DNA from: Streptomyces sp. NBC_01460
GTDB taxonomy: Bacteria > Actinomycetota > Actinomycetes > Streptomycetales > Streptomycetaceae
NCBI RefSeq assembly: GCF_036227405.1
Contig: NZ_CP109473.1
Coordinates: 1,178,001-1,242,000 of the forward strand
Length of the DNA stretch: 64,000 nt
Direction of reading: 5' to 3'
The translations under genes were made by a program, and so were the position numbers. Below, piece by piece: positions 1 through 64,000 of the stretch (position 1 is the first letter of the stretch; each line of letters begins with the position of its first letter). The notes beneath the pieces are model-generated. The model did no database searches. It saw only the letters and a program-made list of their open reading frames with translations, and was not told the origin of the DNA.

Positions 1-674
1 GGACCGGCCGCCTGCGCGATGCGCTGGGCGAGCGCGAGGACCTGCTCGTCCCCGGCCTTGACCCGGGCTTCGGCCGCCCGTCGCTGTTCGGCGAGCCGTT
101 CCTCGACGGCCGCGAAGCGACGGGTGTCGAAGAGCCTGCCGAGCAGCCTTCCGCGTGCCTCCGCGTCGGCGCGGAGGAACCGTGCGAAGTCGCCCTGCGG
201 CAGCAGCACCACCTGGCAGAACTGCTCCCGGCTCATCCCGAGGAGGCCGCCGATCTCCTCACCGATCTCCTGGTGGGACCGGCTGAGCGCCTTCCAGCCG
301 TGCTCGGGGTCGTGCTCGCGCAACCAGCTCTGCGCCTTCTCCGTCGTGAAGCCGCCGCCCCTCTTCTTGGGGCGGGGCTGCGCGGGCCGCCGGGTCACTT
401 CGAGGCGGCGCCCCCCGACGGTCAGCTCCAGCCGCACCTCGGTCGGCAAATCCACCGGGGCGTGGTCGCTGCGCAGCGAGGTGCCGGGGCTCTGCCGGGC
501 TCCGGGCACCGCTCCGTACAGGCCGTAGCAGACGGCGTCGAGGACGGACGTCTTGCCCGCACCGGTCGGGCCGTGCAGCAGGAAGATGCCGGCCGAGGAG
601 AGTGCGTCGAAATCGACCTCCTGGGTGGCACCGAAGGGTCCGAACGCGGTCAGGGTGAGGGTGTGCAGCCTCAA
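1..674 (-). CDS. sbcC: Exonuclease subunit SbcC, N-terminal part (cut by window edge)
   Basis: This is the ATPase subunit of the SbcCD (Rad50/Mre11-like) nuclease that opens DNA hairpins and processes double-strand ends. Only about 224 N-terminal residues are present. A Walker A motif (GPTGAGKTS) lies near residue 35, after the typical opening RLHTLTLTAFGPFG, and the start of the coiled-coil region follows (ALAQRI near the edge). The reading frame opens at a TTG that overlaps the TGA stop of sbcD, and no other start codon lies upstream in frame, so translation is probably coupled to sbcD. The rest of the gene lies outside the window. Confidence 0.93.
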   Translation of the reverse strand, partial: MRLHTLTLTAFGPFGATQEVDFDALSSAGIFLLHGPTGAGKTSVLDAVCYGLYGAVPGARQSPGTSLRSDHAPVDLPTEVRLELTVGGRRLEVTRRPAQPRPKKRGGGFTTEKAQSWLREHDPEHGWKALSRSHQEIGEEIGGLLGMSREQFCQVVLLPQGDFARFLRADAEARGRLLGRLFDTRRFAAVEERLAEQRRAAEARVKAGDEQVLALAQRIAQAAG

Positions 675-1837
675 CGGGACACCTCGTCGATCGCGTCGCC
701 GACCCGTACGTCGTCGAAGGCGGCGCGCAGCACCTTCCGCTCCTGTGCGCTGGGGCCGCTTCCGCCGCGCACATGGGCCACGAAGTCCTCCGCCACCTGC
801 TGGTCGTCACGCCCCTTGAGCCGCTGGGCGTACGACGCGAGGGGGTCCTGCGGAGCACGCTCGGGCTCGAAGACCAGGCTGAGGGTGTGCGGGAACCGTT
901 CGAGCAGGCGGGCCATCGGCTCCTCCGGGCGCGCGGGGTCGGTGAGGGTGGCTTCCACCCAGGACCCGCGGTGCCGTTCGAGGGCCGGGTCGTCGAGCAG
1001 TGCGTCGAGGCGTCCCCGGAGCCGGGCGAGCGGGCGCGGGGCGGGGCAGTCGACGCGCTCGGCGCCGAGGGCTCCGTCGGGGCCGAGGTCGATCAGCCAC
1101 ATCGTCTTGCGGTGGGCGTGCTCCGAGAACGAGTACGCGAGCGGCGAGCCCGAATAGCGGACGCGTTCCGTGACCGTCTGGCAGCCGTGGAGATGGCCGA
1201 GGGCCACGTAGTCGACGCCGTCGAAGACTCCCGCGGGGACGGCCGCGACACCGCCGACGGTGATGTCGCGTTCGCTGTCGCTGGGTTCGCCGCCCGCCAC
1301 GAAGGCGTGGGCGAGGACAACGGAGCGTGTGCCGTCCTGCCGGGTGGCGAGATCGGCCCGTACCCGGTCCATGGCCGCCGTGAGGACCGCTTCGTGCCCG
1401 GCCTTCGACGCGCCCAGGCTGTCGCGGACGAGGGCGGGTTCCAGGTAGGGCAGGCCGTAGAACGCCACGTCGCCGCCCGCGTCGTGCAGCACGACCGGGG
1501 TGGCGCAGTCGTCCGGATCGGTCCGGAGGTGGATGCCCGCCCGCGCGATCAGTCCCGCGCCGACGCCGAGCCTGCGGGCGGAGTCGTGGTTCCCGGAGAT
1601 CATGACGGTCGGCACACCGGCGTCGGCCAGCCGGTGGAGCGCGTCGTCGAACAGCTGGACGGCGGAGAGCGGTGGTACGGCCCGGTCGTAGACGTCGCCC
1701 GCCACGACGACCACGTCGGCCTCGTGTTCCCGCACGGTCCGCACCAGGTGGTCGAGGAACGCGGCCTGGGCGTCGAGCATCGGGACGCGGTGGAACGACC
1801 GCCCCAGGTGCCAGTCCGAGGTGTGCAGGATCCTCAC
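671..1837 (-). CDS. sbcD: Exonuclease subunit SbcD
   Basis: Metallophosphoesterase subunit of the SbcCD nuclease, 388 residues. The N-terminus carries the metal-binding series of the Mre11/SbcD family: HTSDWHLGR (residues about 5-13), VVAGDVYDR, and GNHDS with the catalytic histidine; GHLHG follows further on. The GTG at 1837 is chosen because VRILHTSDWHLG matches the usual N-terminus, although the frame stays open 23 codons upstream. It is the first gene of a two-gene operon with sbcC, with overlapping stop and start codons. Confidence 0.95.
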   Translation of the reverse strand: MRILHTSDWHLGRSFHRVPMLDAQAAFLDHLVRTVREHEADVVVVAGDVYDRAVPPLSAVQLFDDALHRLADAGVPTVMISGNHDSARRLGVGAGLIARAGIHLRTDPDDCATPVVLHDAGGDVAFYGLPYLEPALVRDSLGASKAGHEAVLTAAMDRVRADLATRQDGTRSVVLAHAFVAGGEPSDSERDITVGGVAAVPAGVFDGVDYVALGHLHGCQTVTERVRYSGSPLAYSFSEHAHRKTMWLIDLGPDGALGAERVDCPAPRPLARLRGRLDALLDDPALERHRGSWVEATLTDPARPEEPMARLLERFPHTLSLVFEPERAPQDPLASYAQRLKGRDDQQVAEDFVAHVRGGSGPSAQERKVLRAAFDDVRVGDAIDEVSR

Positions 1838-1969
1838 GACATCACTCCGACAGTTCCGGTCTGCATGGTCCACTTCCTCCGCCCCGGGACCGAACCGGTC
1901 CACCACCCCACCCGCCCCGGTTTTCCCCGGCAGGCCCGACCACGCTAGTGCCGCGCGGCCCCGGACCCC

Positions 1970-2605
1970 TCATCCGGCCCCGACGTCCCCGTACGCCTCG
2001 CCACCCAGTTCGAGCGTCGCGGAGCCCGCCGTGGCATCGGCCAGCCAGGCCCTGAAGCCCTCGACCTCGGCGTCCGGCAGCCCGATCGCGATGGTCACCG
2101 ACTCCGCGTAGGTCACGTCGTGGACGGCGGTCCCGGTGGCGCGCAGATCGTTCTCCAGCTTGCCCGCCCGCTGGTGGTCCACGGTGACCGTGGCGAGCCG
2201 GAACCGCCGGCGGGTGGTCGTACCCAGGGCGTCCAGCGCCTCACCGACCGCTCCTCCGTACGCCCGGATCAGCCCGCCCGCGCCGAGCTTGACCCCGCCG
2301 AAGTAGCGCGTGACGACGGCGACGGCGTACCGCACCTCCCGGCGCATGAGCATCTGCAGCATGGGGACGCCGGCCGTCCCGCCCGGCTCCCCGTCGTCGC
2401 TCGCCTTCTGCACCGAGGCGTCGGCGCCGATGACGTAGGCGAAGCAGTTGTGGTTGGCGGTGGGGTGCTCCTTGCGGACGCGCGCGACGAAGTCCTGCGC
2501 CTCCTGCTCGGTGGCGGCGGGGGCGAGCGCGCAGAGGAAGCGCGATCGGCTGACCTCGGTCTCGTGCACGCCCGCGCCGGCGACTGTCCGGTACTGCTCC
2601 TGCAT
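1970..2605 (-). CDS. YigZ/IMPACT family protein
   Basis: A 211-residue protein of the YigZ (UPF0029/IMPACT) family, thought to bind nucleic acid or ribosome-associated partners; the biochemical role in bacteria is unclear. Family signatures are visible: EVSRSRFLC near the N-terminus, HNCFAYVIG, KASDDGEPGGTAGVPML, and VTRYFGGVKLGAGGLIRAYG. The C-terminal half is the smaller DUF1949-type domain. The length is normal for the family. It is transcribed on the same strand as sbcDC but 130 bases away, so co-transcription is uncertain. Confidence 0.9.
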   Translation of the reverse strand: MQEQYRTVAGAGVHETEVSRSRFLCALAPAATEQEAQDFVARVRKEHPTANHNCFAYVIGADASVQKASDDGEPGGTAGVPMLQMLMRREVRYAVAVVTRYFGGVKLGAGGLIRAYGGAVGEALDALGTTTRRRFRLATVTVDHQRAGKLENDLRATGTAVHDVTYAESVTIAIGLPDAEVEGFRAWLADATAGSATLELGGEAYGDVGAG

Positions 2606-2687
2606 CGGTCCAGCTTATGTGCCGGTACGACCGGCGCATTCACCCTCCCGTGGGGAATGGCCCGCCGGGGCCGTCCGTTGTCAGGGC

Positions 2688-3104
2688 ATGTACGCAGACG
2701 ATGAGACGGTGCGCGGGATCCTTCAGGACACGGGTGACACCTGGGCGGTGGTCGGCCTGTCGAACAACCGGTCCCGCGCGGCCTACGGGGTCGCGGAGGT
2801 CCTCAAGCGCTTCGGCAAGCGAGTGGTGCCCGTCCACCCCAAGGCCGAGCAGGTCCACGGCGAACAGGGGTACGCCTCGCTGGCGGACATACCCTTCCCC
2901 GTCGACGTGGTGGATGTCTTCGTCAACAGCGACCTGGCGGGCGCTGTCGCCGACGAAGCGGTGGCGGCCGGCGCGAAGGCGGTCTGGTTCCAGCTCGGGG
3001 TGGTCGACGAGGCGGCGTACGAGCGTACGCGCGCGGCGGGCCTCTCCATGGTGATGGACCGCTGCCCGGCGATCGAGATCCCCCGCCTGGATCCCCGCCG
3101 CTGA
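2688..3104 (+). CDS. CoA-binding (Rossmann-fold) protein
   Basis: A 138-residue single-domain protein of the CoA_binding family (YccU-like), related to the nucleotide-binding domain of succinyl-CoA synthetase. The glycine-poor Rossmann start WAVVGLSNNRSRAAYGVAEV (residues about 20-39), VVPVHPKAEQVHGEQGYASL, and the late motif AVWFQLGVVDEAAYE are typical. The ATG at 2688 gives the standard family length; the frame opens further upstream, but that extension is unlike the family. The exact substrate is unknown. Confidence 0.88.
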   Translation: MYADDETVRGILQDTGDTWAVVGLSNNRSRAAYGVAEVLKRFGKRVVPVHPKAEQVHGEQGYASLADIPFPVDVVDVFVNSDLAGAVADEAVAAGAKAVWFQLGVVDEAAYERTRAAGLSMVMDRCPAIEIPRLDPRR

Positions 3105-3189
3105 GTTCTGCCGACGGCCGCTGCCCGCGCGGTGCGCCGCCGTGCGGGCGTGGTGTCGCGGAGGGCCCTCGGCGGGGAGAATGTGTGCT

Positions 3190-3987
3190 GTGACACACCC
3201 TCTCCTCCTCGGCGGTGAACGCGCCGCCACCCAGCTCTGCGAGCTCGGCGTGCGCCGGGGTGGCGTCCTGCTGGTGCACGCGTCCATGCGCGCCACGGGG
3301 GCCTCCACCTGGTGCATGACGGAGGCCCTGCGCCGTGCACTGGGCCCGGAGGGGACCGTCGTCGTCCCCGCCTTCACCCCGGAGAATTCGGACACCTCGC
3401 GCTCCTACCTGGAGCGGGTCCGGGGGCTCAGCGAGAAGGCCCGTGCGGCGATGCGGGCGGCGATGCCCGCCTTCGACCCGGTGACGTCCCCCGCCCCAGG
3501 GATGGGAGCGCTCGCAGAGACCGTGCGGCAGGCTCCGGGAGCGATACGCAGCGGCCACCCGCAGACCTCGTTCGCCGCGCTGGGCCCGGCGGCCGGGAAG
3601 CTGCTCACCGGCCACCGCCGGGACTGCCATCTGGGCGAGGACTCCCCTCTGGCCCGCCTCTACGAGGCCGATGCGCAGGTCCTCCAGCTGGGCACGGGCT
3701 TCGACAGCTGCACCGCTTTCCACCTGGCGGAGTACCGCCGCCCCTCCCCGCCCCGCCGCCTCTACCGCTGCGTGGTGGCGTCGGAGGACGGACCCCGCTG
3801 GTGGGAGTACGAGGACATCGCCCTCGACGACAGTGACTTCGGCGCTCTGGGGGACGACTTCGCCCGTGCACGGAGCCGGGAGGTCCGCACCGGCCACGTG
3901 GGGTCGGCACCGAGTCGTCTCTTCCCCCTCCGCGCGGCTGTGGACTTCGCCGGGGGATGGCTGAGGGCCCACAGGACCGAGGGCTGA
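3190..3987 (+). CDS. AAC(3)-family aminoglycoside N-acetyltransferase-like protein
   Basis: Member of the antibiotic N-acetyltransferase family that moves acetyl from acetyl-CoA to an amine, 265 residues. Visible signatures are LLVHASMRATG near the N-terminus, GTVVVPAFTPENSD, SGHPQTSFAALGPAA and HLGEDSPLARLYE, the last two holding the family's conserved His/Asp/Glu residues. The GTG at 3190 is preferred to the ATG at 3181, because the GGGGAGA at 3174-3180 touches the ATG but is correctly spaced from the GTG. Chromosomal Streptomyces members often have no known resistance role, so activity on aminoglycosides is unproven. Confidence 0.85.
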   Translation: MTHPLLLGGERAATQLCELGVRRGGVLLVHASMRATGASTWCMTEALRRALGPEGTVVVPAFTPENSDTSRSYLERVRGLSEKARAAMRAAMPAFDPVTSPAPGMGALAETVRQAPGAIRSGHPQTSFAALGPAAGKLLTGHRRDCHLGEDSPLARLYEADAQVLQLGTGFDSCTAFHLAEYRRPSPPRRLYRCVVASEDGPRWWEYEDIALDDSDFGALGDDFARARSREVRTGHVGSAPSRLFPLRAAVDFAGGWLRAHRTEG

Positions 3988-4186
3988 CGGAGGCGGCCGT
4001 GTCGGCGACCTCGGGGTCGGTGTCGACGTGGACGATCGACTCGGCCGGGATTCCGCCCCACCCCGCTGTTACGGCCTCGGCGACGGAGGAGGGGAGGAGG
4101 TCCAGCGGTCGGCGGCGGGAGAGGCATCGTCGAAAGGACCCAGGGGTGCGCGCATACGGCTCACGCTGACAGCCGCCGTGAGCAGC

Positions 4187-4771
4187 TCACTTGCCCTCTC
4201 GGCGGACCGGCGGGATCGTCACCGCCATGGTCAGGGCCGCGGGCTCGGAGCCGTCGTTGCGGTAGCCGTGCGGCACGTGGGCCTCGAAGGTCGCGGAGGC
4301 GCCGGCCGGAACGATGTGGGTCTCACCGTCGACGACGAGGGTCAGTTCGCCCTCCGTGACGTGAAGCAGCTCCACCGTTCCTTCGGGGTGCGGGTCGGAG
4401 GCGCTGCCCTCGCCGGGCATCAGGTGCCAGGACCAGAGCTCGATCGGTCCCCTGGCCTCAGCGCCCACCAGCAGGGTGGTCGAGCTGCCGGCCTCCGTCG
4501 ACCACATGCGCACCGCCTGACTCGCGGGCACCAGACGCACCTGGGTTCCCTGCTCGTAGTCGAGCAGCGTGGTGATGCTGACACCCAGGGCGTCGGCGAG
4601 TTTGACGGTGGTGCCGACACTCGGATTCGTCCGCGCCTGCTCGATCTGGATGATCATGCCCCGGCTGACCCCTGCTCGGGCCGCCAAGGCGTCCAGGGTG
4701 AAGCCGCGCTCGCCCCGCCAGCGCTTGAGATTGCGGGCGAGCGACTGGGTCAGCTGATCGAGGTCAGACAC
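4187..4771 (-). CDS. XRE-family regulator with C-terminal cupin domain
   Basis: A 194-residue two-domain regulator. Residues about 12-66 form an XRE helix-turn-helix (FTLDALAARAGVSRGMI, then TNPSVGTTVKLADALGVS). The remainder is a small beta-barrel cupin (HPEGTVELLHVTEGELTLVV, HVPHGYRN) that in this class senses a small ligand. Translation starts at a GTG behind GGACGGA. It is divergent from an EamA transporter with only about 94 bases between the start codons, which suggests that it controls the transporter. The ligand cannot be read from the sequence. Confidence 0.9.
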   Translation of the reverse strand: MSDLDQLTQSLARNLKRWRGERGFTLDALAARAGVSRGMIIQIEQARTNPSVGTTVKLADALGVSITTLLDYEQGTQVRLVPASQAVRMWSTEAGSSTTLLVGAEARGPIELWSWHLMPGEGSASDPHPEGTVELLHVTEGELTLVVDGETHIVPAGASATFEAHVPHGYRNDGSEPAALTMAVTIPPVRREGK

Positions 4772-4777
4772 ATTCCG

Positions 4778-4791
4778 TCCAATATTCTGGA
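4778..4791. promoter_or_regulatory. Candidate operator between XRE-cupin regulator and EamA transporter
   Basis: A short dyad, TCCA-ATATTC-TGGA, lies in the divergent intergenic region next to the regulator start. The region is AT-richer than its surroundings. The dyad is short, so its role as the binding site of the XRE protein is only suggested by position. Confidence 0.35.
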
Positions 4792-4865
4792 TGACAGAGT
4801 CAAAAATACTGCACTACGGTGTGGTGCACCCACCCGACCACCGCACTGTACTGCGAGGCCCCCCG

Positions 4866-5732
4866 ATGACCGCACTGTTCGCCCTGGCCACGAGCCTGCT
4901 CTGGGGGCTGGCCGATTTCGGTGGCGGGCTACTCACCCGGCGCACGCCCGCCCTGACGGTCGTCGTCGTGTCGCAGGCCATCGCGGTCGTCGTCCTCGGG
5001 GTCGTGGTGATCGCGACCGGCGGCTGGAGCGAGGCCGGAAGCCTGCTCTGGTTCGCGGTCGCGGCGGGCGTCGTCGGGCCGGTCGCGATGCTCAGTTTCT
5101 ACAAGGCGCTGGCCCTGGGGCCGATGGGCGTGGTCTCCCCCCTCGGTTCCGTCGGAGTGGCGGTCCCCGTGGGAGTGGGCCTGCTCGTCGGTGAGCGGCC
5201 GGGCCTGCTGCAGTTCGCCGGGGTGGCCGTCGCCGTCGTTGGCATCGTCCTGGCCGGAGGCCCACAGCTGCGCGGTGCGCCGGTGCAGCGCCAGGCGATC
5301 GCCCTGACCCTGCTGGCCGCCTTCGGATTCGGGGCGGTGATGACCCTCATCGCGGAGGCCTCCACCACCGTGACCGGTCTCTTCCTCGCACTCTTCGTCC
5401 AGCGCGTCACGAACCTCGCGGTCGGCGGAACGGCCCTGTTCGTCTCCGTGCGGCGCGGCGGCCGGGCGCTGCCCGAGGAGGGCGGACTCGGGACCGTACG
5501 GGCCGCCCTGCCCGCTCTGGCCTTCGTCGGGCTCGCCGACGTCGCGGCCAACGGCACCTACTCGATCGCCGCCCAGCAGGGGCCGGTCACCGTGGCCGCC
5601 GTCCTGGCCTCGCTCTATCCGGTGGTGACCGCGCTGGCGGCGCGCGGTGTGCTGGGTGAGCGGCTGCGCGGACTCCAGGCGGCGGGCGCGGGCCTGGCCC
5701 TGATCGGAACGGTCCTGCTGGCGACGGGCTGA
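4866..5732 (+). CDS. EamA/DMT-family transporter
   Basis: A 288-residue inner-membrane exporter of the drug/metabolite transporter superfamily, with about ten hydrophobic segments in two EamA repeats. The first repeat begins ALATSLLWGLADFGGGLLTRR; the second ends VLASLYPVVTALAARGVLGER, which is typical of the family. The ATG at 4866 follows a GAGG and gives the normal length; an earlier in-frame start at 4791 would lie inside the regulator's promoter. The divergent XRE-cupin gene is probably its regulator. The substrate is unknown. Confidence 0.88.
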   Translation: MTALFALATSLLWGLADFGGGLLTRRTPALTVVVVSQAIAVVVLGVVVIATGGWSEAGSLLWFAVAAGVVGPVAMLSFYKALALGPMGVVSPLGSVGVAVPVGVGLLVGERPGLLQFAGVAVAVVGIVLAGGPQLRGAPVQRQAIALTLLAAFGFGAVMTLIAEASTTVTGLFLALFVQRVTNLAVGGTALFVSVRRGGRALPEEGGLGTVRAALPALAFVGLADVAANGTYSIAAQQGPVTVAAVLASLYPVVTALAARGVLGERLRGLQAAGAGLALIGTVLLATG

Positions 5733-5751
5733 AGCCCGGGACCGCCGGGCC

Positions 5752-6504
5752 TCAGGCCCTTTCGGCCGGGTCCTCCAGCAGCAGGGCGACCGCGGCCAGC
5801 TGCTCGGACGTCACCCCGTCCGGGATCGGCACCGGCGCGGGGGTGCGCAGCGGCGGCTGCCAGCCCTTCTCCGGATCCCAGCTGCGCACCACACGGGCCG
5901 GCGCCCCCGCCACGACCGCGTGGTCGGCGACCTCTCCTCGTACGACGGCTCCGGCGGCGACCACCACGTTCCGGCCGAGCCTGGCCCCCGGCAGGATCAC
6001 CGCTCCGGTACCGATCCAGCATCCGGGACCGATCACGACCGGCTCCATGCGCGGCCACTGCCGGCCGACCGGTTCGTCCGGGTCGTCGTAGCTGTGATTG
6101 GTCGAGGTGATGTACACGTACGGCCCGCAGTAGGTGTCCGAGCCGATCGAGACCGATGTGTCGGCGATGACATGGCTCCCCCGGCCCAGCACCACACCGT
6201 CGCCCAGGGTCAGGATGGGCTCGGACCCGAGGTCCAGATCGGGCATCAGGCCGGCGGTGAGCGTCACCTGCTCACCGATGATGCAGTGGTCGCCCAGCTC
6301 GATCCACGGCTCACCGAAGACCGTTCCCTGGGGGAAGGCGAGTCGTGTTCCCGCACCGATCCGGCCGAAGCGGAGCGGCCCGGGGTGCTGTGCGGTGACG
6401 GCTCCGGTCTCCTGCACCCAGGCCCAGACGCGGTGGACGGCGCGGGAGGTGACACCACGCCGCCGGCGGGTCAGGGAGGAGAGGAACGTACGGTTCGTCG
6501 GCAC
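5752..6504 (-). CDS. Left-handed beta-helix acyltransferase (hexapeptide repeats)
   Basis: A 250-residue acyltransferase of the LbH/CatB-like class. The central region (residues about 65-205) is built of hexapeptide repeats such as IELGDHCIIGEQVTL, LGDGVVLGRGSHVIAD, VSIGSDTYCGPYVYIT and VIGPGCWIGTGAVILPGA, and it ends with the usual AVVAGAPARVV. The histidine in TSTNHSYDD lies in a loop where this family keeps its catalytic base. The GTG at 6504 is chosen by comparison with family N-termini; the frame is open upstream. It is convergent with the EamA gene, and the acceptor is unknown. Confidence 0.85.
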   Translation of the reverse strand: MPTNRTFLSSLTRRRRGVTSRAVHRVWAWVQETGAVTAQHPGPLRFGRIGAGTRLAFPQGTVFGEPWIELGDHCIIGEQVTLTAGLMPDLDLGSEPILTLGDGVVLGRGSHVIADTSVSIGSDTYCGPYVYITSTNHSYDDPDEPVGRQWPRMEPVVIGPGCWIGTGAVILPGARLGRNVVVAAGAVVRGEVADHAVVAGAPARVVRSWDPEKGWQPPLRTPAPVPIPDGVTSEQLAAVALLLEDPAERA

Positions 6505-6652
6505 CCGCTCACGGTAGTCGGCCCTCCCGGAGCGGTCGGCGCTCCGGGCTGTGATGTTCACCCCACCCGTTCTGACGGCCGGGGGCGTCCATTACGGTTC
6601 GTGCGGAGCAGAGGGGTGCCGTGCGCACCACACCCCACCGGAGGAGCAGGCG

Positions 6653-7186
6653 ATGGCAGAGCAGGCGTTGGTCACCGGCATCGGCGGCAAGGAGCCGGAC
6701 ATCGATCCGGACGCCTTCCTCGCGCCGACCTCCGTCGTCATCGGCGAGGTGTCGATGGCCGCGGGCTCCAGTGTCTGGTACCAGGCCGTGCTGCGTGCCG
6801 ACTGCGGCCCGATCTCCCTGGGCCCCGACAGCAACATCCAGGACAACTGCAGCGTCCACACCGACCCCGGCTTCCCGCTGACGGTGGGCGCGAGGGTCTC
6901 GGTCGGCCACAACGCCGTGCTGCACGGCTGCGTCATCGAGGACGACGTCCTCGTGGGCATGGGCGCCACCGTGCTCAACGGCGCGCACATCGGTGCGGGT
7001 TCGCTGATCGCGGCGCAGGCGCTCGTACCCCAGGGGATGCGGGTGCCGCCGGGCTCCCTCGTCGCCGGCGTACCGGCCAAGGTCAAGCGGGAGCTGACCG
7101 CCGAGGAGCGCGAGGGCATCGCCTTCAACGCGGCGGGCTACGTCGAGCTGGCGAAGGCGCACCGCGCGGCGCACCAGGAGGGCTGA
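6653..7186 (+). CDS. Gamma-class carbonic anhydrase family protein
   Basis: A 177-residue left-handed beta-helix protein of the gamma carbonic anhydrase/YrdA type. Hexapeptide repeats run from VVIGEV to near the end. The zinc ligands typical of the family are visible as the histidines in NCSVHTD and VGHNAVLHGC, and the family motif YQAVLRADCGPI is present. The ATG at 6653 sits 6 bases behind GGAGGAG. It is divergent from the preceding acyltransferase. Enzymatic CO2 hydration is plausible but not proven for YrdA-type members. Confidence 0.9.
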   Translation: MAEQALVTGIGGKEPDIDPDAFLAPTSVVIGEVSMAAGSSVWYQAVLRADCGPISLGPDSNIQDNCSVHTDPGFPLTVGARVSVGHNAVLHGCVIEDDVLVGMGATVLNGAHIGAGSLIAAQALVPQGMRVPPGSLVAGVPAKVKRELTAEEREGIAFNAAGYVELAKAHRAAHQEG

Positions 7187-7266
7187 CCCCCGGGCCGTCC
7201 ATGGCGTGCGCGGTCCCGCGCGGCGGTGGCCGCACGGGGGGCCACGCGGCGGTGGCCGCGCGGGGG

Positions 7267-7929
7267 TCAGTCGGCTGCGGGGACCGCGTCCGGCTCGGGC
7301 GCCGGCACGGAGCTCTCGGCCTGCTCCGCGGCCTTCTTGGCCCGGTTCTTCAGAACCAGCATCGAGGTCACGCCGATCAGCACGGCGGCCAGCAGGCCCA
7401 GCCACGAGAAGCGCTTGAGCCACGCCTCGGCGACGACCCCCACGGTGTAGATGACGGCGGTGGTGCCGCCGGCCCAGACGATCCCGCCGAACACGTTGGC
7501 GATCAGGAACTTCCAGTACGGCATGCGCAGCACCCCGGCCAGGGGGCCCGCGAAGATGCGCAGCAGGGCGACGAAGCGGCCGAAGAAGACCGCCCACACG
7601 CCCCACTTCTCGAACGACCGCTCCGCCAGCGCGATCTGGGGCGCCCCGAAGTGCTTGGGGAACCTCCGGCCGAGCCAGGAGAGCAGCGGGCGCCCTCCTC
7701 TGCGGCCGATGGCGTAGCCGATCGAGTCGCCGATGATCGCACCGGCGGACGCGCAGGCGCCGAGCACCACGGGGTCGATGTCACCGTGCTGGGAGGCGAG
7801 GAGCGCCGAACTCACGAGGATGATCTCGCCCGGCAGCGGAATACCGAGGCTCTCGAGCCCGATGACGACCCCCACCAGGAGGTAAATGCTGACCGCGGGT
7901 ACGGTCTCGAGCCACTCCTGGACGTGCAA
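7267..7929 (-). CDS. DedA-family (VTT domain) membrane protein
   Basis: A 220-residue integral membrane protein of the DedA family. The signatures are ESLGIPLPGEIILVSSALLA in the first re-entrant region, GDSIGYAIGRRGG, and GRFVALLRIFAGPLAGVLRM with the conserved arginine. DedA proteins have been shown in other bacteria to act as undecaprenyl-phosphate flippases and to support proton-motive force. I choose the TTG at 7929 because GGGAGGGA lies 7 bases upstream; a start at 7980 would add an unlikely polar extension. The C-terminal tail is rich in Ala, Lys and Pro. Confidence 0.87.
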   Translation of the reverse strand: MHVQEWLETVPAVSIYLLVGVVIGLESLGIPLPGEIILVSSALLASQHGDIDPVVLGACASAGAIIGDSIGYAIGRRGGRPLLSWLGRRFPKHFGAPQIALAERSFEKWGVWAVFFGRFVALLRIFAGPLAGVLRMPYWKFLIANVFGGIVWAGGTTAVIYTVGVVAEAWLKRFSWLGLLAAVLIGVTSMLVLKNRAKKAAEQAESSVPAPEPDAVPAAD

Positions 7930-8055
7930 CGCCGGTCCCTCCCGTAAGAAATCTGCCGCCGCGCACCACGAGTGGTGCACGGCGGGCAGCCTACCGGGCC
8001 GGGTGGCCGGCGCGACCGGCGCGGCCCCGTCCGGGGCACGCGGGGCCGGAGGGGG

Positions 8056-8508
8056 TCAGCGGTTCGGACGCAGCGTCCAGACGACGGTCATCTCGCTGGT
8101 GACCGCTCCGTCCGCGCGGCGGATCTCGACGCCGACGGGGAATTCCGGGCGCTTGCCCTCGTCCAGTTCCGCGACGACCTCGGCTGCCGGGCGGCCCAGC
8201 ACCGCGGTCGCGGTGAGCTCGCCCATGGCCACCTTCTTGAAGGCCATCTCCGTGGTGACGGGCAGGGGGACGGCGCGGGCCATCTGGTCGCCGAACGCGG
8301 CGACGACGATCGCGCCGCTCGCCGACTCGGCCAGCGTGAACATCGCTCCGGCGTGGGGTCCGCCGAGGTGGTTGTGGTAGTCCGCCCGGTCCGGGAGCGA
8401 GAGGACGGCACGCTCCGCGGTCGTCTCCAGGTACGTGATGCCGAGGGTCCGGACCATCGGGACGCTCGCGGACAGGATGTCGCCGACTGTCATCTCTTCA
8501 GTGCTCAT
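8056..8508 (-). CDS. DUF4442/PaaI-type hotdog thioesterase-like protein
   Basis: A 150-residue single hotdog-fold protein. The motif RADYHNHLGGPHAGAMFTLA (residues about 41-60) contains the HxGxxHAGAMFTLAE signature of the DUF4442/PaaI thioesterase group, followed by VTTEMAFKKVAMGELTA. This group hydrolyses acyl-CoA thioesters, but the substrate here is not predictable. The ATG at 8508 gives the usual length. It is the only gene on this strand in its immediate area. Confidence 0.82.
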   Translation of the reverse strand: MSTEEMTVGDILSASVPMVRTLGITYLETTAERAVLSLPDRADYHNHLGGPHAGAMFTLAESASGAIVVAAFGDQMARAVPLPVTTEMAFKKVAMGELTATAVLGRPAAEVVAELDEGKRPEFPVGVEIRRADGAVTSEMTVVWTLRPNR

Positions 8509-8602
8509 GGCGGCGATGTTACTAGCGAGTAGCCGTCCTTGACCATCCCCTCACAGGGGCGGCCGTAGCAGCGGGCGCCCTGCCCCTCTATGGTTACTGG
8601 CC

Positions 8603-9628
8603 ATGTGGCCAGGACAGCAGCCGCCCGGGGGCGAGCAGAACCCGCAGGACCAGAACCAGAACCCGTACCAGCAGCCGGGGTACCAACAGCCCAATCCCTA
8701 CCAGCAGCCGGGATACCAGCAGCAGGGCCAGCCGGGTTACCCGCAGCCCAACCCGTACCAGCAGCCCACCGTGCCGCAGTACGCCGTGCCGGGCGGGCCC
8801 GGCGGTCCGCAGGACGACAAGAGGAAGACGACGATCGTGGCCGTCGTCGCGGCCACCGCCGTGGTCGTGGCGGCCGTCGTCACGGGTGTCGTCGTGATGA
8901 ACAAGGACGACAAGGGCGGCTCGACCGTGGCCGACGACAAGTCGTCCGCGTCGCCCACCGCGAAGCCGTCCGGCACCACCTCCTCCCCCGCGGCCAACCC
9001 GCGGGGCGGCGAGGAAGCCGCGCCGACGGTTCCGGGGTGGAAGGTCGTCACCAATCCCAAGTGGGGCACGCAGTTCGACGTGCCCGGCGACTGGGAGGTC
9101 GCCGGAACGGGTGTGTTCTCGGGCTTCGAGGACGTGAAGGACCCCACGGGCCCTCCCGCCGTCGGCTTCTCCGCACCCGCGCACCTCAAGAGCAAGTGGT
9201 GCGTCGACGACGAGGACAAGGACGGCTCCAAGGAGGACACCGGCCTGGCCGGTGTCGGCACGAAGGGCGGTCAGGGCGCCAAGAACACCAACGAGGCGGC
9301 CACGAACGAGGCCGCCAACTGGGTCTGGGCCGCCTATGCGCAGGAGGACCCCAAGGACAAGGTCAAGGTCGGCAAGCCCAAGGCCTACACGACCGAGTCG
9401 GGTCTGTCGGGCAGCGTCGTCACGGCCACCGCCACGGGGCTCGCCAACAAGGGCAAGTGCGACACCGACGGCAAGTCCATCGCGTTCACCTTCAAGAACG
9501 CCAAGGACGAGTACGCGTCCTGGATCCTCTACGCCAACGCCGGCGTCGACGACGAACTCCCGGACGCCACCATCCAGAAGATCCTCAGCACGGTACGCCT
9601 GGCGGAGGGCACGGAGACCGCTTCCTGA
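8603..9628 (+). CDS. Single-pass membrane protein with Pro/Gln/Tyr-rich cytoplasmic tail
   Basis: A 341-residue protein of unknown function, common in architecture among actinomycetes. Residues 1-72 are low complexity, with repeats of the form NPYQQPGYQQ. A basic stop-transfer signal (DDKRK) then precedes one transmembrane helix (about 75-97). A Ser/Thr/Pro-rich linker follows, and then an extracytoplasmic domain from about residue 140 that I do not recognise (GWKVVTNPKWGTQFDVPGDW). The ATG has no ribosome binding site; a TATGGT sits 9 bases upstream, so the transcript may be leaderless. The gene stands alone. Confidence 0.75.
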   Translation: MWPGQQPPGGEQNPQDQNQNPYQQPGYQQPNPYQQPGYQQQGQPGYPQPNPYQQPTVPQYAVPGGPGGPQDDKRKTTIVAVVAATAVVVAAVVTGVVVMNKDDKGGSTVADDKSSASPTAKPSGTTSSPAANPRGGEEAAPTVPGWKVVTNPKWGTQFDVPGDWEVAGTGVFSGFEDVKDPTGPPAVGFSAPAHLKSKWCVDDEDKDGSKEDTGLAGVGTKGGQGAKNTNEAATNEAANWVWAAYAQEDPKDKVKVGKPKAYTTESGLSGSVVTATATGLANKGKCDTDGKSIAFTFKNAKDEYASWILYANAGVDDELPDATIQKILSTVRLAEGTETAS

Positions 9629-9694
9629 GCCCGCGCCGTACGCGGCCGGACCGCCCATTTGGCGGGAGGGGGTCGCGGCGGGGATAGTCCCTTG

Positions 9695-11005
9695 GTGACC
9701 TCCGCCTCCACATCCTCCTCCCCCGGCCACCGCTCCCTTCCGGCGGGCCGTAATTTCGGTCTGCTGACCGCCGCCGCGATCATCACCAGCCTGGGCACCA
9801 ACGGTGCCCTGATCGCGGCGGCGTTCGCGGTCCTGGAGTCGGGGGGCGACGGCGGCGACGTCGGTCTCGTCGCCGCCGCGCGAACCGCCCCGCTCGTGCT
9901 CTTCCTGCTGATCGGCGGCGCGGTCGCGGACCGGCTGCCGCGTCACCGGGTGATGGTGGCCGCGAACACGCTCAACTGCCTCTCCCAGGCCGCGTTCGCC
10001 TGGCTGGTCCTGACCGGCGAGGCCCGGCTGTGGCACATGATGCTGCTCACGGGGCTCTGCGGCATCGGCCAGGCCTTCTTCGGCCCGGCCTCCGAAGGCA
10101 TGCTGATGTCCAGCGTCAGCGGGGAGCAGGCTGCCCGCGCCTTCGCCTTCTTCCGCATGTCCATGCACGGCGCCGCCATCGGCGGCGCGGCGCTCGGCGG
10201 CGCCATGATCGCCGCCATGGACCCGGGCTGGGTGCTGGCGGTCGACGCGGCGGCCTTCGCCGTCGCGGGCGCGCTCCGGGCCTTCCTCGACGTGGGCCAC
10301 ATCCCTGCGCGCCTTCCGGGCGGCGGGCTGCTCGCCGATCTCCGGGACGGCTGGCGCGAGGTCGTCGGGCGCCCCTGGCTCTGGGCCGTCGTGCTGCAGT
10401 TCTCCGTGGTGGTCGCCGTCGTCGGCGCCGCCGAGGCGGTGTACGGGCCGCTGGTGGCGCGGGACGAGCTCGGAGGTGCCCGCCCCTGGGGCTTCGCCCT
10501 GGCGGCGTTCGGGGTCGGCACCCTGGGCGGGGCCCTGCTGATGATGCGGTGGAAGCCGCGGCGACTGCTGTTGGCGGGGACGCTCTGCGTGTTCCCGCTG
10601 GCCCTGCCGTCGGCGGGACTGGCGATCCCGCTGCCGGTGGCCGGTCTCTGCGCGGTGATGTTCGTGACGGGGATCGCCATCGAGGTGTTCGGCGTCTCCT
10701 GGATGACGGCCCTGCATCAGGAGATCCCCGAGGAGAAGCTGTCGCGGGTGTCGGCGTACGACTGGTTCGGATCCGTCGCGATGGTGCCGCTGGCCACGGC
10801 GGCGGCCGGTCCTGTCGAGTCGCTCGTCGGCCGCAGCGAGGCCCTGTGGGGCTGTGCGGCCCTGATCGTCCTGGTGACGGCGGGCGTGCTGTTCGTCCCC
10901 GACGTACGCAATCTGACGCGCCGCACCGCGGTGAAGAAGATCAGCGTCCCGGAGCCGTCGCGGGAGTCAGCCGATGCTGAAGGCGCCGTCGGGGGGCTCG
11001 GGTGA
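9695..11005 (+). CDS. MFS transporter
   Basis: A 436-residue major-facilitator-superfamily permease with about twelve hydrophobic segments. The pattern LLIGGAVADRLPRHRVMVAAN, with the acidic-G-basic loop between helices 2 and 3, is the usual MFS signature. GIGQAFFGPASEGMLMSSV resembles the EntS/macrolide-exporter subgroup. The GTG at 9695 follows a weak purine stretch. Its end overlaps the convergent spermidine-synthase-like gene by 39 bases. The substrate is unknown; drug or siderophore export is typical of this subgroup. Confidence 0.87.
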   Translation: MTSASTSSSPGHRSLPAGRNFGLLTAAAIITSLGTNGALIAAAFAVLESGGDGGDVGLVAAARTAPLVLFLLIGGAVADRLPRHRVMVAANTLNCLSQAAFAWLVLTGEARLWHMMLLTGLCGIGQAFFGPASEGMLMSSVSGEQAARAFAFFRMSMHGAAIGGAALGGAMIAAMDPGWVLAVDAAAFAVAGALRAFLDVGHIPARLPGGGLLADLRDGWREVVGRPWLWAVVLQFSVVVAVVGAAEAVYGPLVARDELGGARPWGFALAAFGVGTLGGALLMMRWKPRRLLLAGTLCVFPLALPSAGLAIPLPVAGLCAVMFVTGIAIEVFGVSWMTALHQEIPEEKLSRVSAYDWFGSVAMVPLATAAAGPVESLVGRSEALWGCAALIVLVTAGVLFVPDVRNLTRRTAVKKISVPEPSRESADAEGAVGGLG

Positions 11006-11812
11006 GGCCACGGCCTCGCTGTCCCGGACAGGCCTCGCACCGCCGATGAGCCGGGCGAGTGCCGGACCGTGCTCGACCCGGGCGGGGAACACGTCGGCGG
11101 CACACAGCCTGGTCAGCGGCGCGATGTCCAGCGGGGCACGGGAGGCGAGCAGCACGGCGTTGCCGAAGCGCCGCCCGCGCAGGACGGCCGGTTCGGCGAT
11201 GAGCGCGACCTCGTCGAACACCTCGGCGAAGTTGGCCAGTTGCGACCGCAGGAAAGTGAAGGGCGCACCGTCGGCCAGGTTGGCCGCGTAGACGCCGTCC
11301 GCCCGCAGGACCCGCCCCGCGGCCCGCGCGTACTCGACGGAGGCCAGGTGCGCGGGCACCCGTGCGCCGCCGAAGACATCGGCGATCAGGAGATCGGCGG
11401 AGTCCTCCGGTGCCTCTTCGAGCCATCCCCGGGCGTCGATGGCGTGCACGGTGATGCCGGCTCCCTCCGGCAGCGGCAGGTGCTCGCCGACGAGCTCGAC
11501 GAGCCCCCGGTCCGCCTCCGCCACGTCCTGCCGTGAGCCGGGGCGGGTCGCCGCGACGTAACGCGGCAGCGTGAGCGCGCCTCCGCCGAGGTGCACCGCG
11601 TCCAGCGGCTCCCCCGGGGCGCCCGCCCGGTCCACCACGTGGCCGAGGCGCCGTACGTACTCGAATTCGAGGTGGCCGGGCTCGTCGAGGTCGACGTACG
11701 ACTGCGGGGCGCCGTCGACCGTGAGCAGCCAGGCCCGGTCCCGGTCCACGTCGGGCAGCAGCCTGGCGGTGCCGCGGTCGGTGTCGCGGATGACGGGTAT
11801 CGGCTCGTTCAC
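10967..11812 (-). CDS. Spermidine synthase-like protein
   Basis: A 281-residue SAM-dependent methyltransferase-fold protein of the spermidine synthase-like group. The nucleotide-binding strand VHLGGGALTLPRYVAA and the acidic loop EADRGLVELV (about residues 70-115) are seen, followed by LIADVFGGARVP in the place of the catalytic aspartate region. Many actinobacterial members are not proven polyamine synthases. The GTG at 11812 abuts a GGGGGA. The 3' end overlaps the convergent MFS gene by 39 bases. Confidence 0.8.
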   Translation of the reverse strand: MNEPIPVIRDTDRGTARLLPDVDRDRAWLLTVDGAPQSYVDLDEPGHLEFEYVRRLGHVVDRAGAPGEPLDAVHLGGGALTLPRYVAATRPGSRQDVAEADRGLVELVGEHLPLPEGAGITVHAIDARGWLEEAPEDSADLLIADVFGGARVPAHLASVEYARAAGRVLRADGVYAANLADGAPFTFLRSQLANFAEVFDEVALIAEPAVLRGRRFGNAVLLASRAPLDIAPLTRLCAADVFPARVEHGPALARLIGGARPVRDSEAVASPEPPDGAFSIG

Positions 11813-11852
11813 TCCCCCATTGTGACGGGCGTCCGGCCCTCCTCCCGCCCGG

Positions 11853-12704
11853 TCAGCCGTTCCACACCGCGGCGACGGCTTCGGTGTGCGCGGCGGACTG
11901 CGCGAGTCCCGCCCTGGCCGCCGCGGCCCGGCGTGCCGGGTCCAAAGAGTTGCGGCCGATGGCCTTCCTGGTGGCCGCGTCCGGGGTGATGACCTCGACG
12001 CGGGCGCCCGCCGCCTCCAGCTCGGCGGCCTGCGCACGGGGCGAGGCGATGACCTTGTTGCCACTGGCGGTGGGTGCGATCACGACGACGCGTCCGTATC
12101 CGGAGGCGAGGTGGGCGTTGGCCGGGGAATGCACACCTCCGTCGATCCAGCTGCCGCCGCCAGCGCTGACGACGGGCCAGACCGCGGGAACCGCGCAGCT
12201 GGCGGTGACCGCGTCTGCGAGCGGGACCGTCCCCGTCCTGTCGAAGGTGTGCAGCGCGCCGGTGGACGCGTCCACGGCCGTGACCAGCAGGTGCCGTTCG
12301 GGCCATTCGGACGACGGAAGCCAGCTCGCGATCATTTCCCGGCGTTCCTCCGCCGTCGCGGCGGGCCGGCTCTCACGGGCCAGGGCCCCCAGTCTCCTGC
12401 CGTACTCGTCGGGCGTACGGGAGGAGAGCACCGCTCTGGCGTAGCGGAGGATGGTGACGGGGCCGAGTCGGCCCGCCGTCCCCTTCTCGCTCTCCGGGGT
12501 GGCGAGCTGTCGCTCGTAGAGGTCACTGATGCCTGCTGGTCCGAAGGCGAGCCGCGCCCCGACGAGGGCACCCGCGGAGCTCCCGACGATCAGATCCGCG
12601 GTGGAGAGGTCGACGCCCGCCTTGGCGAGTCCGTGCAGGATGCCGCTTTCCCATGCGGTGCCGGTGATGCCTCCGGCACCCAGTACGAGAGCTGTGTCTG
12701 CCAT
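11853..12704 (-). CDS. Patatin-like phospholipase
   Basis: A 283-residue protein of the patatin family of lipid acyl hydrolases. It has the oxyanion motif LVLGAGGITGTAW at the N-terminus, the nucleophile elbow GSSAG (about residues 41-45) and the catalytic DG dyad partner in WIDGGVHSPANAHLA. The order and spacing are those of bacterial RssA-like patatins. The ATG at 12704 is preferred because the conserved core begins directly after it; a GTG lies two codons upstream. Tuf3 is the upstream neighbour on the same strand, but a strong hairpin separates the two. Confidence 0.9.
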   Translation of the reverse strand: MADTALVLGAGGITGTAWESGILHGLAKAGVDLSTADLIVGSSAGALVGARLAFGPAGISDLYERQLATPESEKGTAGRLGPVTILRYARAVLSSRTPDEYGRRLGALARESRPAATAEERREMIASWLPSSEWPERHLLVTAVDASTGALHTFDRTGTVPLADAVTASCAVPAVWPVVSAGGGSWIDGGVHSPANAHLASGYGRVVVIAPTASGNKVIASPRAQAAELEAAGARVEVITPDAATRKAIGRNSLDPARRAAAARAGLAQSAAHTEAVAAVWNG

Positions 12705-12727
12705 GTGCACCAGTCTGCCCGAGAGGA

Positions 12728-12765
12728 CGCGGCCCGCCTTCCCGGGGTCGGGAGGGCGGGCCGCG
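12728..12765 (-). terminator. Terminator downstream of tuf3
   Basis: A hairpin with a 16-bp stem including one G-U pair (12728-12743 against 12750-12765) and a six-base loop, 9 bases past the tuf3 stop codon. There is no clear U-tract, as is usual in Streptomyces terminators. Confidence 0.7.
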
Positions 12766-12773
12766 CACCGCCG

Positions 12774-13943
12774 TCAGAGCAGGCCGGTGACCGTGCCGGC
12801 GCCGACCGTGCGGCCGCCTTCGCGGATCGCGAAGCCGAGGCCGGACTCCAGCGGCACGTCACGGCCGAGCTCGACGGTCATGGTGACCGTGTCGCCGGGC
12901 CGGGCCACCGCCGCCTCGCCGAGGTCGACGTCCCCGACGACGTCCGCCGTACGGATGTAGAACTGCGGCCGGTACCCGGTGGTGACCGGGGTGCTCCGGC
13001 CCCCTTCCCGAGCCGGGAGGACGTACACCTGCGCGGTGAAACGCCTGCTCGGCGTGACGCTGCCGGGCGCCGCGACCACGTGACCGCGGCGGACACGGTC
13101 GCGCTCGACCCCTCGCAGCAGCAGCGCGACGTTGTCGCCGGCCTCGGCGGACTCCATCGGCTTCCCGAAGGTCTCCAGGCCGGTGACGACCGTCTCGACG
13201 TCCGCGCCGAGCACCGAGACGCGGTCCCCGACGCGCACGGTGCCGCGCTCCACGGCTCCGGTGACGACGGTCCCGCGGCCCGTGATGGTGAGCACGTTCT
13301 CCACGGACAGGAGGAACGGCGCGTCGGTGTAGCGCACCGGCATCGGTACGTACGTGTCGACGGCGTCCAGCAGACCCTCCACGGACGCGGTCCAGCGTGG
13401 GTCGCCCTGCAGCGCGCCGAGCCCCGAGACCCGTACGACGGGGACGGTGTCGCCTCCGTAACCGTGCGCGGTGAGCAGCTCGCGGACCTCCAGCTCGACC
13501 AGGTCGGTCAGCTCGGGGTCACCCGCGTCGGCCTTGTTGAGGGCGACGACGATGTGGTCGACGCCGACCTGACGGGCCAGCAGGACGTGCTCCGCGGTCT
13601 GCGGCATGATGCCGTCGAGCGCGGACACGACGAGGATCGCCCCGTCGAGCTGCGCCGCCCCGGTGACCATGTTCTTGATGTAGTCGGCGTGTCCGGGCAT
13701 GTCGACGTGCGCGTAGTGGCGGGTGTCGGTCTCGTACTCGACGTGCGCGATGTTGATGGTGATGCCGCGCTGCGCCTCCTCGGGGGCCCGGTCGATCCGG
13801 TCGAACGGCACGAAGGTGCCGCTGCCGCGGTCGCTCAGCACCTTGGTGATGGCGGCGGTCAGGGTGGTCTTGCCGTGGTCGACGTGGCCCATGGTGCCGA
13901 TGTTCAGGTGGGGCTTGGTGCGCACGTATGCCGTCTTGGGCAT
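12774..13943 (-). CDS. tuf3: Second, divergent elongation factor Tu (EF-Tu3 type)
   Basis: A complete 389-residue EF-Tu-like GTPase. G19HVDHGKT26 is the P-loop, RGITI (59-63) is switch I, DMPGH (81-85) carries the catalytic histidine, and NKAD (136-139) sets guanine specificity. Domains 2 and 3 follow, with [20 protein letters not shown] and the terminal [15 protein letters not shown]. It differs from housekeeping EF-Tu: Met replaces Cys in [13 protein letters not shown] replaces SALKALEG, and it is about eight residues shorter. These traits fit the Streptomyces tuf3 class, reported to be expressed poorly except under amino-acid starvation. No fusA or other ribosomal genes are adjacent, unlike tuf1. 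A hairpin lies in its leader. Confidence 0.93.
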
Positions 13944-13994
13944 GGCTCGTTCCTTGGTGTTCGAAGCTGAGAGAGAAGACCCCAGGGCCCCGCC

Positions 13995-14037
13995 GACCCT
14001 CCCCTTGCGGGGTCCGCCGGACTGTCGGGGGAGGGTC
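13995..14037 (-). promoter_or_regulatory. Inverted repeat in the tuf3 leader
   Basis: A perfect 10-bp stem (13995-14004 against 14028-14037, arm GACCCTCCCC) with a 23-base loop lies 52-94 bases upstream of the tuf3 start. One arm overlaps the stop codon of a possible 48-residue upstream frame. It could be a terminator of that frame, an attenuator for tuf3, or an operator; position does not decide between these. Confidence 0.5.
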
Positions 14038-14182
14038 AGCTTCGGGCGCCGCCGAAGGGCGCCGCGGCAGCGGTGAACGCTGCGTCGGTAGCTGCTGCTG
14101 CGGGTGCGGTCGCAGGGCTCACGGCAGCCTTCGGCGTGTCCGCGACTGCGGACTGCGCTGCGAGGAAGGCGTACCGGAACAT
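14036..14182 (-). CDS. Possible small Ala-rich protein upstream of tuf3
   Basis: An ATG frame of 48 residues beginning [15 protein letters not shown], continuing Ala/Thr/Pro-rich and ending PFGGARS. It points toward tuf3 and ends 92 bases before it; its stop codon lies in one arm of the leader hairpin. The upstream CAGGG is too close to serve as a good ribosome binding site, and codon third positions include more GCA/GCT than neighbouring genes. It could be a leader peptide, a real small protein or chance. Confidence 0.25.
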
Positions 14183-14581
14183 GCCCTGATCATGGCGGAG
14201 CGGTGCGGCGGCGTCGAATGGTTTTCGGGCGGCGCCTACCGGCCTGCGGACGGGAGGATTCGGGCGCGGTCGATACGCGGCGGCAAACCCCAGGACCGGC
14301 CGACCGTCGCCGGGGAGCAGTTGGCGACGAGGAGGGCCGGCGAACGATCGATCCGCCCTGCGAGCAGGCCTGTTCGCGGTACTCGGGGGCCACGCCGCTG
14401 CTCACATCCTGTTCCCGTGGCGGCGCGGACGATCGCAGCACGACGGACGGGCACGGGTGTGCGGCCGTGACAACAACTGGCTCTGCGCCGCTCGCCGCAG
14501 GAGCGGCCACGTGACGAGTGACTCGTCGCCCCAACCCGCACATTACGGCGATCACACACCTGTTTCGGTTACGCTCCCCAG
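14183..14581. other. Gene-free stretch upstream of the VTT membrane protein
   Basis: About 400 bases with no frame that looks like a gene: all open frames here are Arg/Ser-rich shadows. It should hold the promoters for tuf3 and for the VTT gene. A short dyad GACGAG-TGA-CTCGTC lies at 14513-14527, about 55 bases before the VTT start. Confidence 0.5.
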
Positions 14582-15304
14582 ATGTTCGACCCCGTCTCCG
14601 CAACACGGCCCTCCGGTGGCCTCGCAGTGCGCTGTACGAGGGCGCTGCTCTCCCCCTGGTCCCGGTTCTCCCTGCTCGTGGTGGTCCTGCTGGCCGCCGC
14701 CGTCACCATGCTGCTGTTCGAACCACAACGGCTCCTCGCCTCCGGCTGGCCGTCCCAACTCACGGGTTCCGGCGCCGCGATGCTGTTCGGGCTCGCCTAC
14801 GGTGTGTGCACCGTGGCCTTCGTGCCGCGCCCGCTGCTCAATCTGGCGGCCGGTGCGCTGTTCGGCGCCCAGGCCGGTCTCGCGGCGGCGCTGGCCGGCA
14901 CCGTCCTCGGTGCGGGTGTCTCCTTCCTGCTCGGCAGGGTGCTGGGGCAGGACGCGCTCCGGACGCTGTTGCGCGGCAAGTACCTGAAAGCGGCGGACGG
15001 ACTGCTGAGCCGGCACGGTTTCAGGTCCATGCTCGCGCTGCGGCTCTTCCCCGGGGTGCCGTTCGCCGCGGCCAACTACTGCGCGGCGACCTCCCGCATG
15101 GGCTACCCGCCGTTCCTCCTGGCCACCGGGCTCGGCTCGATCCCGAACACGGCCGCGTACGTCATCGCGGGGAGCTCGGCCTCCTCGCCGACCTCGCCGG
15201 TGTTCCTGGCGGCGATGGGCTTCATCGTGCTGTCCGGCGCGGGAGCGGCCCTGGTGGCCTGGCGCAGGCGGCACCGGCTGGGCGGGGCGGGCGGCGCGGC
15301 GTAG
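14582..15304 (+). CDS. TVP38/TMEM64-family (VTT domain) membrane protein
   Basis: A 240-residue integral membrane protein. After a first transmembrane helix (about 25-45) come the VTT-domain signatures FVPRPLLNLAAGALFGAQAG, LGAGVSFLLGRVLGQDALR and LRLFPGVPFAAANYCAATSR (about residues 155-175). VTT proteins are distantly related to DedA; members of both groups have been linked to lipid scrambling or undecaprenyl-phosphate recycling. It directly precedes uppP on the same strand with a 171-base gap. The C-terminus is a short basic, Gly-rich tail. Confidence 0.85.
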   Translation: MFDPVSATRPSGGLAVRCTRALLSPWSRFSLLVVVLLAAAVTMLLFEPQRLLASGWPSQLTGSGAAMLFGLAYGVCTVAFVPRPLLNLAAGALFGAQAGLAAALAGTVLGAGVSFLLGRVLGQDALRTLLRGKYLKAADGLLSRHGFRSMLALRLFPGVPFAAANYCAATSRMGYPPFLLATGLGSIPNTAAYVIAGSSASSPTSPVFLAAMGFIVLSGAGAALVAWRRRHRLGGAGGAA

Positions 15305-15475
15305 CCAGGGGCAGGCGGCACCCCGTTCACCTGCAGGCGATACGCTGCGCGCAACCGACAGAGGATGTCCGGGGCCGTGGCGTCCCGTCTCCCTTTCTGA
15401 CCGCATCCGCACGCTGCCGACGGCCTTCGCGTCCGTCGGCCGTTGCATGAGTACCTCCGGGATGGCCTAAGCCCC

Positions 15476-16348
15476 ATGAGCTGGTTCGAATCATTCGTCC
15501 TGGGCCTCGTTCAGGGACTGACCGAGTTCCTGCCGATCTCCTCCAGCGCGCATCTGCGGCTGACCGCGGCGTTCGCGGGCTGGCACGACCCGGGCGCCGC
15601 GTTCACCGCGATCACGCAGATCGGCACGGAGGCCGCGGTCCTCATCTACTTCCGCAAGGACATCGCCCGGATCATCTCGGCCTGGTTCCGGTCGCTGACC
15701 AATTCCTCGATGCGCGGCGACCACGACGCCCAGATGGGGTGGCTGGTCATCATCGGCTCGATTCCCATCGGCGTCCTCGGTGTGACCTTCAAGGACCAGA
15801 TCGAGGGTCCTTTCCGCGACCTCCGTCTGATCGCGACGACGCTGATCGTCATGGGCATCGTCCTCGGCGTCGCGGACCGGCTCGCCGCCCGCGACGAGAC
15901 CGGCGGCAAGCACCGGGCGATCAAGGAGCGCAAGTCACTCAAGGAACTGGGTGTCAGGGACGGTCTGATCTTCGGGTTCTGCCAGGCGATGGCCCTGATC
16001 CCGGGTGTCTCCCGCTCGGGTGCCACGATCAGCGGTGGTCTGCTCATGGGGTACACCCGCGAGGCGGCGGCCCGCTACTCCTTCCTCCTGGCGATCCCTG
16101 CGGTGCTGGCATCGGGAGCGTTCGAGCTGAAGGACGCGGGCGAGGGACACGTCTCCTGGGGCCCGACGATCTTCGCCACGGTCATCGCGTTCGGGGTCGG
16201 GTACGCGGTCATCGCGTGGTTCATGAAGTTCATCACCACGAAGAGCTTCATGCCGTTCGTGATCTACCGCGTGATCCTGGGCATCGTGCTGTTCATCCTG
16301 GTCGGCGCCGGTGTGCTGAGCCCCCACGCGGGCGAGTCCGCGGGCTGA
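15476..16348 (+). CDS. uppP: Undecaprenyl-diphosphatase
   Basis: Integral membrane phosphatase (BacA/UppP), 290 residues, which removes a phosphate from undecaprenyl diphosphate so that the lipid carrier can be reused in peptidoglycan synthesis; overproduction gives bacitracin resistance in other bacteria. The two catalytic regions are present: [17 protein letters not shown] (residues about 8-24) and [16 protein letters not shown] (about 172-187). About eight hydrophobic helices are seen. The ATG at 15476 matches the family N-terminus [15 protein letters not shown] strong hairpin follows the gene. Confidence 0.96.
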
Positions 16349-16365
16349 GAAGGACCCTGCCTCGC

Positions 16366-16398
16366 CTGACTCCCGGACCGTCCTGGTCCGGGAGTCAG
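16366..16398 (+). terminator. Terminator after uppP
   Basis: A perfect 14-bp stem (16366-16379 against 16385-16398) with a five-base loop (GTCCT), 17 bases past the uppP stop codon. It is the clearest intrinsic terminator in this part of the window. Confidence 0.85.
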
Positions 16399-16442
16399 TC
16401 ATTTCGCCGATGACGTGCGGGCGTGGGCGCGGGAGGTTGGGC

Positions 16443-16484
16443 GTGGTCCACGGCCGTCGGTCTCACACGACGGCCGTGGACCAC
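16443..16484 (+). promoter_or_regulatory. Long perfect hairpin upstream of the SGNH hydrolase
   Basis: A perfect 17-bp inverted repeat (16443-16459 against 16468-16484) with an eight-base loop, ending 48 bases before the hydrolase start codon. It follows the uppP terminator by only 44 bases. It could be a second terminator, an operator or a structured 5' leader for the hydrolase. Confidence 0.6.
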
Positions 16485-16532
16485 CGCTCGTCACTCCCGC
16501 GCTCCCTTCGCTCCCACCTCACGGAGAACCCC

Positions 16533-17318
16533 ATGTCCCTGCCCCGCACGGCCTGTGCCGCAGTACTGGCCCTCGCCCTCGCCTCGGTCGCCGTCCCCGC
16601 CTCCGCCGCTCCGGCCGCGGCGGTGTCCGAGGTGAACTACGTGGCCCTCGGTGACTCGTACGCCTCCGGCACCGGCGCCGGCAGCTACTCCGACGTCGCG
16701 TGCACGCGGAGCCGCAACGCCTATCCCGCGCTCTGGGCCGATGCCAACGACCCGGCCTCGTTCGCCTTCGCCGCGTGCGGCGGTGCGAAGATCCCCGACG
16801 TGCTGAGCAGCCAGGTGGGGGAACTGGGCGAGGAGACCACCCTGGTGAGCCTGAGCATCGGGGGCAACGACTCCGGGTTCGCCTCGACCATGCTCAGCTG
16901 TCAGTACTCCACCCAGTCGGCCTGCGAGCGGGCCCTGAAGACGGCCGGGGAGTACGTGGTGAACGAGCTGCCGGGTGAGCTGGACGGCCTCTACGCGACC
17001 GTCCGCGCCCGCGCGCCCCGTGCCGAGGTCGTGATCATCGGCTACCCGCACCTCTACAAGGAGGGCGGCCTCTGCCTCGGCGGGCTCAGCTCCGCCAAGC
17101 GCTCGGCGATCAACGACGGCTCGGACCTGCTCAACGAGACCATCGCGGACCGTGCCCGGGCGGCCGGATTCGCCTTCGCGGACGGCCGGCCGGCCTTCGC
17201 CGGGCACGAGATCTGCACCGGTGACGCCTGGATCAGCAGCACGAACGTCCATCCGACGGCCGAGGGGCACGCGTCCGCGTACCTCCCGGCCTTCGCCTCC
17301 GCCGTCTCCGGGAGCTGA
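16533..17318 (+). CDS. Secreted SGNH/GDSL hydrolase
   Basis: A 261-residue secreted esterase/lipase. A Sec signal peptide (about residues 1-28, cleavage near ASA-AP) is followed by block I GDSYASGTGAG with the nucleophilic serine, the oxyanion block SIGGNDSGF, and the C-terminal block ISSTNVHPTAEGH with the catalytic histidine. This is the arrangement of Streptomyces extracellular lipases such as the S. coelicolor and S. rimosus enzymes, with six cysteines that fit the three disulfides of that group. ATG at 16533 with ACGGAGAA upstream. It ends 2 bases before the convergent nitrate reductase gene. Confidence 0.92.
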   Translation: MSLPRTACAAVLALALASVAVPASAAPAAAVSEVNYVALGDSYASGTGAGSYSDVACTRSRNAYPALWADANDPASFAFAACGGAKIPDVLSSQVGELGEETTLVSLSIGGNDSGFASTMLSCQYSTQSACERALKTAGEYVVNELPGELDGLYATVRARAPRAEVVIIGYPHLYKEGGLCLGGLSSAKRSAINDGSDLLNETIADRARAAGFAFADGRPAFAGHEICTGDAWISSTNVHPTAEGHASAYLPAFASAVSGS

Positions 17319-17320
17319 GC

Positions 17321-20300
17321 TCAGTACACGTCGCGTACGTACCGCTTGTCCGCGGCCAACTGCTTGACGTACGCGGCGGCGGCGTCCTCCTGGAGTCCTC
17401 CGTGGGCCACGGCGATGTCGCGCAGGGTCCGGTCCACGTCCTTCGCCATCCGGGAGGCGTCGCCGCAGACGTAGAAGTGGGCGCCCTCCTGGAGCCAGGA
17501 CCACAGCTGGGCTCCGTGCTCCCGCATCCGGTCCTGGACGTAGACCTTGGCCCGCTGGTCCCGGGAGAACGCGGTGTCCAGGCGGGTCAGGGTGCCTTCA
17601 CGGCGCAGTGAGTCGAGCTCCTCCTGGTAGTAGAAGTCGCTCGCCCTGCGCTGCTCGCCGAAGAACAGCCAGTTGGCTGCCCGGTGGCCGAGAGCCCTCC
17701 GTTCGTCGAGGAACCCGACGAACGGGGCGACTCCGGTGCCGGGGCCGACCATCACCATGGGGATCGACGGATCGGCCGGCGGGCGGAAGTGCGGGGCGTG
17801 CTGGACGAAGACGGGGACGGGGTGGCCCTCCTCCGCGTCGGCGAGGAAGGTGGAGGCCACCCCCTTACGGACGGCGCCGTGACGGTTCTCGTAGCGGACG
17901 ACGGAGACCGTGAGCCGCACGAGGCCGGGGTCGGTGCGAGGGCTGGAGGATATGGAGTAGAGCCTGGGCCGGAGACGGGTGAGGGCCTCGGTCCACTCGG
18001 CGGCGGTGGCCCGGGCGGAATGTTCGGCGATGACGTCGACCGCCTGCCTGCCCCAGGTCCACTGCGCGAGTTCGCCCTTGTTGTCCGGGCGCAGCAGCTT
18101 CTTGAGGGTCCGGTCATGGGTGCGCTCGGCGACCAGGCGCAGGAGCGCGGGGGTGATCCGGGCGATGTCCAGGTGGCGGTGGAGGGCTTCGCCCAGGGGC
18201 ACGGTGCCGGCGCTCGGCACATCGACGGGGTCCGCGGGGTCCAGTCCTGTGACGGCCAGCCATTCCGCGACGAGTGCGGGGCAGTTGAGGGCCTCCACAC
18301 CGAGTGCGTCACCCGCCTCGTAGGTGAGGGGCACAGGACTGTCCCGCGTGTCGAAGGTGAACTGCCGCACCTCCTTGGCCGCTCCGGGGAGACTGAGCAG
18401 CTTGTTGCCCACGAGGCGTCCGGTCGCCGTCCTGGCCGAACGGCCCGTGGTGGAGGGGGCGGAGGCGGACGGTGGGACGGGTCCGGGGACGGCGACGGGC
18501 GGGGCCGTCGGCCCGGCCGTGGTGCCCAGGGCCGCGAACACCTCGTCGAGCCACTGCCCGGCCGGCTCCTCGTAGTCCGGTTCGCAGTCCGTACGGGGGA
18601 CGAGCCGCACGGCGCCCAGCTCCCCGAAGCGTTCGTCGAGCCGCCTGCCGTGCCCGCAGAAGTCGTCGTACGAGGAGTCGCCGAGGGCCAGCACGGCGTA
18701 CCGCACGCCGTCCAGCCGGGGCGTGTCGGGCGCGTTGAGCGACTCCCAGAACCCGGAGCCGTTGTCCGGCGCGTCCCCGTCGCCGAAGGTGCTGGTGACG
18801 ACGAGCAGGTCGGCGGTGCGCGGGATGTTCTCCAGAGGGCTGTCGTCCATCCCTAGGAGCGTCGCCGTGCGCCCTTCGTCGGTCAGCCGGCGCGCCGCCG
18901 CCGCGGCGACCTCCTCGGCGTTGCCGGTCTGGGACGCCCAGAGGACCACGACTTGCCGGCCGGCGGGCGCGGAGGAGGCCGCGTCGGAGGCCGGTGCGGT
19001 CCCCGCCGGCTCCCCGACCCCGTCCGCCGTAAGACGGGAGAACATGCCGGCCAGTACCCCGTTGACCCAGAGGGCGTGGTCCGGCGCGAACGGCGCGTGT
19101 GCCGGGAGTACGGGCGTGCCGCCGGTCCCCGTGCCGATCCCCGCGAGGAAGCCGGACAGATAGCGCCGCTCGTGTTCCGCCAGGACGGGCGGGGCGGTGT
19201 CCGCGATCCCGAACACCCCGGCGAGGGCGGCGGGCGCTACCGCGAGTGCCGGGACGGCGGGGGCGCCGGAGAGCGCCGGGACGGCCGGGGCCGGTGCGGG
19301 TACGACCGCGGCGACCTTCTGCAGCGTCACGGCGCAGACCTTGAACTCGGGCTGGAAGGAGACCGGGTCGACCGCGTCGTTGGTGACGGCGTTCACGCTC
19401 AGGTACTCACCGAAGAGGTCGTTCCAGTGGAACGGAGCGAAGCAGTCCCCGGCACGCACCCGGTCGGTCACGACGGCCGGGAGCACGGCCCGGCCGCGGC
19501 GTGAGGCGACCTCGACGGAGTCGCCCTCCGCGATCGAGAGGGCCGCCGCGTCCTGCGGGTTGATCTCCACGAAGGGGCCGGGGTTCAGCTTGTTGAGCTT
19601 GGCGACCTTCCCGGTCTTCGTCAGGGTGTGCCACTGGTGCTGCAGCCGGCCGGTGTTGAGCACGAAGGGGAAGTCCTCGTCGGGCATCTCGGCCGCCGGC
19701 AGGTGCGGGCGGGCGAAGAACACCGCTCGGCCGCTCGCCGTGGGGAAGGACAGCCGGGGCACGCTCCCGTCGGGCCGCACGGTCAGGGTCTGGCTGACGC
19801 CGTCGTTGAGGTAGCGCACCGGGTTGCGGTCGGGACCCTCGGGGGAGGCGCTGGGCCACTGGACGGGGGTGCGCCGCAGTCGCTCGTAGCTGACTCCGCG
19901 CAGGTCGTAGCCGGTCTTGGGATTGTGGGCCCGCTTGATCTCCTCGAAGATCTCCTCGGCGCTGCCGTAGCCGAAGGCCTCTTCGTACCCCATCTCGCAG
20001 GCGATCCGCGCGATGATCCGCCAGTCCGGCCAGGCCTCCCCCGGCGGATCGGCGGCCTGCCGTGCCAGCGTGAGGTTCCGCTCCGAGTTGATCATGACGC
20101 CTTCGGCCTCGCCCCAGAGCGCGGCGGGCAGGGCGACATCGGCGTACGCGTTGGTCTCGGTGTCGGCGAACACGTCCTGGGTGACGACGAACTCCGCCGC
20201 CTCGAGTCCCTCGATGACGGTGCGCCGGTTGGCCACGGACGCCACCGGGTTGGTGCAGATGATCCAGCAGGCCTTGATCTCGCCCTCGGACATCCGCCGG

Positions 20301-21502
20301 AACATGTCGACGGTCCCGGCGCCCGCCGCGTCCGTGCGCAGGGTCCCGGGCGCGAGGTCCCACAGCTCCTCGACGAAGGCGCGGTCGTCGTCGGACTGCA
20401 GGCCGCGCTGGCCGGGCAGGCCAGGGCCCATGTAGCCCATCTCGCGGCCACCCATGGCGTTGGGCTGGCCGGTGAGCGAGAAGGGGCCGCTGCCCGGGCG
20501 GCAGACGGCTCCGGTGGCCAGGTGGAGGTTGATCAGGGCGTTGGTGTTCCACGTGCCGTGGGTGCTCTGGTTGAGTCCCATGGTCCAGCAGCTCATCCAC
20601 TCCCCGGCCTCACCGATCCAGCGGGCGGCCAGGCGGATGTCCGCCTCCGGGATGCCGGTGGTCCGGGCGACCGCGGCGGGGGTGTAGTCCCGCAGGAAGT
20701 CGGGCATCGCCTCCCAGCCCTCGGTGTGCTCCGCGATGAAGTCGGGGTCGGTGTGGCCGTTCTCCACGAGGAGGTGCATCAGGCCGTTGAGCAACGCCAG
20801 GTCGGTGCCGGGACGTATCTGCAGGAAGAGGTCGGCCTTCTCCGCGGTGGCGTTGCGCCGGGGGTCGACCACGATGAGCCTGGCACCGGCCTTCACCCGC
20901 TCCATGAGGCGGAGGAAGAGGATGGGGTGGCAGTCCGCCATGTTCGAGCCGACGACGAAGAAGGTGTCGGCGTGCTCGAAGTCCTCGTACGACCCGGGCG
21001 GTCCGTCCGCTCCGAGCGAGAGCTTGTAGCCGCTGCCCGCGCTCGCCATGCAGAGCCGGGAGTTCGACTCGATCCAGCTGGTGCGGACGAAGCCCTTGGC
21101 CAGCTTGTTGGCGAGGTACTGCGCCTCCAGCGTCATCTGCCCCGAGACGTAGAGGGCGAGCGCGTCGGGCCCGTGCTCGTCGACGACCGCCCGCAGCCTG
21201 CGCGCGGTCTCCTTGACGGCGGCGTCCATGGGCGACGGCACCGGCTCCTCGCTGCGGTCGGCCCGCACCAGGGCCGTCGTCAGCCGGCCGGGAGCGGCGA
21301 GCATGTCGGCGCTCGTCGCCCCCTTGGTGCAGAGCCTCCCGCGGTTCGCGGGGTGCTCCTTGTCGCCCGTGGCCTTCAGGACGGTGCGCCGCCCGTCGGG
21401 TCCCCCGCCGATGTCGAGGACCATGCCGCAGCCGACACCGCAGTACGAGCAGACCGTCCGCACCCGGTCGGGAGTGTCCGGCTGCGCATTCGGCACGGTC
21501 AT
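17321..21502 (-). CDS. Fused molybdopterin nitrate reductase/CysJ-like flavoreductase
   Basis: A 1393-residue, likely self-sufficient assimilatory nitrate reductase. Residues 18-58 bind a 4Fe-4S cluster (CSYCGVGC, later GRLCTKG). The molybdopterin domain follows ([54 protein letters not shown]), with a C-terminal dinucleotide-binding domain to about 745. An Ala/Pro-rich linker leads to a flavodoxin domain ([14 protein letters not shown], about 850), an FAD domain (RLYSISSSP, about 1184) and an NADPH domain ([13 protein letters not shown], about 1250), ending RYVRDVY as in CysJ. So NADPH electrons can pass FAD-FMN-FeS-Mo within one chain. ATG at 21502 behind AGGAGAGG. No nitrite reductase or nitrate transporter is adjacent. 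Confidence 0.93.
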
Positions 21503-21719
21503 GGACGGCCTCTCCTGGGGGAACGCTGACACCGCGACGGTACGAAACGTCCGTTTCCCGGGTGTCACGCCGGACGATCAAGCGTGGTTACGTCCCCTGC
21601 ACAGCGGCCTGCGTACGCCGGTGAGGCCCGCGGGCCACGGATGCGCAATCGGGCGATAATCGCCATTCCGGGCATCCTTCCCCGGCCGGGGAAGTCCACC
21701 GACCGCCCTGGAGGCCCGT

Positions 21720-22580
21720 ATGACCGCCCGAGACCTTCCCGTGATCGCCGGGGTGGACGGTTCCGCGCACAGTTGGGAGGCGCTCGACTGGGCCGTCGGG
21801 GAGGCCGTGCGCCGCGGTCTGCCGCTGCTGGTCGTGCATGTCCGGCCGCAGGCCCGGCGGGCCGAGCAGGAGGGGGTGCGCTCGTCCGAGGAGCTGCTCG
21901 CGCAGGCCGTACTCCGGGCCTCCCGGGCCGCCCCGGGGCTGCCCACCTCGACCCTGGCGCCGCTGGACTTCCCCTCGGCGGCGCTGACCTCCCTCAGCCG
22001 TGACGCCTCGACGGTGGTCGTCGGATCCCGCGGCCTCGGCGGATTCCGCTCGCTGATGATCGGCTCCAACAGCCTGGCAACGGCGTCGATGGCGCGGTGT
22101 CCGGTCGTCGTCGTCCACACCGGCCGGACGGACGAGAGCGAGGCGGAGCGGGCGGACGCCTTCCCGGACGTCGTCGTCGGGGTGGCCGCCGACGACAGCG
22201 GTGGAGAGGTCCTCGATTTCGCCTTCGAGGCCGCGGCCTCCAGGCCGGGGGCGCGGCTGAGGCTCGTGCACGGATGGACGATGTTCTCGTCGATGCTGTC
22301 CGGCGGCCCGGTGTTCGACAGCGGGGCGGCGGCGGACGCGGCCGACCGGGCCCTCGCCGAACTCACCGCGGGCCGGCGCGAGACGTATCCGGGGGTCGAG
22401 GTCGTGCGCGAACCGGTCCGGGGCTCGGCGTCACGCACGCTGGTCACGGCGTCGGCCACCGCCGCCCTGACGGTCGTCGGCCGGCGCAGGGGCGGCGAGT
22501 CCCTCGGTCTCGGCCTCTCCCCCGTCGCGCTGACGACGGTGACGCACGCCCTCGGCCCGGTGGCCGTCGTACCCACCTGA
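21720..22580 (+). CDS. Universal stress protein, two USP domains
   Basis: A 286-residue cytoplasmic protein of two tandem UspA domains. Domain 1 begins VIAGVDGSAHSWEALDWAVG and carries the ATP-binding glycine pattern GSRGLGGFRSLMIGSNS (about residues 101-117). Domain 2 begins VVVGVAADDSGGEVLDFA and ends with GRRRGGESLGLGLSPVA, also with the glycine pattern. Such proteins bind nucleotides and are induced under stress or stasis. The start is supported by GGAGG 6 bases upstream. It diverges from the nitrate reductase gene with about 217 bases between. Confidence 0.92.
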   Translation: MTARDLPVIAGVDGSAHSWEALDWAVGEAVRRGLPLLVVHVRPQARRAEQEGVRSSEELLAQAVLRASRAAPGLPTSTLAPLDFPSAALTSLSRDASTVVVGSRGLGGFRSLMIGSNSLATASMARCPVVVVHTGRTDESEAERADAFPDVVVGVAADDSGGEVLDFAFEAAASRPGARLRLVHGWTMFSSMLSGGPVFDSGAAADAADRALAELTAGRRETYPGVEVVREPVRGSASRTLVTASATAALTVVGRRRGGESLGLGLSPVALTTVTHALGPVAVVPT

Positions 22581-22650
22581 GGCCGGGACCGGGAGCCGCG
22601 GACCGTGCGCGGCCCTTGGCGTGCCGGTTCCACCGGCGGAGACTTGGGCG

Positions 22651-23121
22651 ATGACACAGCGTGTGGCTCTCGCGACCGTGATGGACCGGCTCTCCATCGA
22701 TGCAGTGATCACCGACTACGCCGTGGCGGTGGACGAGGGCGCGTGGGATGCCTGCACCGCCCTGTTCACGCCCGACGGACGTGCCGACCACCGCGGGGCG
22801 GGCGGGGCCGAGTCCTCCGCCGCCGAGGGGGTGCGGTGGCTGGCGGAGAGCCTGCGGCTGCTCCCGGTCCGTCAGCACCTGGTCGTCAACCGGCGGCTGG
22901 ACCTCGAGGACCTGGGCGGCTATCCGGGGGACCACGCGCGGGTGCGGGCCGACTACCTGCGCCCCACGGGCCCGGCGCCCGCCGACGACGGCGCGGCCGC
23001 TCCGGTCTTCCTCACCGGCGGCCGGTACGAGTTCGAGCTGAGGCGGACGGACACGGGCTGGCGGATCCGGAGGCTCATCGCGCACGAGACCTGGCGGTGC
23101 GCGCCCACGGACGCCGGTTGA
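22651..23121 (+). CDS. SnoaL-like/NTF2-fold protein
   Basis: A 156-residue single-domain protein of the SnoaL-like (NTF2) group. The opening LSIDAVITDYAVAVDEGAWDACTALFTPDGRAD is the standard first helix and strand of this fold, and the end GGRYEFELRRTDTGWRIRRL is the standard last strands. Such proteins may be isomerases, cyclases, dehydratases or non-enzymatic. The ATG at 22651 follows GGAGA with about 8 bases spacing and gives the usual length. It stands between the USP and lnt genes on the same strand; no pathway context. Confidence 0.82.
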   Translation: MTQRVALATVMDRLSIDAVITDYAVAVDEGAWDACTALFTPDGRADHRGAGGAESSAAEGVRWLAESLRLLPVRQHLVVNRRLDLEDLGGYPGDHARVRADYLRPTGPAPADDGAAAPVFLTGGRYEFELRRTDTGWRIRRLIAHETWRCAPTDAG

Positions 23122-23233
23122 GCCGGCGCCGGATCCGGAGGCACGCGCCCGGTGGCCGCGGCACGCCCCCTGTGCGCTCCTGATCTTCTGGACCACACTG
23201 GGATCAGGCGGACGACCGGCGAGGAGGACACGC

Positions 23234-24862
23234 ATGCCGATGCGGGGCGGGCGGATTCCCGACGACGCGGCCGAGGACGGCGGCGCACGGCCGTACGAAC
23301 GGCTGCTGGCATCCCGGACCGGGCGCGGCGCAGCGGCGCTGTGCGCGGGCGCGCTGCCGGCCCTCGCGTTTCCCGCCCCGTCGCTCCGGTGGTTCGCGTA
23401 CGTCGCCCTGGTGCCCTGGCTTCTGCTGATCCGGTCGTCGGGCACGGCGCGGCGCGCGGCCGTCGACGGCTGGCTCGGAGGAACGGGCTTCATGCTCGCC
23501 GTGCACCACTGGCTGATGCCGAGTCTGCACGTGTTCATCCTCCTGCTCGCGGCACTCCTCGGACTTCTGTGGGCGCCCTGGGGCGTCCTGGTGGCCCGGC
23601 TGCTCGGCGGATCACCGTCCGTCCCGCTCTCCGTCGTCGCCGTCGCCGTGGTGCCGTCCGGATGGCTGATGATCGAGCTCGTCCGCTCCTGGGAAGGCCT
23701 CGGCGGGCCCTGGGGGCTGCTGGGGGCGAGCCAGTGGGACGTCCCGCTCGCGTTGCGTACCGCCTCCGTCGGCGGTGTATGGCTGGTCAGCCTCGGTGTG
23801 GTGGCCGTGAACACCCTGGTAGCCCTGCTGATCGGCGTACCGGCGGCCCGCCGGGCCGTGGCCGTGTGCCTGGTGGTGGGCGCGGTGGGTGTCGGCGCGA
23901 CGGCGGTGTGGGCGCCGCGGCCCGAGGAGACCGGCTCGGTGCGTATCGCCGTCGTGCAGCCCGGCGTGGTCGACGGACCCGGCAGCGTCGAGCGCCGCTT
24001 CGCGCGGAGCGAGGAGCTGACCCGAGGTCTGGCGGGCCAGGACGTGGACCTGGTCGTGTGGGGCGAGAGCAGTGTGGGCGTGGATCTGTCCCGGAGCCCC
24101 CGGACTGCGGACCGGATCACCGCGCTGTCGCGTCTGGTCGGAGCCGACGTGCTGGTCAACATGGACGCGCGGCGCACGGACGGTCCTGACCGCTCCGGGA
24201 TCTTCAAGTCGGCGGTCCTGGTGGGCCCGGACGGCCCGACCGGTGACCGCTACGACAAGATGCGCCTGGTGCCGTTCGGTGAGTACGTCCCGGCGCGATC
24301 CCTGCTCGGATGGGCGACGTCGGTGGGCAAGGCGGCGGGCGAGGACCGGCTGCGGGGCAGCAGCCCGGTGGTGATGGATCTCCCGGACGGGCTGCGGGTG
24401 GGCCCCCTGGTCTGCTTCGAGTCGGCGTTCCCGGACATGAGCAGGCACCTGGCGAAGGAGGGTGCCCAGGTGCTCGTCGCCCAGTCGTCCACCTCGACGT
24501 TCCAGCACAGTTGGGCCCCGGAGCAGCACGCCTCGCTGGGGGCGCTGCGGGCCGCCGAGTCGGGCCGCCCGATGGTGCACGCCACGCTCACGGGCGTCAG
24601 CGCGGTGTACGGCCCGCACGGCGAGCGGGTGGGAGCGCCTCTCGGGACGGACGCGAGTGAGGCCTCCGTCTTCGACGTACCGCTCGCCCGGGGGACCACC
24701 CTCTACGTCCGGCTGGGCGCCTGGCCGGTGTACGGCGCGTTGGCCGTGCTGGCCGTCTTCTTCGGGGCCGCAGGCCTGCGGGCCCTCAGGACGCCTGCTC
24801 CGACGCGTCCCGGAGGACCCGCTCGCACAGCCGGTGGGTCTCCAGAGCGTCCCGGGCGCTGA
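23234..24862 (+). CDS. lnt: Apolipoprotein N-acyltransferase
   Basis: A 542-residue integral membrane enzyme that N-acylates the terminal cysteine of lipoproteins as the last step of lipoprotein maturation. About seven N-terminal hydrophobic helices are followed by a nitrilase-like domain with the Glu-Lys-Cys triad in WGESS (about 277), YDKMRLVPFGEY (about 341) and VCFESAFPD (about 394), and a final membrane helix. ATG at 23234 after GGCGAGGAGG. The 3' end overlaps the convergent oxidoreductase gene by 77 bases. Streptomyces commonly carry two Lnt homologues. Confidence 0.93.
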   Translation: MPMRGGRIPDDAAEDGGARPYERLLASRTGRGAAALCAGALPALAFPAPSLRWFAYVALVPWLLLIRSSGTARRAAVDGWLGGTGFMLAVHHWLMPSLHVFILLLAALLGLLWAPWGVLVARLLGGSPSVPLSVVAVAVVPSGWLMIELVRSWEGLGGPWGLLGASQWDVPLALRTASVGGVWLVSLGVVAVNTLVALLIGVPAARRAVAVCLVVGAVGVGATAVWAPRPEETGSVRIAVVQPGVVDGPGSVERRFARSEELTRGLAGQDVDLVVWGESSVGVDLSRSPRTADRITALSRLVGADVLVNMDARRTDGPDRSGIFKSAVLVGPDGPTGDRYDKMRLVPFGEYVPARSLLGWATSVGKAAGEDRLRGSSPVVMDLPDGLRVGPLVCFESAFPDMSRHLAKEGAQVLVAQSSTSTFQHSWAPEQHASLGALRAAESGRPMVHATLTGVSAVYGPHGERVGAPLGTDASEASVFDVPLARGTTLYVRLGAWPVYGALAVLAVFFGAAGLRALRTPAPTRPGGPARTAGGSPERPGR

Positions 24863-25691
24863 GCACCTCTCCCGCCCGGACCGCGTCCAGGAAGGACAGC
24901 ACGCTCTGTTCGATCCCGCGCTGACGGGCGACCGGGACCCAGTCCCCGCGTCGCCGCAGGGTCGGCTGGCCCTTGTGGTCGACGACGTCCGAGAGGTTGA
25001 GCACCTGCCGCTTGCTGTCCTGCCCCGAGACCTCGAGGATCTCCTCGGTCGACCCGTTGAGCCGGTTCATCATGCCGATGGCGGTGAACCCGTCGCCCGA
25101 CAGCTGGAGCACCACGTGGTGCATCAGCCCTTCGACGATCCGCGCGCGCACGACGACGTTCGACACGGGCCCGGGGACGAGGAAGCGCAAAGTGTCGACG
25201 ACGTGGATGAAGTCGTCGAGGACCATGGTGCGCGGGTCCTCGGGCAGTCCCACCCGGTTCTTCTGCAGGAGGATCAGCTCGCGCGGGTGCTCCGCGCACT
25301 GCGCGTACGACGGGGCGAGCCTGCGGTTGAAGCCGACCGCGAGGGTGATCCCACGCTCCTCGGCGAGGGCCACCAGCCGCTCGGATTCGGCGAGTTCGTA
25401 GGAGAGCGGCTTGTCGACATAGGTGGGGACGCCCGCTTCCAGCAGCCGCCCGACGATCTCCGCGTGCGCGGCGGTCGGCGCGTGCACGAAGGCGGCGTCC
25501 AGACCCTGGGCCAGGAGCGAGTCGAGATCCTCGTGGCACTGCGCCGCGGGGATCCGGTGGGCCCCGGCCACGGCGGCCAGCGTGGCCGGGGTGCGGGTCT
25601 GCAGGTGCAGCTCCACACCGGGCAGGGTCGTCAGTACCGGCAGATACGCCTTCTGCGCGATGTCGCCGAGTCCGATGCAGCCGACCTTCAC
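24786..25691 (-). CDS. Gfo/Idh/MocA-family oxidoreductase
   Basis: A 301-residue NAD(P)-dependent oxidoreductase of the Gfo/Idh/MocA family. The Rossmann start VGCIGLGDIAQKAYLPVL, the loop VHAPTAAHAEIVGRLLEAG and the EKP-like motif VDKPLSYELAESERLV with its catalytic lysine (about residue 94) are clear. The C-terminal alpha/beta domain includes GFNRRLAPSYAQ and DDFIHVVDTLRFL with the histidine and aspartate of the active site. A GTG start lies 4 bases after GGGAGAACC. The substrate, usually a sugar or polyol derivative, cannot be predicted. Its end overlaps lnt. Confidence 0.9.
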   Translation of the reverse strand: MKVGCIGLGDIAQKAYLPVLTTLPGVELHLQTRTPATLAAVAGAHRIPAAQCHEDLDSLLAQGLDAAFVHAPTAAHAEIVGRLLEAGVPTYVDKPLSYELAESERLVALAEERGITLAVGFNRRLAPSYAQCAEHPRELILLQKNRVGLPEDPRTMVLDDFIHVVDTLRFLVPGPVSNVVVRARIVEGLMHHVVLQLSGDGFTAIGMMNRLNGSTEEILEVSGQDSKRQVLNLSDVVDHKGQPTLRRRGDWVPVARQRGIEQSVLSFLDAVRAGEVLSARDALETHRLCERVLRDASEQAS

Positions 25692-25724
25692 GAGGTTCTC
25701 CCTGTCGCTTCGACCAGGGCCTTG

Positions 25725-26936
25725 TCACGGCCGTGTCCGCTGTCCTTCCCTGGTCCCGGCAGCATACGTGCGCCGCGGCGGCTCCCAGTCGGCGATGCCG
25801 TCGAACGCGCGCAGGACGAGCCCCGGCCCCAGACGGGAGGCCGCGGACATCAGCCCGGCGCGGAGGGTCACCGCGGGGCGGGAGGAGAGCTGCATCATCC
25901 GGGAGACCCGCGCCGCCTTGCGGACGATGGCGGTGGTGCGGGGCTGCCGGTCCGCGCTGTAGGCGGCGGCCGCCGCCCTCTGGTCCGCCTCCGGCGCCAT
26001 GTGGTGGGCGAGCACGACCGCGTCCTCGATGGCCTGGTTGCCGCCCTGGCCCAGCGTGGGGGCCATGGCGTGCGCGGCGTCACCGACGAGCACCGTGCGG
26101 CCCCCGTGGAAGGCCGGCAGGGGAACGGTCATCTGGTGCACGTCATGGCGCAGGACCTGACCGGGCTCGACGGCTTCGATGATCTCCGGTACCGGGTGGT
26201 GCCAGTCCCCGAACCTGCGCAGCAGCTCGGCCTTCTCGTCGTCGGCGGCCCGCGCTCCGGCCGGGGCCGTGGCGGCGGCGTACGCGTAGATCCGGCCGTC
26301 CTTCATCGGATGGCTGCCCCACAGCGACCCCCGGCCCCATGTCTCGTGCGAGGGGAACGGCCTTTCGGGAGCGGGGGCGAGGACACGCCACGTGGTGAAA
26401 CCGCTGTACGACGGCCCTGGGTGGCGGGGGAAGAGCGCGGCGCGGACTCCGGAACGGATCCCGTCGGCGCCGACCACGAGATCGGCCTCGATGTCCCCGG
26501 AGGGCGTCCTGACCACGGCCCGGCGCCCGCCCGCGTGGCCCGCGTCCACGAGCAGCGCCGACGTGCCTGTCCGTACCGCCTCCCCCGGGAGTCCGGCGCG
26601 GAGCAGCTCGACGAGCGCCGAGCGGGGCAGCAGGACGAGCGGCCCCCCGAACCGCGCGGCCGCGTCGGCGCTGTCGGTGCGGGCGAGCCAGCGCCCGGAC
26701 GGTGTGCGCATGCCTCCGTCGCCCTGCCAGGCGGCGAGGTCCCTGACCGCGTCGCCGAGACCGATCACATCGAGGGCGCGCTGGGAGTTGGGGGCGAGGC
26801 TGATGCCCGCGCCGATGGGCTCCAGCGAGGGGGAGCGCTCCAGCACCGTGACCTCCCAGCCTCTCCGGTACAGGGCCACGGCGGCCGTGAGCCCGCCGAT
26901 TCCGCTCCCGATGACCACCGCATGGGACGTCGTCAT
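25725..26936 (-). CDS. FAD-dependent aromatic monooxygenase (group A)
   Basis: A 403-residue flavoprotein hydroxylase of the PHBH/UbiH class. The three family signatures are present in order: VIGSGIGGLTAAVALYRRG with the FAD-binding acid in VLER (residues about 8-34), VVGADGIRSGVRAALFP (about 155-171), and VLVGDAAHAMAPTLGQGGNQ (about 285-304). The substrate is likely an aromatic or polyketide-like compound. ATG at 26936 behind GAGGGAG. It is divergent from a TetR regulator with two matching operators in the 83 bases between them, so repression by that protein and relief by a substrate-like ligand is likely. Confidence 0.92.
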   Translation of the reverse strand: MTTSHAVVIGSGIGGLTAAVALYRRGWEVTVLERSPSLEPIGAGISLAPNSQRALDVIGLGDAVRDLAAWQGDGGMRTPSGRWLARTDSADAAARFGGPLVLLPRSALVELLRAGLPGEAVRTGTSALLVDAGHAGGRRAVVRTPSGDIEADLVVGADGIRSGVRAALFPRHPGPSYSGFTTWRVLAPAPERPFPSHETWGRGSLWGSHPMKDGRIYAYAAATAPAGARAADDEKAELLRRFGDWHHPVPEIIEAVEPGQVLRHDVHQMTVPLPAFHGGRTVLVGDAAHAMAPTLGQGGNQAIEDAVVLAHHMAPEADQRAAAAAYSADRQPRTTAIVRKAARVSRMMQLSSRPAVTLRAGLMSAASRLGPGLVLRAFDGIADWEPPRRTYAAGTREGQRTRP

Positions 26937-26955
26937 GACTGAACTCCCTCTTGGA

Positions 26956-27000
26956 ACTACACCTGTAGTACGCGAGCTCCACCGTACTACAGGTGTAGTA
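26956..27000. promoter_or_regulatory. Duplicated TetR-type operator
   Basis: A perfect 17-bp inverted repeat (26956-26972 against 26983-26999) with a 10-base spacer. Each arm is itself a palindrome: ACTACA-CC-TGTAGT at 26956-26969 and ACTACA-GG-TGTAGT at 26986-26999, with centres 30 bases apart, almost three helical turns. This looks like two binding sites for TetR dimers on the same face of DNA, controlling both divergent genes. Confidence 0.85.
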
Positions 27001-27019
27001 GAGGAGGTAGATTGACCCC

Positions 27020-27640
27020 ATGTCCCCACGTTCCGCCTCCACGCACGCCACCCCGTCCGGGCCGCCGCCCCTTTCCCGCACCGACCTGATCGCCGATTCC
27101 GCACTCGCCCTTCTGGCCGAGCGCGGGATGAGGGGCCTGACCCACCGGGGGGTCGACGAGCGGGCCGGGCTCCCCCAGGGCTCGACGTCGAACCACGCCC
27201 GCACCCGGGAGGCCCTGCTGGAAGCGGCCGTACGCCGGCTCGCCGAGCGGGAGGCCCAGGTGCTCGCGCCCGGGGAATGGCTGGTGAGCGGCGATCCGGG
27301 GCAGGTCGCAGTGGGGCTGGCGCGCGCCCTGCACCGGTATCTGACCAGCGGCACCGAGCTCCTGGTCTGCCGGTACGAACTGGCCCTGGAGGCCACCCGG
27401 CGGCCCGGTCTGCGGGCGTTCTACGACAGTGCGGGCGAACGGTTCCGCGCGCCGCTGGTGGCACTGATGACCACGGCCGGATCGGCCGAACCGGAACGCC
27501 ACGCGCTCTCGGTCGTGGCCTGGGCGGAAGGCATGATGTTCGCCTGCGCCGCGGGTTCCTACCACCGGGCCGTGCCTACCGAGGCAGAACTGTGCAGGAG
27601 CTGCACCGAGTTGGTGCGGGGGATGCTCGGCAGCCGCTGA
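27020..27640 (+). CDS. TetR-family transcriptional regulator
   Basis: A 206-residue TetR regulator. The N-terminal helix-turn-helix is visible in ALALLAERGMRGLTHRGVDE and GLPQGSTSNHARTREALLEA (residues about 29-76), and the rest is the helical ligand-binding domain. ATG at 27020 behind GAGGAGG. The duplicated palindrome directly upstream is the likely binding site, giving autoregulation and control of the divergent flavin monooxygenase. The ligand is unknown. Confidence 0.92.
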   Translation: MSPRSASTHATPSGPPPLSRTDLIADSALALLAERGMRGLTHRGVDERAGLPQGSTSNHARTREALLEAAVRRLAEREAQVLAPGEWLVSGDPGQVAVGLARALHRYLTSGTELLVCRYELALEATRRPGLRAFYDSAGERFRAPLVALMTTAGSAEPERHALSVVAWAEGMMFACAAGSYHRAVPTEAELCRSCTELVRGMLGSR

Positions 27641-27694
27641 CCGGGGAGCCGGAAAGCGATGGCCTGGTGATCATCAGTGCGCCAGGATGGCCCG

Positions 27695-28222
27695 ATGACC
27701 ACAGAAGAGACCACCGCACCGGAACGGTCCGAACCCGCGCTCGACGCGGCCGAGCGGCAGATGCTCGAGGGGTGGCTGGACTACCACCGCGCGACCCTGG
27801 CCATGAAGTGCGAGGGCCTGACCGACGCCCAGCTGCGCGAGGCCTCCGTGCCTCCGTCGGAATTCACCCTCCTCGGCCTCGTACGGCACCTCGCCGAGAA
27901 CGAGCGCGGCTGGTTCCGGGAGGTGCTCGCCGGTGAGGAGCTCCCCCTGATCTACGGGACGGACGAGGATCCGGACGGCGAGTTCCACCTCACCGAGGCG
28001 GACACCTGGGAGGAGGCCAGGACCACCTGGCAGGCGGAGATCGAGAAGGCCCGGGCCAACGCGGCGAGGTTCGAACTCGACAGCCCGTCCGTCGGTGTGA
28101 GCAAGGAGGGCAAGCCCTTCAGCCTCCGCTGGATCTACACGCACATGATCGAGGAGTACGCCCGGCACAACGGGCACGCGGACCTGGTGAGGGAGCGGAT
28201 CGACGGCGCCACCGGCGAATGA
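27695..28222 (+). CDS. DinB-family (DUF664) protein
   Basis: A 175-residue protein of the DinB/DUF664 superfamily, which includes metal-binding, mycothiol-dependent transferases in actinobacteria. The motif LLGLVRHLAENERGWFREV (about residues 68-86) holds the first metal-ligand histidine, and FSLRWIYTHMIEEYARHNGHADLVRE near the end (split here by a conserved YARHNGH) holds the other two. The ATG at 27695 is preferred to one six codons upstream because AGGA is at the right distance. The reaction is unknown. Confidence 0.87.
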   Translation: MTTEETTAPERSEPALDAAERQMLEGWLDYHRATLAMKCEGLTDAQLREASVPPSEFTLLGLVRHLAENERGWFREVLAGEELPLIYGTDEDPDGEFHLTEADTWEEARTTWQAEIEKARANAARFELDSPSVGVSKEGKPFSLRWIYTHMIEEYARHNGHADLVRERIDGATGE

Positions 28223-28252
28223 CCGGTGGCACACTGCGGGGGCCGGTCCGTT

Positions 28253-28714
28253 TCACTCCCCTGCCACGCTCCGCCGCAGACGCTGCTCCATCCGCCTGAT
28301 GCCGTCGCGGACAGCGCCGCCGTACCCGTCACCCTCCACGACCCCGGCGGCGTCCCAGGCCCGGTCCAGATGGATGCGGGCCGCCCCGAAGCGCCGCAGC
28401 TTCAGGTAGTCCGCCGCCAGATTGAGATGCAGCGAGGGGAAGAAGGCCCGCACCGCACCGGCGTCCCGGTGCGGTGCTGCCCGTTCCACGGCCGCCTCCC
28501 CCGCCAGGCTTTCGGCAGCCTTCAACGCCTTCAGATCCCAGGCGAGTTCGTCCTCGAGGTCGTCCTGGGTGTCCGCCATGTAGTGCGCGAGGGTGCAGCG
28601 GTGCAGGGCTTCGCCGGACTCGCCGATCTCCGACCAGATGACCCCGAACCGATTCCTGGCCTCTTCACGGTCCCCTGCGTGGAGCAGCATGATCGCCTGA
28701 CCGATCCTGGTCAT
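28253..28714 (-). CDS. TPR-like hypothetical protein
   Basis: A 153-residue helical protein of unknown function. The pattern AIMLLHAGDREEARNRFGVI, HRCTLAHYMADTQDDLEDEL and LHLNLAADYLKLRRFGAARI, with small and large residues alternating at helix interfaces, looks like degenerate tetratricopeptide repeats. The ATG at 28714 follows GGGGGAC; the frame is open further upstream, so the start is uncertain. It lies 108 bases downstream of ung on the same strand. Confidence 0.65.
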   Translation of the reverse strand: MTRIGQAIMLLHAGDREEARNRFGVIWSEIGESGEALHRCTLAHYMADTQDDLEDELAWDLKALKAAESLAGEAAVERAAPHRDAGAVRAFFPSLHLNLAADYLKLRRFGAARIHLDRAWDAAGVVEGDGYGGAVRDGIRRMEQRLRRSVAGE

Positions 28715-28822
28715 GACGACGTCCCCCGGCACTTCCCGCTGCTCCACGTCAGAGGTCTCCCTGATCCACGTCCGGCCTGTTCCGGTGGCTCCGACGCTAG
28801 CCGCAGCCACCGGCAATCCGGC

Positions 28823-29542
28823 TCAGGCGCGGGCCCCGGCGGCCGGCCGTGCCACCTCCCGGCCCAGGTCCGGGATCCGCCAGTCGATGGGCTCGTGGCC
28901 CTGCGCCGCGACGGCCTCGTTGATCTGGGTGAAGGGGCGGGAGCCGAACCACTTCTTGGCGGAGAGCGGGGACGGGTGCGCGCCCTTGACCACCACATGG
29001 CGGTCCTGGTCGATCAGCGGGATCTTCTTCTGGGCGTAGTTGCCCCAGAGGACGAAGACGGCCGGGTCGGGGCGCTCGGCCACCGCGCGGATGACCGCGT
29101 CGGTGACCTTCTCCCAGCCCTTGGCCTTGTGCGAGTTGGCCTCGCCGGCGCGGACCGTGAGCACCGCGTTGAGCAGGAGGACGCCCTGCTCGGCCCACGG
29201 CATCAGATACCCGTTGTCCGGGACCGGCAGGCCGAGCTCGTCGTTCATCTCCTTGTAGATGTTGCGCAGGGAGGGGGGTGTCCTGACACCCGGCCTGACC
29301 GAGAAGCACAGGCCGTGGCCCTGACCCTCGCCGTGGTAGGGGTCCTGGCCCAGGACGAGGACCTTCACCCGGTCGTACGGCGTGGCCTCCAGCGCGGCGA
29401 AGACCTGATCGCGCGGCGGGTACACCGGTCCCCTGGCCCGCTCCTCCTCGACGAAGTCGGTGAGCTCCTTGAAGTAGGGCTTCTGCAGCTCTTCGCCGAG
29501 GACGCCGCGCCAGGACTCGGGCAGCAGGTCGGTGTCGGTCAC
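28823..29542 (-). CDS. ung: Uracil-DNA glycosylase
   Basis: Family 1 uracil-DNA glycosylase, 239 residues, removing uracil from DNA in base excision repair. The water-activating loop VLGQDPYHGEGQGHGLCFSV, the uracil-binding strand GVLLLNAVLTVRAGEANSH and the DNA-intercalation loop GAHPSPLSAKKWFGSRPF are intact. The second of two GTG codons, at 29542, is chosen because GGAGG is 8 bases upstream of it but only 2 from the first. The C-terminal tail is Ala-rich. Confidence 0.96.
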   Translation of the reverse strand: MTDTDLLPESWRGVLGEELQKPYFKELTDFVEEERARGPVYPPRDQVFAALEATPYDRVKVLVLGQDPYHGEGQGHGLCFSVRPGVRTPPSLRNIYKEMNDELGLPVPDNGYLMPWAEQGVLLLNAVLTVRAGEANSHKAKGWEKVTDAVIRAVAERPDPAVFVLWGNYAQKKIPLIDQDRHVVVKGAHPSPLSAKKWFGSRPFTQINEAVAAQGHEPIDWRIPDLGREVARPAAGARA

Positions 29543-29632
29543 GTGCACAACCTCCGGTAAGCGATCGGTTCTTCGTCACAGAACCTACCGGGGGCCACTG
29601 ACAACGGAACCGCCGCTCCCGCCGCCACCTTC

Positions 29633-31213
29633 CTACCAGCTGGTCTTGCGGTACAGCTCCCACATCTGCATGACCGTCTGCGGGTCGAGCGCGCGCTCGC
29701 CGCCGCCGATGTCCTCACCGGCCGCCACGTAGAGCTTGCCCTGCCACAGGGGCAGCAGCCGCACGTCCTTGACGAGGATCTCCTGGGCCCGCTTGAACTG
29801 ATCGGAGACGGCACCGCGGTCGCTCTCCTTGCGGGAGGACGGCAGCAGCTCCTGGGTGATCTCGTCGGTCAGGTAGGGGGTGCCGGTGACGCTCTCCTGG
29901 CCCACGAAGGGAGCGATGAAGTTGTCCGGGTCCGGGAAGTCGGGGAACCAGCCACGCCCGAAGACCGGGTACTCGCCCTGGGTGAAGCCCTCCTGGAAGG
30001 ACTTCCAGGGCGCGCTCTTGAGGGTGATCCGGAACAGGCCGGACGCCTCGAGCTGGCGCTTCAGCTCGGCGAACTCCGGAGCGGTGGAGGAGCCGTAGCG
30101 GTCCGTGGTGTACCAGAAGGTCATCTTGACGGGCGTGGTGATCCCCGCGTCGGAGAGGATCGCCCTCGCCTTGGCCGGATCGGGGTCGCCGAAGGAGTCG
30201 AAGAAGCTGGTGGTGTGGCCGGCGATGCCCTTCGGGACCATGGAGTAGAGCGGTTCGGCGGTGCCCCGGTAGACCTTGGCGACGAGCGCGTCACGGTCCA
30301 CCACCTGGGCGATGGCCTGCCGGACGGCGAGCTTCCCCGAGGCGGGGTCCTTGGGGTTGAAGACGAGGAAGCGGATGTCGGCGCCGACGGACTCGACGAT
30401 CTGCAGACCGTTGTTGTCCTTCTTGTTGTCCTCGAGACCGATGACCTCCTCGGCGGTCAGGCCTCGGTAGGTGGCGTCGATCTCCTTCTTCTTCAACGCC
30501 TCCACCATGGGGGCGGAGTCGTCGAAGTAGCGGATCGTGACCGCGGTGTTCTTCCGGTCCGCGAACCCCTTGTAGCCGGGGTTCTTCGTCAGTTCGGCCT
30601 GCTTGCCGGGCTCGTACGAGTCCAGGACGTACGGCCCCGAACCGGTGACCTTGCCGTCGTCCCGGATGCTGTCCGCCGGGTACTCACCGGGGGGAACGAT
30701 CGACATCGCGGGTGTGGCCAGGATGAACGGGAAGGTCGCGTCCGCCTTGGCGAGGTGGAAGATGACCGTGTCCTCGCCCTTGGTCTCCACCCGGTCGAGA
30801 GACCCGAGGAGGCCGGCCGGGCCGCCCTTGACCTTGATCTTCGAGATCCGGTCGATGGAGTACTTCACGGTCTCGGCGTCGATCTTCTCGCCGTTGGAGA
30901 ACTTCAGGCCGGATCGCAGGGTGCACCGGTAGGCCATGCTCGTGGCGTCGGTGAACCGGCATTCCTGCGCCGCGTCGGGCTCGGGGCTGGTGCTGCCGGT
31001 CGGGAAGCTCACCAGGGTCTGGAAGACGTTCCTCATCAGCTCCCACGAGCCGTCCCACGCCGCGGCCGGATCCAGGGTCGAGGGCGAGCTCGTCGTCCCG
31101 ACCGATATCCGCTGGTCCGTCTCCGAGCTGCTGTCGGACAACAGGCCGCAGCCGGTCAGCAGAGAAAGGGAAGCAAGGGCTGCAACTGTCTGCAGACTGG
31201 CCCGGTAGAACAC
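29633..31213 (-). CDS. ABC transporter substrate-binding lipoprotein (peptide/nickel type)
   Basis: A 526-residue extracytoplasmic solute-binding protein of family 5 (DppA/OppA type). A lipoprotein signal with lipobox LLTGC ends near residue 22. The family signature LRSGLKFSNGEKIDAETVKY (about residues 97-116) follows, and late AFEL-type segments include GRGWFPDFPDPDNFI. Of two close GTG codons the one at 31213 is better spaced from GAGGAGC. No permease or ATPase gene is next to it, so it is an orphan binding protein in this window. The ligand is probably an oligopeptide. Confidence 0.9.
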   Translation of the reverse strand: MFYRASLQTVAALASLSLLTGCGLLSDSSSETDQRISVGTTSSPSTLDPAAAWDGSWELMRNVFQTLVSFPTGSTSPEPDAAQECRFTDATSMAYRCTLRSGLKFSNGEKIDAETVKYSIDRISKIKVKGGPAGLLGSLDRVETKGEDTVIFHLAKADATFPFILATPAMSIVPPGEYPADSIRDDGKVTGSGPYVLDSYEPGKQAELTKNPGYKGFADRKNTAVTIRYFDDSAPMVEALKKKEIDATYRGLTAEEVIGLEDNKKDNNGLQIVESVGADIRFLVFNPKDPASGKLAVRQAIAQVVDRDALVAKVYRGTAEPLYSMVPKGIAGHTTSFFDSFGDPDPAKARAILSDAGITTPVKMTFWYTTDRYGSSTAPEFAELKRQLEASGLFRITLKSAPWKSFQEGFTQGEYPVFGRGWFPDFPDPDNFIAPFVGQESVTGTPYLTDEITQELLPSSRKESDRGAVSDQFKRAQEILVKDVRLLPLWQGKLYVAAGEDIGGGERALDPQTVMQMWELYRKTSW

Positions 31214-31259
31214 GTGCACGCTCCTCGATCAGCCTTGGGTCGGCAGACCATACCGCAGC

Positions 31260-31293
31260 GCCTCGCCGGAACAATCCGCTGGCCCGGCGAGGC
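31260..31293 (-). terminator. Terminator after the SDR operon
   Basis: A perfect 10-bp stem (31260-31269 against 31284-31293, arm GCCTCGCCGG) with a 14-base loop, between the end of the downstream dehydrogenase gene and the start of the lipoprotein gene on the same strand. Confidence 0.6.
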
Positions 31294-31330
31294 ACTTGCG
31301 TCAATCAGGGCCAAACTGGCGCAGTCCCTC

Positions 31331-32086
31331 TCAGGCCACGCCGGCGTTCAGGAAAATACCGCCGTCGACCACGAGGGTCTGCCCCGTGACCCAGTCGGAC
31401 TGCGCCGACGTGAGGAACGCCGCCGCACCGCCGATGTCCTGCGGGACACCGAGCCGGCCCAGGGGGTAGGCGGCCGCGGCCTCGGCCTCCCGGCCCTCGT
31501 ACAGCGCCTCGGCGAACTTGGTCTTCACCACGGCCGGGGCGATCGCGTTGACCCGCACGACCGGCGCGAACTCGTGCGCCAGCTGGAGGGTCAGGTTGAC
31601 CATGGCGGCCTTGCTCATGCCGTAGGCACCGATGAACGGCGAGGCGGAGACACCGGCGACCGAGGCGATGTTGACGATCGCCCCGCCGTTCTCCCGCTGC
31701 CACGCCTTCCAGGTCTGCTGGGCGAACCCGAGCGCCGAGATCACGTTGGTCTCGTAGACCTTGCGGGCGACGTTGAGGTCGAGCTCCGCCATCGGCCCGA
31801 AGACGGGGTTCGTGCCGGCGTTGTTGACCAGGTAGTCGACCCGGCCGAACGCCTCCATCGCACGCTCGACGGCCGCGGCCTGGTGCGCCTCGTCGTGCGC
31901 CTTGCCCGCGATCCCGACGGCCCGGTCGGCGCCGAGCTTCTCGACGGCCTCCTTCAGGGCGTCCTCGCCGCGTCCCGTGATGACGACGCGGTCACCCCGG
32001 GCGACGAGCGCCTCGGCGATGCCGTAACCGATGCCCCGGCTCGCGCCCGTGATGAGCGCGACCTTGCCACTGTCCTGCACTGTCAT
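31331..32086 (-). CDS. Short-chain dehydrogenase/reductase (SDR)
   Basis: A 251-residue NAD(P)-dependent SDR. The cofactor motif ALITGASRGIGYGIAEAL, the NNAG motif LVNNAGTNP, and the catalytic Ser-Tyr-Lys set in NIASVAGVSASPFIGAYGMS-K (Tyr about 156, Lys about 160) are complete, and VTGQTLVVDGG is the usual end. The annotation 3-ketoacyl reductase is common for such proteins, but the substrate is open. It lies 22 bases downstream of a second SDR gene, forming a two-gene operon. Confidence 0.92.
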   Translation of the reverse strand: MTVQDSGKVALITGASRGIGYGIAEALVARGDRVVITGRGEDALKEAVEKLGADRAVGIAGKAHDEAHQAAAVERAMEAFGRVDYLVNNAGTNPVFGPMAELDLNVARKVYETNVISALGFAQQTWKAWQRENGGAIVNIASVAGVSASPFIGAYGMSKAAMVNLTLQLAHEFAPVVRVNAIAPAVVKTKFAEALYEGREAEAAAAYPLGRLGVPQDIGGAAAFLTSAQSDWVTGQTLVVDGGIFLNAGVA

Positions 32087-32108
32087 GGTGTCCGTTGCCC
32101 TTCCGGGG

Positions 32109-32870
32109 TCAGTTGAGCGGTCCGCCGGCGACGTACATGACCTGGCCGGACACGAAGCCCGCGTCCTCGCCGGTGAAGAAGGCGATCGCGTTGGCGATGT
32201 CCTCGGGACGCCCCACGCGCTGCACCGGGATCTGCGTCGCGGCGGCGGCCTGGAACTCCTCGAAGCCCATGCCGACCCGGGCGGCCGTCTGGGCGGTCAT
32301 CTCGGTGACGATGAAACCGGGGGCGACGGCGTTGGCGGTCACGCCGAACTTGCCGAGCTCCTTGGCGAGCGTCTTCGTGAAGCCCTGGAGACCGGCCTTG
32401 ACCGCGGAGTAGTTGGCCTGGCCCCGGTTGCCCAGAGCCGAGGAGGACGAGAGCGAGACGATACGGCCGAACTTGGCCTCCACCATGTGCGACTGGACGG
32501 CCTTGGCCATCAGGAACGCACCCTTGAGGTGGACGTTCATCACGAGGTCCCAGTCGGACTCGCTCATCTTGAAGAGCAGGTTGTCGCGGAGCACGCCCGC
32601 GTTGTTGACGAGGATCGTCGGGGCGCCGAGCTCGGCGGCGACGCGCGCGACGGCCGCTTCCACCTGGGCGCTGTCCGAGACGTCGCAGCCGACGGCGAGG
32701 GCCTTGCCCCCGGCGGTGGTGATCTTCTCGACCGTGTCCTTGCACGCCGCCTCGTCGAGGTCGAGTACGGCGACGGCGCGGCCCTCGGCCGCCAGGCGTA
32801 CGGCGGTGGCGGCGCCGATGCCCCGTGCCGCTCCCGTCACGATGGCGACGCGCTGCTCGGTGGTGGACAT
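32109..32870 (-). CDS. fabG: 3-oxoacyl-ACP reductase-like SDR
   Basis: A 253-residue SDR of the FabG type, which reduces 3-ketoacyl thioesters with NADPH. It shows AIVTGAARGIGAATAVRLAA, LVNNAGVLRDNLLFKM, SLSSSSALGNRGQANYSAVK (Tyr and Lys of the active site) and VAPGFIVTEMT. FabG-like proteins outside the fatty acid synthesis cluster often serve acyl-CoA breakdown or other pathways; the operator-like dyad upstream and the SDR partner downstream would fit such a role. ATG at 32870, preceded by GGAGAACCAAGC. Confidence 0.88.
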   Translation of the reverse strand: MSTTEQRVAIVTGAARGIGAATAVRLAAEGRAVAVLDLDEAACKDTVEKITTAGGKALAVGCDVSDSAQVEAAVARVAAELGAPTILVNNAGVLRDNLLFKMSESDWDLVMNVHLKGAFLMAKAVQSHMVEAKFGRIVSLSSSSALGNRGQANYSAVKAGLQGFTKTLAKELGKFGVTANAVAPGFIVTEMTAQTAARVGMGFEEFQAAAATQIPVQRVGRPEDIANAIAFFTGEDAGFVSGQVMYVAGGPLN

Positions 32871-32927
32871 GCTTGGTTCTCCTCGCCCTTGGATCGCGGC
32901 TCAGCGGACGTCAGGAAGTTCCCGATA

Positions 32928-32945
32928 ACTGAGCAACCGCTTAGT
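32928..32945. promoter_or_regulatory. Operator-like dyad upstream of fabG
   Basis: The dyad ACTGAGC-AACC-GCTTAGT has seven-base arms with one mismatch and lies 58-75 bases upstream of the fabG start. The shape fits a TetR-type operator of the kind found before acyl-CoA metabolism genes; no regulator gene is adjacent. Confidence 0.45.
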
Positions 32946-33070
32946 ACCTTCAGCAGACGAGACGCTAGAAGCCCTGGCACCCGGTGTCAACGGCACACGG
33001 GGGCACGGGCGCATGTCACACCGGACGGAGCCGCCACCCGTACGGCCAGGGCGGCGGCTCCGGTGCCGGA

Positions 33071-33454
33071 TCAGCGCACCAGCAGGTCGAGCAGGCGCTC
33101 CACCTCGGCGGCCGGGTCCGTGGTCAGACCGCTGTGCACGACGCCCGGCTGGACGACCGTGGACCGCGGCGCGATCAGCCAGCGGAAGCGCCGGCCGGCG
33201 TCGTCACCGGCGGCCTGGCCCGCCGCCTCGCCGCCGCCGCAGACGCCCTCGACCGCCCGCAGCGCGGCCTGCACCCCGCGTACGTCGGCCTGCGGGTCCA
33301 GCGCCTTGAGCTTGCGCTCGTCCAGATGGGTGCGCGCCGCGACGAAGGACTTCGCCCGGCAGTAGACCAGTACACCCGCGTTGAAGCACTCACCGCGCTC
33401 GACGCGGGGGACGACGCGCAGGACCGCGTACTCGAAGACATCGCGCTTGCTCAT
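33071..33454 (-). CDS. DUF3037 protein
   Basis: A 127-residue protein of the DUF3037 family. The opening VFEYAVLRVVPRVERGECFN and the following AGVLVYCRAKSFVAART are the family signature; the middle is variable and the end reads LLDLLVR. The function is unknown. Its ATG overlaps the TGA of the HipA-like kinase gene by four bases (ATGA), so the two are translationally coupled. DUF3037 genes are repeatedly found next to HipA-like kinases, which suggests a functional pair. Confidence 0.88.
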   Translation of the reverse strand: MSKRDVFEYAVLRVVPRVERGECFNAGVLVYCRAKSFVAARTHLDERKLKALDPQADVRGVQAALRAVEGVCGGGEAAGQAAGDDAGRRFRWLIAPRSTVVQPGVVHSGLTTDPAAEVERLLDLLVR

Positions 33455-34335
33455 CGGCCACCGTCCTTGCTGTCCCGCCCGGCGCCGGCCTGCGCGTCGC
33501 GGTCCTTCTCCGTGGGGCGCGGCCGGGGGGCCAGGCGTTCGGTGAGCCATCCGGGGGCCTGGGAGGGCCGGGTCCTGGTGGGCCCGTCCATGACGATGCG
33601 CTCGTGGATGCTTCCGGCGCGCGCCAGCAGCGGCTCCACGTAGGCACGGCGCAACTGGTCCGTGGTCTCGAACCCCGGCTCGTCGGCCAGCCACGCGTCG
33701 GGCACCTCCGCCGTCACCTCGGTGAGCAGCTCTTCGGTGACCAGCGGGGCGAGTTCGGCGGCCGCGGCGGCGATGTCCGGCCCGAACGGTGCGAGGACGT
33801 GGTCGGAGGCGTTGTACGGCTTCGCCGCGGAGGCCTGCGCGCCCGGCCAGTTGTGGTGCCAGATCATGGTCGCCCCGTGGTCGATCAGCCAGGGGTCACC
33901 GTGCCAGACGAGCATGTTGGGGTTCCGCCACGAACGGTCCACGTTGTTGATCAGCGCGTCGAACCAGACGACCTTTCCGGCCTCCGCCGCGCCGACCTCG
34001 TACGCGAGCGGGTCGAATCCGAGCGAACCGGGAAGGTAGTCCATCCCGAGGTTCAGCCCCGCGCTGGCCTTGAGGAGTTCCTGCACCTCCTGGTCGGGCT
34101 CGGCGAGCCCGATGACGGGGTCGAGCTGGATGGTCACCAGCTCCGGCACCCGCAGCCCCAGCCTGCGGCCGAGCTCCCCGCAGATGACCTCCGCGACCAG
34201 GGTCTTGCGCCCCTGCCCGGCTCCGGTGAACTTCATGACATACGTGCCGAGGTCGTCGGCCTCGACGATCCCGGGGAGCGATCCGCCCTCACGCAAGGGC
34301 GTGACATAGCGAGTTGCGATTACTTCCGTCAGCAC
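33451..34335 (-). CDS. HipA-like kinase domain protein
   Basis: A 294-residue protein with a HipA-type kinase fold. KFTGAGQGRKTLVAEVICGE (about residues 35-54) fits the nucleotide-binding lysine and glycine region. FDALINNVDRSWRNPNML (about 125-142) fits the catalytic loop with Asp and Asn, and PWLIDHGATMIWHHNW gives the metal-binding aspartate (DHG in place of DFG/DFD). It is shorter than toxin HipA and lacks the N-terminal subdomain. It starts at GTG and is followed by DUF3037 with a four-base overlap. Whether it acts as a toxin or a metabolic kinase is unknown. Confidence 0.85.
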   Translation of the reverse strand: MLTEVIATRYVTPLREGGSLPGIVEADDLGTYVMKFTGAGQGRKTLVAEVICGELGRRLGLRVPELVTIQLDPVIGLAEPDQEVQELLKASAGLNLGMDYLPGSLGFDPLAYEVGAAEAGKVVWFDALINNVDRSWRNPNMLVWHGDPWLIDHGATMIWHHNWPGAQASAAKPYNASDHVLAPFGPDIAAAAAELAPLVTEELLTEVTAEVPDAWLADEPGFETTDQLRRAYVEPLLARAGSIHERIVMDGPTRTRPSQAPGWLTERLAPRPRPTEKDRDAQAGAGRDSKDGGR

Positions 34336-34693
34336 TTTCCCAGGCCATCCATCTCTTCATCCTTGCATTCCACGGCACACCCTGGAGGGGTACAACGGTG
34401 GGAATCACCGTCGACGGGCTCGGGGAGCAACTGAGGAGTGTCGGCCGGACCCCGATCCCTTCACTCCCCCGGGCAGTCCGTCGCGGGCGTTGCGCTCCGC
34501 ACTTCCGGCCTCCGGCACGAATGAGCATAGTAACCGAGGGTGATCACGAACGAGGAGCACTCGAGCCGCCACCATCGACCGGGGGTGGGAATCCCGGAGG
34601 AAGCCTGAACAGGACCACGGGTGCGTCCGCGACGACTTGGCCGGTCAGGCCGGTGTTGCCTCGCCAGGCGGCCACCGTGCGAAGCTGCTCGCC
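34336..34693. other. Gene-free stretch between the HipA-like and SUKH-like genes
   Basis: About 360 bases, including an AT-richer start next to the HipA-like gene. Open frames here are short, Arg/Pro-rich and lack ribosome binding sites. It should contain the promoters of the two diverging genes; I see no clear dyad. Confidence 0.4.
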
Positions 34694-35149
34694 ATGGCGT
34701 CTTCGACAGTCCGTGGACTCGTTCTGCCCGCCCCGCTGATGTCCCTCCTCGATCGCGAACTCTGGCGTCACCCGGGCGATGCGGTGCTGGCCGAGGTCAT
34801 CCCGTGGTTCAAGGACCCGCTGAGCTTCGTGTCCGACCCCGGGCAGATGGCGTACGCGTCCCGGTCCATGGACATGTTCGCCGACGATCCGCACTCCGCC
34901 TTCTTCCGCCAGGCACGCGGGAGCAGGGGCGCCGCCCCGCTCGAACTCCCGTGGCTCGACGTCGAACAGGCAGTGCTCATCGCCATCACCCGCAACCCTG
35001 GTGATGACGGCGCCTTGGCTCTCGACTACCGGACCGACCCCTCGGACCCCCGCGTCGTCGGCAGCGACTTCTGGACGGACCCCCTTCTGTGCCGGTGGCG
35101 GGTCGCGGCGCCTACCTTCTCGGGCTTCGCCCGGAGCTTGGGCCTGTAG
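34694..35149 (+). CDS. SUKH (SMI1/KNR4)-like small protein
   Basis: A 151-residue cytoplasmic protein. The C-terminal half, with LPWLDVEQAVLIAITRN, GALALDYRTDPSDPRVVGSD and WRVAAPTFSGFARSLGL, matches the end of SMI1/KNR4-type (SUKH) proteins, many of which are immunity proteins against contact-delivered toxins. No toxin gene is next to it, so it may be an orphan immunity gene or have another role. The ATG at 34694 gives a good start to the fold; GC use is like the neighbours. Confidence 0.6.
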   Translation: MASSTVRGLVLPAPLMSLLDRELWRHPGDAVLAEVIPWFKDPLSFVSDPGQMAYASRSMDMFADDPHSAFFRQARGSRGAAPLELPWLDVEQAVLIAITRNPGDDGALALDYRTDPSDPRVVGSDFWTDPLLCRWRVAAPTFSGFARSLGL

Positions 35150-35352
35150 CTTCCGCGGCGCGTCCGGGACAGGGCGGCGATCACCTTGCGGCCGCCGTCC
35201 CGTACGGCAACGACGTGGTGTCAAGGAACGCTGCCGACCGGAGACCGGCAGCCTCTCCTGCATGCCCGGCCGGGGGCGTGCGCCGGTTCGGCCGTCCTCC
35301 GTCGGCCACTGACACCCCTACCCGGATGCGGCAACCCGGGCTACCTTTATTC

Positions 35353-35376
35353 GGAACCAAGTTCCAATATATGGAA
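35353..35376. promoter_or_regulatory. Candidate IclR operator upstream of aroM
   Basis: Two overlapping dyads in an unusually AT-rich patch 21-44 bases before aroM: GGAAC-CAA-GTTCC (35353-35365) and TTCCA-ATATA-TGGAA (35362-35376). The second resembles the dyad upstream of the OPT transporter gene, which is divergent from the iclR gene. Confidence 0.55.
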
Positions 35377-35396
35377 TCCTTTCGAGAGGAGGCGCC

Positions 35397-36077
35397 GTGC
35401 ACACCCTCACCTTCCTGACCATCGGTCAGTCCCCGCGTCCAGACCTGTCGGAAGCAATCCAGGCGCACCTGCCGGCGACAGCGCGCGTGCGGCACGCCGG
35501 CGTGCTCGACGGGCTGTCCCGCCGGGAGGCCGAGCTCCGTTTCGGGGCGGCAGAGGGACGCGCGACCCTTCTGAGCCGACTGGCCGACGGCACATCCGTG
35601 ACCCTGGACGCCGAGGCGGTCGGGGCCGGGATACAGCCCCTGGTCGATCAGGCGGAGGACGCGGGGGCCGATGTGGTGGTGCTCCTGTGCACCGGCGTGT
35701 TCCCCGGCCTGCGGGCCCGGCGGGCGCGGCTCGTCGAGCCGGACGCCCTGGTCACGGGATACGTCGGCACCGCACTGCGGGGCAGCCGCGTCGGGATCGT
35801 CGTACCGCTGCCGGAGCAGGTCGCCGAGGCTCGTGAGAAGTGGCGGGAGATCACCCCGGCCCCCCTGTTCACGACGGCGTCGCCCTACGCGGAGGACGAC
35901 CTGGCCCTGTGCGCGGCGGCTCGTACCCACCTCGAGGCCGGCGCGGACGCCCTGATGCTCGACTGCATGGGTTACGGGTCACGACACCGTCAGGTGCTGC
36001 GCGCGGCCGGGGTGACGGCGCCGGTCCTGACGCCCGGAGCGGTGGTGGGGGCCGTTCTCGGGCCTCTGCTGAGCTGA
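35397..36077 (+). CDS. aroM: AroM-family protein
   Basis: A 226-residue AroM-family protein. FLTIGQSPRPDLSEAIQ at the N-terminus is the family signature. Two cysteines, in VVVLLCTGVFPGL (about residue 100) and LMLDCMGYGSRH (about 188), sit where the Asp/Glu/hydantoin racemase superfamily keeps its catalytic pair; this positional match is my inference. In E. coli aroM is an orphan near aroL with no proven reaction. Here a GAGAGGAGG site precedes a GTG start and an AT-rich dyad overlaps the promoter. It converges on the iclR gene with seven bases between. Confidence 0.87.
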   Translation: MHTLTFLTIGQSPRPDLSEAIQAHLPATARVRHAGVLDGLSRREAELRFGAAEGRATLLSRLADGTSVTLDAEAVGAGIQPLVDQAEDAGADVVVLLCTGVFPGLRARRARLVEPDALVTGYVGTALRGSRVGIVVPLPEQVAEAREKWREITPAPLFTTASPYAEDDLALCAAARTHLEAGADALMLDCMGYGSRHRQVLRAAGVTAPVLTPGAVVGAVLGPLLS

Positions 36078-36084
36078 GAACGAC

Positions 36085-36867
36085 TCAGCGGCCGGCGCCC
36101 GGCTCGGCGTACCGCAGCCAGTACGGGTCGCCGATGCGTTTGCCCACACGCAGAGCGGCGTCCCGTACCGCCCGGCCGAAGCGGGCCGCGTTCCCGTCGT
36201 CGAGCTCGGGCGCGGGCAGGGCCACACCTATGCCGAAGATCTGTCCGGTGTCGCTGTCGAGTACGGCGGCGGAGACTCCGGCGACGTTCGGTACGTACTC
36301 GCCGCGCGAGGACTCCCAGCCGTCGGCACGGACCCGGGCCAGACACGCGGTCAGTTCACCCGGGGTCCGCGGCGCCGAGCCCGTGCTCTGTTCGAGGCGG
36401 GCGTCGACGAGCCGCAGGACCTGTGCGTCGTCGAGGCGGGCGAGCAGCGCCCGCCCCATGGAGCTGGCATAGGCCGGTGCCCGCGTGCCCGCCGGGGTGT
36501 ACGCCTGGAGGGCGCCGGTCGTGCCGAGCCGCATGTGGAGCACGAGCGACTCCGGCCCGTCGAGCACGTCCACGTATCCGGTGTACCCGATGTCGGCGAC
36601 CAGCCTGGCCAGCTCCTCCTCCAGGAGGGAGGCGGTGCTGCGCGAGGCGCGGAAGTGGTACGAGGCCTCCATGACGAGCACGCCGGGGCGGTAGGCGCGG
36701 CTCGTCGGATCGCGGTCGAGGAAGCCGTAGTCGGCCATCATGCTGAGCGTCCGGGACACGGAGCTCTTGGGCAGGTCCAGAGCCCCCGCGACGTCCGTCA
36801 CGGTCAGGTCGCGCTGCAGGCGCGCCATCAGCCGCAGGACATCGCGCGCGTTGGCGAGTGTGCTCAC
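36085..36867 (-). CDS. IclR-family transcriptional regulator
   Basis: A 260-residue IclR regulator. The winged helix (VLRLMARLQRDLTVTDVAGA, LPKSSVSRTLSMMADYGFL, residues about 9-52) is followed by the effector domain (LHMRLGTTGALQAYTPAG, ASSMGRALLARL, GVALPAPELD). GTG at 36867 starts the conserved region; a very long open frame continues upstream over the transporter but is a shadow. It lies between convergent aroM and the divergent OPT operon, the usual place for a local regulator, and two related dyads flank these targets. Confidence 0.92.
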   Translation of the reverse strand: MSTLANARDVLRLMARLQRDLTVTDVAGALDLPKSSVSRTLSMMADYGFLDRDPTSRAYRPGVLVMEASYHFRASRSTASLLEEELARLVADIGYTGYVDVLDGPESLVLHMRLGTTGALQAYTPAGTRAPAYASSMGRALLARLDDAQVLRLVDARLEQSTGSAPRTPGELTACLARVRADGWESSRGEYVPNVAGVSAAVLDSDTGQIFGIGVALPAPELDDGNAARFGRAVRDAALRVGKRIGDPYWLRYAEPGAGR

Positions 36868-37051
36868 CGTTCCCCCGTCTCCCGGAGCTCCCCCGAGTCG
36901 TGTCGTCCGATCGTAAAGGGCACCCGGGCGTGCTCCTGACCGCCCCTCGTCCGTGGCTCCGGACCGCCCACATTCCGAGAATCCCGGCTCAGCCCTTGAC
37001 GGCGGAATGAGCCGTATGGATGATCCAAGGAGATCCAGATATTCAGATGCT

Positions 37052-37068
37052 GTTCCATATTTTAGAAC
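37052..37068. promoter_or_regulatory. Candidate IclR operator upstream of the OPT operon
   Basis: An imperfect dyad GTTCCATATTTTAGAAC in an AT-rich patch between the iclR gene and the transporter gene. It shares its first six bases and its right-hand GAA with the dyad before aroM, and it is placed to control both the regulator and the transporter. Confidence 0.5.
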
Positions 37069-37119
37069 TTTCCCAGGCGACTGACAAGGCGCCCACCCGC
37101 ACGGGAGCACCGAAGACCC

Positions 37120-38751
37120 ATGAGCACTGACGCCTCGCCCCAGGCAGAGACCTCGCACCCCGCGAGTGAGGTCCGACGCCATCCCCGCGCCCTCGCCCCC
37201 GGCAATCTGATCCTCACCGTGGTGCTCAGCGTGTTCGGCGCGATCGTGGGCGTACAGCTGCTCGCCACGCTCGGCGTCACCCCGAGCACCTCGCTGATCG
37301 GCGCGCTGGCCGCGATGACGCTGGCCCGCGTACCGCTCGTCATGTTCCGCGGCTTCCGTTCGGTGCACGCCCAGAACCTCGCGCAGACCAGCATCTCCTC
37401 GGCCACGTTCGGCGCCGCGAACAGCCTGTTCCTGCCGATCGGCATCCCGTTCCTGTTCGGGATGGACGACATGATCATCCCGATGCTGATCGGGGTCTCC
37501 GCCGCGATGCTGGTCGATGCCTGTCTGCTCTACCGGATGTACGACACCCCGGCCTTCCCCGCGAAGAACCCCTGGCCGCCCGGGCTCGCCGCCGCCCAGG
37601 CCATCAAGGCCGGCGACGAGGGCGGCCGCCGCGCCAAGGTGCTCGGCCTGGGCCTGCTGACCGGTCTGGTCGGCGCCGCGTTCACGCTGCCGATGTCGGC
37701 GTTCGGCGTGGCCCTGATCGGCGGGTTCGGCGCCATGGCAGCCTTCGGTGCCGGCCTGCTGTTCAACCAGTACGCCGACCCGCTGTTCGGCCTCGACCTG
37801 AACGGGATGTACCTGCCCCACGGCATGATGATGGGGGCGGGCCTGGTCGCCCTGATCCAGGTGGGCCGCACCGTCGTCAAGGTCCGGCGCAACCCGGCGG
37901 ACGACACCCCCGCGACCGGCGCGGCCGGCGCGCAGGAAGGCGCCAGGCGTCTGGGGCGCTCCATGCGGCTGGGCTTCGGCGCCTACCTCGTGATCTCGGT
38001 CCTGCTGGCGTTCGCCACCGGCGCCGCCACGCACATGAGCCCCGGCATGCTGATCGGCTTCCTGCTGTACGCCTCGGTCGCCGCGTTCCTGCACGAACTG
38101 CTCGTCGGCATCGCGTCGATGCACTCGGGCTGGTTCCCCGCCTTCGCGATCGCCCTGATCACGCTGCTGCTCGGCATCCTCATCGGCTTCCCGCCCGAGG
38201 CGCTCGTCGTGCTGTCCGGCTTCACCGCCGCGACCGGTCCGGCCTTCGCCGACATGGGGTACGACCTGAAGGCGGGCCATCTGCTGCGCGGCGAGAACGC
38301 CGACCCGGCCTTCGAGCTGGAGGGCCGCCGTCAGCAGCTGATCGCCGCGATGATCGGCTTCGGCGTCGCCATCGTCGTCGTGCTGGTCTCGTACCGGATG
38401 TTCTTCGACAACGGGCAGACCGCCCCGATCGACGCCGCATACGTCGCCGCGATCAAGGCGGGCCCGTCCGCGGAGACCGCCCGGGACCTCGCCCTGTGGG
38501 CGATCCCCGGCGCGATCGTGCAGCTGATCGGCGGCTCGAAGCGCCAGCTCGGCATCCTGCTGGCGACCGGGCTGCTGATCACCACACCGATGGCCGGCTG
38601 GATGGTCGCCGCAGGCATCGCCGTCCGCGTCCTCGCCCCGCGCGTCCTCGGCCCGAAGGCCAAGGACGACCTGGAGGTCTTCGCCGGCGGCGCGATCGCC
38701 GGTGACGCCCTCTACTCGTTCGGCAGCGGCGTGTTCAAGGCCGCCGAGTAG
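37120..38751 (+). CDS. OPT/YSL-family transporter
   Basis: A 543-residue integral membrane protein of the oligopeptide transporter (OPT) family, with some 13-15 hydrophobic segments. Typical features are ALAPGNLILTVVLSVFGAIV at the first helix, LGVTPSTSLIGALAAMTLAR, and the loop DLNGMYLPHGMMMGAGLVAL. OPT proteins import small peptides or metal chelates by proton symport. The ATG at 37120 begins a polar 25-residue tail before helix 1. It is the first gene of a transporter-DUF917-M20 run and diverges from iclR, so it likely imports the compound that the two enzymes degrade. Confidence 0.85.
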   Translation: MSTDASPQAETSHPASEVRRHPRALAPGNLILTVVLSVFGAIVGVQLLATLGVTPSTSLIGALAAMTLARVPLVMFRGFRSVHAQNLAQTSISSATFGAANSLFLPIGIPFLFGMDDMIIPMLIGVSAAMLVDACLLYRMYDTPAFPAKNPWPPGLAAAQAIKAGDEGGRRAKVLGLGLLTGLVGAAFTLPMSAFGVALIGGFGAMAAFGAGLLFNQYADPLFGLDLNGMYLPHGMMMGAGLVALIQVGRTVVKVRRNPADDTPATGAAGAQEGARRLGRSMRLGFGAYLVISVLLAFATGAATHMSPGMLIGFLLYASVAAFLHELLVGIASMHSGWFPAFAIALITLLLGILIGFPPEALVVLSGFTAATGPAFADMGYDLKAGHLLRGENADPAFELEGRRQQLIAAMIGFGVAIVVVLVSYRMFFDNGQTAPIDAAYVAAIKAGPSAETARDLALWAIPGAIVQLIGGSKRQLGILLATGLLITTPMAGWMVAAGIAVRVLAPRVLGPKAKDDLEVFAGGAIAGDALYSFGSGVFKAAE

Positions 38752-38815
38752 GCCACGCAGCCGGACCCTCCACCTCCTCTCGCACCTCTGTACAGAACCA
38801 CCCTGGGAGACCCCC

Positions 38816-39880
38816 GTGAAGCGACAGTTGACCCATGACGACATCCGCGCGGCCGTGTACGGCGGTGCCGTACTGGGCGGAGGCGGCGGCGGATTCGTCG
38901 AGCGAGGTCTGCGCACCGCCGAACTGGCCCTCCAGATCGGCATACCGGAGCTGTGGTCGGCCGACGAGTTCGCGGCCGACGACCTGACCGCGACGGTGGC
39001 CCTGGTCGGCGCCCCCGCGGCGCCTGACCCGCAGGTGCTGCCCACGCACCTGCTGCGCGCCTTGGAGCTGCTCCGCCGTGACCTGCCGCGCCCGCTCGTC
39101 GCGATCCACACGAACGAGAACGGCGCCGAGACCACCATCAACGGCTGGTTCCACTCCGCGATGACCGGCCTGCCCGTCATCGACCTGGCCTGCAACGGCC
39201 GCGCCCACCCCTCCAGCGTGATGGGCGCGATGGGCCTGCACCAGGAGGAGGGCTACCTCTCCTCCCAGGGCTACGCGGGCGGCAAGCCGTACGCGTACGT
39301 CGAGGGCTCGGTCTCCGGCCGTCTGGACGCCACGTCGAACATGGTCCGGCGCGCCTCCGTCGAGGCGGGCGGCTGGGTGGGCGTGGCCCGCAACCCCGTC
39401 GAGGTCGGCTACGCGGTGCGCAACGGCGCGCCGGGCGCGATCGGTTCCGCCATCGAGCTGGGCCGCCGCTTCCTGGCGGGCGGCGTGCGCGGCGCCGCCC
39501 AGCACCTCGGCGGTGAGATCGCCGTGACCGGCACGGTGGTGGAGTACCGCTGCGAGCAGCGCGAGGGCCTGGACGTCGGCGTCGCGGTCCTGGACGACGC
39601 GGCGCGCACCACCCTGTACATCGTCAACGAGTACATGGCGCTCGACATCGACGGTGTCCGCCGTGCCTCGTTCCCCGATCTGATCACGACGTTCGACGAG
39701 GACGGGCAGCCGCTCGCATCGGCGCACGTCGAGGTCGGCAAGCAGGTCAGCGTCCTGGTCGCCCCGGCCGAGAACCTCCTGCTCTCCCGGACGATGTACA
39801 TGCCCGACGTGTACGCGCCGGTGGAGGAGCTGCTCGGCATCGGGTTCGCCCCGGCCGCACGGGTCCTCGCCGATGCCTGA
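38816..39880 (+). CDS. DUF917 protein (S-methyl-thiohydantoin desulfurase-type family)
   Basis: A 354-residue DUF917 protein, without signal peptide. The glycine-rich opening YGGAVLGGGGGGFVERGL (about residues 14-31) and IHTNENGAETTINGWFHS and DLACNGRAHPSSVMGAMGL are family signatures. Members have been linked to desulfuration of thiohydantoin-like compounds; actual activity here is inferred from family naming. The GTG at 38816 follows TGGGAGA. The gene follows the OPT transporter by 64 bases and overlaps the M20 gene by eight bases, so all three form one operon. Confidence 0.85.
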   Translation: MKRQLTHDDIRAAVYGGAVLGGGGGGFVERGLRTAELALQIGIPELWSADEFAADDLTATVALVGAPAAPDPQVLPTHLLRALELLRRDLPRPLVAIHTNENGAETTINGWFHSAMTGLPVIDLACNGRAHPSSVMGAMGLHQEEGYLSSQGYAGGKPYAYVEGSVSGRLDATSNMVRRASVEAGGWVGVARNPVEVGYAVRNGAPGAIGSAIELGRRFLAGGVRGAAQHLGGEIAVTGTVVEYRCEQREGLDVGVAVLDDAARTTLYIVNEYMALDIDGVRRASFPDLITTFDEDGQPLASAHVEVGKQVSVLVAPAENLLLSRTMYMPDVYAPVEELLGIGFAPAARVLADA

Positions 39881-41336
39881 GCAGGCCCCGGCCGGTGTCG
39901 CCGGCGCCGGCCCCGTACGGGATTTCTGTGACGCCCAGTGGGAGACGGAGGTGCTCCCCCTCGTCCGGCAGCACATCCGCGTCCCGGCGGTCAGCCCCGC
40001 GTACGACCCCGACTGGGAGGCCCACGGCCACCTCGACCGGGCCGTCGACGCGGCGGCCGCGTGGCTGCGGAACGTGCCGCTGCCCGGCCTGCGGGTGGAG
40101 GTCCTGCGCGCGTCCGGACGCACGCCTCTGCTCTTCTTCGAGATCCCGGGTGAGGGCACGCACGCCGAGGAGGCTGTCCTCTTCTACGGGCACCTCGACA
40201 AGCAGCCCGAGGGCGACGGATGGACCGGGGGCCGCACCGCGTGGGAACCGGCCTTCGACGGCACCCGGCTGTACGGCCGCGGCGGTGCGGACGACGGGTA
40301 CGCACTGCCCGCGGCGGTGACCGCGGTGCGGGCGCTGGCCGAACAGGGCGCGGCCCGCCCTCGCTGCGTGGGCGTGTTCGAAGCAGGCGAGGAATCGGGC
40401 AGCCCCGACCTCGACCACTGGTTCGCGCGGCTCGCGCCGCGTATCGGCGGTGTGGCCCTTGTCGTCTGCCTGGACTCCGGCGCCGGCGACTACGAACGGC
40501 TGTGGCTGGTCACGTCGCTGCGAGGAGCCTGCGGCGGGACCCTCGACATACGCGTCCTCGGCGACGGCGCACACTCCGGGGACGCGGGCGGCGTGGTGCC
40601 GTCGTCGTTCCGGGTGCTGCGCCAGCTGCTGGACCGGCTGGAGGACGGCGCGACGGGGACACTGCGCCCTGAAGCGCTCCACTGCGCGATACCGGAGGAA
40701 CGCCTCACCCAGAACCGCGAGGCGGCGGCTCTCCTGGGCCACCAGGTCCGGGGCCGTTTCGACTGGCACGGCGACGCGACGCCCGTGACCGCCGACCCCG
40801 AGGAGCTGCTCCTCAACAGGGCATGGCGCCCCAGCCTCGAGATCACCGGGGCGGACGGCCTGCCGCCGACAGCCTCCGCGGGAAACGTGCTGCGCCCGTA
40901 CACCCGGGTCAAGGTCTCGCTGCGGCTTCCCCCGGCGGTGGACAGCGTGACGGCCCTCGCGGAGGTCCGTCGGCTCCTGGAGACGGACCCGCCGTACGGC
41001 ACGTCGATCCGGTTCACACCCGACCGGGTCCGCGCCGACGGCTGGCACGCGCCCGCCGAACAGCCGTGGCTCGAAGCGGCACTGTCCGCGGCGAGCCGGG
41101 CCTGCTTCGACGGAGCGGACGTGGCGCGAGTCGGGCAGGGCGGAACGATCCCCCTGATGGGGAACCTCGCCCGGCGGTTCCCGGAGGCCCAGTTCCTGGC
41201 CTGCGGAGTGCTCGGCCCGGGCGCGAACGCCCACGGCCCGAACGAATCCCTCCACGTCCCCTACGCGCGGCGCCTCACGGCAAGCCTGTCCCTGACCTTG
41301 AACGCGTGCGCGCTCCGGTCCCGGACGCCTGAGTAG
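39873..41336 (+). CDS. M20-family metallohydrolase
   Basis: A 487-residue M20 peptidase/deacylase-type hydrolase with two metals. The ligands are in LFYGHLDKQPEGDGW (His and Asp, about residues 107-121), YGRGGADDGYAL (bridging Asp), VFEAGEESGSPD (catalytic Glu pair) and the late AHGPNESLHVPY (His). The length fits the M20 dipeptidase group. Related M20 enzymes cleave dipeptides or N-carbamoyl and N-acyl amino acids. Its ATG lies inside the end of the DUF917 gene. It is the last gene of the predicted operon. Confidence 0.9.
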   Translation: MPEQAPAGVAGAGPVRDFCDAQWETEVLPLVRQHIRVPAVSPAYDPDWEAHGHLDRAVDAAAAWLRNVPLPGLRVEVLRASGRTPLLFFEIPGEGTHAEEAVLFYGHLDKQPEGDGWTGGRTAWEPAFDGTRLYGRGGADDGYALPAAVTAVRALAEQGAARPRCVGVFEAGEESGSPDLDHWFARLAPRIGGVALVVCLDSGAGDYERLWLVTSLRGACGGTLDIRVLGDGAHSGDAGGVVPSSFRVLRQLLDRLEDGATGTLRPEALHCAIPEERLTQNREAAALLGHQVRGRFDWHGDATPVTADPEELLLNRAWRPSLEITGADGLPPTASAGNVLRPYTRVKVSLRLPPAVDSVTALAEVRRLLETDPPYGTSIRFTPDRVRADGWHAPAEQPWLEAALSAASRACFDGADVARVGQGGTIPLMGNLARRFPEAQFLACGVLGPGANAHGPNESLHVPYARRLTASLSLTLNACALRSRTPE

Positions 41337-41387
41337 ACCCACCGGATGCCACTCGGACAGAGCCGGCGGAGACGGGCGCCGGACCAC

Positions 41388-41747
41388 TCACGGCCTGGTA
41401 CATGAGTGCAGGGCAAGCGCACCGACGAGGGCGAGCGCGCCTGCTCCGGCCAGCGCGAGCAGGCCCGGAGAGCTGATCACGCGGTACGGGCCGACGGTCA
41501 GCACCGAGCGCCGCGCCTGGATGGACAGCGCACTCCCGGTGCTCTGGATCGATCCCAGCGAGACAAGGGACATGGCGGAGCCGATCGAGCCGAGGGACAT
41601 CGAAGATCCGATGGACCCGACGGACAGCGCGCTGCCGACCGAACCGATGGACAGCACGGATCCCACGGAGCCGATGGACAGGAACGAGTCCTTCGACCAC
41701 AAGGAGAGGGAGGAACCGTCGATCGATCGGGAGGAAAAGTGCATCAT
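41388..41747 (-). CDS. Small tail-anchored protein with serine at every third residue
   Basis: A 119-residue protein I cannot assign. From residue 12 to 75 every third residue is serine, 22 triplets without a break, of the form Ser-hydrophobic-Gly/Leu/Met (for example SIGSVGSVLSIGSVGS). After a basic segment (ARRS) comes one C-terminal hydrophobic helix, LLALAGAGALALVGALAL, which probably anchors it in the membrane. Strict period three fits a polyproline-II, 3-10 or solenoid-like structure. The start is one of two adjacent ATGs (41747 or 41744) in an AT-rich patch that includes a TATGAT. It converges on the M20 gene. Confidence 0.7.
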   Translation of the reverse strand: MMHFSSRSIDGSSLSLWSKDSFLSIGSVGSVLSIGSVGSALSVGSIGSSMSLGSIGSAMSLVSLGSIQSTGSALSIQARRSVLTVGPYRVISSPGLLALAGAGALALVGALALHSCTRP

Positions 41748-41770
41748 ATGAGCATTATGTCCTGATCATA

Positions 41771-41838
41771 TGTGTCGCAGGGGCAGGGCCCACTCGGGTG
41801 CGGCTGTGCCGCAGGGGCAGGGCCCACTCGGGTGCGGC
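41771..41838. repeat. Two tandem 34-bp direct repeats
   Basis: Two adjacent copies (41771-41804 and 41805-41838) that differ at one base. The unit contains GGGCAGGGCCCACTCGGGTG. They lie in the divergent promoter region between the serine-triplet gene and the GlsB-type gene. An 8-mer ATCATATG is also present twice just beside them, at 41743-41750 and 41765-41772. Confidence 0.9.
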
Positions 41839-41925
41839 GACGCGACGACCACTCAGCCGACGCCGCTGGGCGCCCTCGCGCCTTCGAGAAGTCTCCACGC
41901 GTCCGGCACAGGAGCGGTACCGAAT

Positions 41926-41948
41926 GTTTGAAAGCGGCGGCACGGTAA
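41926..41948 (+). promoter_or_regulatory. Possible SigB-type promoter for the GlsB-type gene
   Basis: GTTT at 41926-41929 and GGTAA at 41944-41948 are separated by 14 bases, close to the GTTT-N14-16-GGGTA pattern of Streptomyces sigma-B promoters. The distance to the start codon is about 48 bases. The match is partial. Confidence 0.4.
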
Positions 41949-41995
41949 ACACGGTCCTTGACAGCGTCCTTATATCACCAGGTAGGAGAGGCATT

Positions 41996-42265
41996 ATGGG
42001 CATCATTGCTTGGATCATCATCGGGTTGCTCGCGGGCCTCATCGCCAAGGCGCTCATGCCGGGCAAGGACCCGGGCGGCATCATCATCACGATGCTCATC
42101 GGTATCGCGGGCGGCCTGCTCGGCGGCTGGCTCGGCAAGGTCATCTTCGGCGTCGACTCCATCGACGGCTTCTTCGACCTCTCCACCTGGATCGCGGCCA
42201 TCGTCGGCTCGCTCATCCTCCTCGTGCTGTACCGCGTCATCACGGGTAACCGTCGCCACGCCTGA
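41996..42265 (+). CDS. GlsB/YeaQ/YmgE-family membrane protein
   Basis: An 89-residue protein with three hydrophobic segments: IIAWIIIGLLAGLIAKALMP, then IIITMLIGIAGGLLGGWLG, then TWIAAIVGSLILLVLYRVI. This is the complete GlsB/YeaQ/YmgE (transglycosylase-associated) pattern. These small inner-membrane proteins are stress-associated in several bacteria; their mechanism is unclear. ATG at 41996 behind TAGGAGAGG. A sigma-B-like promoter lies upstream and a strong hairpin downstream, so it is probably a single-gene transcript. Confidence 0.92.
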   Translation: MGIIAWIIIGLLAGLIAKALMPGKDPGGIIITMLIGIAGGLLGGWLGKVIFGVDSIDGFFDLSTWIAAIVGSLILLVLYRVITGNRRHA

Positions 42266-42281
42266 CCCGCAGCACCCTCAC

Positions 42282-42322
42282 CGCGAAGCGGCTCCGCCCT
42301 CCCTGGGTGGAGCCGCTTCGCG
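42282..42322 (+). terminator. Terminator after the GlsB-type gene
   Basis: A perfect 14-bp stem (42282-42295 against 42309-42322) with a 13-base loop, 16 bases past the stop codon. Confidence 0.8.
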
Positions 42323-42648
42323 CATGACGAGCGCGTTCGTCGTCGCGGTGGCTCCGGCAGGCGGAGGTCCACGCCTGTCACGACCGGACTTCGCGGGTTT
42401 CCGATCGGACCGGGCTCGCTGGTCTAGGCTTCCCATGTCCTCTGTTCCGTCCGGGAGTTCGACACGACATCGAAGCTGCGGCGTGGCCGTCACGGCCGGA
42501 AGGCCGCCGCTTCGAGGGCGCCGTGGGGAGCCCGGTACGGGACCGGACCGCCGGCGCCACCGTGGGTCCTCGGCCGGGAGGCCGAGGTCACGCACTACGG
42601 CTCGGTGCGCTCCGCACGCCCTTGCCCACCCTTCGACCTGGAGCCCAG
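42323..42648. other. Gene-free stretch upstream of the P450
   Basis: About 325 bases without a credible gene. It contains an 8-bp hairpin with a GGGA loop at 42568-42587, about 60 bases before the P450 start, which may lie in its 5' leader. Confidence 0.4.
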
Positions 42649-43899
42649 TTGACTACCTCACCGGTGAACTCCTCCCCCGGCCTGCCGCACCGTATGGACC
42701 CGTCCGGCGGCTGTCCGCACGCGGCCAACGCCCGTCTGCTGGCCCGGGGCGCGGTGGCCTCCGTCCTGCTTCCCGGTGACGTGGAAGCCATGGCGGTCCT
42801 GGGCCACGACGCCCTCAGGGAGTTCCTCGCGCACCCCGACGTCGCCAAGGACGCGCGGCACTTCACGGCGCTCCAGTCAGGCGAGATCGCCGACGGCTGG
42901 CCGCTCAGGACGTTCGCCACGGTGCAGGGGATGACGACCGCCGACGGCGCCGACCACCGCCGGCTGCGCTCCCTGGTGAGCAAGGCGTTCACCCCGCGCC
43001 GCGTGGAGGAACTACGCCCGCGCATCGAGGCGTTGACGGCATCGCTCCTGAACGGCCTCGACCGGGCCGCGGTCGCCGGTGACGGTGTCGCCGACCTGCG
43101 GACGCACTTCGCGCTGCCCCTGCCCATGGGGGTCATCTGCGAACTCCTGGGCGTGGACGCGGAACACCACGACCGGCTGCACCATCTCTCCAACCGCATC
43201 GTGGCCACCGACATCGGCCCGGCGGAGGCCATGGCGGCCAACCGGGAGATGGTCGAGGTGCTCAGCGCGGTCGCGGACGCCCGGACGGAGGAACCGGGGG
43301 ACGACCTCGTGAGCGCGCTGATCGCGGCCCGGGAGGCCGACGGCGACCGGCTCGGGCCGCACGAGCTGATCGGCACCCTGATGCTCACGATCATCGCCGG
43401 TCACGAGACGACGCTCAACCTGATCACCAACGCCGTACGGGCCCTCTGCATCCACCGGGACCAACTGGCCCTCGTCCGGTCGGGCGGTGCGAGCTGGGCC
43501 GACGTGGTGGAGGAGACCCTGCGCTGGGACAGCCCGGTCAGCTACTTCCCGTTCCGCTACCCGACCCGTGATCTGACGGTCGACGGCACCCTGATCCCCA
43601 AGGGCACACCGGTGCTGGCCGGTTACTCCGCCGCGGGCCGCGACACGAAGGCGCACGGACCCGTTGCCGACCGCTTCGACATCACCCGCGACAGCGGTGC
43701 CCGGCACCTCTCACTCGGCCACGGCGCGCACTACTGCCTGGGCGCCCCACTGGCGCGGATGGAGGCCACCACCGCGCTCTCGCAGCTGTTCGCGCGCTTC
43801 CCCGACCTCGATCTCGCCGTCCCCGATGCCGAACTGCCACGCCACGCGTCCTTCGTGGGCAACAGCGTGCAGGCACTTCCGGTGCGGCCGCACGGCTGA
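42649..43899 (+). CDS. Cytochrome P450
   Basis: A 416-residue soluble P450 monooxygenase. It has the I-helix oxygen-binding motif IIAGHETT (about residues 247-254), the K-helix EETLRWDSP with the ExxR pair, and the heme loop LSLGHGAHYCLGAPLARME with the thiolate cysteine (about 367). The first residue of the heme motif is Leu, where most P450s have Phe. The TTG at 42649 is chosen because GGAG stands 5 bases upstream and a typical N-terminus follows (MDPSGGCPHAANARL). No ferredoxin or reductase gene is adjacent; the next gene encodes a Rieske lipoprotein. Substrate unknown. Confidence 0.93.
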   Translation: MTTSPVNSSPGLPHRMDPSGGCPHAANARLLARGAVASVLLPGDVEAMAVLGHDALREFLAHPDVAKDARHFTALQSGEIADGWPLRTFATVQGMTTADGADHRRLRSLVSKAFTPRRVEELRPRIEALTASLLNGLDRAAVAGDGVADLRTHFALPLPMGVICELLGVDAEHHDRLHHLSNRIVATDIGPAEAMAANREMVEVLSAVADARTEEPGDDLVSALIAAREADGDRLGPHELIGTLMLTIIAGHETTLNLITNAVRALCIHRDQLALVRSGGASWADVVEETLRWDSPVSYFPFRYPTRDLTVDGTLIPKGTPVLAGYSAAGRDTKAHGPVADRFDITRDSGARHLSLGHGAHYCLGAPLARMEATTALSQLFARFPDLDLAVPDAELPRHASFVGNSVQALPVRPHG

Positions 43900-44105
43900 G
43901 CCGGGCCCACCCACGGCGGTCGGCTCGGACCCGCGCTTCGGCTGCCGCGCCGGCCACGTGCGCGCGGCCGTCACTGGGGCAGGGCCCAGCTCGCCCGACT
44001 CCGGAAGGACTCTCCTCGTGGGTGAACACCCGGCCGCACGGATCCGTACCCACACCTGATGTCATCCTCACCTGACGTCTCGTATCCGATGAAGGGAATG
44101 CCGTC

Positions 44106-44558
44106 ATGAGCGCATCGCAGGAGATCCGGGCCCGCTTGGGACGCCGTACCGTCGTCGCGGCCGGTGCGACGGGGCTGGTCACCGTCCTCACCGCGTGCGG
44201 CGGCGGGTCGAAGGACTCCGGCGGCTCGGACACGGTCGAACCGGCCGGGGAGGGGGACGGCGCGAACGGTGGCACCGCGCTCGCCCGGACCGCCGACATC
44301 CCGGAGGGCGGAGGGATGGTCTTCGCCGAGCAGGGGGTGGTGGTGACCCAGCCGACGGCCGGTGAGTTCAAGGCGTTCTCGTCGAAGTGCACCCACCAGG
44401 GCTGCGCGGTGAAGGGGATCGCCGACGGCGTCATCACCTGCCCCTGTCACAACAGTACGTTCGACGCCGCGACCGGCGAAGTGACGGGCGGACCGGCGAC
44501 GATGCCGCTGCCCGAGAAGAAGATCCGGGTGGAGGGTGACTCCATCACCCTGGCCTGA
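44106..44558 (+). CDS. Rieske [2Fe-2S] lipoprotein, Tat-type signal
   Basis: A 150-residue exported Rieske protein. The N-terminus has a twin arginine (RLGRRTVVAAGATG), a short hydrophobic stretch and a lipobox LTAC, so it is probably Tat-exported and lipid-anchored. A Ser/Gly-rich linker follows. The cluster ligands are in CTHQGCAVKG (Cys and His, about 95-97) and CPCHNSTFD (Cys and His), the full Rieske pair. ATG behind GAAGGGA. This kind of short Rieske lipoprotein is common in Streptomyces; its redox partner is unknown. Confidence 0.9.
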   Translation: MSASQEIRARLGRRTVVAAGATGLVTVLTACGGGSKDSGGSDTVEPAGEGDGANGGTALARTADIPEGGGMVFAEQGVVVTQPTAGEFKAFSSKCTHQGCAVKGIADGVITCPCHNSTFDAATGEVTGGPATMPLPEKKIRVEGDSITLA

Positions 44559-44663
44559 ACTCCGGTGCGAACACCGGTGTGAGAGGCCTGGCCGGGCCAT
44601 TGCGTGATCACGGATGAACCTCCATGATTCCCGGAACCGGCCGAATCCCAGGAAGGGCGTCCC

Positions 44664-45134
44664 GTGACCGTTGCCCAGCGCCGTGGCCGTCGGATCATGA
44701 TGACCGACGCGGAACGGGACGCCTACCTCGCGGAACAGCGCACCTGCCGGGTGGCCACCGTCTCCCCCGACGGCACGCCCCACGTAGCCGCGCTGTGGTT
44801 CGTCTGGGACGGCGCCTCCCTCTGGCTCTACTCCCTCACCCGGAGTCTGCGCTGGTCGCAGCTCCGCCGTGATCCGAAGATCGCCGTGGTGGTGGACGAC
44901 GGGTTCGAGTACGGCGAGCTGCGCGGGGTGGAGCTGTCCGGCGAGGTCAGCTTCGTCGGCGAGGTCCCGCGCACCGGCGCGGACTGCGCCGAGCTGGAGG
45001 CGCCCGAGCGGATGTTCGCGTCGAAGTACTTCGGCCTGGACTCCCTGCCGCACGACGAACGGCACGGGTGGCTGCGGCTCACACCCCGGGCCGTCAGGTC
45101 CTGGGACTTCCGGAAGCTGTCCGGGCCGCACTGA
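44664..45134 (+). CDS. Pyridoxamine 5'-phosphate oxidase-family protein
   Basis: A 156-residue split-barrel flavin- or F420-binding protein. The pattern CRVATVSPDGTPHVAALWFV (about residues 28-47), followed by a variable strand, LRWSQLRRDPKIAVVVDDG and GVELSGEVSFVGE, matches the PPOX/FDORB class of actinobacteria. Such proteins reduce diverse compounds or bind heme-degradation products; the activity is not assignable. A GTG start lies behind GGAAGGG. It lies about 100 bases after the Rieske gene on the same strand. Confidence 0.85.
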   Translation: MTVAQRRGRRIMMTDAERDAYLAEQRTCRVATVSPDGTPHVAALWFVWDGASLWLYSLTRSLRWSQLRRDPKIAVVVDDGFEYGELRGVELSGEVSFVGEVPRTGADCAELEAPERMFASKYFGLDSLPHDERHGWLRLTPRAVRSWDFRKLSGPH

Positions 45135-45200
45135 CACCTCCGGCCGGTGGCTGGAGATCAGCCCCTCGCTGCCGGGACCTTGAGGGCTCAGCCGGCGTGT

Positions 45201-46127
45201 TCATCCGGACCGGCCGGGGACGGGCGCGTGCAGAACCCTGCCCGCGGAGCGCAGGGCGGCCACGGCGGCCCTGATCGACGGCCGCCGGTCCGCGTCCGTA
45301 CGCCACACCGCGTGGACGTGGCGGCGCATCGGCTGCCGCACAGGCACCAGACTCACACCGTCCGGAACCGGCCCCCGCCCCAGTCGCGGCGCCACGCAGA
45401 CACCGAATCCCGCTGCGATCAGGGCGAGTTGAGTGTGGTGCTCGCCCGCGAGGTGCGCGATCCGGGGCTCGACGCCTTTGGACCGCAGGGTGAACATCAG
45501 CCAGTCGTAACAGAATTCCCCCTCCGGCCAGGACACCCAGTCGTCCTCGGCGAACTCCTCGATGTCCACCTCGGCCCGTTCCGCCAGGGGATGCTCCGCG
45601 GGCATGGCGATGTCCGGGGCGTCGTCGAGGAGCTCGGCCTTGGCCAGACCACCGGGAACGGGCAGACGCTTGTTGCTCCAGTCGAGCACCACGGCGAGAT
45701 CGACGTCCCCGCGCAGCACCGCGCGGATCCCGCCCTCCGGCTCCAACTCGGTCGTACGCACCTTGAGTTCGGGGTGTTCGGCATGGAGCGCGGTGAGGGC
45801 GGCGGGGAACAGTCCACGGGCGGCCGTCGGGAAGGCCGCGAGGCGGACCTCGCCCACCACCTGTCCCCGCTGAGCCTCGATGTCGGCCTGCGCGACCTCC
45901 ACCTGGGAAAGGATCTTCGCCGCGTGGTCAGCGAGCAGCCGGCCCGCGTCGGTGAGGCGGACCCCTCGGCCGTTCTTGGCCAGGAGCTGCTGCCCCACCT
46001 CACGTTCCAGTTTGGCCATCTGCTGGGAGACGGCCGAGGTGGTGACATGGAGACCGTCGGCCGCCCCGCTCACGGAACCGTGCCGGGCGAAGGCGTCCAG
46101 CGTCCGAAGGCGCTCCAGATTCAACAT
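45201..46127 (-). CDS. LysR-family transcriptional regulator
   Basis: A 308-residue LysR regulator: a helix-turn-helix at residues about 1-60 (LERLRTLDAFARHGSVSGAA and TTSAVSQQMAKLEREVGQQL), then a periplasmic-binding-like effector domain from about 90 (GEVRLAAFPTAARGLFPAAL). The ATG at 46127 begins the usual MLNLERL; a longer frame has an unusual extension. It diverges from an EamA transporter with 73 bases between the start codons, so this transporter is the expected target. Confidence 0.92.
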   Translation of the reverse strand: MLNLERLRTLDAFARHGSVSGAADGLHVTTSAVSQQMAKLEREVGQQLLAKNGRGVRLTDAGRLLADHAAKILSQVEVAQADIEAQRGQVVGEVRLAAFPTAARGLFPAALTALHAEHPELKVRTTELEPEGGIRAVLRGDVDLAVVLDWSNKRLPVPGGLAKAELLDDAPDIAMPAEHPLAERAEVDIEEFAEDDWVSWPEGEFCYDWLMFTLRSKGVEPRIAHLAGEHHTQLALIAAGFGVCVAPRLGRGPVPDGVSLVPVRQPMRRHVHAVWRTDADRRPSIRAAVAALRSAGRVLHAPVPGRSG

Positions 46128-46200
46128 GTAAGCAACGCTACACCGAGCGGCCAAGAAAGTATCACTTGTCCTACGCTATGTCGCTCGCCATGGTGGTCAC

Positions 46201-47199
46201 ATGAGCGCTCCTGCCGCACCGAGAAGCCGGCCACTCCCCGACACCTCCCTCCCCGGACCCCCGCCGCCCCGACGCGCCCTGGACTGGCGCGTCCGCTTCG
46301 CCGCGCTGTCGCTCATCTGGGGGTTCAGCTTCCTGCTGATCAAGGTCGGCACCGACGGGTACGCCCCGTTCCAGGTGACCTTCGGCCGGCTCCTGTCAGG
46401 GACGGCGGTGCTCGCCGTCGCGATGGCGGTGCGCCGGGAACGGCTGCCTCGCTCCGGCCGGACCTGGGGACACCTCTTCGTCGCCGCGTTCTTCCTCAAC
46501 GCGCTGCCGTTCTCGCTCTTCGCGTACGCCGAGCTGACCATCCCGTCGACTCTCGCCGGCATCTGCAACGCGACCTCTCCGCTGTGGGGCATGGCCCTCT
46601 CCCTCGTCGCGCTCTCCGAGGACCGGCCGACGCGCCGCCGTGTCGCCGGGCTCGGCCTGGGATTCATCGGCGTACTGACCGTGCTGGGCGCCTGGCAGGG
46701 CTTCTCGGGGCTGGACGCGTCCGGTACGGCGATGGCCCTGCTCGCCTCCCTCAGCTACCCCGTCGGCTGGATCTACGTCCGCCGCACCCTGGCCGGCACG
46801 GGCACCTCCACACTCGCGCTGACGGGGAGCCAGCTCTTTCTTGGGACGCTGCAACTGGCCTTGGTCGTGACCGCGTTCACCTCCGTACCCGGACGCTTCC
46901 CCGTGCTGCCGACGCTTGCCGTCGTCGCTCTGGGGGCGCTCGGGACCGGGCTCGCCGTCCTCCTCCAGTACGGCCTCGTCGAGGACGTCGGCCCGACGAC
47001 GGCCCAGACGGTCACCTATGTCATCCCGGTGATCGCCACGGCGGCCGGAGTGATGCTGCTCGGCGAACGGCTGAGCTGGAACACCCCGGTGGGCGCCCTG
47101 GTGATCCTCGCGGGCGCCGCGCTGACGGGGAGCCGGACCCGCGGCTCCGCCGGTGCACCTCCTCGCCTCGCCGGAGCGGGCCGGGTCAGCCGTAGCTGA
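46201..47199 (+). CDS. EamA/DMT-family transporter
   Basis: A 332-residue membrane exporter with ten predicted helices in two EamA repeats (FAALSLIWGFSFLLIKVGTD, AELTIPSTLAGICNATSPLW, and later VTYVIPVIATAAGVMLLGER). A polar, Pro-rich 30-residue leader precedes helix 1. It is divergent from a LysR gene and overlaps the convergent MocR-type gene by 14 bases. The substrate may be an amino acid or related metabolite, as in other LysR-linked EamA exporters. Confidence 0.88.
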   Translation: MSAPAAPRSRPLPDTSLPGPPPPRRALDWRVRFAALSLIWGFSFLLIKVGTDGYAPFQVTFGRLLSGTAVLAVAMAVRRERLPRSGRTWGHLFVAAFFLNALPFSLFAYAELTIPSTLAGICNATSPLWGMALSLVALSEDRPTRRRVAGLGLGFIGVLTVLGAWQGFSGLDASGTAMALLASLSYPVGWIYVRRTLAGTGTSTLALTGSQLFLGTLQLALVVTAFTSVPGRFPVLPTLAVVALGALGTGLAVLLQYGLVEDVGPTTAQTVTYVIPVIATAAGVMLLGERLSWNTPVGALVILAGAALTGSRTRGSAGAPPRLAGAGRVSRS

Positions 47200-48526
47200 C
47201 CGGGCGGGCGGGCGGGACCGCCGCCGCCACCGCGTCCGCCAACGGCTCGATGTCCGCGGCGGACAGCGCGGAGACAGTGAGGCGCACCGCCTGGGGCGAG
47301 GCGATCCGGAACCGCGCCCCGGGGGCCACCGCCCAGCCCGCCTGCAGCAGCCGGGCCACCGCCCCGGTCTCGTCGCCCACGGGCACCCACACGTTCATCC
47401 CGGTCCGTCCGTACGCCACGATCCCCCGGCTCTCCAGCGCCCGCACGAGCGCGTCCCGGCGCTCACCGTAGGAGCGGGCCACCGCCGGGACGTCGACGGC
47501 GCCCGACGCCCAGAGGTGCGCCACGGTGCGCTGCAGCAGCCCGCTGACCCAGCCGGGCCCCAGCTGCTGACGCCCCGTCACCCGGTCGACGGTCAGCGCG
47601 TCCCCGGTGAGCACGGCGAGCCGCAGGTCGGGACCGTAGGCCTTGGAGGCGGACCGCACGAAGGCCCAGCGCTCCGTCGCCCCGGCGAGGGGATGCAGCG
47701 GCAGATCGACGATGGCATGGCCGTGGTCGTCCTCGATCAGGAGCACCCCGGGGTGTTCCGCGAGGACGCTCCGCAGCTCCTGGGCCCTGCGGCTCCCCAC
47801 CGTCGCACCGGTCGGGTTCTGCGCCCGGCCGGTGACCACGAGAGCCCTGGCCCCCGCACGCAGCGCCCGTTCCACCTCACCGGGCAGCGGGCCGTCCTCG
47901 TCGAGAGCCATCGGAACGACGTGCATGCCGAGCGCCGGAACGAGGTCCAGCAGGGCCCCCCATCCCGGGTCCTCGACCGCCACCGCGTCACCGGGCTTGA
48001 GGTGCGCGGCGAGCACGCGCTCGATCGCGTCGAGGGAGCCGGAGGCGACCGCCACCGGACCCGCCGGGACGCCGTCGGCGTCCAGGCCTGCCCGTGCGAG
48101 CTCCGCGAGCCGCGGGACGACGGCGGCGTCCCCGTAGAGGCAGGGCCCTCCGTCGTAGTCCGCCCCGGCCGCGGCGAGCGCCTCCCCCAGACCGGGCAGC
48201 AGGGTGGGGTCGGGGTTGCCGGCGCCCAGGTCACGCGCGCCCGGCGGGGCCTCGACCCGGAGGGAGCCACGCGCCGTGCTCGCGGGGCGTGACCTGACCC
48301 TGCTCCCCCGCCGCCCCGCCGTCTCGATCACTCCGCGCTCGCGAAGCGTCCGGTAGGCGGCGGCCACCGTATTCGGGTTGACCCCGAGGTGGGTCGCCAA
48401 CTCCCGCATGGGCGGCAGCACATGACCGGGCGCGAGATCGCCCGTGGCGACCCCGCCCTCCACACTCGCGGCGATCTCGGATGCACGCCGCCCACTGATC
48501 CGATACTCTCCTAGCACAAACATCAT
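47186..48526 (-). CDS. MocR-type GntR/aminotransferase regulator
   Basis: A 446-residue fusion regulator. The N-terminal GntR winged helix (residues about 10-75: LPPMRELATHLGVNPNTVAA, YRTLRERGVIET) is joined to a fold-I aminotransferase domain with VEDPGWGALLDLVPAL, TGRAQNPTGATVG, IEDDHGHAIVD and the PLP-lysine motif RSASKAYGPDLRLA. MocR proteins use PLP or an adduct as effector. The first ATG lies only 2 bases from a 12-bp palindrome, so the transcript may be leaderless. It is divergent from a pyridoxamine-oxidase-like gene that is its likely target. Confidence 0.92.
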   Translation of the reverse strand: MMFVLGEYRISGRRASEIAASVEGGVATGDLAPGHVLPPMRELATHLGVNPNTVAAAYRTLRERGVIETAGRRGSRVRSRPASTARGSLRVEAPPGARDLGAGNPDPTLLPGLGEALAAAGADYDGGPCLYGDAAVVPRLAELARAGLDADGVPAGPVAVASGSLDAIERVLAAHLKPGDAVAVEDPGWGALLDLVPALGMHVVPMALDEDGPLPGEVERALRAGARALVVTGRAQNPTGATVGSRRAQELRSVLAEHPGVLLIEDDHGHAIVDLPLHPLAGATERWAFVRSASKAYGPDLRLAVLTGDALTVDRVTGRQQLGPGWVSGLLQRTVAHLWASGAVDVPAVARSYGERRDALVRALESRGIVAYGRTGMNVWVPVGDETGAVARLLQAGWAVAPGARFRIASPQAVRLTVSALSAADIEPLADAVAAAVPPARPVSYG

Positions 48527-48528
48527 TA

Positions 48529-48540
48529 TGCACTAGTGCA
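48529..48540. promoter_or_regulatory. Palindrome between MocR and PNPOx-like genes
   Basis: The perfect 12-bp palindrome TGCACTAGTGCA lies between the two divergent start codons, which are only 26 bases apart. It is the likely operator of the MocR protein and must overlap the promoters of both genes. Confidence 0.6.
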
Positions 48541-48552
48541 ATGGAGAACGCA

Positions 48553-49248
48553 ATGCCGGACACCGCCACGCCCGACAGCACCGGCCCCGCCGGGGGTGCC
48601 GCCTACGAGCCGACGGAGCGCACGGTCCCGAGCCGCGCCAGGCAGCGCGCCTCGTACGACCACGAGACGGTCCACTCGATACTCGACGCGGCCTACCTCT
48701 GCCATCTGGGCTTCGTCCGCGACGGAGCACCCGTGGTCCTTCCGACGCTCTTCGGCCGGATCGGGCAACGGCTGTACGTGCACGGCTCGACCGGATCGCG
48801 TCCACTGCGCGCGACGGGAGCGGCGGACCCGGGCCTCGCCGTCTGCCTGACCGTGACGCATGTGGACGGCCTGGTGCTGGCCCGTTCCGCGTTCCACCAC
48901 TCGATGAACTACCGCTCGGTGGTGGTCCACGGCGTCGCCCGTACGGTGACCGACCCGGAGGAGCGGCGGGTCGCGCTCGACGCGATCGTCGACCAGGTCG
49001 TACCGGGCAGGTCGAAGGACTCACGCCCCGCGGACGCGAAGGAGCTCGCGGCGACCGCGGTGATCCGGCTGGACCTCGACGAGGTCTCCGCCAAGATCCG
49101 CACCGGCGGCCCGAACGACGACCCGGAGGACCTCGCCCTGCCGTACTGGGCCGGTGTGGTCCCGGTGGCCCGGCGATACGCCGCGCCGGTGCCGTCCGAC
49201 GACCTGGACCCCTCGGTCCAGGTGCCGGACTACCTCACCGCGCTCTGA
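48553..49248 (+). CDS. Pyridoxamine 5'-phosphate oxidase-like FMN-binding protein
   Basis: A 231-residue split-barrel FMN-binding protein. Typical segments are SILDAAYLCHLGFVRDGAPV, VLPTLFGRIGQRLYVHGSTG, CLTVTHVDGLVLARSAFHHS and MNYRSVVVHGVARTV. The second ATG (48553) is chosen since GGAGAACGCA is well spaced; the first is embedded in the operator. The neighbouring MocR regulator uses PLP-type ligands, so a link to vitamin B6 or amine metabolism is possible but not shown. Confidence 0.87.
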   Translation: MPDTATPDSTGPAGGAAYEPTERTVPSRARQRASYDHETVHSILDAAYLCHLGFVRDGAPVVLPTLFGRIGQRLYVHGSTGSRPLRATGAADPGLAVCLTVTHVDGLVLARSAFHHSMNYRSVVVHGVARTVTDPEERRVALDAIVDQVVPGRSKDSRPADAKELAATAVIRLDLDEVSAKIRTGGPNDDPEDLALPYWAGVVPVARRYAAPVPSDDLDPSVQVPDYLTAL

Positions 49249-49282
49249 CCGGCCGGCGACGAGCAGCGGCCCGCCCACCGGG

Positions 49283-50236
49283 TCAGGCGGGCAGGGCCGC
49301 GCGCCGGCGGGCCGCCGCACCGCGGGTCTCCGCGAAGGCCAGCCCCGCCACCGCGGTGAGCAGGAGCAGCGTGCCGATGACGGTGGCCGCCGTGAGCCGC
49401 TCACGCAGGACGGTCACCGCGATGACGGCGGCGCTCACGGGCTCCAGCAGCATGATCACGGACACGGTCGCGGACCGGACCGCCGCGGCCCCCGCGAAGT
49501 AGAGCGCGTAGGCGAGCGCGGTCGGCACCGCCGCCACGTAGATCATCAGCCCCAGCACCTGGCCCGTCTCGGCCGTGTGCGGCACGAGGCCCTCGGCCGC
49601 GGCCAGGGGCAGCAGCCCCACGGCCCCGATGCCGAAGGCCCACGCACTGGTGGAGAGGGAGTCGCCCGCCGCGCCGTCCCTGCCCAGCCACCGGGTCAGC
49701 AGGGTGATCGCGGCGTACCCCGCGGCGGACAGCACGGCCAGGAGCAGTCCGGCGGGCCGCACCTCGGCCGGCTCGCCGCCGAGGACCAGCACGGCAAGGC
49801 CGGTCAGGGCGCCGGCCACGGCGAGCAGCCCGCCCCTTCCCAGCCGCTCCCCCATCGTCAGCCGCGCACCGACGGCGATGAGGACGGGTCCCGCTCCCAG
49901 CGTCACGACGGTTCCGACGGCGAGCCCGGTCGATTCCACCGCCCCGAAGTACGCGCTCTGGAAGACGGTGAGGCCGATGCCGGTCCCCAGGATGCGCAGC
50001 AGCCTCCGGCGGCGCGGCTCGCCGGAGGCGCAGGGGCGACGGGGACGCAGCGCGAGTGCCCCGGCCAGCAGGACGAGGCCGCCGACACAGCGCCAGAACG
50101 ACATCGCGAGTGGCCCGAGATCACTGATCCGGAAGAGCAGGGAGGCGGCGGCACCCGCCGTCCCCCAGGCGAGTCCGGCGACGACGAGATAGAGGAGGCT
50201 CCGCCCGACGGGCAGCGCGGAAACAGGGTGGGACAT
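49283..50236 (-). CDS. EamA/DMT-family transporter
   Basis: A 317-residue ten-helix exporter. Helix 1 ([20 protein letters not shown]) and [14 protein letters not shown] begin repeat one; [20 protein letters not shown] and [19 protein letters not shown] form the end of repeat two with the conserved EP motif. The ATG is supported by GGAG 7 bases upstream. It converges on the PNPOx-like gene and is followed upstream by another EamA gene on the same strand, 162 bases away. Substrate unknown. Confidence 0.88.
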
Positions 50237-50398
50237 GTGACGCTCCGGAGAAGGAAGAAGGGGGTGGTGGTCGCTCGGCTCCGCGCGCGGGCAGCGACGA
50301 ACCGCTCGGGGCGTACCCGAGCCCGGTCTTCGTCCGGAGTTGCCGCCTCGCGCTAGGCGGCGGGAGGCGGAAGTACGGTCTGCGGCATGATCGACACC

Positions 50399-51433
50399 CT
50401 ACGACGGGCCCGGAGGGCGGGACAACTCTCCCCCGGTTCCAACCGGCTCGGGCGGTCCTGTCGCCCCGGCGGCGGGCACGGCAGGACCCGATGCCACCGG
50501 CCCCGAGGGCGGCCGGGGCGCGGACGACTGCGCGATGAAGGCGCCGATCAGCACCACGCCTCCGCCCACCAACTGCGGTGCGGAGAGGTGTTCGCCCAGC
50601 AGGACCCAGGCGAGCACGGTCGCGATGACCGCTTCGAGACACGCGACCACGCCCGCTACCTGCGGCGAGAGCAGCCGCACGGACACCACACCGGTGACGT
50701 AGGCCAGCACGGTCGCGAGCAGCACGATCCAGCCGAGCAGGAGCCACGCGGGCACATGGCGCCCGTCCATCTCCGCGCTCCCGCCGAGCACAGCCCACTC
50801 CATGCCCCACGGCCTGGCCACCACCGTGAGCACGGCGGCACCGGCCAGGAGTCCGTACGCGATCACCCCGACGGGATGCGGGGGTTCGGCGTCGGCCGCG
50901 CCCCCGTGCCCGGCGCCCTGGTCCGAGAGGACGAAGTAACCCACCTGGCAGCACGCCGCGCCCAGCGCGAGCAGCAGCCCGACCACGTCGAAGGTCAGTC
51001 CCGCCCACACCTCGACGACGCAGGCGAGTCCGCCGACCGCCAGCACCACGCCGACCGCCGCGGCCCGGGTGACGGGCCGGCGCTGCACGAAGCGCACCCA
51101 GCCGAGGACGAGGGCGGGGGCCAGATACTCGATGAGCAGGGCGACGCCGACAGGGATGCGGGAGATCGAGGCGAAGTAGAAGGCCTGCACCCCCGCCACG
51201 GCGAACAGCCCGAAGCCGGCCAGCAGGACAGGCCGCTCCCGCACCAGGTGCCGGTGGCGCCAGGCGACCGGCAGCAGGACGAGGGCGGCGCCGGTCACGC
51301 GCAGCCAGACCACGTGCAGGGGGTCCAGCCCCGCCTCGATCAGCGGCTTGGCCGCCACCCCTGAACCACCGAATGCGAAGGCCGAGGCAAGGGCCAGGCC
51401 CAGACCGGCACTTCTCCTCTGAGTCGCGTGCAT
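50399..51433 (-). CDS. EamA/DMT-family transporter
   Basis: A 344-residue ten-helix exporter of the EamA family. SAFAFGGSGVAAKPLIEAGL and LRVTGAALVLLPVAWRHR start repeat one, and GVVACLEAVIATVLAWVLLG ends repeat two. A C-terminal cytoplasmic tail of about 45 residues is Pro/Gly/Ala-rich. The ATG at 51433 starts the family region; the frame continues upstream without similarity. It is only distantly similar to the neighbouring EamA gene, so the pair is not a recent duplication. Confidence 0.87.
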   Translation of the reverse strand: MHATQRRSAGLGLALASAFAFGGSGVAAKPLIEAGLDPLHVVWLRVTGAALVLLPVAWRHRHLVRERPVLLAGFGLFAVAGVQAFYFASISRIPVGVALLIEYLAPALVLGWVRFVQRRPVTRAAAVGVVLAVGGLACVVEVWAGLTFDVVGLLLALGAACCQVGYFVLSDQGAGHGGAADAEPPHPVGVIAYGLLAGAAVLTVVARPWGMEWAVLGGSAEMDGRHVPAWLLLGWIVLLATVLAYVTGVVSVRLLSPQVAGVVACLEAVIATVLAWVLLGEHLSAPQLVGGGVVLIGAFIAQSSAPRPPSGPVASGPAVPAAGATGPPEPVGTGGELSRPPGPS

Positions 51434-51500
51434 CGGCACATCATGGCAGCAGGCGTCAGCAGCGTCACCCCCGTCACACCTGTCCGCCGCGTGTTCATGA

Positions 51501-52043
51501 TCACCCCACCGAGCCCTCGGCGGCTGCCCGGTCCGCCGCGCGGGCACCCAGCGGTCCGGTCGCGACACCGGCCCGCTCCAGCACCTCGACCGCACGGCAC
51601 CGGGGATCCGCGACCAGCGCCGCGAGCAGGTCGAGACCGTCCGCGTGGCGCTCACCGCGCAGGAGCGCGCCGCCGACCGCACGGTCCAGCGCCGCCTCCG
51701 CGGAGGGTGACCACCCCTCACCCCCGGGTTCCCTCACGGCCGGGAAGCCGCCCGAGTCCTCCTGGGTCCCCTGCCAGCGGAGGCCGTATCCGATGCTGCG
51801 CTGCACCAGGTATCCGAGCACCCTGGCGAGTTGCGGTCCTCCGTCGAAGACCTCCCGGACCTCGGGATCGGACTCGACGAGCGAGTGCAGGAGATGGGCG
51901 GTGTCCACATGACGGTCCCCGTCGCGCACCGCCCGCCGGCGCGCACCGGTCGTCACCGCGATCATCGCGTCACTCAGTCCGGCACCGGCCCAGGGGTGGA
52001 CCTGAGCGGCTTGCTCGGGGATCTTCGATGTCCGGAATTGCAC
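51501..52043 (-). CDS. Clp N-terminal-domain protein
   Basis: A 180-residue protein of two Clp-N repeats and nothing else. Repeat one has AVRDGDRHVDTAHLLHSLVE, and repeat two has AEAALDRAVGGALLRGERHA followed by DGLDLLAALVADPRCRAVEV; both match the substrate/adaptor-binding domain of ClpA/ClpC. There is no ATPase domain, so it is a free adaptor-like or decoy protein, common in Streptomyces. It lies downstream of padR on the same strand but behind two terminators. Confidence 0.85.
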   Translation of the reverse strand: MQFRTSKIPEQAAQVHPWAGAGLSDAMIAVTTGARRRAVRDGDRHVDTAHLLHSLVESDPEVREVFDGGPQLARVLGYLVQRSIGYGLRWQGTQEDSGGFPAVREPGGEGWSPSAEAALDRAVGGALLRGERHADGLDLLAALVADPRCRAVEVLERAGVATGPLGARAADRAAAEGSVG

Positions 52044-52122
52044 CTCTCCACCCCATCAGCCCCCGGGAGCGAAAACATCCCCGGCGCGGCCCATCCGCCA
52101 TCCCGCGAAAGGCGGGCACGGC

Positions 52123-52160
52123 CGGGGTCCTCCTCCTCCTTGGGGATGAGGAGGACCCCG
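52123..52160 (-). terminator. Hairpin downstream of padR (second of two)
   Basis: A perfect 13-bp stem (52123-52135 against 52148-52160) with a 12-base loop, between the padR terminator and the Clp-N gene. It could be a further terminator or lie in the Clp-N gene leader. Confidence 0.6.
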
Positions 52161-52195
52161 AGAAGGACTCCATGGCGGCACGTGGGGTGGACAGA

Positions 52196-52223
52196 AGAAG
52201 GGCCCCGTCGCCGGGGCCCTTCT
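52196..52223 (-). terminator. Terminator of padR
   Basis: A perfect 12-bp stem (52196-52207 against 52212-52223) with a four-base loop TCGC, 22 bases past the padR stop codon, followed on the transcript strand by a U-rich TTCTTCTG. Confidence 0.85.
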
Positions 52224-52245
52224 CCGTTTGCGCGTGCTGCACGGC

Positions 52246-52842
52246 TCAGTGCTCGTCGGCGAGGATCAGGTACAGCTTCTTACGGGCGTCGTTGATCACC
52301 GTGAGAGCCTTCTGCCGCTGGTCGGCCGAGCCGGTCTTCCAGACCTGGCCGAACGCCTCCATCAGGCCGAAACCGGCCTGCCGGATCTCGTTGACGCCCT
52401 CCCAGTCGACGCCGCGCCCCGCCTCTTCCCAGGGGGCCTCGGGGCCCGACTCGGCCTCGCCGCGACCGTGCTCGGTCAGGGTGAACAGCTTCTTGCCGCC
52501 CTCGCTGGCGCTGACGATCAGGCCCTCGTCCTCCAGCAGCTGGAGGGTGGGGTACACCGAGCCGGGGCTGGGCTTCCAGGCCCCGCCGCTGCGCTCGCCG
52601 ATCTCCTGGATCATCTCGTACCCGTGCATCGGACGGTCCTTGAGCAGGGCGAGGATCGACGCGCGTACGTCACCGCGCCTCGCCCTCCCCCGGCCGCCTC
52701 CCCGGCCGCGTCCGCCGCCGAAGGGTCCGCCCCCGAAGGGCGGGCCGAACGGCCCGAAAGCGGCGCGGCCGCCTTGGAAGTCTCCCCTGCCGGCGCCTCG
52801 GCGCCCGGGGCCGCATTCGTGGTCGTATCCATGTGAACGCAT
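52246..52842 (-). CDS. PadR-family transcriptional regulator with Gly/Arg-rich N-terminus
   Basis: A 198-residue PadR regulator. Residues 1-55 are low complexity, with FGGGPFGGGRGRGGGRGR, unusual for PadR but common in a Streptomyces subgroup. The winged helix follows: VRASILALLKDRPMHGYEMI, WKPSPGSVYPTLQLLEDEGL and KLFTLTEHGRGEAES, then a C-terminal dimerisation helix. The ATG at 52842 follows GAGAGGAGC. A CGATATATCG palindrome lies 63-72 bases upstream, fitting autoregulation. No exporter gene is adjacent. Confidence 0.92.
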   Translation of the reverse strand: MRSHGYDHECGPGRRGAGRGDFQGGRAAFGPFGPPFGGGPFGGGRGRGGGRGRARRGDVRASILALLKDRPMHGYEMIQEIGERSGGAWKPSPGSVYPTLQLLEDEGLIVSASEGGKKLFTLTEHGRGEAESGPEAPWEEAGRGVDWEGVNEIRQAGFGLMEAFGQVWKTGSADQRQKALTVINDARKKLYLILADEH

Positions 52843-52904
52843 GACTGCGCTCCTCTCTTCATCGTGATGACGCGACTCTTCTTTGAACGGTCGCGATGCC
52901 TCAA

Positions 52905-52914
52905 CGATATATCG
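52905..52914. promoter_or_regulatory. Candidate PadR operator
   Basis: The perfect palindrome CGATATATCG stands out in GC-rich sequence 63 bases upstream of padR, and ATATCG-type palindromes are known PadR sites in actinobacteria. The rest of the 314 bases between padR and the next gene holds nothing I recognise. Confidence 0.55.
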
Positions 52915-53156
52915 GAAGCTATCGCCTGGCAAGGCTGCGTGCGTGTGCCTCGTCGTCCTGTCTCATCGGACCTCGACCAGTGCCACAGGAGTTCGACGAC
53001 GCCCATGCCGTTTCGTGGAAGCTCGAGCACCAGCTCGCAGATGAGACCGCGCACGCACACCAGGGCCCTCGCCGCCTCGTCACCGCCCAGCCCCCTGGCG
53101 GTCTGACGCCGCCGCTGTCGGAGGCCCCGGCTACGGCTGCCGGGTGAACGGATCGA

Positions 53157-53564
53157 ATGCACCAGCCGACGTTCCCGCCCACCACGGCGCACTGTTGCCT
53201 CTCCTGGGTGCCGACCAGGAGGTCATCGACTTCTCAGGAGCTGGATTGCGGGGTCCGGCTTGCCTCCGGAGCCCGGCTGGAACGGTTTGCGCGGGCGGGC
53301 TCAGGTGACGCGTTCTGCTTCGTAGGCGAAGGCGGAGAGGAACGCCCCGTGGTGTACGTCAGCCTCGACGGCGAGGCCGGACCGCTCGTGCTCGGGCTGC
53401 CGGAGTCGGTGCGGCTGTGTCTGGTGGCACCGTGGTGGCGGGATGCTCCCGGGGCCCTGGCCCGGCTGGTGGAGCTCTCCCGGGGGCCGATCGCCGCGGC
53501 CTGCCTCGTCGTCGGGTACGAGGGCGATCCACTCCATCCCCTGTTCGCCGGCACCCCCAGCTGA
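53157..53564 (+). pseudogene. Remnant of a SMI1/KNR4-like protein
   Basis: A 135-residue frame whose middle part (GSGDAFCFVGEGGEERPVVY, VSLDGEAGPLVLGLPESVRL) resembles the C-terminal region of SMI1/KNR4-like (SUKH) proteins. The first 30 residues look random, and a neighbouring frame (GALLPLLGADQEVIDFSGAG, 53178-53237) looks more protein-like, suggesting a frameshift near 53240. I read it as a decayed immunity-type gene; it could also be a short lineage-specific protein. Confidence 0.4.
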
Positions 53565-53678
53565 CTCTGGCTGACCGGCCGTCCGGGCCCGGAACCGTGT
53601 GTGGTCTGCCGGTTCGTAGTCGCCGAGCGGCTTGTTGTCACCGGTTCGGACCGGGTGCCGGGCAGACTGGGCTGATCG

Positions 53679-54191
53679 CTACGGAAGACGCCGAAGCTGA
53701 ACCAGGTGGAGCGAGGTCTCCGGATCCGGTTCCACATGCGCGGCACGAACCGAATAGCGACCTGGCCCCAGTTCCACACGTAGATGGCTATCCGGCTCCC
53801 ACTCGTCACCAGGCCAAGCCGAGTCGAACAAGACCACTGGCCCCGGCACGTACCGATGCCGCTCGGGCTCCCAGGCAGCATCAGCGAGAGCGGCATCAAC
53901 GCTGCCGAGAAGCTCCTCCTCCGACTCAGCGGCGCACCACCGCACGAACAGGTCACGCTCCGGGAGGACGGACGTCGAGGTGGGGTCATCACCGAGGACC
54001 AGGGCCTGCGACTGCCCGATCGCCACCAGGCCGGTATACCCGTCGACGCCGCAGGCCCTGCCGTCATCGGTTTCGGACTCATCGTTGTCTGCGCCGGACC
54101 ACGAAGACAGGACTGCTTCGGGCACAACGGTCAACGGCCCGCCACCGGACTCCACCTCCTCGACCGCACCTGGATCTGCGTACCTTGTCAT
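53679..54191 (-). CDS. Imm21-family immunity protein
   Basis: A 170-residue cytoplasmic protein that matches the Imm21 family: VESGGGPLTVVPEAVLSSWS (about residues 13-32), ACGVDGYTGLVAIGQSQALV, LGDDPTSTSVLPERDLFVRW, and GPVVLFDSAWPGDEWE (about 117-132). Imm21 proteins are predicted to neutralise polymorphic toxins, but no toxin gene is nearby. AT content is higher in its promoter region. No ribosome binding site is evident before the ATG. Confidence 0.75.
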   Translation of the reverse strand: MTRYADPGAVEEVESGGGPLTVVPEAVLSSWSGADNDESETDDGRACGVDGYTGLVAIGQSQALVLGDDPTSTSVLPERDLFVRWCAAESEEELLGSVDAALADAAWEPERHRYVPGPVVLFDSAWPGDEWEPDSHLRVELGPGRYSVRAAHVEPDPETSLHLVQLRRLP

Positions 54192-54290
54192 GCGAGGAAG
54201 CTACTGGCCGCCGTTTTTGACAACAACCACGGCCAGATGACACCTATACGTCCCGGCACACGGACGGGTCTGATCGTTTGACATCCGACC

Positions 54291-54563
54291 TTGCCGACCC
54301 GGGCCCGGTGCGGTCGAGGCAGGCTGGGAGTACTGGCCCGTCCGCGTCGTCACGCCCCTGACCACTTCGTACGGTTCGCCGACGACCGGGCCCGGGTGGT
54401 CGATGTCCGGTCCCTCAACCACCAGGACGGGCGGACGGGCGGACGGGCGGATACGCCCGAGCCGGTGTTCATGGCGGACGTCCGTCGGCCGGCCCGAAGC
54501 CGGCGCCGCCGTTCGGGGCGCGGGGCGGATATGGCGTACCGGCTGATCGATGTGTTCGCGTAG
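54291..54563 (+). pseudogene. Possible TnsA-like endonuclease fragment
   Basis: A 90-residue frame without a start region. PRRHAPDHFVRFADDRARVV-DVR resembles the core strand pair of TnsA-like nuclease N-terminal domains, and EPVFMADVRRPARSRR and YRLIDVFA resemble later blocks of the same proteins. About half of the domain is missing and a short GGACGGGCGGAC-type repeat interrupts it, so the gene is broken. The similarity is weak. Confidence 0.3.
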
Positions 54564-54722
54564 CCGTTGCCGTTACGGACCGGGGCCGAGCAGCTCGGCG
54601 GTCGGCTGCAGGTTCTTCCGGTGCTGTTCCACCTGACGTGATCCGGCCGTCTCAACGAAAGGCGCCACTCGCACGGGAAGCCGGAATTCAGCGACACCAT
54701 GCCCGAGCGGCGGCGAACCCCG

Positions 54723-55448
54723 TCACACGTCGCCGAGGAACCCAGGATCGGACGGCCCCATCTGCCGGGCGAAGTCCGCAGCGACGCCGATGATCTCGCG
54801 CATCGGCACAGGCCGCCGACTCGTGGCCGCGAGATCCGCACGGGCCTCCTCGGACCACAGGAACGGATACACAGAAATGCCCTGCGGAATGGCCAGGGCC
54901 GCAGCTTCCTCACGCCAGCCAGTCCATCGCAGCCCTTCGTAGAACGTCTCCGACTGGCCCGAGAGCAGCCAGGAGATCCATCCGGAGTGGCCCATTTCCA
55001 TCGCTTCCCACTCAAGGGTGTCGGGAGCGAAGTACGTCATCTGCCCAGGTGCCCCGGGCCGGCCCGCAGCTGCAGGATCGCCACCGTTCAGCGCGAAGAC
55101 CCCGCCGACGACGTCGTGGCCGACGATCAGACCTGTCGCGGGATGCCAGACCGGGTCGAAGTCCGCGGGGAAGCGGTTGACCTGCGCCAGACTCGGGAGC
55201 CCCCCACCCGTGACCGACCCCCCGCCGAACACACGCACCCACCCGTCGTCCACGAGCAGACCGCCGGTGTTCAACGCCAGAGCACCCAGCGCCGATCGCG
55301 CCGTGACCTGCATCTGCAGAAGGCATCGGCGACCCTCGTCGATGTCGGCAGACAACACCTGAACGGGCACGGAGCCCGCCGAAACCATCTTGCGAAGCTC
55401 CGGCCACGCCGGATCGTCCACGTGGACCAACTCGTCGATCTCTCGCAT
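54723..55448 (-). CDS. DUF2625-family protein
   Basis: A 241-residue cytoplasmic protein with the DUF2625 signatures: LVDDGWVRVFGGGSVTGGGL (about residues 65-84), PSLAQVNRFPADFD, and FYEGLRWTGWREEAAALAIP (about 170-189). DUF2625 is of unknown function and is scattered among bacteria, often near mobile or immunity-type genes. The ATG at 55448 is 191 bases from the divergent PhzF gene. The whole patch from padR to here contains no obvious metabolic gene. Confidence 0.8.
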   Translation of the reverse strand: MREIDELVHVDDPAWPELRKMVSAGSVPVQVLSADIDEGRRCLLQMQVTARSALGALALNTGGLLVDDGWVRVFGGGSVTGGGLPSLAQVNRFPADFDPVWHPATGLIVGHDVVGGVFALNGGDPAAAGRPGAPGQMTYFAPDTLEWEAMEMGHSGWISWLLSGQSETFYEGLRWTGWREEAAALAIPQGISVYPFLWSEEARADLAATSRRPVPMREIIGVAADFARQMGPSDPGFLGDV

Positions 55449-55639
55449 CCGAGGATGGTCGCACCCCTGCTCACCGCCTCATCGAGCGGGCTGGAGCACG
55501 CCGGGCATGATGCCGGCAGGCCCATACAAGAAATCCGACGTCGCACCCTGGCTGTGACGTGCACGGCCCCTCCATCCCAGGGCCGGTCATACCGAATTGG
55601 CCTTGGACCGCGCGGAACCGCCCGCCTACGGTCGGCCCC

Positions 55640-56461
55640 ATGAAGATCCGTATCGTCGACGCGTTCACCGACCGCCCCTTCGCCGGCAACCCCGCCGGAG
55701 TCGTGCTCCTGGACTCCGGCGCCTTCCCCGGAGCGGACCGCCTCCAGCTCGTGGCCTCCGAGGTCAACCTCGCGGAGACCGCCTTCGCCCATCCACTGCC
55801 GCCGGGCGGGGAGGCCGACTGGGCCCTGCGCTGGTTCACCCCGGCCACCGAGGTCGACCTCTGCGGGCACGCGACCCTGGCCACCGCCCACGTCCTGCAC
55901 ACCACGGGGGTCGCGAGCGGCACGGTGCGCTTCGCGAGCCGGTCCGGGGTCCTGCGCACCACGGCGCACGAGGACGGCACCCTGACGCTGGACTTCCCGA
56001 CGGCACCGCTCACACCCGCGCAGGCTCCGGCCGGCCTCGCGGATGCGCTCGGGGCGTCGCCCTTCTCCGTCCACGACACGGGGGAGCGCCTCGGCGACCT
56101 GCTGGTGGAACTGGCCGACGAAGCCACCGTGCGCGCCCTCCGGCCTGACTTCCGCGCGCTCACCGCCTGCTCCCGGCGGGGCGTGATCGCCACGGCTGCG
56201 TCCGCGGACCCCATGCGTGGGTACGACTTCGTCTCGCGCGGCTTCTTCCCCGGAGTCGGCATCGACGAGGACCCGGTGACCGGCAGCGCCCACACCGCCC
56301 TGGCACCCTTCTGGGCGGCCAGGTTCGGCCGCGACAGCCTCACCGGCCTCCAGGCGTCAGCCCGCTCGGGCCTCGTCCGTGTCTCGCTGCGCGGCGAGCG
56401 CACACTGCTGACCGGCAGCGCCGTCACGGTCATCGACGGGGAGCTCCTCGCAGGGCTCTGA
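55640..56461 (+). CDS. PhzF-family isomerase/epimerase-like protein
   Basis: A 273-residue protein of the PhzF family, with the diaminopimelate-epimerase fold. VDAFTDRPFAGNPAGVV begins the protein, NLAETAF contains the conserved catalytic glutamate (about residue 45), and TEVDLCGHATLATAH and GIDEDPVTGSAHTALAPFW complete the active site. PhzF itself isomerises a phenazine precursor, but most family members have other or unknown substrates. ATG at 55640. No phenazine genes are nearby. Confidence 0.92.
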   Translation: MKIRIVDAFTDRPFAGNPAGVVLLDSGAFPGADRLQLVASEVNLAETAFAHPLPPGGEADWALRWFTPATEVDLCGHATLATAHVLHTTGVASGTVRFASRSGVLRTTAHEDGTLTLDFPTAPLTPAQAPAGLADALGASPFSVHDTGERLGDLLVELADEATVRALRPDFRALTACSRRGVIATAASADPMRGYDFVSRGFFPGVGIDEDPVTGSAHTALAPFWAARFGRDSLTGLQASARSGLVRVSLRGERTLLTGSAVTVIDGELLAGL

Positions 56462-56546
56462 GCACGTGTGAGCCCCGCCCTCGGGCGCCGGGCGCGGGAG
56501 CAGCGGACCGCCGCGTGAGACGAACCCGCCTCACGGGGCGGCAGCC

Positions 56547-57326
56547 TCACGGGGTGGGCAGCCAGCCCACCTTCCCCGCGAGCAGCGCGTATCCGACGAA
56601 CGCCCCGATGTCGAGCAGCGCGTGCGCGACGACCAGCGGCCCGACCCGCCCCCAGCGCCTGTACAGCAGCACGAAGACGACGCCCATCACCATGTTCCCG
56701 ATGAAGCCGCCGATCCCCTGGTACAGGTGGTAGGAGCCGCGCAGCACGGAGCTGGCGACCAGGGCGGCCATCGGAGTCCACCCCAGCTGCCCCAGCCGCC
56801 GCAGCAGATAGCCCACGACGATGACTTCCTCCACGAGGGAGTTCTGCACCGCGGAGAGGATCAGGACGGGGAACTTCCACCACACCTCGGGCAGTGACTC
56901 GGGAACCACCGTCAGGTTGAACCCCCCGGCGCGCGCCGCCAGGTAGAAGGCCAGCCCCGCGCTGCCGATCCCCGCCGCCACCAGGGCGCCCCTGCCGAGG
57001 TCCCCCCACGGCCGGGTGCGGTCGAGGCCGAGGGTCCGCAGGCCGGCCCCTTCCCTCAGGAGCAGGTGAGCCACCAGCGCGACCGGCACCAGCGCCGATG
57101 CGATACCGAACAGCTGCCATGCCAGGTCCAGCCACGGGCGCCCAGGGGCGTACGACCCGTTCAGCGTCGCGGCCTGGTCCTTGAGGCCCCCCGGTTTCGT
57201 CAGCGACCCGATGAAGCTGATCAGGGCGGACACCCCGCTGGCCCCGAGTGAAAGAGCCAGTACGAGGAGCGTCTCCGACCGGAGGATCCGCCGGGGCACC
57301 CCCTCGTGAGGAATGGATTCAGCCAC
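56547..57326 (-). CDS. CPBP-family intramembrane protease-like protein
   Basis: A 259-residue integral membrane protein of the CPBP (Abi/CaaX protease) family. The three motifs are VEEVIVVGYLLRRL (glutamate pair, about residues 164-177), SSVLRGSYHLYQGIGGF (Arg and His) and HALLDIGAFVGY (His). Eight hydrophobic segments are visible. The GTG at 57326 is preferred, since GGAGG is 8 bases upstream of it; five codons further up a GTG lies within that site. Substrates are unknown; the glutamate-cysteine-ligase-like gene lies upstream on the same strand. Confidence 0.87.
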   Translation of the reverse strand: MAESIPHEGVPRRILRSETLLVLALSLGASGVSALISFIGSLTKPGGLKDQAATLNGSYAPGRPWLDLAWQLFGIASALVPVALVAHLLLREGAGLRTLGLDRTRPWGDLGRGALVAAGIGSAGLAFYLAARAGGFNLTVVPESLPEVWWKFPVLILSAVQNSLVEEVIVVGYLLRRLGQLGWTPMAALVASSVLRGSYHLYQGIGGFIGNMVMGVVFVLLYRRWGRVGPLVVAHALLDIGAFVGYALLAGKVGWLPTP

Positions 57327-57422
57327 GCGCCCCGCCTCCACCTGTACTTCTGCCGTCAGCCATGCGTCGTCATAGCTTGCCTGACGGCGTCGCGGAGGCG
57401 GGACACCGGGCGGGTCCTCCCC

Positions 57423-58928
57423 TCAGGGCGCGGGGAAGCCCACCGGCCAGGTGTGCACCGGTTCACCCAGCTGCATCAGTTCGCCGTAGCGCCGCGTGGT
57501 GGCCGCCAGCGCGCCCTCCCGCGCGAGGCCCGCCTCCAGGGCCCGGTGATACGTGTCGACCTGCCAGGAGGCCCCGTTCACACGGAGCCGGCAGCGCTCC
57601 TCGATGACGCCGAGGTAGCGGTCGCGGTCCGAGGGTTCGATGTTCCAGGCGTCGAGCCCCGCGGCCGCGAGCGGAAGCAGTTCGTCCCGTACGAGCTTGA
57701 CGGCGGGTACCTTCGCCACGCCGCCCGAACGGCCGGGGCGCGGCCAGAGCAGCTCGGCCTCGATCCCGTGGCGGCAGGCGGCGTCGAAGTTCTCCGCCGC
57801 CGCCTCGAAGGGCAGCTTGGTCCACACCGGCCGGGAGTCGTCGGCGAGCGCGCGCACCAGTCCGTAGTAGAAGGCGGCATTGGCGATCACGTCGACGACG
57901 GTGGGACCGGCCGGCAGGACCCGGTTCTCCACCCGCAGGTGGGGAACGCCGTCGGCCAGCCCGTAGACAGGCCGGTTCCACCGGTAGACCGTGCCGTTGT
58001 GCAGGACGAGTTCACCGAGAGCCGGCACTCCGCCCTCGTCGAGGACCTGCAAGGGGTCCTCCTCGTCACAGATCGGCAGCAGGGGCGGGTAGTAGCGGAG
58101 GTTCTCCTCGAAGAGCTCGTACGCCGAACCGATCCACCGCTCCCCGAACCAGGTCCGGGGGCGCACCCCCTGGTTCCGGAGCTCGGGCGGCCGCACGTCC
58201 GTGGCCTGCTGGAACAGCGGTGGCCTCGACTCACGCCACAGCTCCTTGCCGAACAGGAAGGGAGAGTTGGCACCGAGGGCGATCTGCACGGCGGCGATGG
58301 CCTGGGCGGCGTTCCAGACGTCCGCGAAGCGGTCGGGCGTCACCTGGAGGTGCAACTGGACGGACGTGCACGCCGATTCGGGGGCGATGGAGGCAGAGGT
58401 CGAGACCAGTCGCTCGACGCCTTCGATATCGAGCACGAATTCCTCTCCGCGCGCGGCCGCCATTTGATCGTTGAGGAGCGTGTAGCGGTCGACGTCCGAC
58501 AGGTTCGCCGAAACCACGTCGTCCCGTCCCAGGGTCGGCAGGATGCCGATCATCACGATCCCGGCGTCGACCTCCGCGGCCTTCCGGTGCGCATATGCGA
58601 GCCCGGTACGCAACTCCTCCGCCAGCTGATCGAATACCCGGCCGCTCAGCCGGTGAGGAAGAATGTTCACTTCCAGATTGAACATCCCCAGTTCCGTCTG
58701 GAAATCCCGGCTGGCGATGCGCTGGAGCACCTCCGCATTCCGCATCCTCGGCATGCCGTCCGAACCCGCGAGATTCAGCTCGATCTCGAGACCCATGAGA
58801 TTTCTGGGCCGATCGAACCTCCGCTCCGACAGGAGCCTCTCCAGCCCGGTCAGGCACCGGGTCAGCTTCTCGCGGTACGCCTGCCGATCGGACGGGGCAA
58901 AGGCGCCCGCCACGATCTTCTCGCCCAT
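57423..58928 (-). CDS. Glutamate-cysteine ligase-like enzyme (GCS2 type)
   Basis: A 501-residue ATP-dependent carboxylate-amine ligase of the GCS2 class. LMGLEIELNLAGSDG (about residues 44-58) holds the metal-binding glutamates, GMFNLEVNILPH follows, and TSVQLHLQVTPDRFADVWNA and HLRVENRVLPAGPTVVDVIA are other signatures. Actinobacteria use mycothiol, not glutathione, and such enzymes may make other gamma-glutamyl or amide products; EgtA of ergothioneine synthesis is a distant relative. No other ergothioneine genes are adjacent. The ATG at 58928 is close to GGGACCC; start uncertain. Confidence 0.85.
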   Translation of the reverse strand: MGEKIVAGAFAPSDRQAYREKLTRCLTGLERLLSERRFDRPRNLMGLEIELNLAGSDGMPRMRNAEVLQRIASRDFQTELGMFNLEVNILPHRLSGRVFDQLAEELRTGLAYAHRKAAEVDAGIVMIGILPTLGRDDVVSANLSDVDRYTLLNDQMAAARGEEFVLDIEGVERLVSTSASIAPESACTSVQLHLQVTPDRFADVWNAAQAIAAVQIALGANSPFLFGKELWRESRPPLFQQATDVRPPELRNQGVRPRTWFGERWIGSAYELFEENLRYYPPLLPICDEEDPLQVLDEGGVPALGELVLHNGTVYRWNRPVYGLADGVPHLRVENRVLPAGPTVVDVIANAAFYYGLVRALADDSRPVWTKLPFEAAAENFDAACRHGIEAELLWPRPGRSGGVAKVPAVKLVRDELLPLAAAGLDAWNIEPSDRDRYLGVIEERCRLRVNGASWQVDTYHRALEAGLAREGALAATTRRYGELMQLGEPVHTWPVGFPAP

Positions 58929-59420
58929 CGAAGGGTCCCTCCTCGAGTGGGCGGCCCGCGGCCCAGGCCGCTCGTATCACGATCGATAATGCCCCGACGA
59001 GATGATCCGTAACGCCCCCACGCCCCTCGGGTACCCAGTAGTCTGACGACTGAAGCCGGAGGCACATTCCGAAGGCATGGGGCATATGCAGGGTGCATGA
59101 CGGAGTTGCGCCGCGGAAACACCGGTGAGTTTGAGCCTACCGCCACATCGGGAAAGTTCCTGGCGACAGGGGTCGCGAGCGGCTCGAATCCACAGAAACC
59201 TCGCAATCCAAAGGCTCAGATCCACCTTGCGCGCAATACGCGGGACGGCTAGCCGAAACACCGTGTGAACATTTGTCGTATAAACTCTGCGAACGAGGCA
59301 GAGAGTTGACGCATCGGCCCGTCCGCCCCGTCACCGGCCTTCCTCTGGCCCCGCACGCCGACAGCGACGTCTGCACCCGCCCACGCACCACCGTGTCTCC
59401 GAAGTGAGAGGCAACCCACT
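58929..59420. other. Gene-free stretch between the ligase and a hypothetical gene
   Basis: About 490 bases, relatively AT-rich, with no frame that looks like a gene on either strand. It must hold the promoters of both flanking genes, which diverge. A small dyad CTCTGC-N7-GCAGAG lies at 59286-59304. Confidence 0.5.
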
Positions 59421-60035
59421 ATGCCGCTGCATGTTTCTCCGGCCCCCGCGCCCGCACTGCGCAGCGTTCTCGCGGCACTCGGTTCTCCCACCGCAGTCCG
59501 CGAGGCCCATACGCCCGCCCTCCGGTCCGTCCAGGGATCGCTGAGCCCCGAACTCCCGCTCCCCGTCCACGTACTGGACCGGATCGTGCCGAGCGACGCC
59601 GCACCCCGCACCCGCCTCGCCGGCTGGCGCTTCCTGATCCGCAGCGGCGAACGCGCCGTGGCCGCCGCGGACACCATGCTCACCGCCGACGGCTGGACCT
59701 TCTCGCACTTCTTCGAGGGCCCGTACATCACGTCCACCGAACTCGCCCTGCGCCAGGCGGAGTCGTCGACGACGTCCTACCAGCCGCGGCTGCTGTCCGT
59801 GCCCGGGCTGTACATGCTCACCCTGTGGCTGCACCACGACACCGAGGCCGACGCCGGCGGCGGGGCACTCGCACCGACCGACGTGCTGGTGCCCCTGGCA
59901 CCGGCTCCTCCGGGCATCACGGCCCACCGCCCCCACCGGGTCGCCGACCTGCTCCCGGTCATGAACCTGCGCCTCACCCCGGCACCCCTTCCGGACCTCC
60001 CCGAGGTCCCGGGTCTCCTCGGATCGCCCGCCTGA
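59421..60035 (+). CDS. Conserved hypothetical protein
   Basis: A 204-residue protein, Pro-rich at both ends, that I do not recognise. The core from about residue 60 to 135 (GWRFLIRSGERAVAAADTML, FEGPYITSTELALRQAESST, PGLYMLTLWLHHD) looks like a soluble alpha/beta domain. Codon use is fully Streptomyces-like, a terminator follows and it stands alone on its strand, so it is a real gene. Function unknown. Confidence 0.72.
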   Translation: MPLHVSPAPAPALRSVLAALGSPTAVREAHTPALRSVQGSLSPELPLPVHVLDRIVPSDAAPRTRLAGWRFLIRSGERAVAAADTMLTADGWTFSHFFEGPYITSTELALRQAESSTTSYQPRLLSVPGLYMLTLWLHHDTEADAGGGALAPTDVLVPLAPAPPGITAHRPHRVADLLPVMNLRLTPAPLPDLPEVPGLLGSPA

Positions 60036-60051
60036 CGCCTCCGCCGTCACC

Positions 60052-60080
60052 CGCCCCCGCCGAGCTCCTCGGCGGGGGCG
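60052..60080 (+). terminator. Terminator after the hypothetical gene
   Basis: A perfect 13-bp stem (60052-60064 against 60068-60080, arm CGCCCCCGCCGAG) with a three-base loop, 16 bases past the stop codon. Confidence 0.85.
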
Positions 60081-60324
60081 CGTCCGTACCCGGGCGGACT
60101 AGTCCGGTCAGGTCACCCCTGACCATCCGAACGGACAGTGCCGTCGGATTGAACCGTCCGGCCGGGTGATGCGTCATGGGAGGAGAACAGCAGCTGCCGC
60201 GAAATCCCTGCGGAGAGACGCCCGTAGGGCAACACTGGGAACGGACCGACTTGATACGGGGGCGGCCATGAACACATCGTCCAGCCGCAGGACACTCGAC
60301 TCAACGCAGCGAAAGAACCCACCC

Positions 60325-60531
60325 ATGTGCCAGCACCAGCCACCCTGCCCGTCCGCCGACTCCAACGACCGGGAAGCCGCGCGCCTGATGGCCCACCACC
60401 CGGAACAGGGCTGGAGTCTCCTGTGCAACGGCGTCCTGCTCTTCGAGGACACCGGTGAGCTGCTCCCGAACGGGCAGATCATCGCCCCGCACCGCTCGCT
60501 GAAGAGCGGTCAGGTGATGAAGGCCGCCTGA
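60325..60531 (+). CDS. DUF5999-family small protein
   Basis: A 68-residue protein with the complete DUF5999 pattern: MCQHQPPCPSADSNDREAAR, then LMAHHPEQGWSLLCNGVLLF and EDTGELLPNGQIIAPHR. Three cysteines and several histidines near the N-terminus may bind metal. The family is widespread in Streptomyces and of unknown function. The ATG at 60325 matches family N-termini; an upstream ATG at 60268 would add an unconserved segment. Confidence 0.88.
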   Translation: MCQHQPPCPSADSNDREAARLMAHHPEQGWSLLCNGVLLFEDTGELLPNGQIIAPHRSLKSGQVMKAA

Positions 60532-60548
60532 CCACGGCGGACGGAACA

Positions 60549-60582
60549 CGGGGGCCGGCCCGGAGAGCTCTCCGCACCGGCC
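60549..60582. terminator. Hairpin between DUF5999 gene and gcvP
   Basis: An outer 8-bp stem (GGGGCCGG against CCGGCCCC) encloses the palindrome CGGAGAGCTCTCCG. It can end transcription from both converging genes. Confidence 0.6.
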
Positions 60583-60601
60583 CCGACGCGTATCCGCGTG
60601 C

Positions 60602-63487
<2,886 letters not shown>

Positions 63488-63551
63488 GATGGAGGCCTCC
63501 TGGTCTGCCACGACCTGCGAGGGCGCCACGGCGTGGCTGCCCGAACGGCCT

Positions 63552-63766
63552 CCCCCTCTGTCATCTCGACCTGAGAGCTTCACCGGCACGCCCCGGGGCG
63601 TACCGGCTTTCACCGTCGGTGAGGGCGACACCCGTGACGGCACGTGCCGTACGGATCCCGACCTGCTTTCCAGAGTGACCTCGTCCGTGCGGTACAGGGG
63701 CCTGAGAGATTCCGGGGAGGAGTTGCTCCTTCGGCGCCCCCGGATCTCTCCGGAGGACTCTCCCGC
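63552..63766 (-). promoter_or_regulatory. Tandem glycine riboswitch upstream of gcvP
   Basis: Both aptamers read on the gcvP strand. Aptamer 1 runs from GCGGGAGAG (63766-63758) through CCGAAGGAGCAAC (63734-63722) to TCTCTCAGGC and the closing CCGC at 63689. Aptamer 2 runs from TCTGGAAAGCAGG (63674-63662) through GGTGAAAGCC (63614-63605) to CTCTCAGGT and GACAGAGG near 63555. It ends about 65 bases before the gcvP start codon. The core motifs match the known class well. Confidence 0.93.
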
Positions 63767-63908
63767 ACAGGGTCAGCAGCCGTGTTCCAGCCTACCAGCG
63801 GGGTCGGTGCGGGCCGTCTCGAGTGGCCGACGGCCCGGATCTGGCCTTTCGTAGAGCCTGTGGAGCAGTCGCGACCACCTGATGCAGTTGTGACCAGTGG
63901 GAGGCACC

Positions 63909-64000
63909 GTGCAGACCGACATCGATCCGCGCAGCCTGATCGGCCGCAAGGCCTTCGACCGTCGTGGTGCCAAGATCGGTACGGTGGACGAGGTCTATCT
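63909..64000 (+). CDS. PRC-barrel domain protein, N-terminal fragment
   Basis: The first 30 residues of a protein cut by the window edge, starting at GTG behind GGGAGG. LIGRKAFDRRGAKIGTVDEV is the opening of a PRC-barrel domain, found in many actinobacterial stress-related proteins. The gene diverges from the gcvP leader. Confidence 0.75.
   Translation, partial: MQTDIDPRSLIGRKAFDRRGAKIGTVDEVY

What the first reader, a model, noticed from the sequence alone, without database searches (positions are those of the whole stretch)
35397..41336. Candidate cyclic-amide/(thio)hydantoin-type utilisation locus: aroM, iclR, OPT, DUF917, M20
Seen: aroM converges on an IclR gene, which diverges from an OPT transporter, a DUF917 protein and an M20 hydrolase that overlap or nearly abut. 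Known: OPT proteins import small peptides, DUF917 members have been connected to thiohydantoin desulfuration, and M20 enzymes include carbamoyl- and acyl-amino-acid hydrolases. Inferred: AroM has two cysteines placed like the catalytic pair of Asp/Glu/hydantoin racemases. Together these would give import, ring or sulfur chemistry, racemisation and hydrolysis of one compound class. I know of no described pathway with this exact set.
Basis: partly seen in the sequence, partly recalled or inferred. Interest (0 to 1): 0.72.

Follow-up and report, generated by a model that had tools for sequence, protein, structure and literature searches.

The report
IclR-controlled cyclic-dipeptide-like utilisation locus
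A Streptomyces gene cluster, with relatives in very different bacteria and in a salt-loving archaeon, probably imports a small ring-closed peptide-like compound, flips its handedness, opens the ring and cuts it into amino acids, using enzyme families whose jobs are still unproven.

Summary
In 199 genomes of the genus, 11 of 11 full AroM genes lie next to, or one gene from, an OPT gene of this subfamily. Related sets with DUF917, DUF1177, racemases, hydantoinases and peptidases occur in Bacillota, Enterobacterales, Alphaproteobacteria and a haloarchaeon. A palindrome stands before both aroM and OPT (2 of 5 core matches in the 8.8-Mb genome), which probably puts aroM in the IclR regulon. AroM's Cys98/Cys190 align with the cysteine pair of hydantoin-type racemases; 23 of 23 stand-alone AroMs outside the aroL setting keep both, 3 of 3 AroM-LuxR fusions lost both, 3 of 3 aroL-linked ones lost the first. 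DUF917 misses both desulfurase cut-offs and has a Cys126 that desulfurase-type rows lack. M20 resembles dipeptidases. Best reading: uptake, epimerisation, ring opening and hydrolysis of a ring-closed dipeptide (diketopiperazine- or hydantoin-like); sulfur chemistry is unsupported. A 2024 paper already reports AroM, DUF917, hydantoin racemase and OPT enriched around cyclodipeptide oxidases. Pathway and substrate are not shown; both structure models were poor.

The parts
35361..35377 (.). Operator-like palindrome GTTCCAATATATGGAAT, 19 bp before the aroM start
   Evidence: two sites in the 64-kb window; shuffles average 0.17 matches; core matches at 5 places in the genome; within 2 mismatches before aroM in 3 of 5 other Streptomyces loci; only partial in L002 and L004
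35397..36077 (+). aroM: PF07302, putative two-cysteine racemase/epimerase (Cys98, Cys190)
   Evidence: 197.5 bits; hhalign 93% to hydantoin-racemase-like proteins, cysteines aligned; pair kept in 23 of 23 stand-alone AroMs outside the aroL setting
36085..36921 (-). iclR: IclR-family regulator (may start at 36867)
   Evidence: for the start
37052..37068 (.). Operator-like palindrome GTTCCATATTTTAGAAC, 51 bp before the OPT start
   Evidence: present before OPT in 10 of 10 distinct type-A loci with at most 1 mismatch
37120..38751 (+). OPT/YSL-type transporter (PF03169)
   Evidence: relatives at 49-56% identity in 8 plasmid records, 7 of them near AroM, DUF1177, DUF917 or HyuAB
38816..39880 (+). 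DUF917 (S-Me-THD-like) putative ring hydrolase with the E101/C126/N127/G128 signature
39873..41336 (+). M20 metallohydrolase resembling dipeptidases (CNDP-like)
   Evidence: no blastp match at E<=1 to four Zn-dependent hydrolases of other DUF917 loci

Best explanation
The locus is an IclR-controlled uptake and breakdown unit for a small ring-closed, peptide-derived compound, most likely a cyclic dipeptide (2,5-diketopiperazine) or a close hydantoin-like analogue. OPT imports it; AroM, a two-cysteine racemase related to hydantoin racemases, epimerises an acidic ring C-alpha; the DUF917 protein hydrolyses the ring; the M20 dipeptidase-like enzyme releases amino acids. IclR binds the palindromes before aroM and OPT and so controls both transcripts together. 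Shown by sequence: gene set, order, recurrence, shared palindromes, cysteine conservation, subfamily placements. Inferred: IclR binding, every reaction, the order of steps and the substrate.
For: Co-occurrence (window included): 11 of 11 full AroM loci in 199 genomes of the genus lie next to OPT or one gene away; 7 of 7 close DUF917 relatives lie beside OPT, truncated in one. Nine of nine opened plasmid AroM loci outside the aroL setting carry OPT, DUF917 or DUF1177, and 7 of 8 OPT plasmid loci carry AroM, DUF1177, DUF917 or HyuAB. Regulon: two palindromes, of five core matches genome-wide, conserved before OPT in 10 of 10 type-A loci. AroM: profile match to hydantoin-type racemases with both cysteines aligned; both Cys in 23 of 23 stand-alone AroMs outside the aroL setting, neither in 3 of 3 LuxR fusions. 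DUF917: C126 in 10 of 10 OPT/DUF1177-linked rows, 0 of 5 desulfurase-type, 0 of 8 HyuA-linked. Many attached hydrolases are peptidases: M20 CNDP-like, PepE, M29-like, M24 Xaa-Pro type. Cyclodipeptide link: published enrichment around cyclodipeptide oxidases and, here, one contig of the genus with the oxidase small subunit (PF19585) directly before a broken OPT of this subfamily.
Against: No enzyme here has been assayed. PF19585 is not found in this genome or in 24 other genomes or plasmid records with AroM or OPT loci (for plasmids the host chromosome was not searched); the model does find it in 4 of 199 genomes of the genus, and only 1 of those 6 places has OPT. AroM is missing in 3 of 7 genomes with the OPT-DUF917 pair and in 8 of 19 with OPT; M20 has no match in the fetched stretch of L071, L073 and L035, so neither is essential. 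One of 8 plasmid OPT loci (Variovorax) has none of the partners. HyuA or HyuAB in related loci fits hydantoin- or oxoproline-like rings as well as diketopiperazines, and an aspartoacylase-like and an ArgE-like gene also occur.
Confidence: 0.45

Rival explanations
1. Thiohydantoin/hydantoin utilisation: import of a (thio)hydantoin, desulfuration by DUF917, racemisation by AroM, hydrolysis of an N-carbamoyl amino acid by M20.
For: The DUF917 protein falls on the desulfurase-type side of the tree, not the HyuA-linked side, and keeps H131 as 5 of 5 desulfurase-type rows do; the racemase relatives include hydantoin racemases.
Against: 256 and 226 bits against cut-offs of 440 and 450; the C126/E101 pair is absent from desulfurase-type rows; none of the five genes is one of the amidohydrolase, urocanase-like, ammonia-lyase or Zn-dependent hydrolase genes seen around such DUF917 genes (87 has only the amidohydrolase and Zn hydrolase); M20 resembles dipeptidases.
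Confidence: 0.15
2. Plain salvage of linear or modified dipeptides, for example ones holding D- or iso-residues: OPT imports dipeptides, AroM racemises an amino acid or dipeptide residue, M20 cleaves, DUF917 repairs a side product such as a cyclised imide.
For: OPT is an oligopeptide transporter family by name; peptidases recur; the own genome has a second IclR-OPT locus with an M29-like gene and neither AroM nor DUF917 within the fetched 17.5 kb.
Against: All 7 OPT genes of the window's type in 199 genomes have DUF917 beside them, and other ring-opening families (HyuA, HyuAB) recur in related loci, which a linear peptide would not need.
Confidence: 0.25
3. A compound class outside these, such as a metal-chelating peptide taken up by a YSL-like OPT member, or a specialised secondary metabolite.
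For: OPT/YSL transporters include metal-chelate importers (recalled, no call); the cluster is patchy in the genus (OPT in 19 of 199), as for specialised traits.
Against: None of the five cluster genes is a known metal-handling family.
Confidence: 0.15

Closest known systems
Cyclodipeptide-oxidase gene neighbourhoods without a cyclodipeptide synthase (PMC11055893; section 6 and found passages read)
   Same: Enriched in AroM, DUF917, hydantoin racemase, OPT or dipeptide ABC transporters and peptidases
   Different: PF19585 not found in this genome; in the parts I read the paper suggests purine metabolism or peptide metabolites and does not describe an IclR regulon, DUF1177, the cysteine pattern or LuxR fusions
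Loci with named thiohydantoin or S-methyl thiohydantoin desulfurases (ergothioneine-type by their genes; that label is mine)
   Same: A DUF917-family enzyme; an IclR gene nearby in 3 of 4 opened (L033, L149, L150)
   Different: They carry urocanase-like, ammonia-lyase, amidohydrolase and Zn-dependent hydrolase genes in varying number; this one has OPT, AroM and a dipeptidase-like M20, and its DUF917 falls below both cut-offs
Hydantoin/allantoin racemases (2eq5, 3qvj, 5lfd)
   Same: Profile similarity, weak model matches and two aligned cysteines
   Different: AroM is a separate Pfam family with its own N-terminal GQxPR motif; its activity is untested
E. coli-type AroM (aroL-yaiA-aroM)
   Same: Same Pfam family
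   Different: The first cysteine and the GQxPR motif are gone in 3 of 3 aroL-linked enterobacterial AroMs, so the E. coli gene is a poor guide to function here

Membership tests
Asp/Glu/hydantoin racemase superfamily (AroM protein) | Profile-level homology to a member | tested here: met
   hhalign of AroM alignment A1 against cluster racemases A2: 93% probability, E 3.5e-7; A2 matches the PDB hydantoin racemase 2eq5 at 1.2e-78; A1 itself matches it only at 0.0048
Asp/Glu/hydantoin racemase superfamily (AroM protein) | Direct match to Pfam PF01177 | tested here: not met
   Only PF07302 at E<=1e-3; so it is filed as AroM, not as PF01177
Asp/Glu/hydantoin racemase superfamily (AroM protein) | Two cysteines at the equivalent positions | tested here: met
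   Cys98/Cys190 align with the invariant Cys75/Cys173 of the cluster racemases; kept in 23 of 23 stand-alone AroMs outside the aroL setting. That this pair is catalytic in the superfamily is recalled
Asp/Glu/hydantoin racemase superfamily (AroM protein) | Cysteines facing each other across the cleft | tested here: inconclusive
Asp/Glu/hydantoin racemase superfamily (AroM protein) | Racemase activity | not testable with these tools
   needs an assay
Thiohydantoin desulfurase NF058529 | Score over the curated cut-off (440 bits) | tested here: not met
   256.3 bits; a Burkholderia relative (L032) scores 608
S-methyl thiohydantoin desulfurase NF058532 | Score over the curated cut-off (450 bits) | tested here: not met
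   225.8 bits; the Lichenihabitans protein (L033) scores 556
Ergothioneine-type breakdown locus | Urocanase-like, ammonia-lyase, amidohydrolase and Zn-dependent hydrolase genes beside DUF917 | tested here: not met
   None among the five cluster genes; present around L033 and L149 and in part around L150. The rest of the window was not scanned for them
DUF917 / S-Me-THD-like (PF06032, PF20906) | Both Pfam domains over cut-off | tested here: met
   60.2 and 77.8 bits, cut-off 27 each
OPT transporter PF03169 | Score over cut-off | tested here: met
   79.6 bits, cut-off 25.8
M20 dipeptidase (CNDP-like) | Nearest named relatives are dipeptidases, not N-carbamoyl hydrolases | tested here: inconclusive
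   The best PDB match by far is 3pfe, named succinyl-diaminopimelate desuccinylase by its depositors; carnosinase, DUG1 and CNDP dipeptidases follow. No NCBIfam cut-off was reached. No blastp match at E<=1 to four Zn-dependent hydrolases of other DUF917 loci
Cyclodipeptide-oxidase cluster | CDOB gene (PF19585) present | tested here: not met
   No match in the own genome; the same model finds 6 places in 4 of 199 genomes of the genus

The most novel reading that the evidence does not exclude
A widespread, undescribed diketopiperazine (cyclic dipeptide) utilisation pathway: AroM is a cyclic-dipeptide epimerase, the C126-type DUF917 protein is a cysteine-dependent ring-opening hydrolase, and in Alphaproteobacteria a catalytically dead AroM fused to a LuxR DNA-binding domain has become the sensor of the same substrate.
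Probability: 0.22. Interest if true: 0.8.

Novelty: new variant of a known kind. Interest (0 to 1): 0.6.

Why it matters
Three enzyme families with no settled role (AroM, DUF917 of this subtype, DUF1177) would get one shared context, a regulator with a predicted operator, and a short list of substrates to test. AroM is named after an E. coli gene whose own protein lacks the first cysteine; the informative members are these cluster-linked ones. If cyclic dipeptides are the substrate, this would give genes for the breakdown of a compound class that I know mainly from its biosynthesis (recalled).

Tried and rejected
The DUF917 model was not searched. The AroM fold matches are weak support only: Foldseek TM-scores are below 0.52 for the racemases, and in VIA-align ranks 1 to 9 lie within 1 Z, a LacI-type regulator among them.

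The search for related loci with AroM gave 3 Streptomyces loci; with the AroM alignment in viral contigs it gave none. Phage records hold no OPT relative. DUF1177 has no convincing PDB relative by sequence (one at E 0.5), and OPT none at E<=1.

Considered and not pursued for lack of any test: methylglyoxal-arginine hydroimidazolone peptides as substrate (DUF917 acting on the ring C2 to give ornithine and methylhydantoin). It fits the gene list but nothing singles it out.

Rows dropped or not opened: G558 (45-residue marginal AroM hit) left out of the AroM count; L046 is the same contig as L003 and was counted once; two further Ketogulonicigenium AroM records and 6 of 9 E. coli-like AroM records not opened; 25 of the 36 DUF917 plasmid records not opened as DUF917 hits beyond L032, L033, L148-L150 and those already seen through AroM; OPT places in G451, G535, G461 (second), G557 (second), G503 (second) and G629 not opened.

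Literature: paper searches and reading one search failed or timed out; some searches worked. Statements about what is in print rest on those six only, in an open-licence library. For PMC11055893 I read section 6 and passages; for PMC9503626, PMC12915319 and PMC7513527 only the passages naming DUF917 (a mutation table, an expression table, a gene list). All other papers were seen as listings only.
Full report
What is there. The window lies in an 8.8-Mb genome (G000:C1:1178001-1242000); its nearest named relatives are Streptomyces. Between 35397 and 41336 there are aroM (+), iclR (-, converging on aroM and diverging from the next), an OPT transporter gene (+), a DUF917 gene (+) and an M20 gene (+). 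DUF917 probably begins at 38816; OPT-DUF917-M20 look like one transcript (64-bp gap, then an 8-bp overlap).

Regulation. Two palindromes of one form, GTTCCANNNNNTRGAAY, stand 19 bp before aroM (35361-35377) and 51 bp before OPT (37052-37068); they are the only two sites in the window (up to 1 mismatch: 4 hits counting both strands; shuffles average 0.17). The core TTCCANNNNNTRGAA occurs at 5 places in the whole genome, two of them these (the reversed control pattern gave 2 hits on each strand, so the other three places may be chance). Before OPT the site is present with at most one mismatch in 10 of 10 distinct loci of this type (window, L002, L003, L004, L035, L044, L045, L071, L072, L073). 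Before aroM it is present within 2 mismatches in 4 of 7 loci that have aroM (window, L003, L044, L045); L002 and L004 have only partial sites and L035 none. In two genomes that lack aroM (L071, L072) a copy with 2 mismatches lies beyond the conserved 3' end of iclR, as if left from a lost aroM promoter; this is weak, since in L071 the iclR frame runs on through it and in L072 it overlaps the end of the convergent gene. IclR binding is inferred.

Does the set recur? In 199 genomes of the genus AroM was found in 12; one (G558) is a 45-residue marginal hit and was dropped. All 11 others, the window included, have an OPT gene of this subfamily next to AroM or one gene away: 4 in the window's arrangement (AroM, IclR, OPT, DUF917, M20) and 7 in a second one. 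Of these 7, 6 show PepE, IclR, DUF1177, OPT and AroM, 4 show a racemase relative, and the contig of G507 ends early and shows only OPT and AroM. OPT occurs in 19 of 199, so 8 OPT genomes lack AroM. DUF917 relatives occur in 17 of 199; the 7 close ones (83% identity or more) all sit beside OPT, truncated in one (L073), and 3 of those 7 have no AroM. Of the other 10, the two I opened (G471, G451) sit beside HyuA. In 396 genomes across the phylum AroM matches in 6, over the cut-off in 5; one of the 5 (G142) is a racemase relative. Of the 5, one in another family (L035) has AroM, IclR, OPT and DUF917 at 51-70% identity, without M20; another (L034) has AroM beside DUF1177, no OPT in 18 kb, and genes that by eye are peptide-ABC components; a third (G212) lies on a 3.3-kb contig with ArgE-like and aminopeptidase-like genes.

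Beyond actinobacteria (plasmid records). AroM is in 20 records. Nine are enterobacterial records of the E. coli-like kind; I opened 3 and all three are aroL-yaiA-aroM. Of the other 11 I opened 9 (two further Ketogulonicigenium records were not opened); 9 of 9 carry OPT, DUF917 or DUF1177 close by: Klebsiella and Sodalis IclR-OPT-DUF1177-AroM-PepE-racemase; Niallia racemase-OPT-DUF917-DUF1177-AroM-M29-like aminopeptidase; the haloarchaeon Salinigranum DUF917-DUF1177-AroM-aminopeptidase-racemase-aspartoacylase; Paenibacillus peptide ABC, ArgE-like, DUF1177, AroM; four Alphaproteobacteria with DUF917-HyuA and AroM (in two of these, L030 and L031, the AroM is only the LuxR-fused kind). All 8 OPT records were opened: 7 sit with AroM, DUF1177, DUF917 or HyuAB (two of the 7 are one Planococcus species); the Variovorax one does not. 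All 7 DUF1177 records are among these loci. So the association spans two domains of life.

AroM. Its alignment matches that of the cluster racemases at 93% probability, with Cys98 and Cys190 opposite the invariant Cys75 and Cys173; those racemases match the Pyrococcus hydantoin racemase 2eq5 at 1.2e-78, AroM itself matches it at only 0.0048. In 29 AroM proteins: 23 of 23 stand-alone ones outside the aroL setting keep both cysteines (one, L036, is a fragment on a short contig); 3 of 3 fused to a LuxR-type DNA-binding domain (L028, L030, L031; domain shown by Pfam for L031, by alignment for the other two) have lost both but keep the GQxPR motif; 3 of 3 aroL-linked enterobacterial ones have lost the first cysteine and the motif. 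This is what one expects if both cysteines are catalytic and the fused forms are sensors of a related ligand; many of the 23 are close relatives. The AlphaFold model is too poor to test geometry; weak structural matches are mostly to the racemase superfamily.

DUF917. It is below the cut-offs of both named desulfurases, as are those of L023 and L035, whereas L032 and L033 each pass one. In a tree of 23 rows the 8 HyuA-linked rows are cut off by a 100/100 branch from the 5 desulfurase-type and 10 OPT/DUF1177-linked rows; the program warns of long branches there. The eight actinobacterial OPT-linked rows are one 100/100 group; whether all ten are one clade is not resolved. E101, C126, N127 and G128 together occur in 10 of 10 OPT/DUF1177-linked rows, including the distant haloarchaeal and Niallia ones. 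C126 is in 0 of 5 desulfurase-type and 0 of 8 HyuA-linked rows; H131 is shared with 5 of 5 desulfurase-type rows; E101 with 8 of 8 HyuA-linked rows. The group labels are mine, from neighbouring genes; only L032 and L033 of the five were tested as desulfurases. I read this as a subtype with its own chemistry; a catalytic role of C126 is inference.

M20. It is closest to 3pfe, named succinyl-diaminopimelate desuccinylase by its depositors, then to carnosinase, DUG1 and CNDP dipeptidases. It has no blastp match at E<=1 to four Zn-dependent hydrolases of other DUF917 loci, which I take for carbamoylase-type (label recalled, not tested). The hydrolases that accompany the set vary between lineages (M20, PepE, M29-like, M24 Xaa-Pro type, ArgE-like, aspartoacylase-like); several are peptidase families, which favours a dipeptide as the last intermediate over an N-carbamoyl amino acid.

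Substrate. PMC11055893 (section 6 read) reports that cyclodipeptide-oxidase clusters without a cyclodipeptide synthase are enriched in hydantoin racemases, DUF917, AroM, OPT and peptidases, and calls AroM and DUF917 uncharacterised. Here one of six PF19585 places in the genus (G506, L158) has the small subunit next to an OPT of this subfamily that is broken into pieces; the larger-subunit-like fragment upstream was recognised by eye only. Against this, PF19585 was not found in the window's genome or in 24 other genomes or plasmid records with AroM or OPT loci. I therefore commit to ring-closed dipeptides as the class, at moderate confidence, with hydantoin-like rings next.

Limits. No assay, no expression data, no deep homologue search (switched off), patchy literature access, and related genomes counted as if independent in the hypergeometric figure.

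Noticed in passing
L031:7965-8915, L030:7974-8888, L028:6919-7809: AroM domains fused to a LuxR-type DNA-binding domain, with both cysteines lost: apparently an enzyme turned into a transcriptional sensor beside DUF917-HyuA genes.
   Followed up: yes
L135:7024-10676 (G000:C1 about 1504000-1507700, outside the window): The same genome has a second IclR-OPT pair of this subfamily (47% identity) followed by an M29-like aminopeptidase gene; L136, L138 and L139 show the same trio.
   Followed up: partly
L071:2308-2324, L072:4531-4547: Operator-like sites (2 mismatches) beyond the conserved 3' end of iclR in two genomes without aroM, possibly relics of a lost aroM promoter.
   Followed up: partly
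L158:8216-10623: A cyclodipeptide-oxidase small-subunit gene (PF19585), with a larger-subunit-like fragment, directly before a broken OPT gene of this subfamily in one contig of the genus.
   Followed up: partly
L103:1-12581: A Planococcus plasmid locus holds DUF917, cytosine permease, DUF1177, Xaa-Pro peptidase, aminotransferase, HyuA-HyuB, IclR and OPT.
   Followed up: no
alignment A6: DUF1177 is strongly conserved (53-90% identity to the Klebsiella protein in 7 relatives, a haloarchaeon included) with several invariant Asp and His residues, but no convincing PDB relative by sequence; a metal-enzyme role looks possible.
   Followed up: partly
L045:3830-5244: The M20 gene in genome G547 matches in two overlapping pieces in different frames.
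   Followed up: no
L073:6281-7001: In genome G552 only the last third of the OPT gene remains beside the operator and DUF917.
   Followed up: no
window 29633-31219 and 33451-34335: Upstream of the cluster lie a family-5 solute-binding protein gene and a HipA-like kinase gene, both on the minus strand; no link to the cluster was tested.
   Followed up: no
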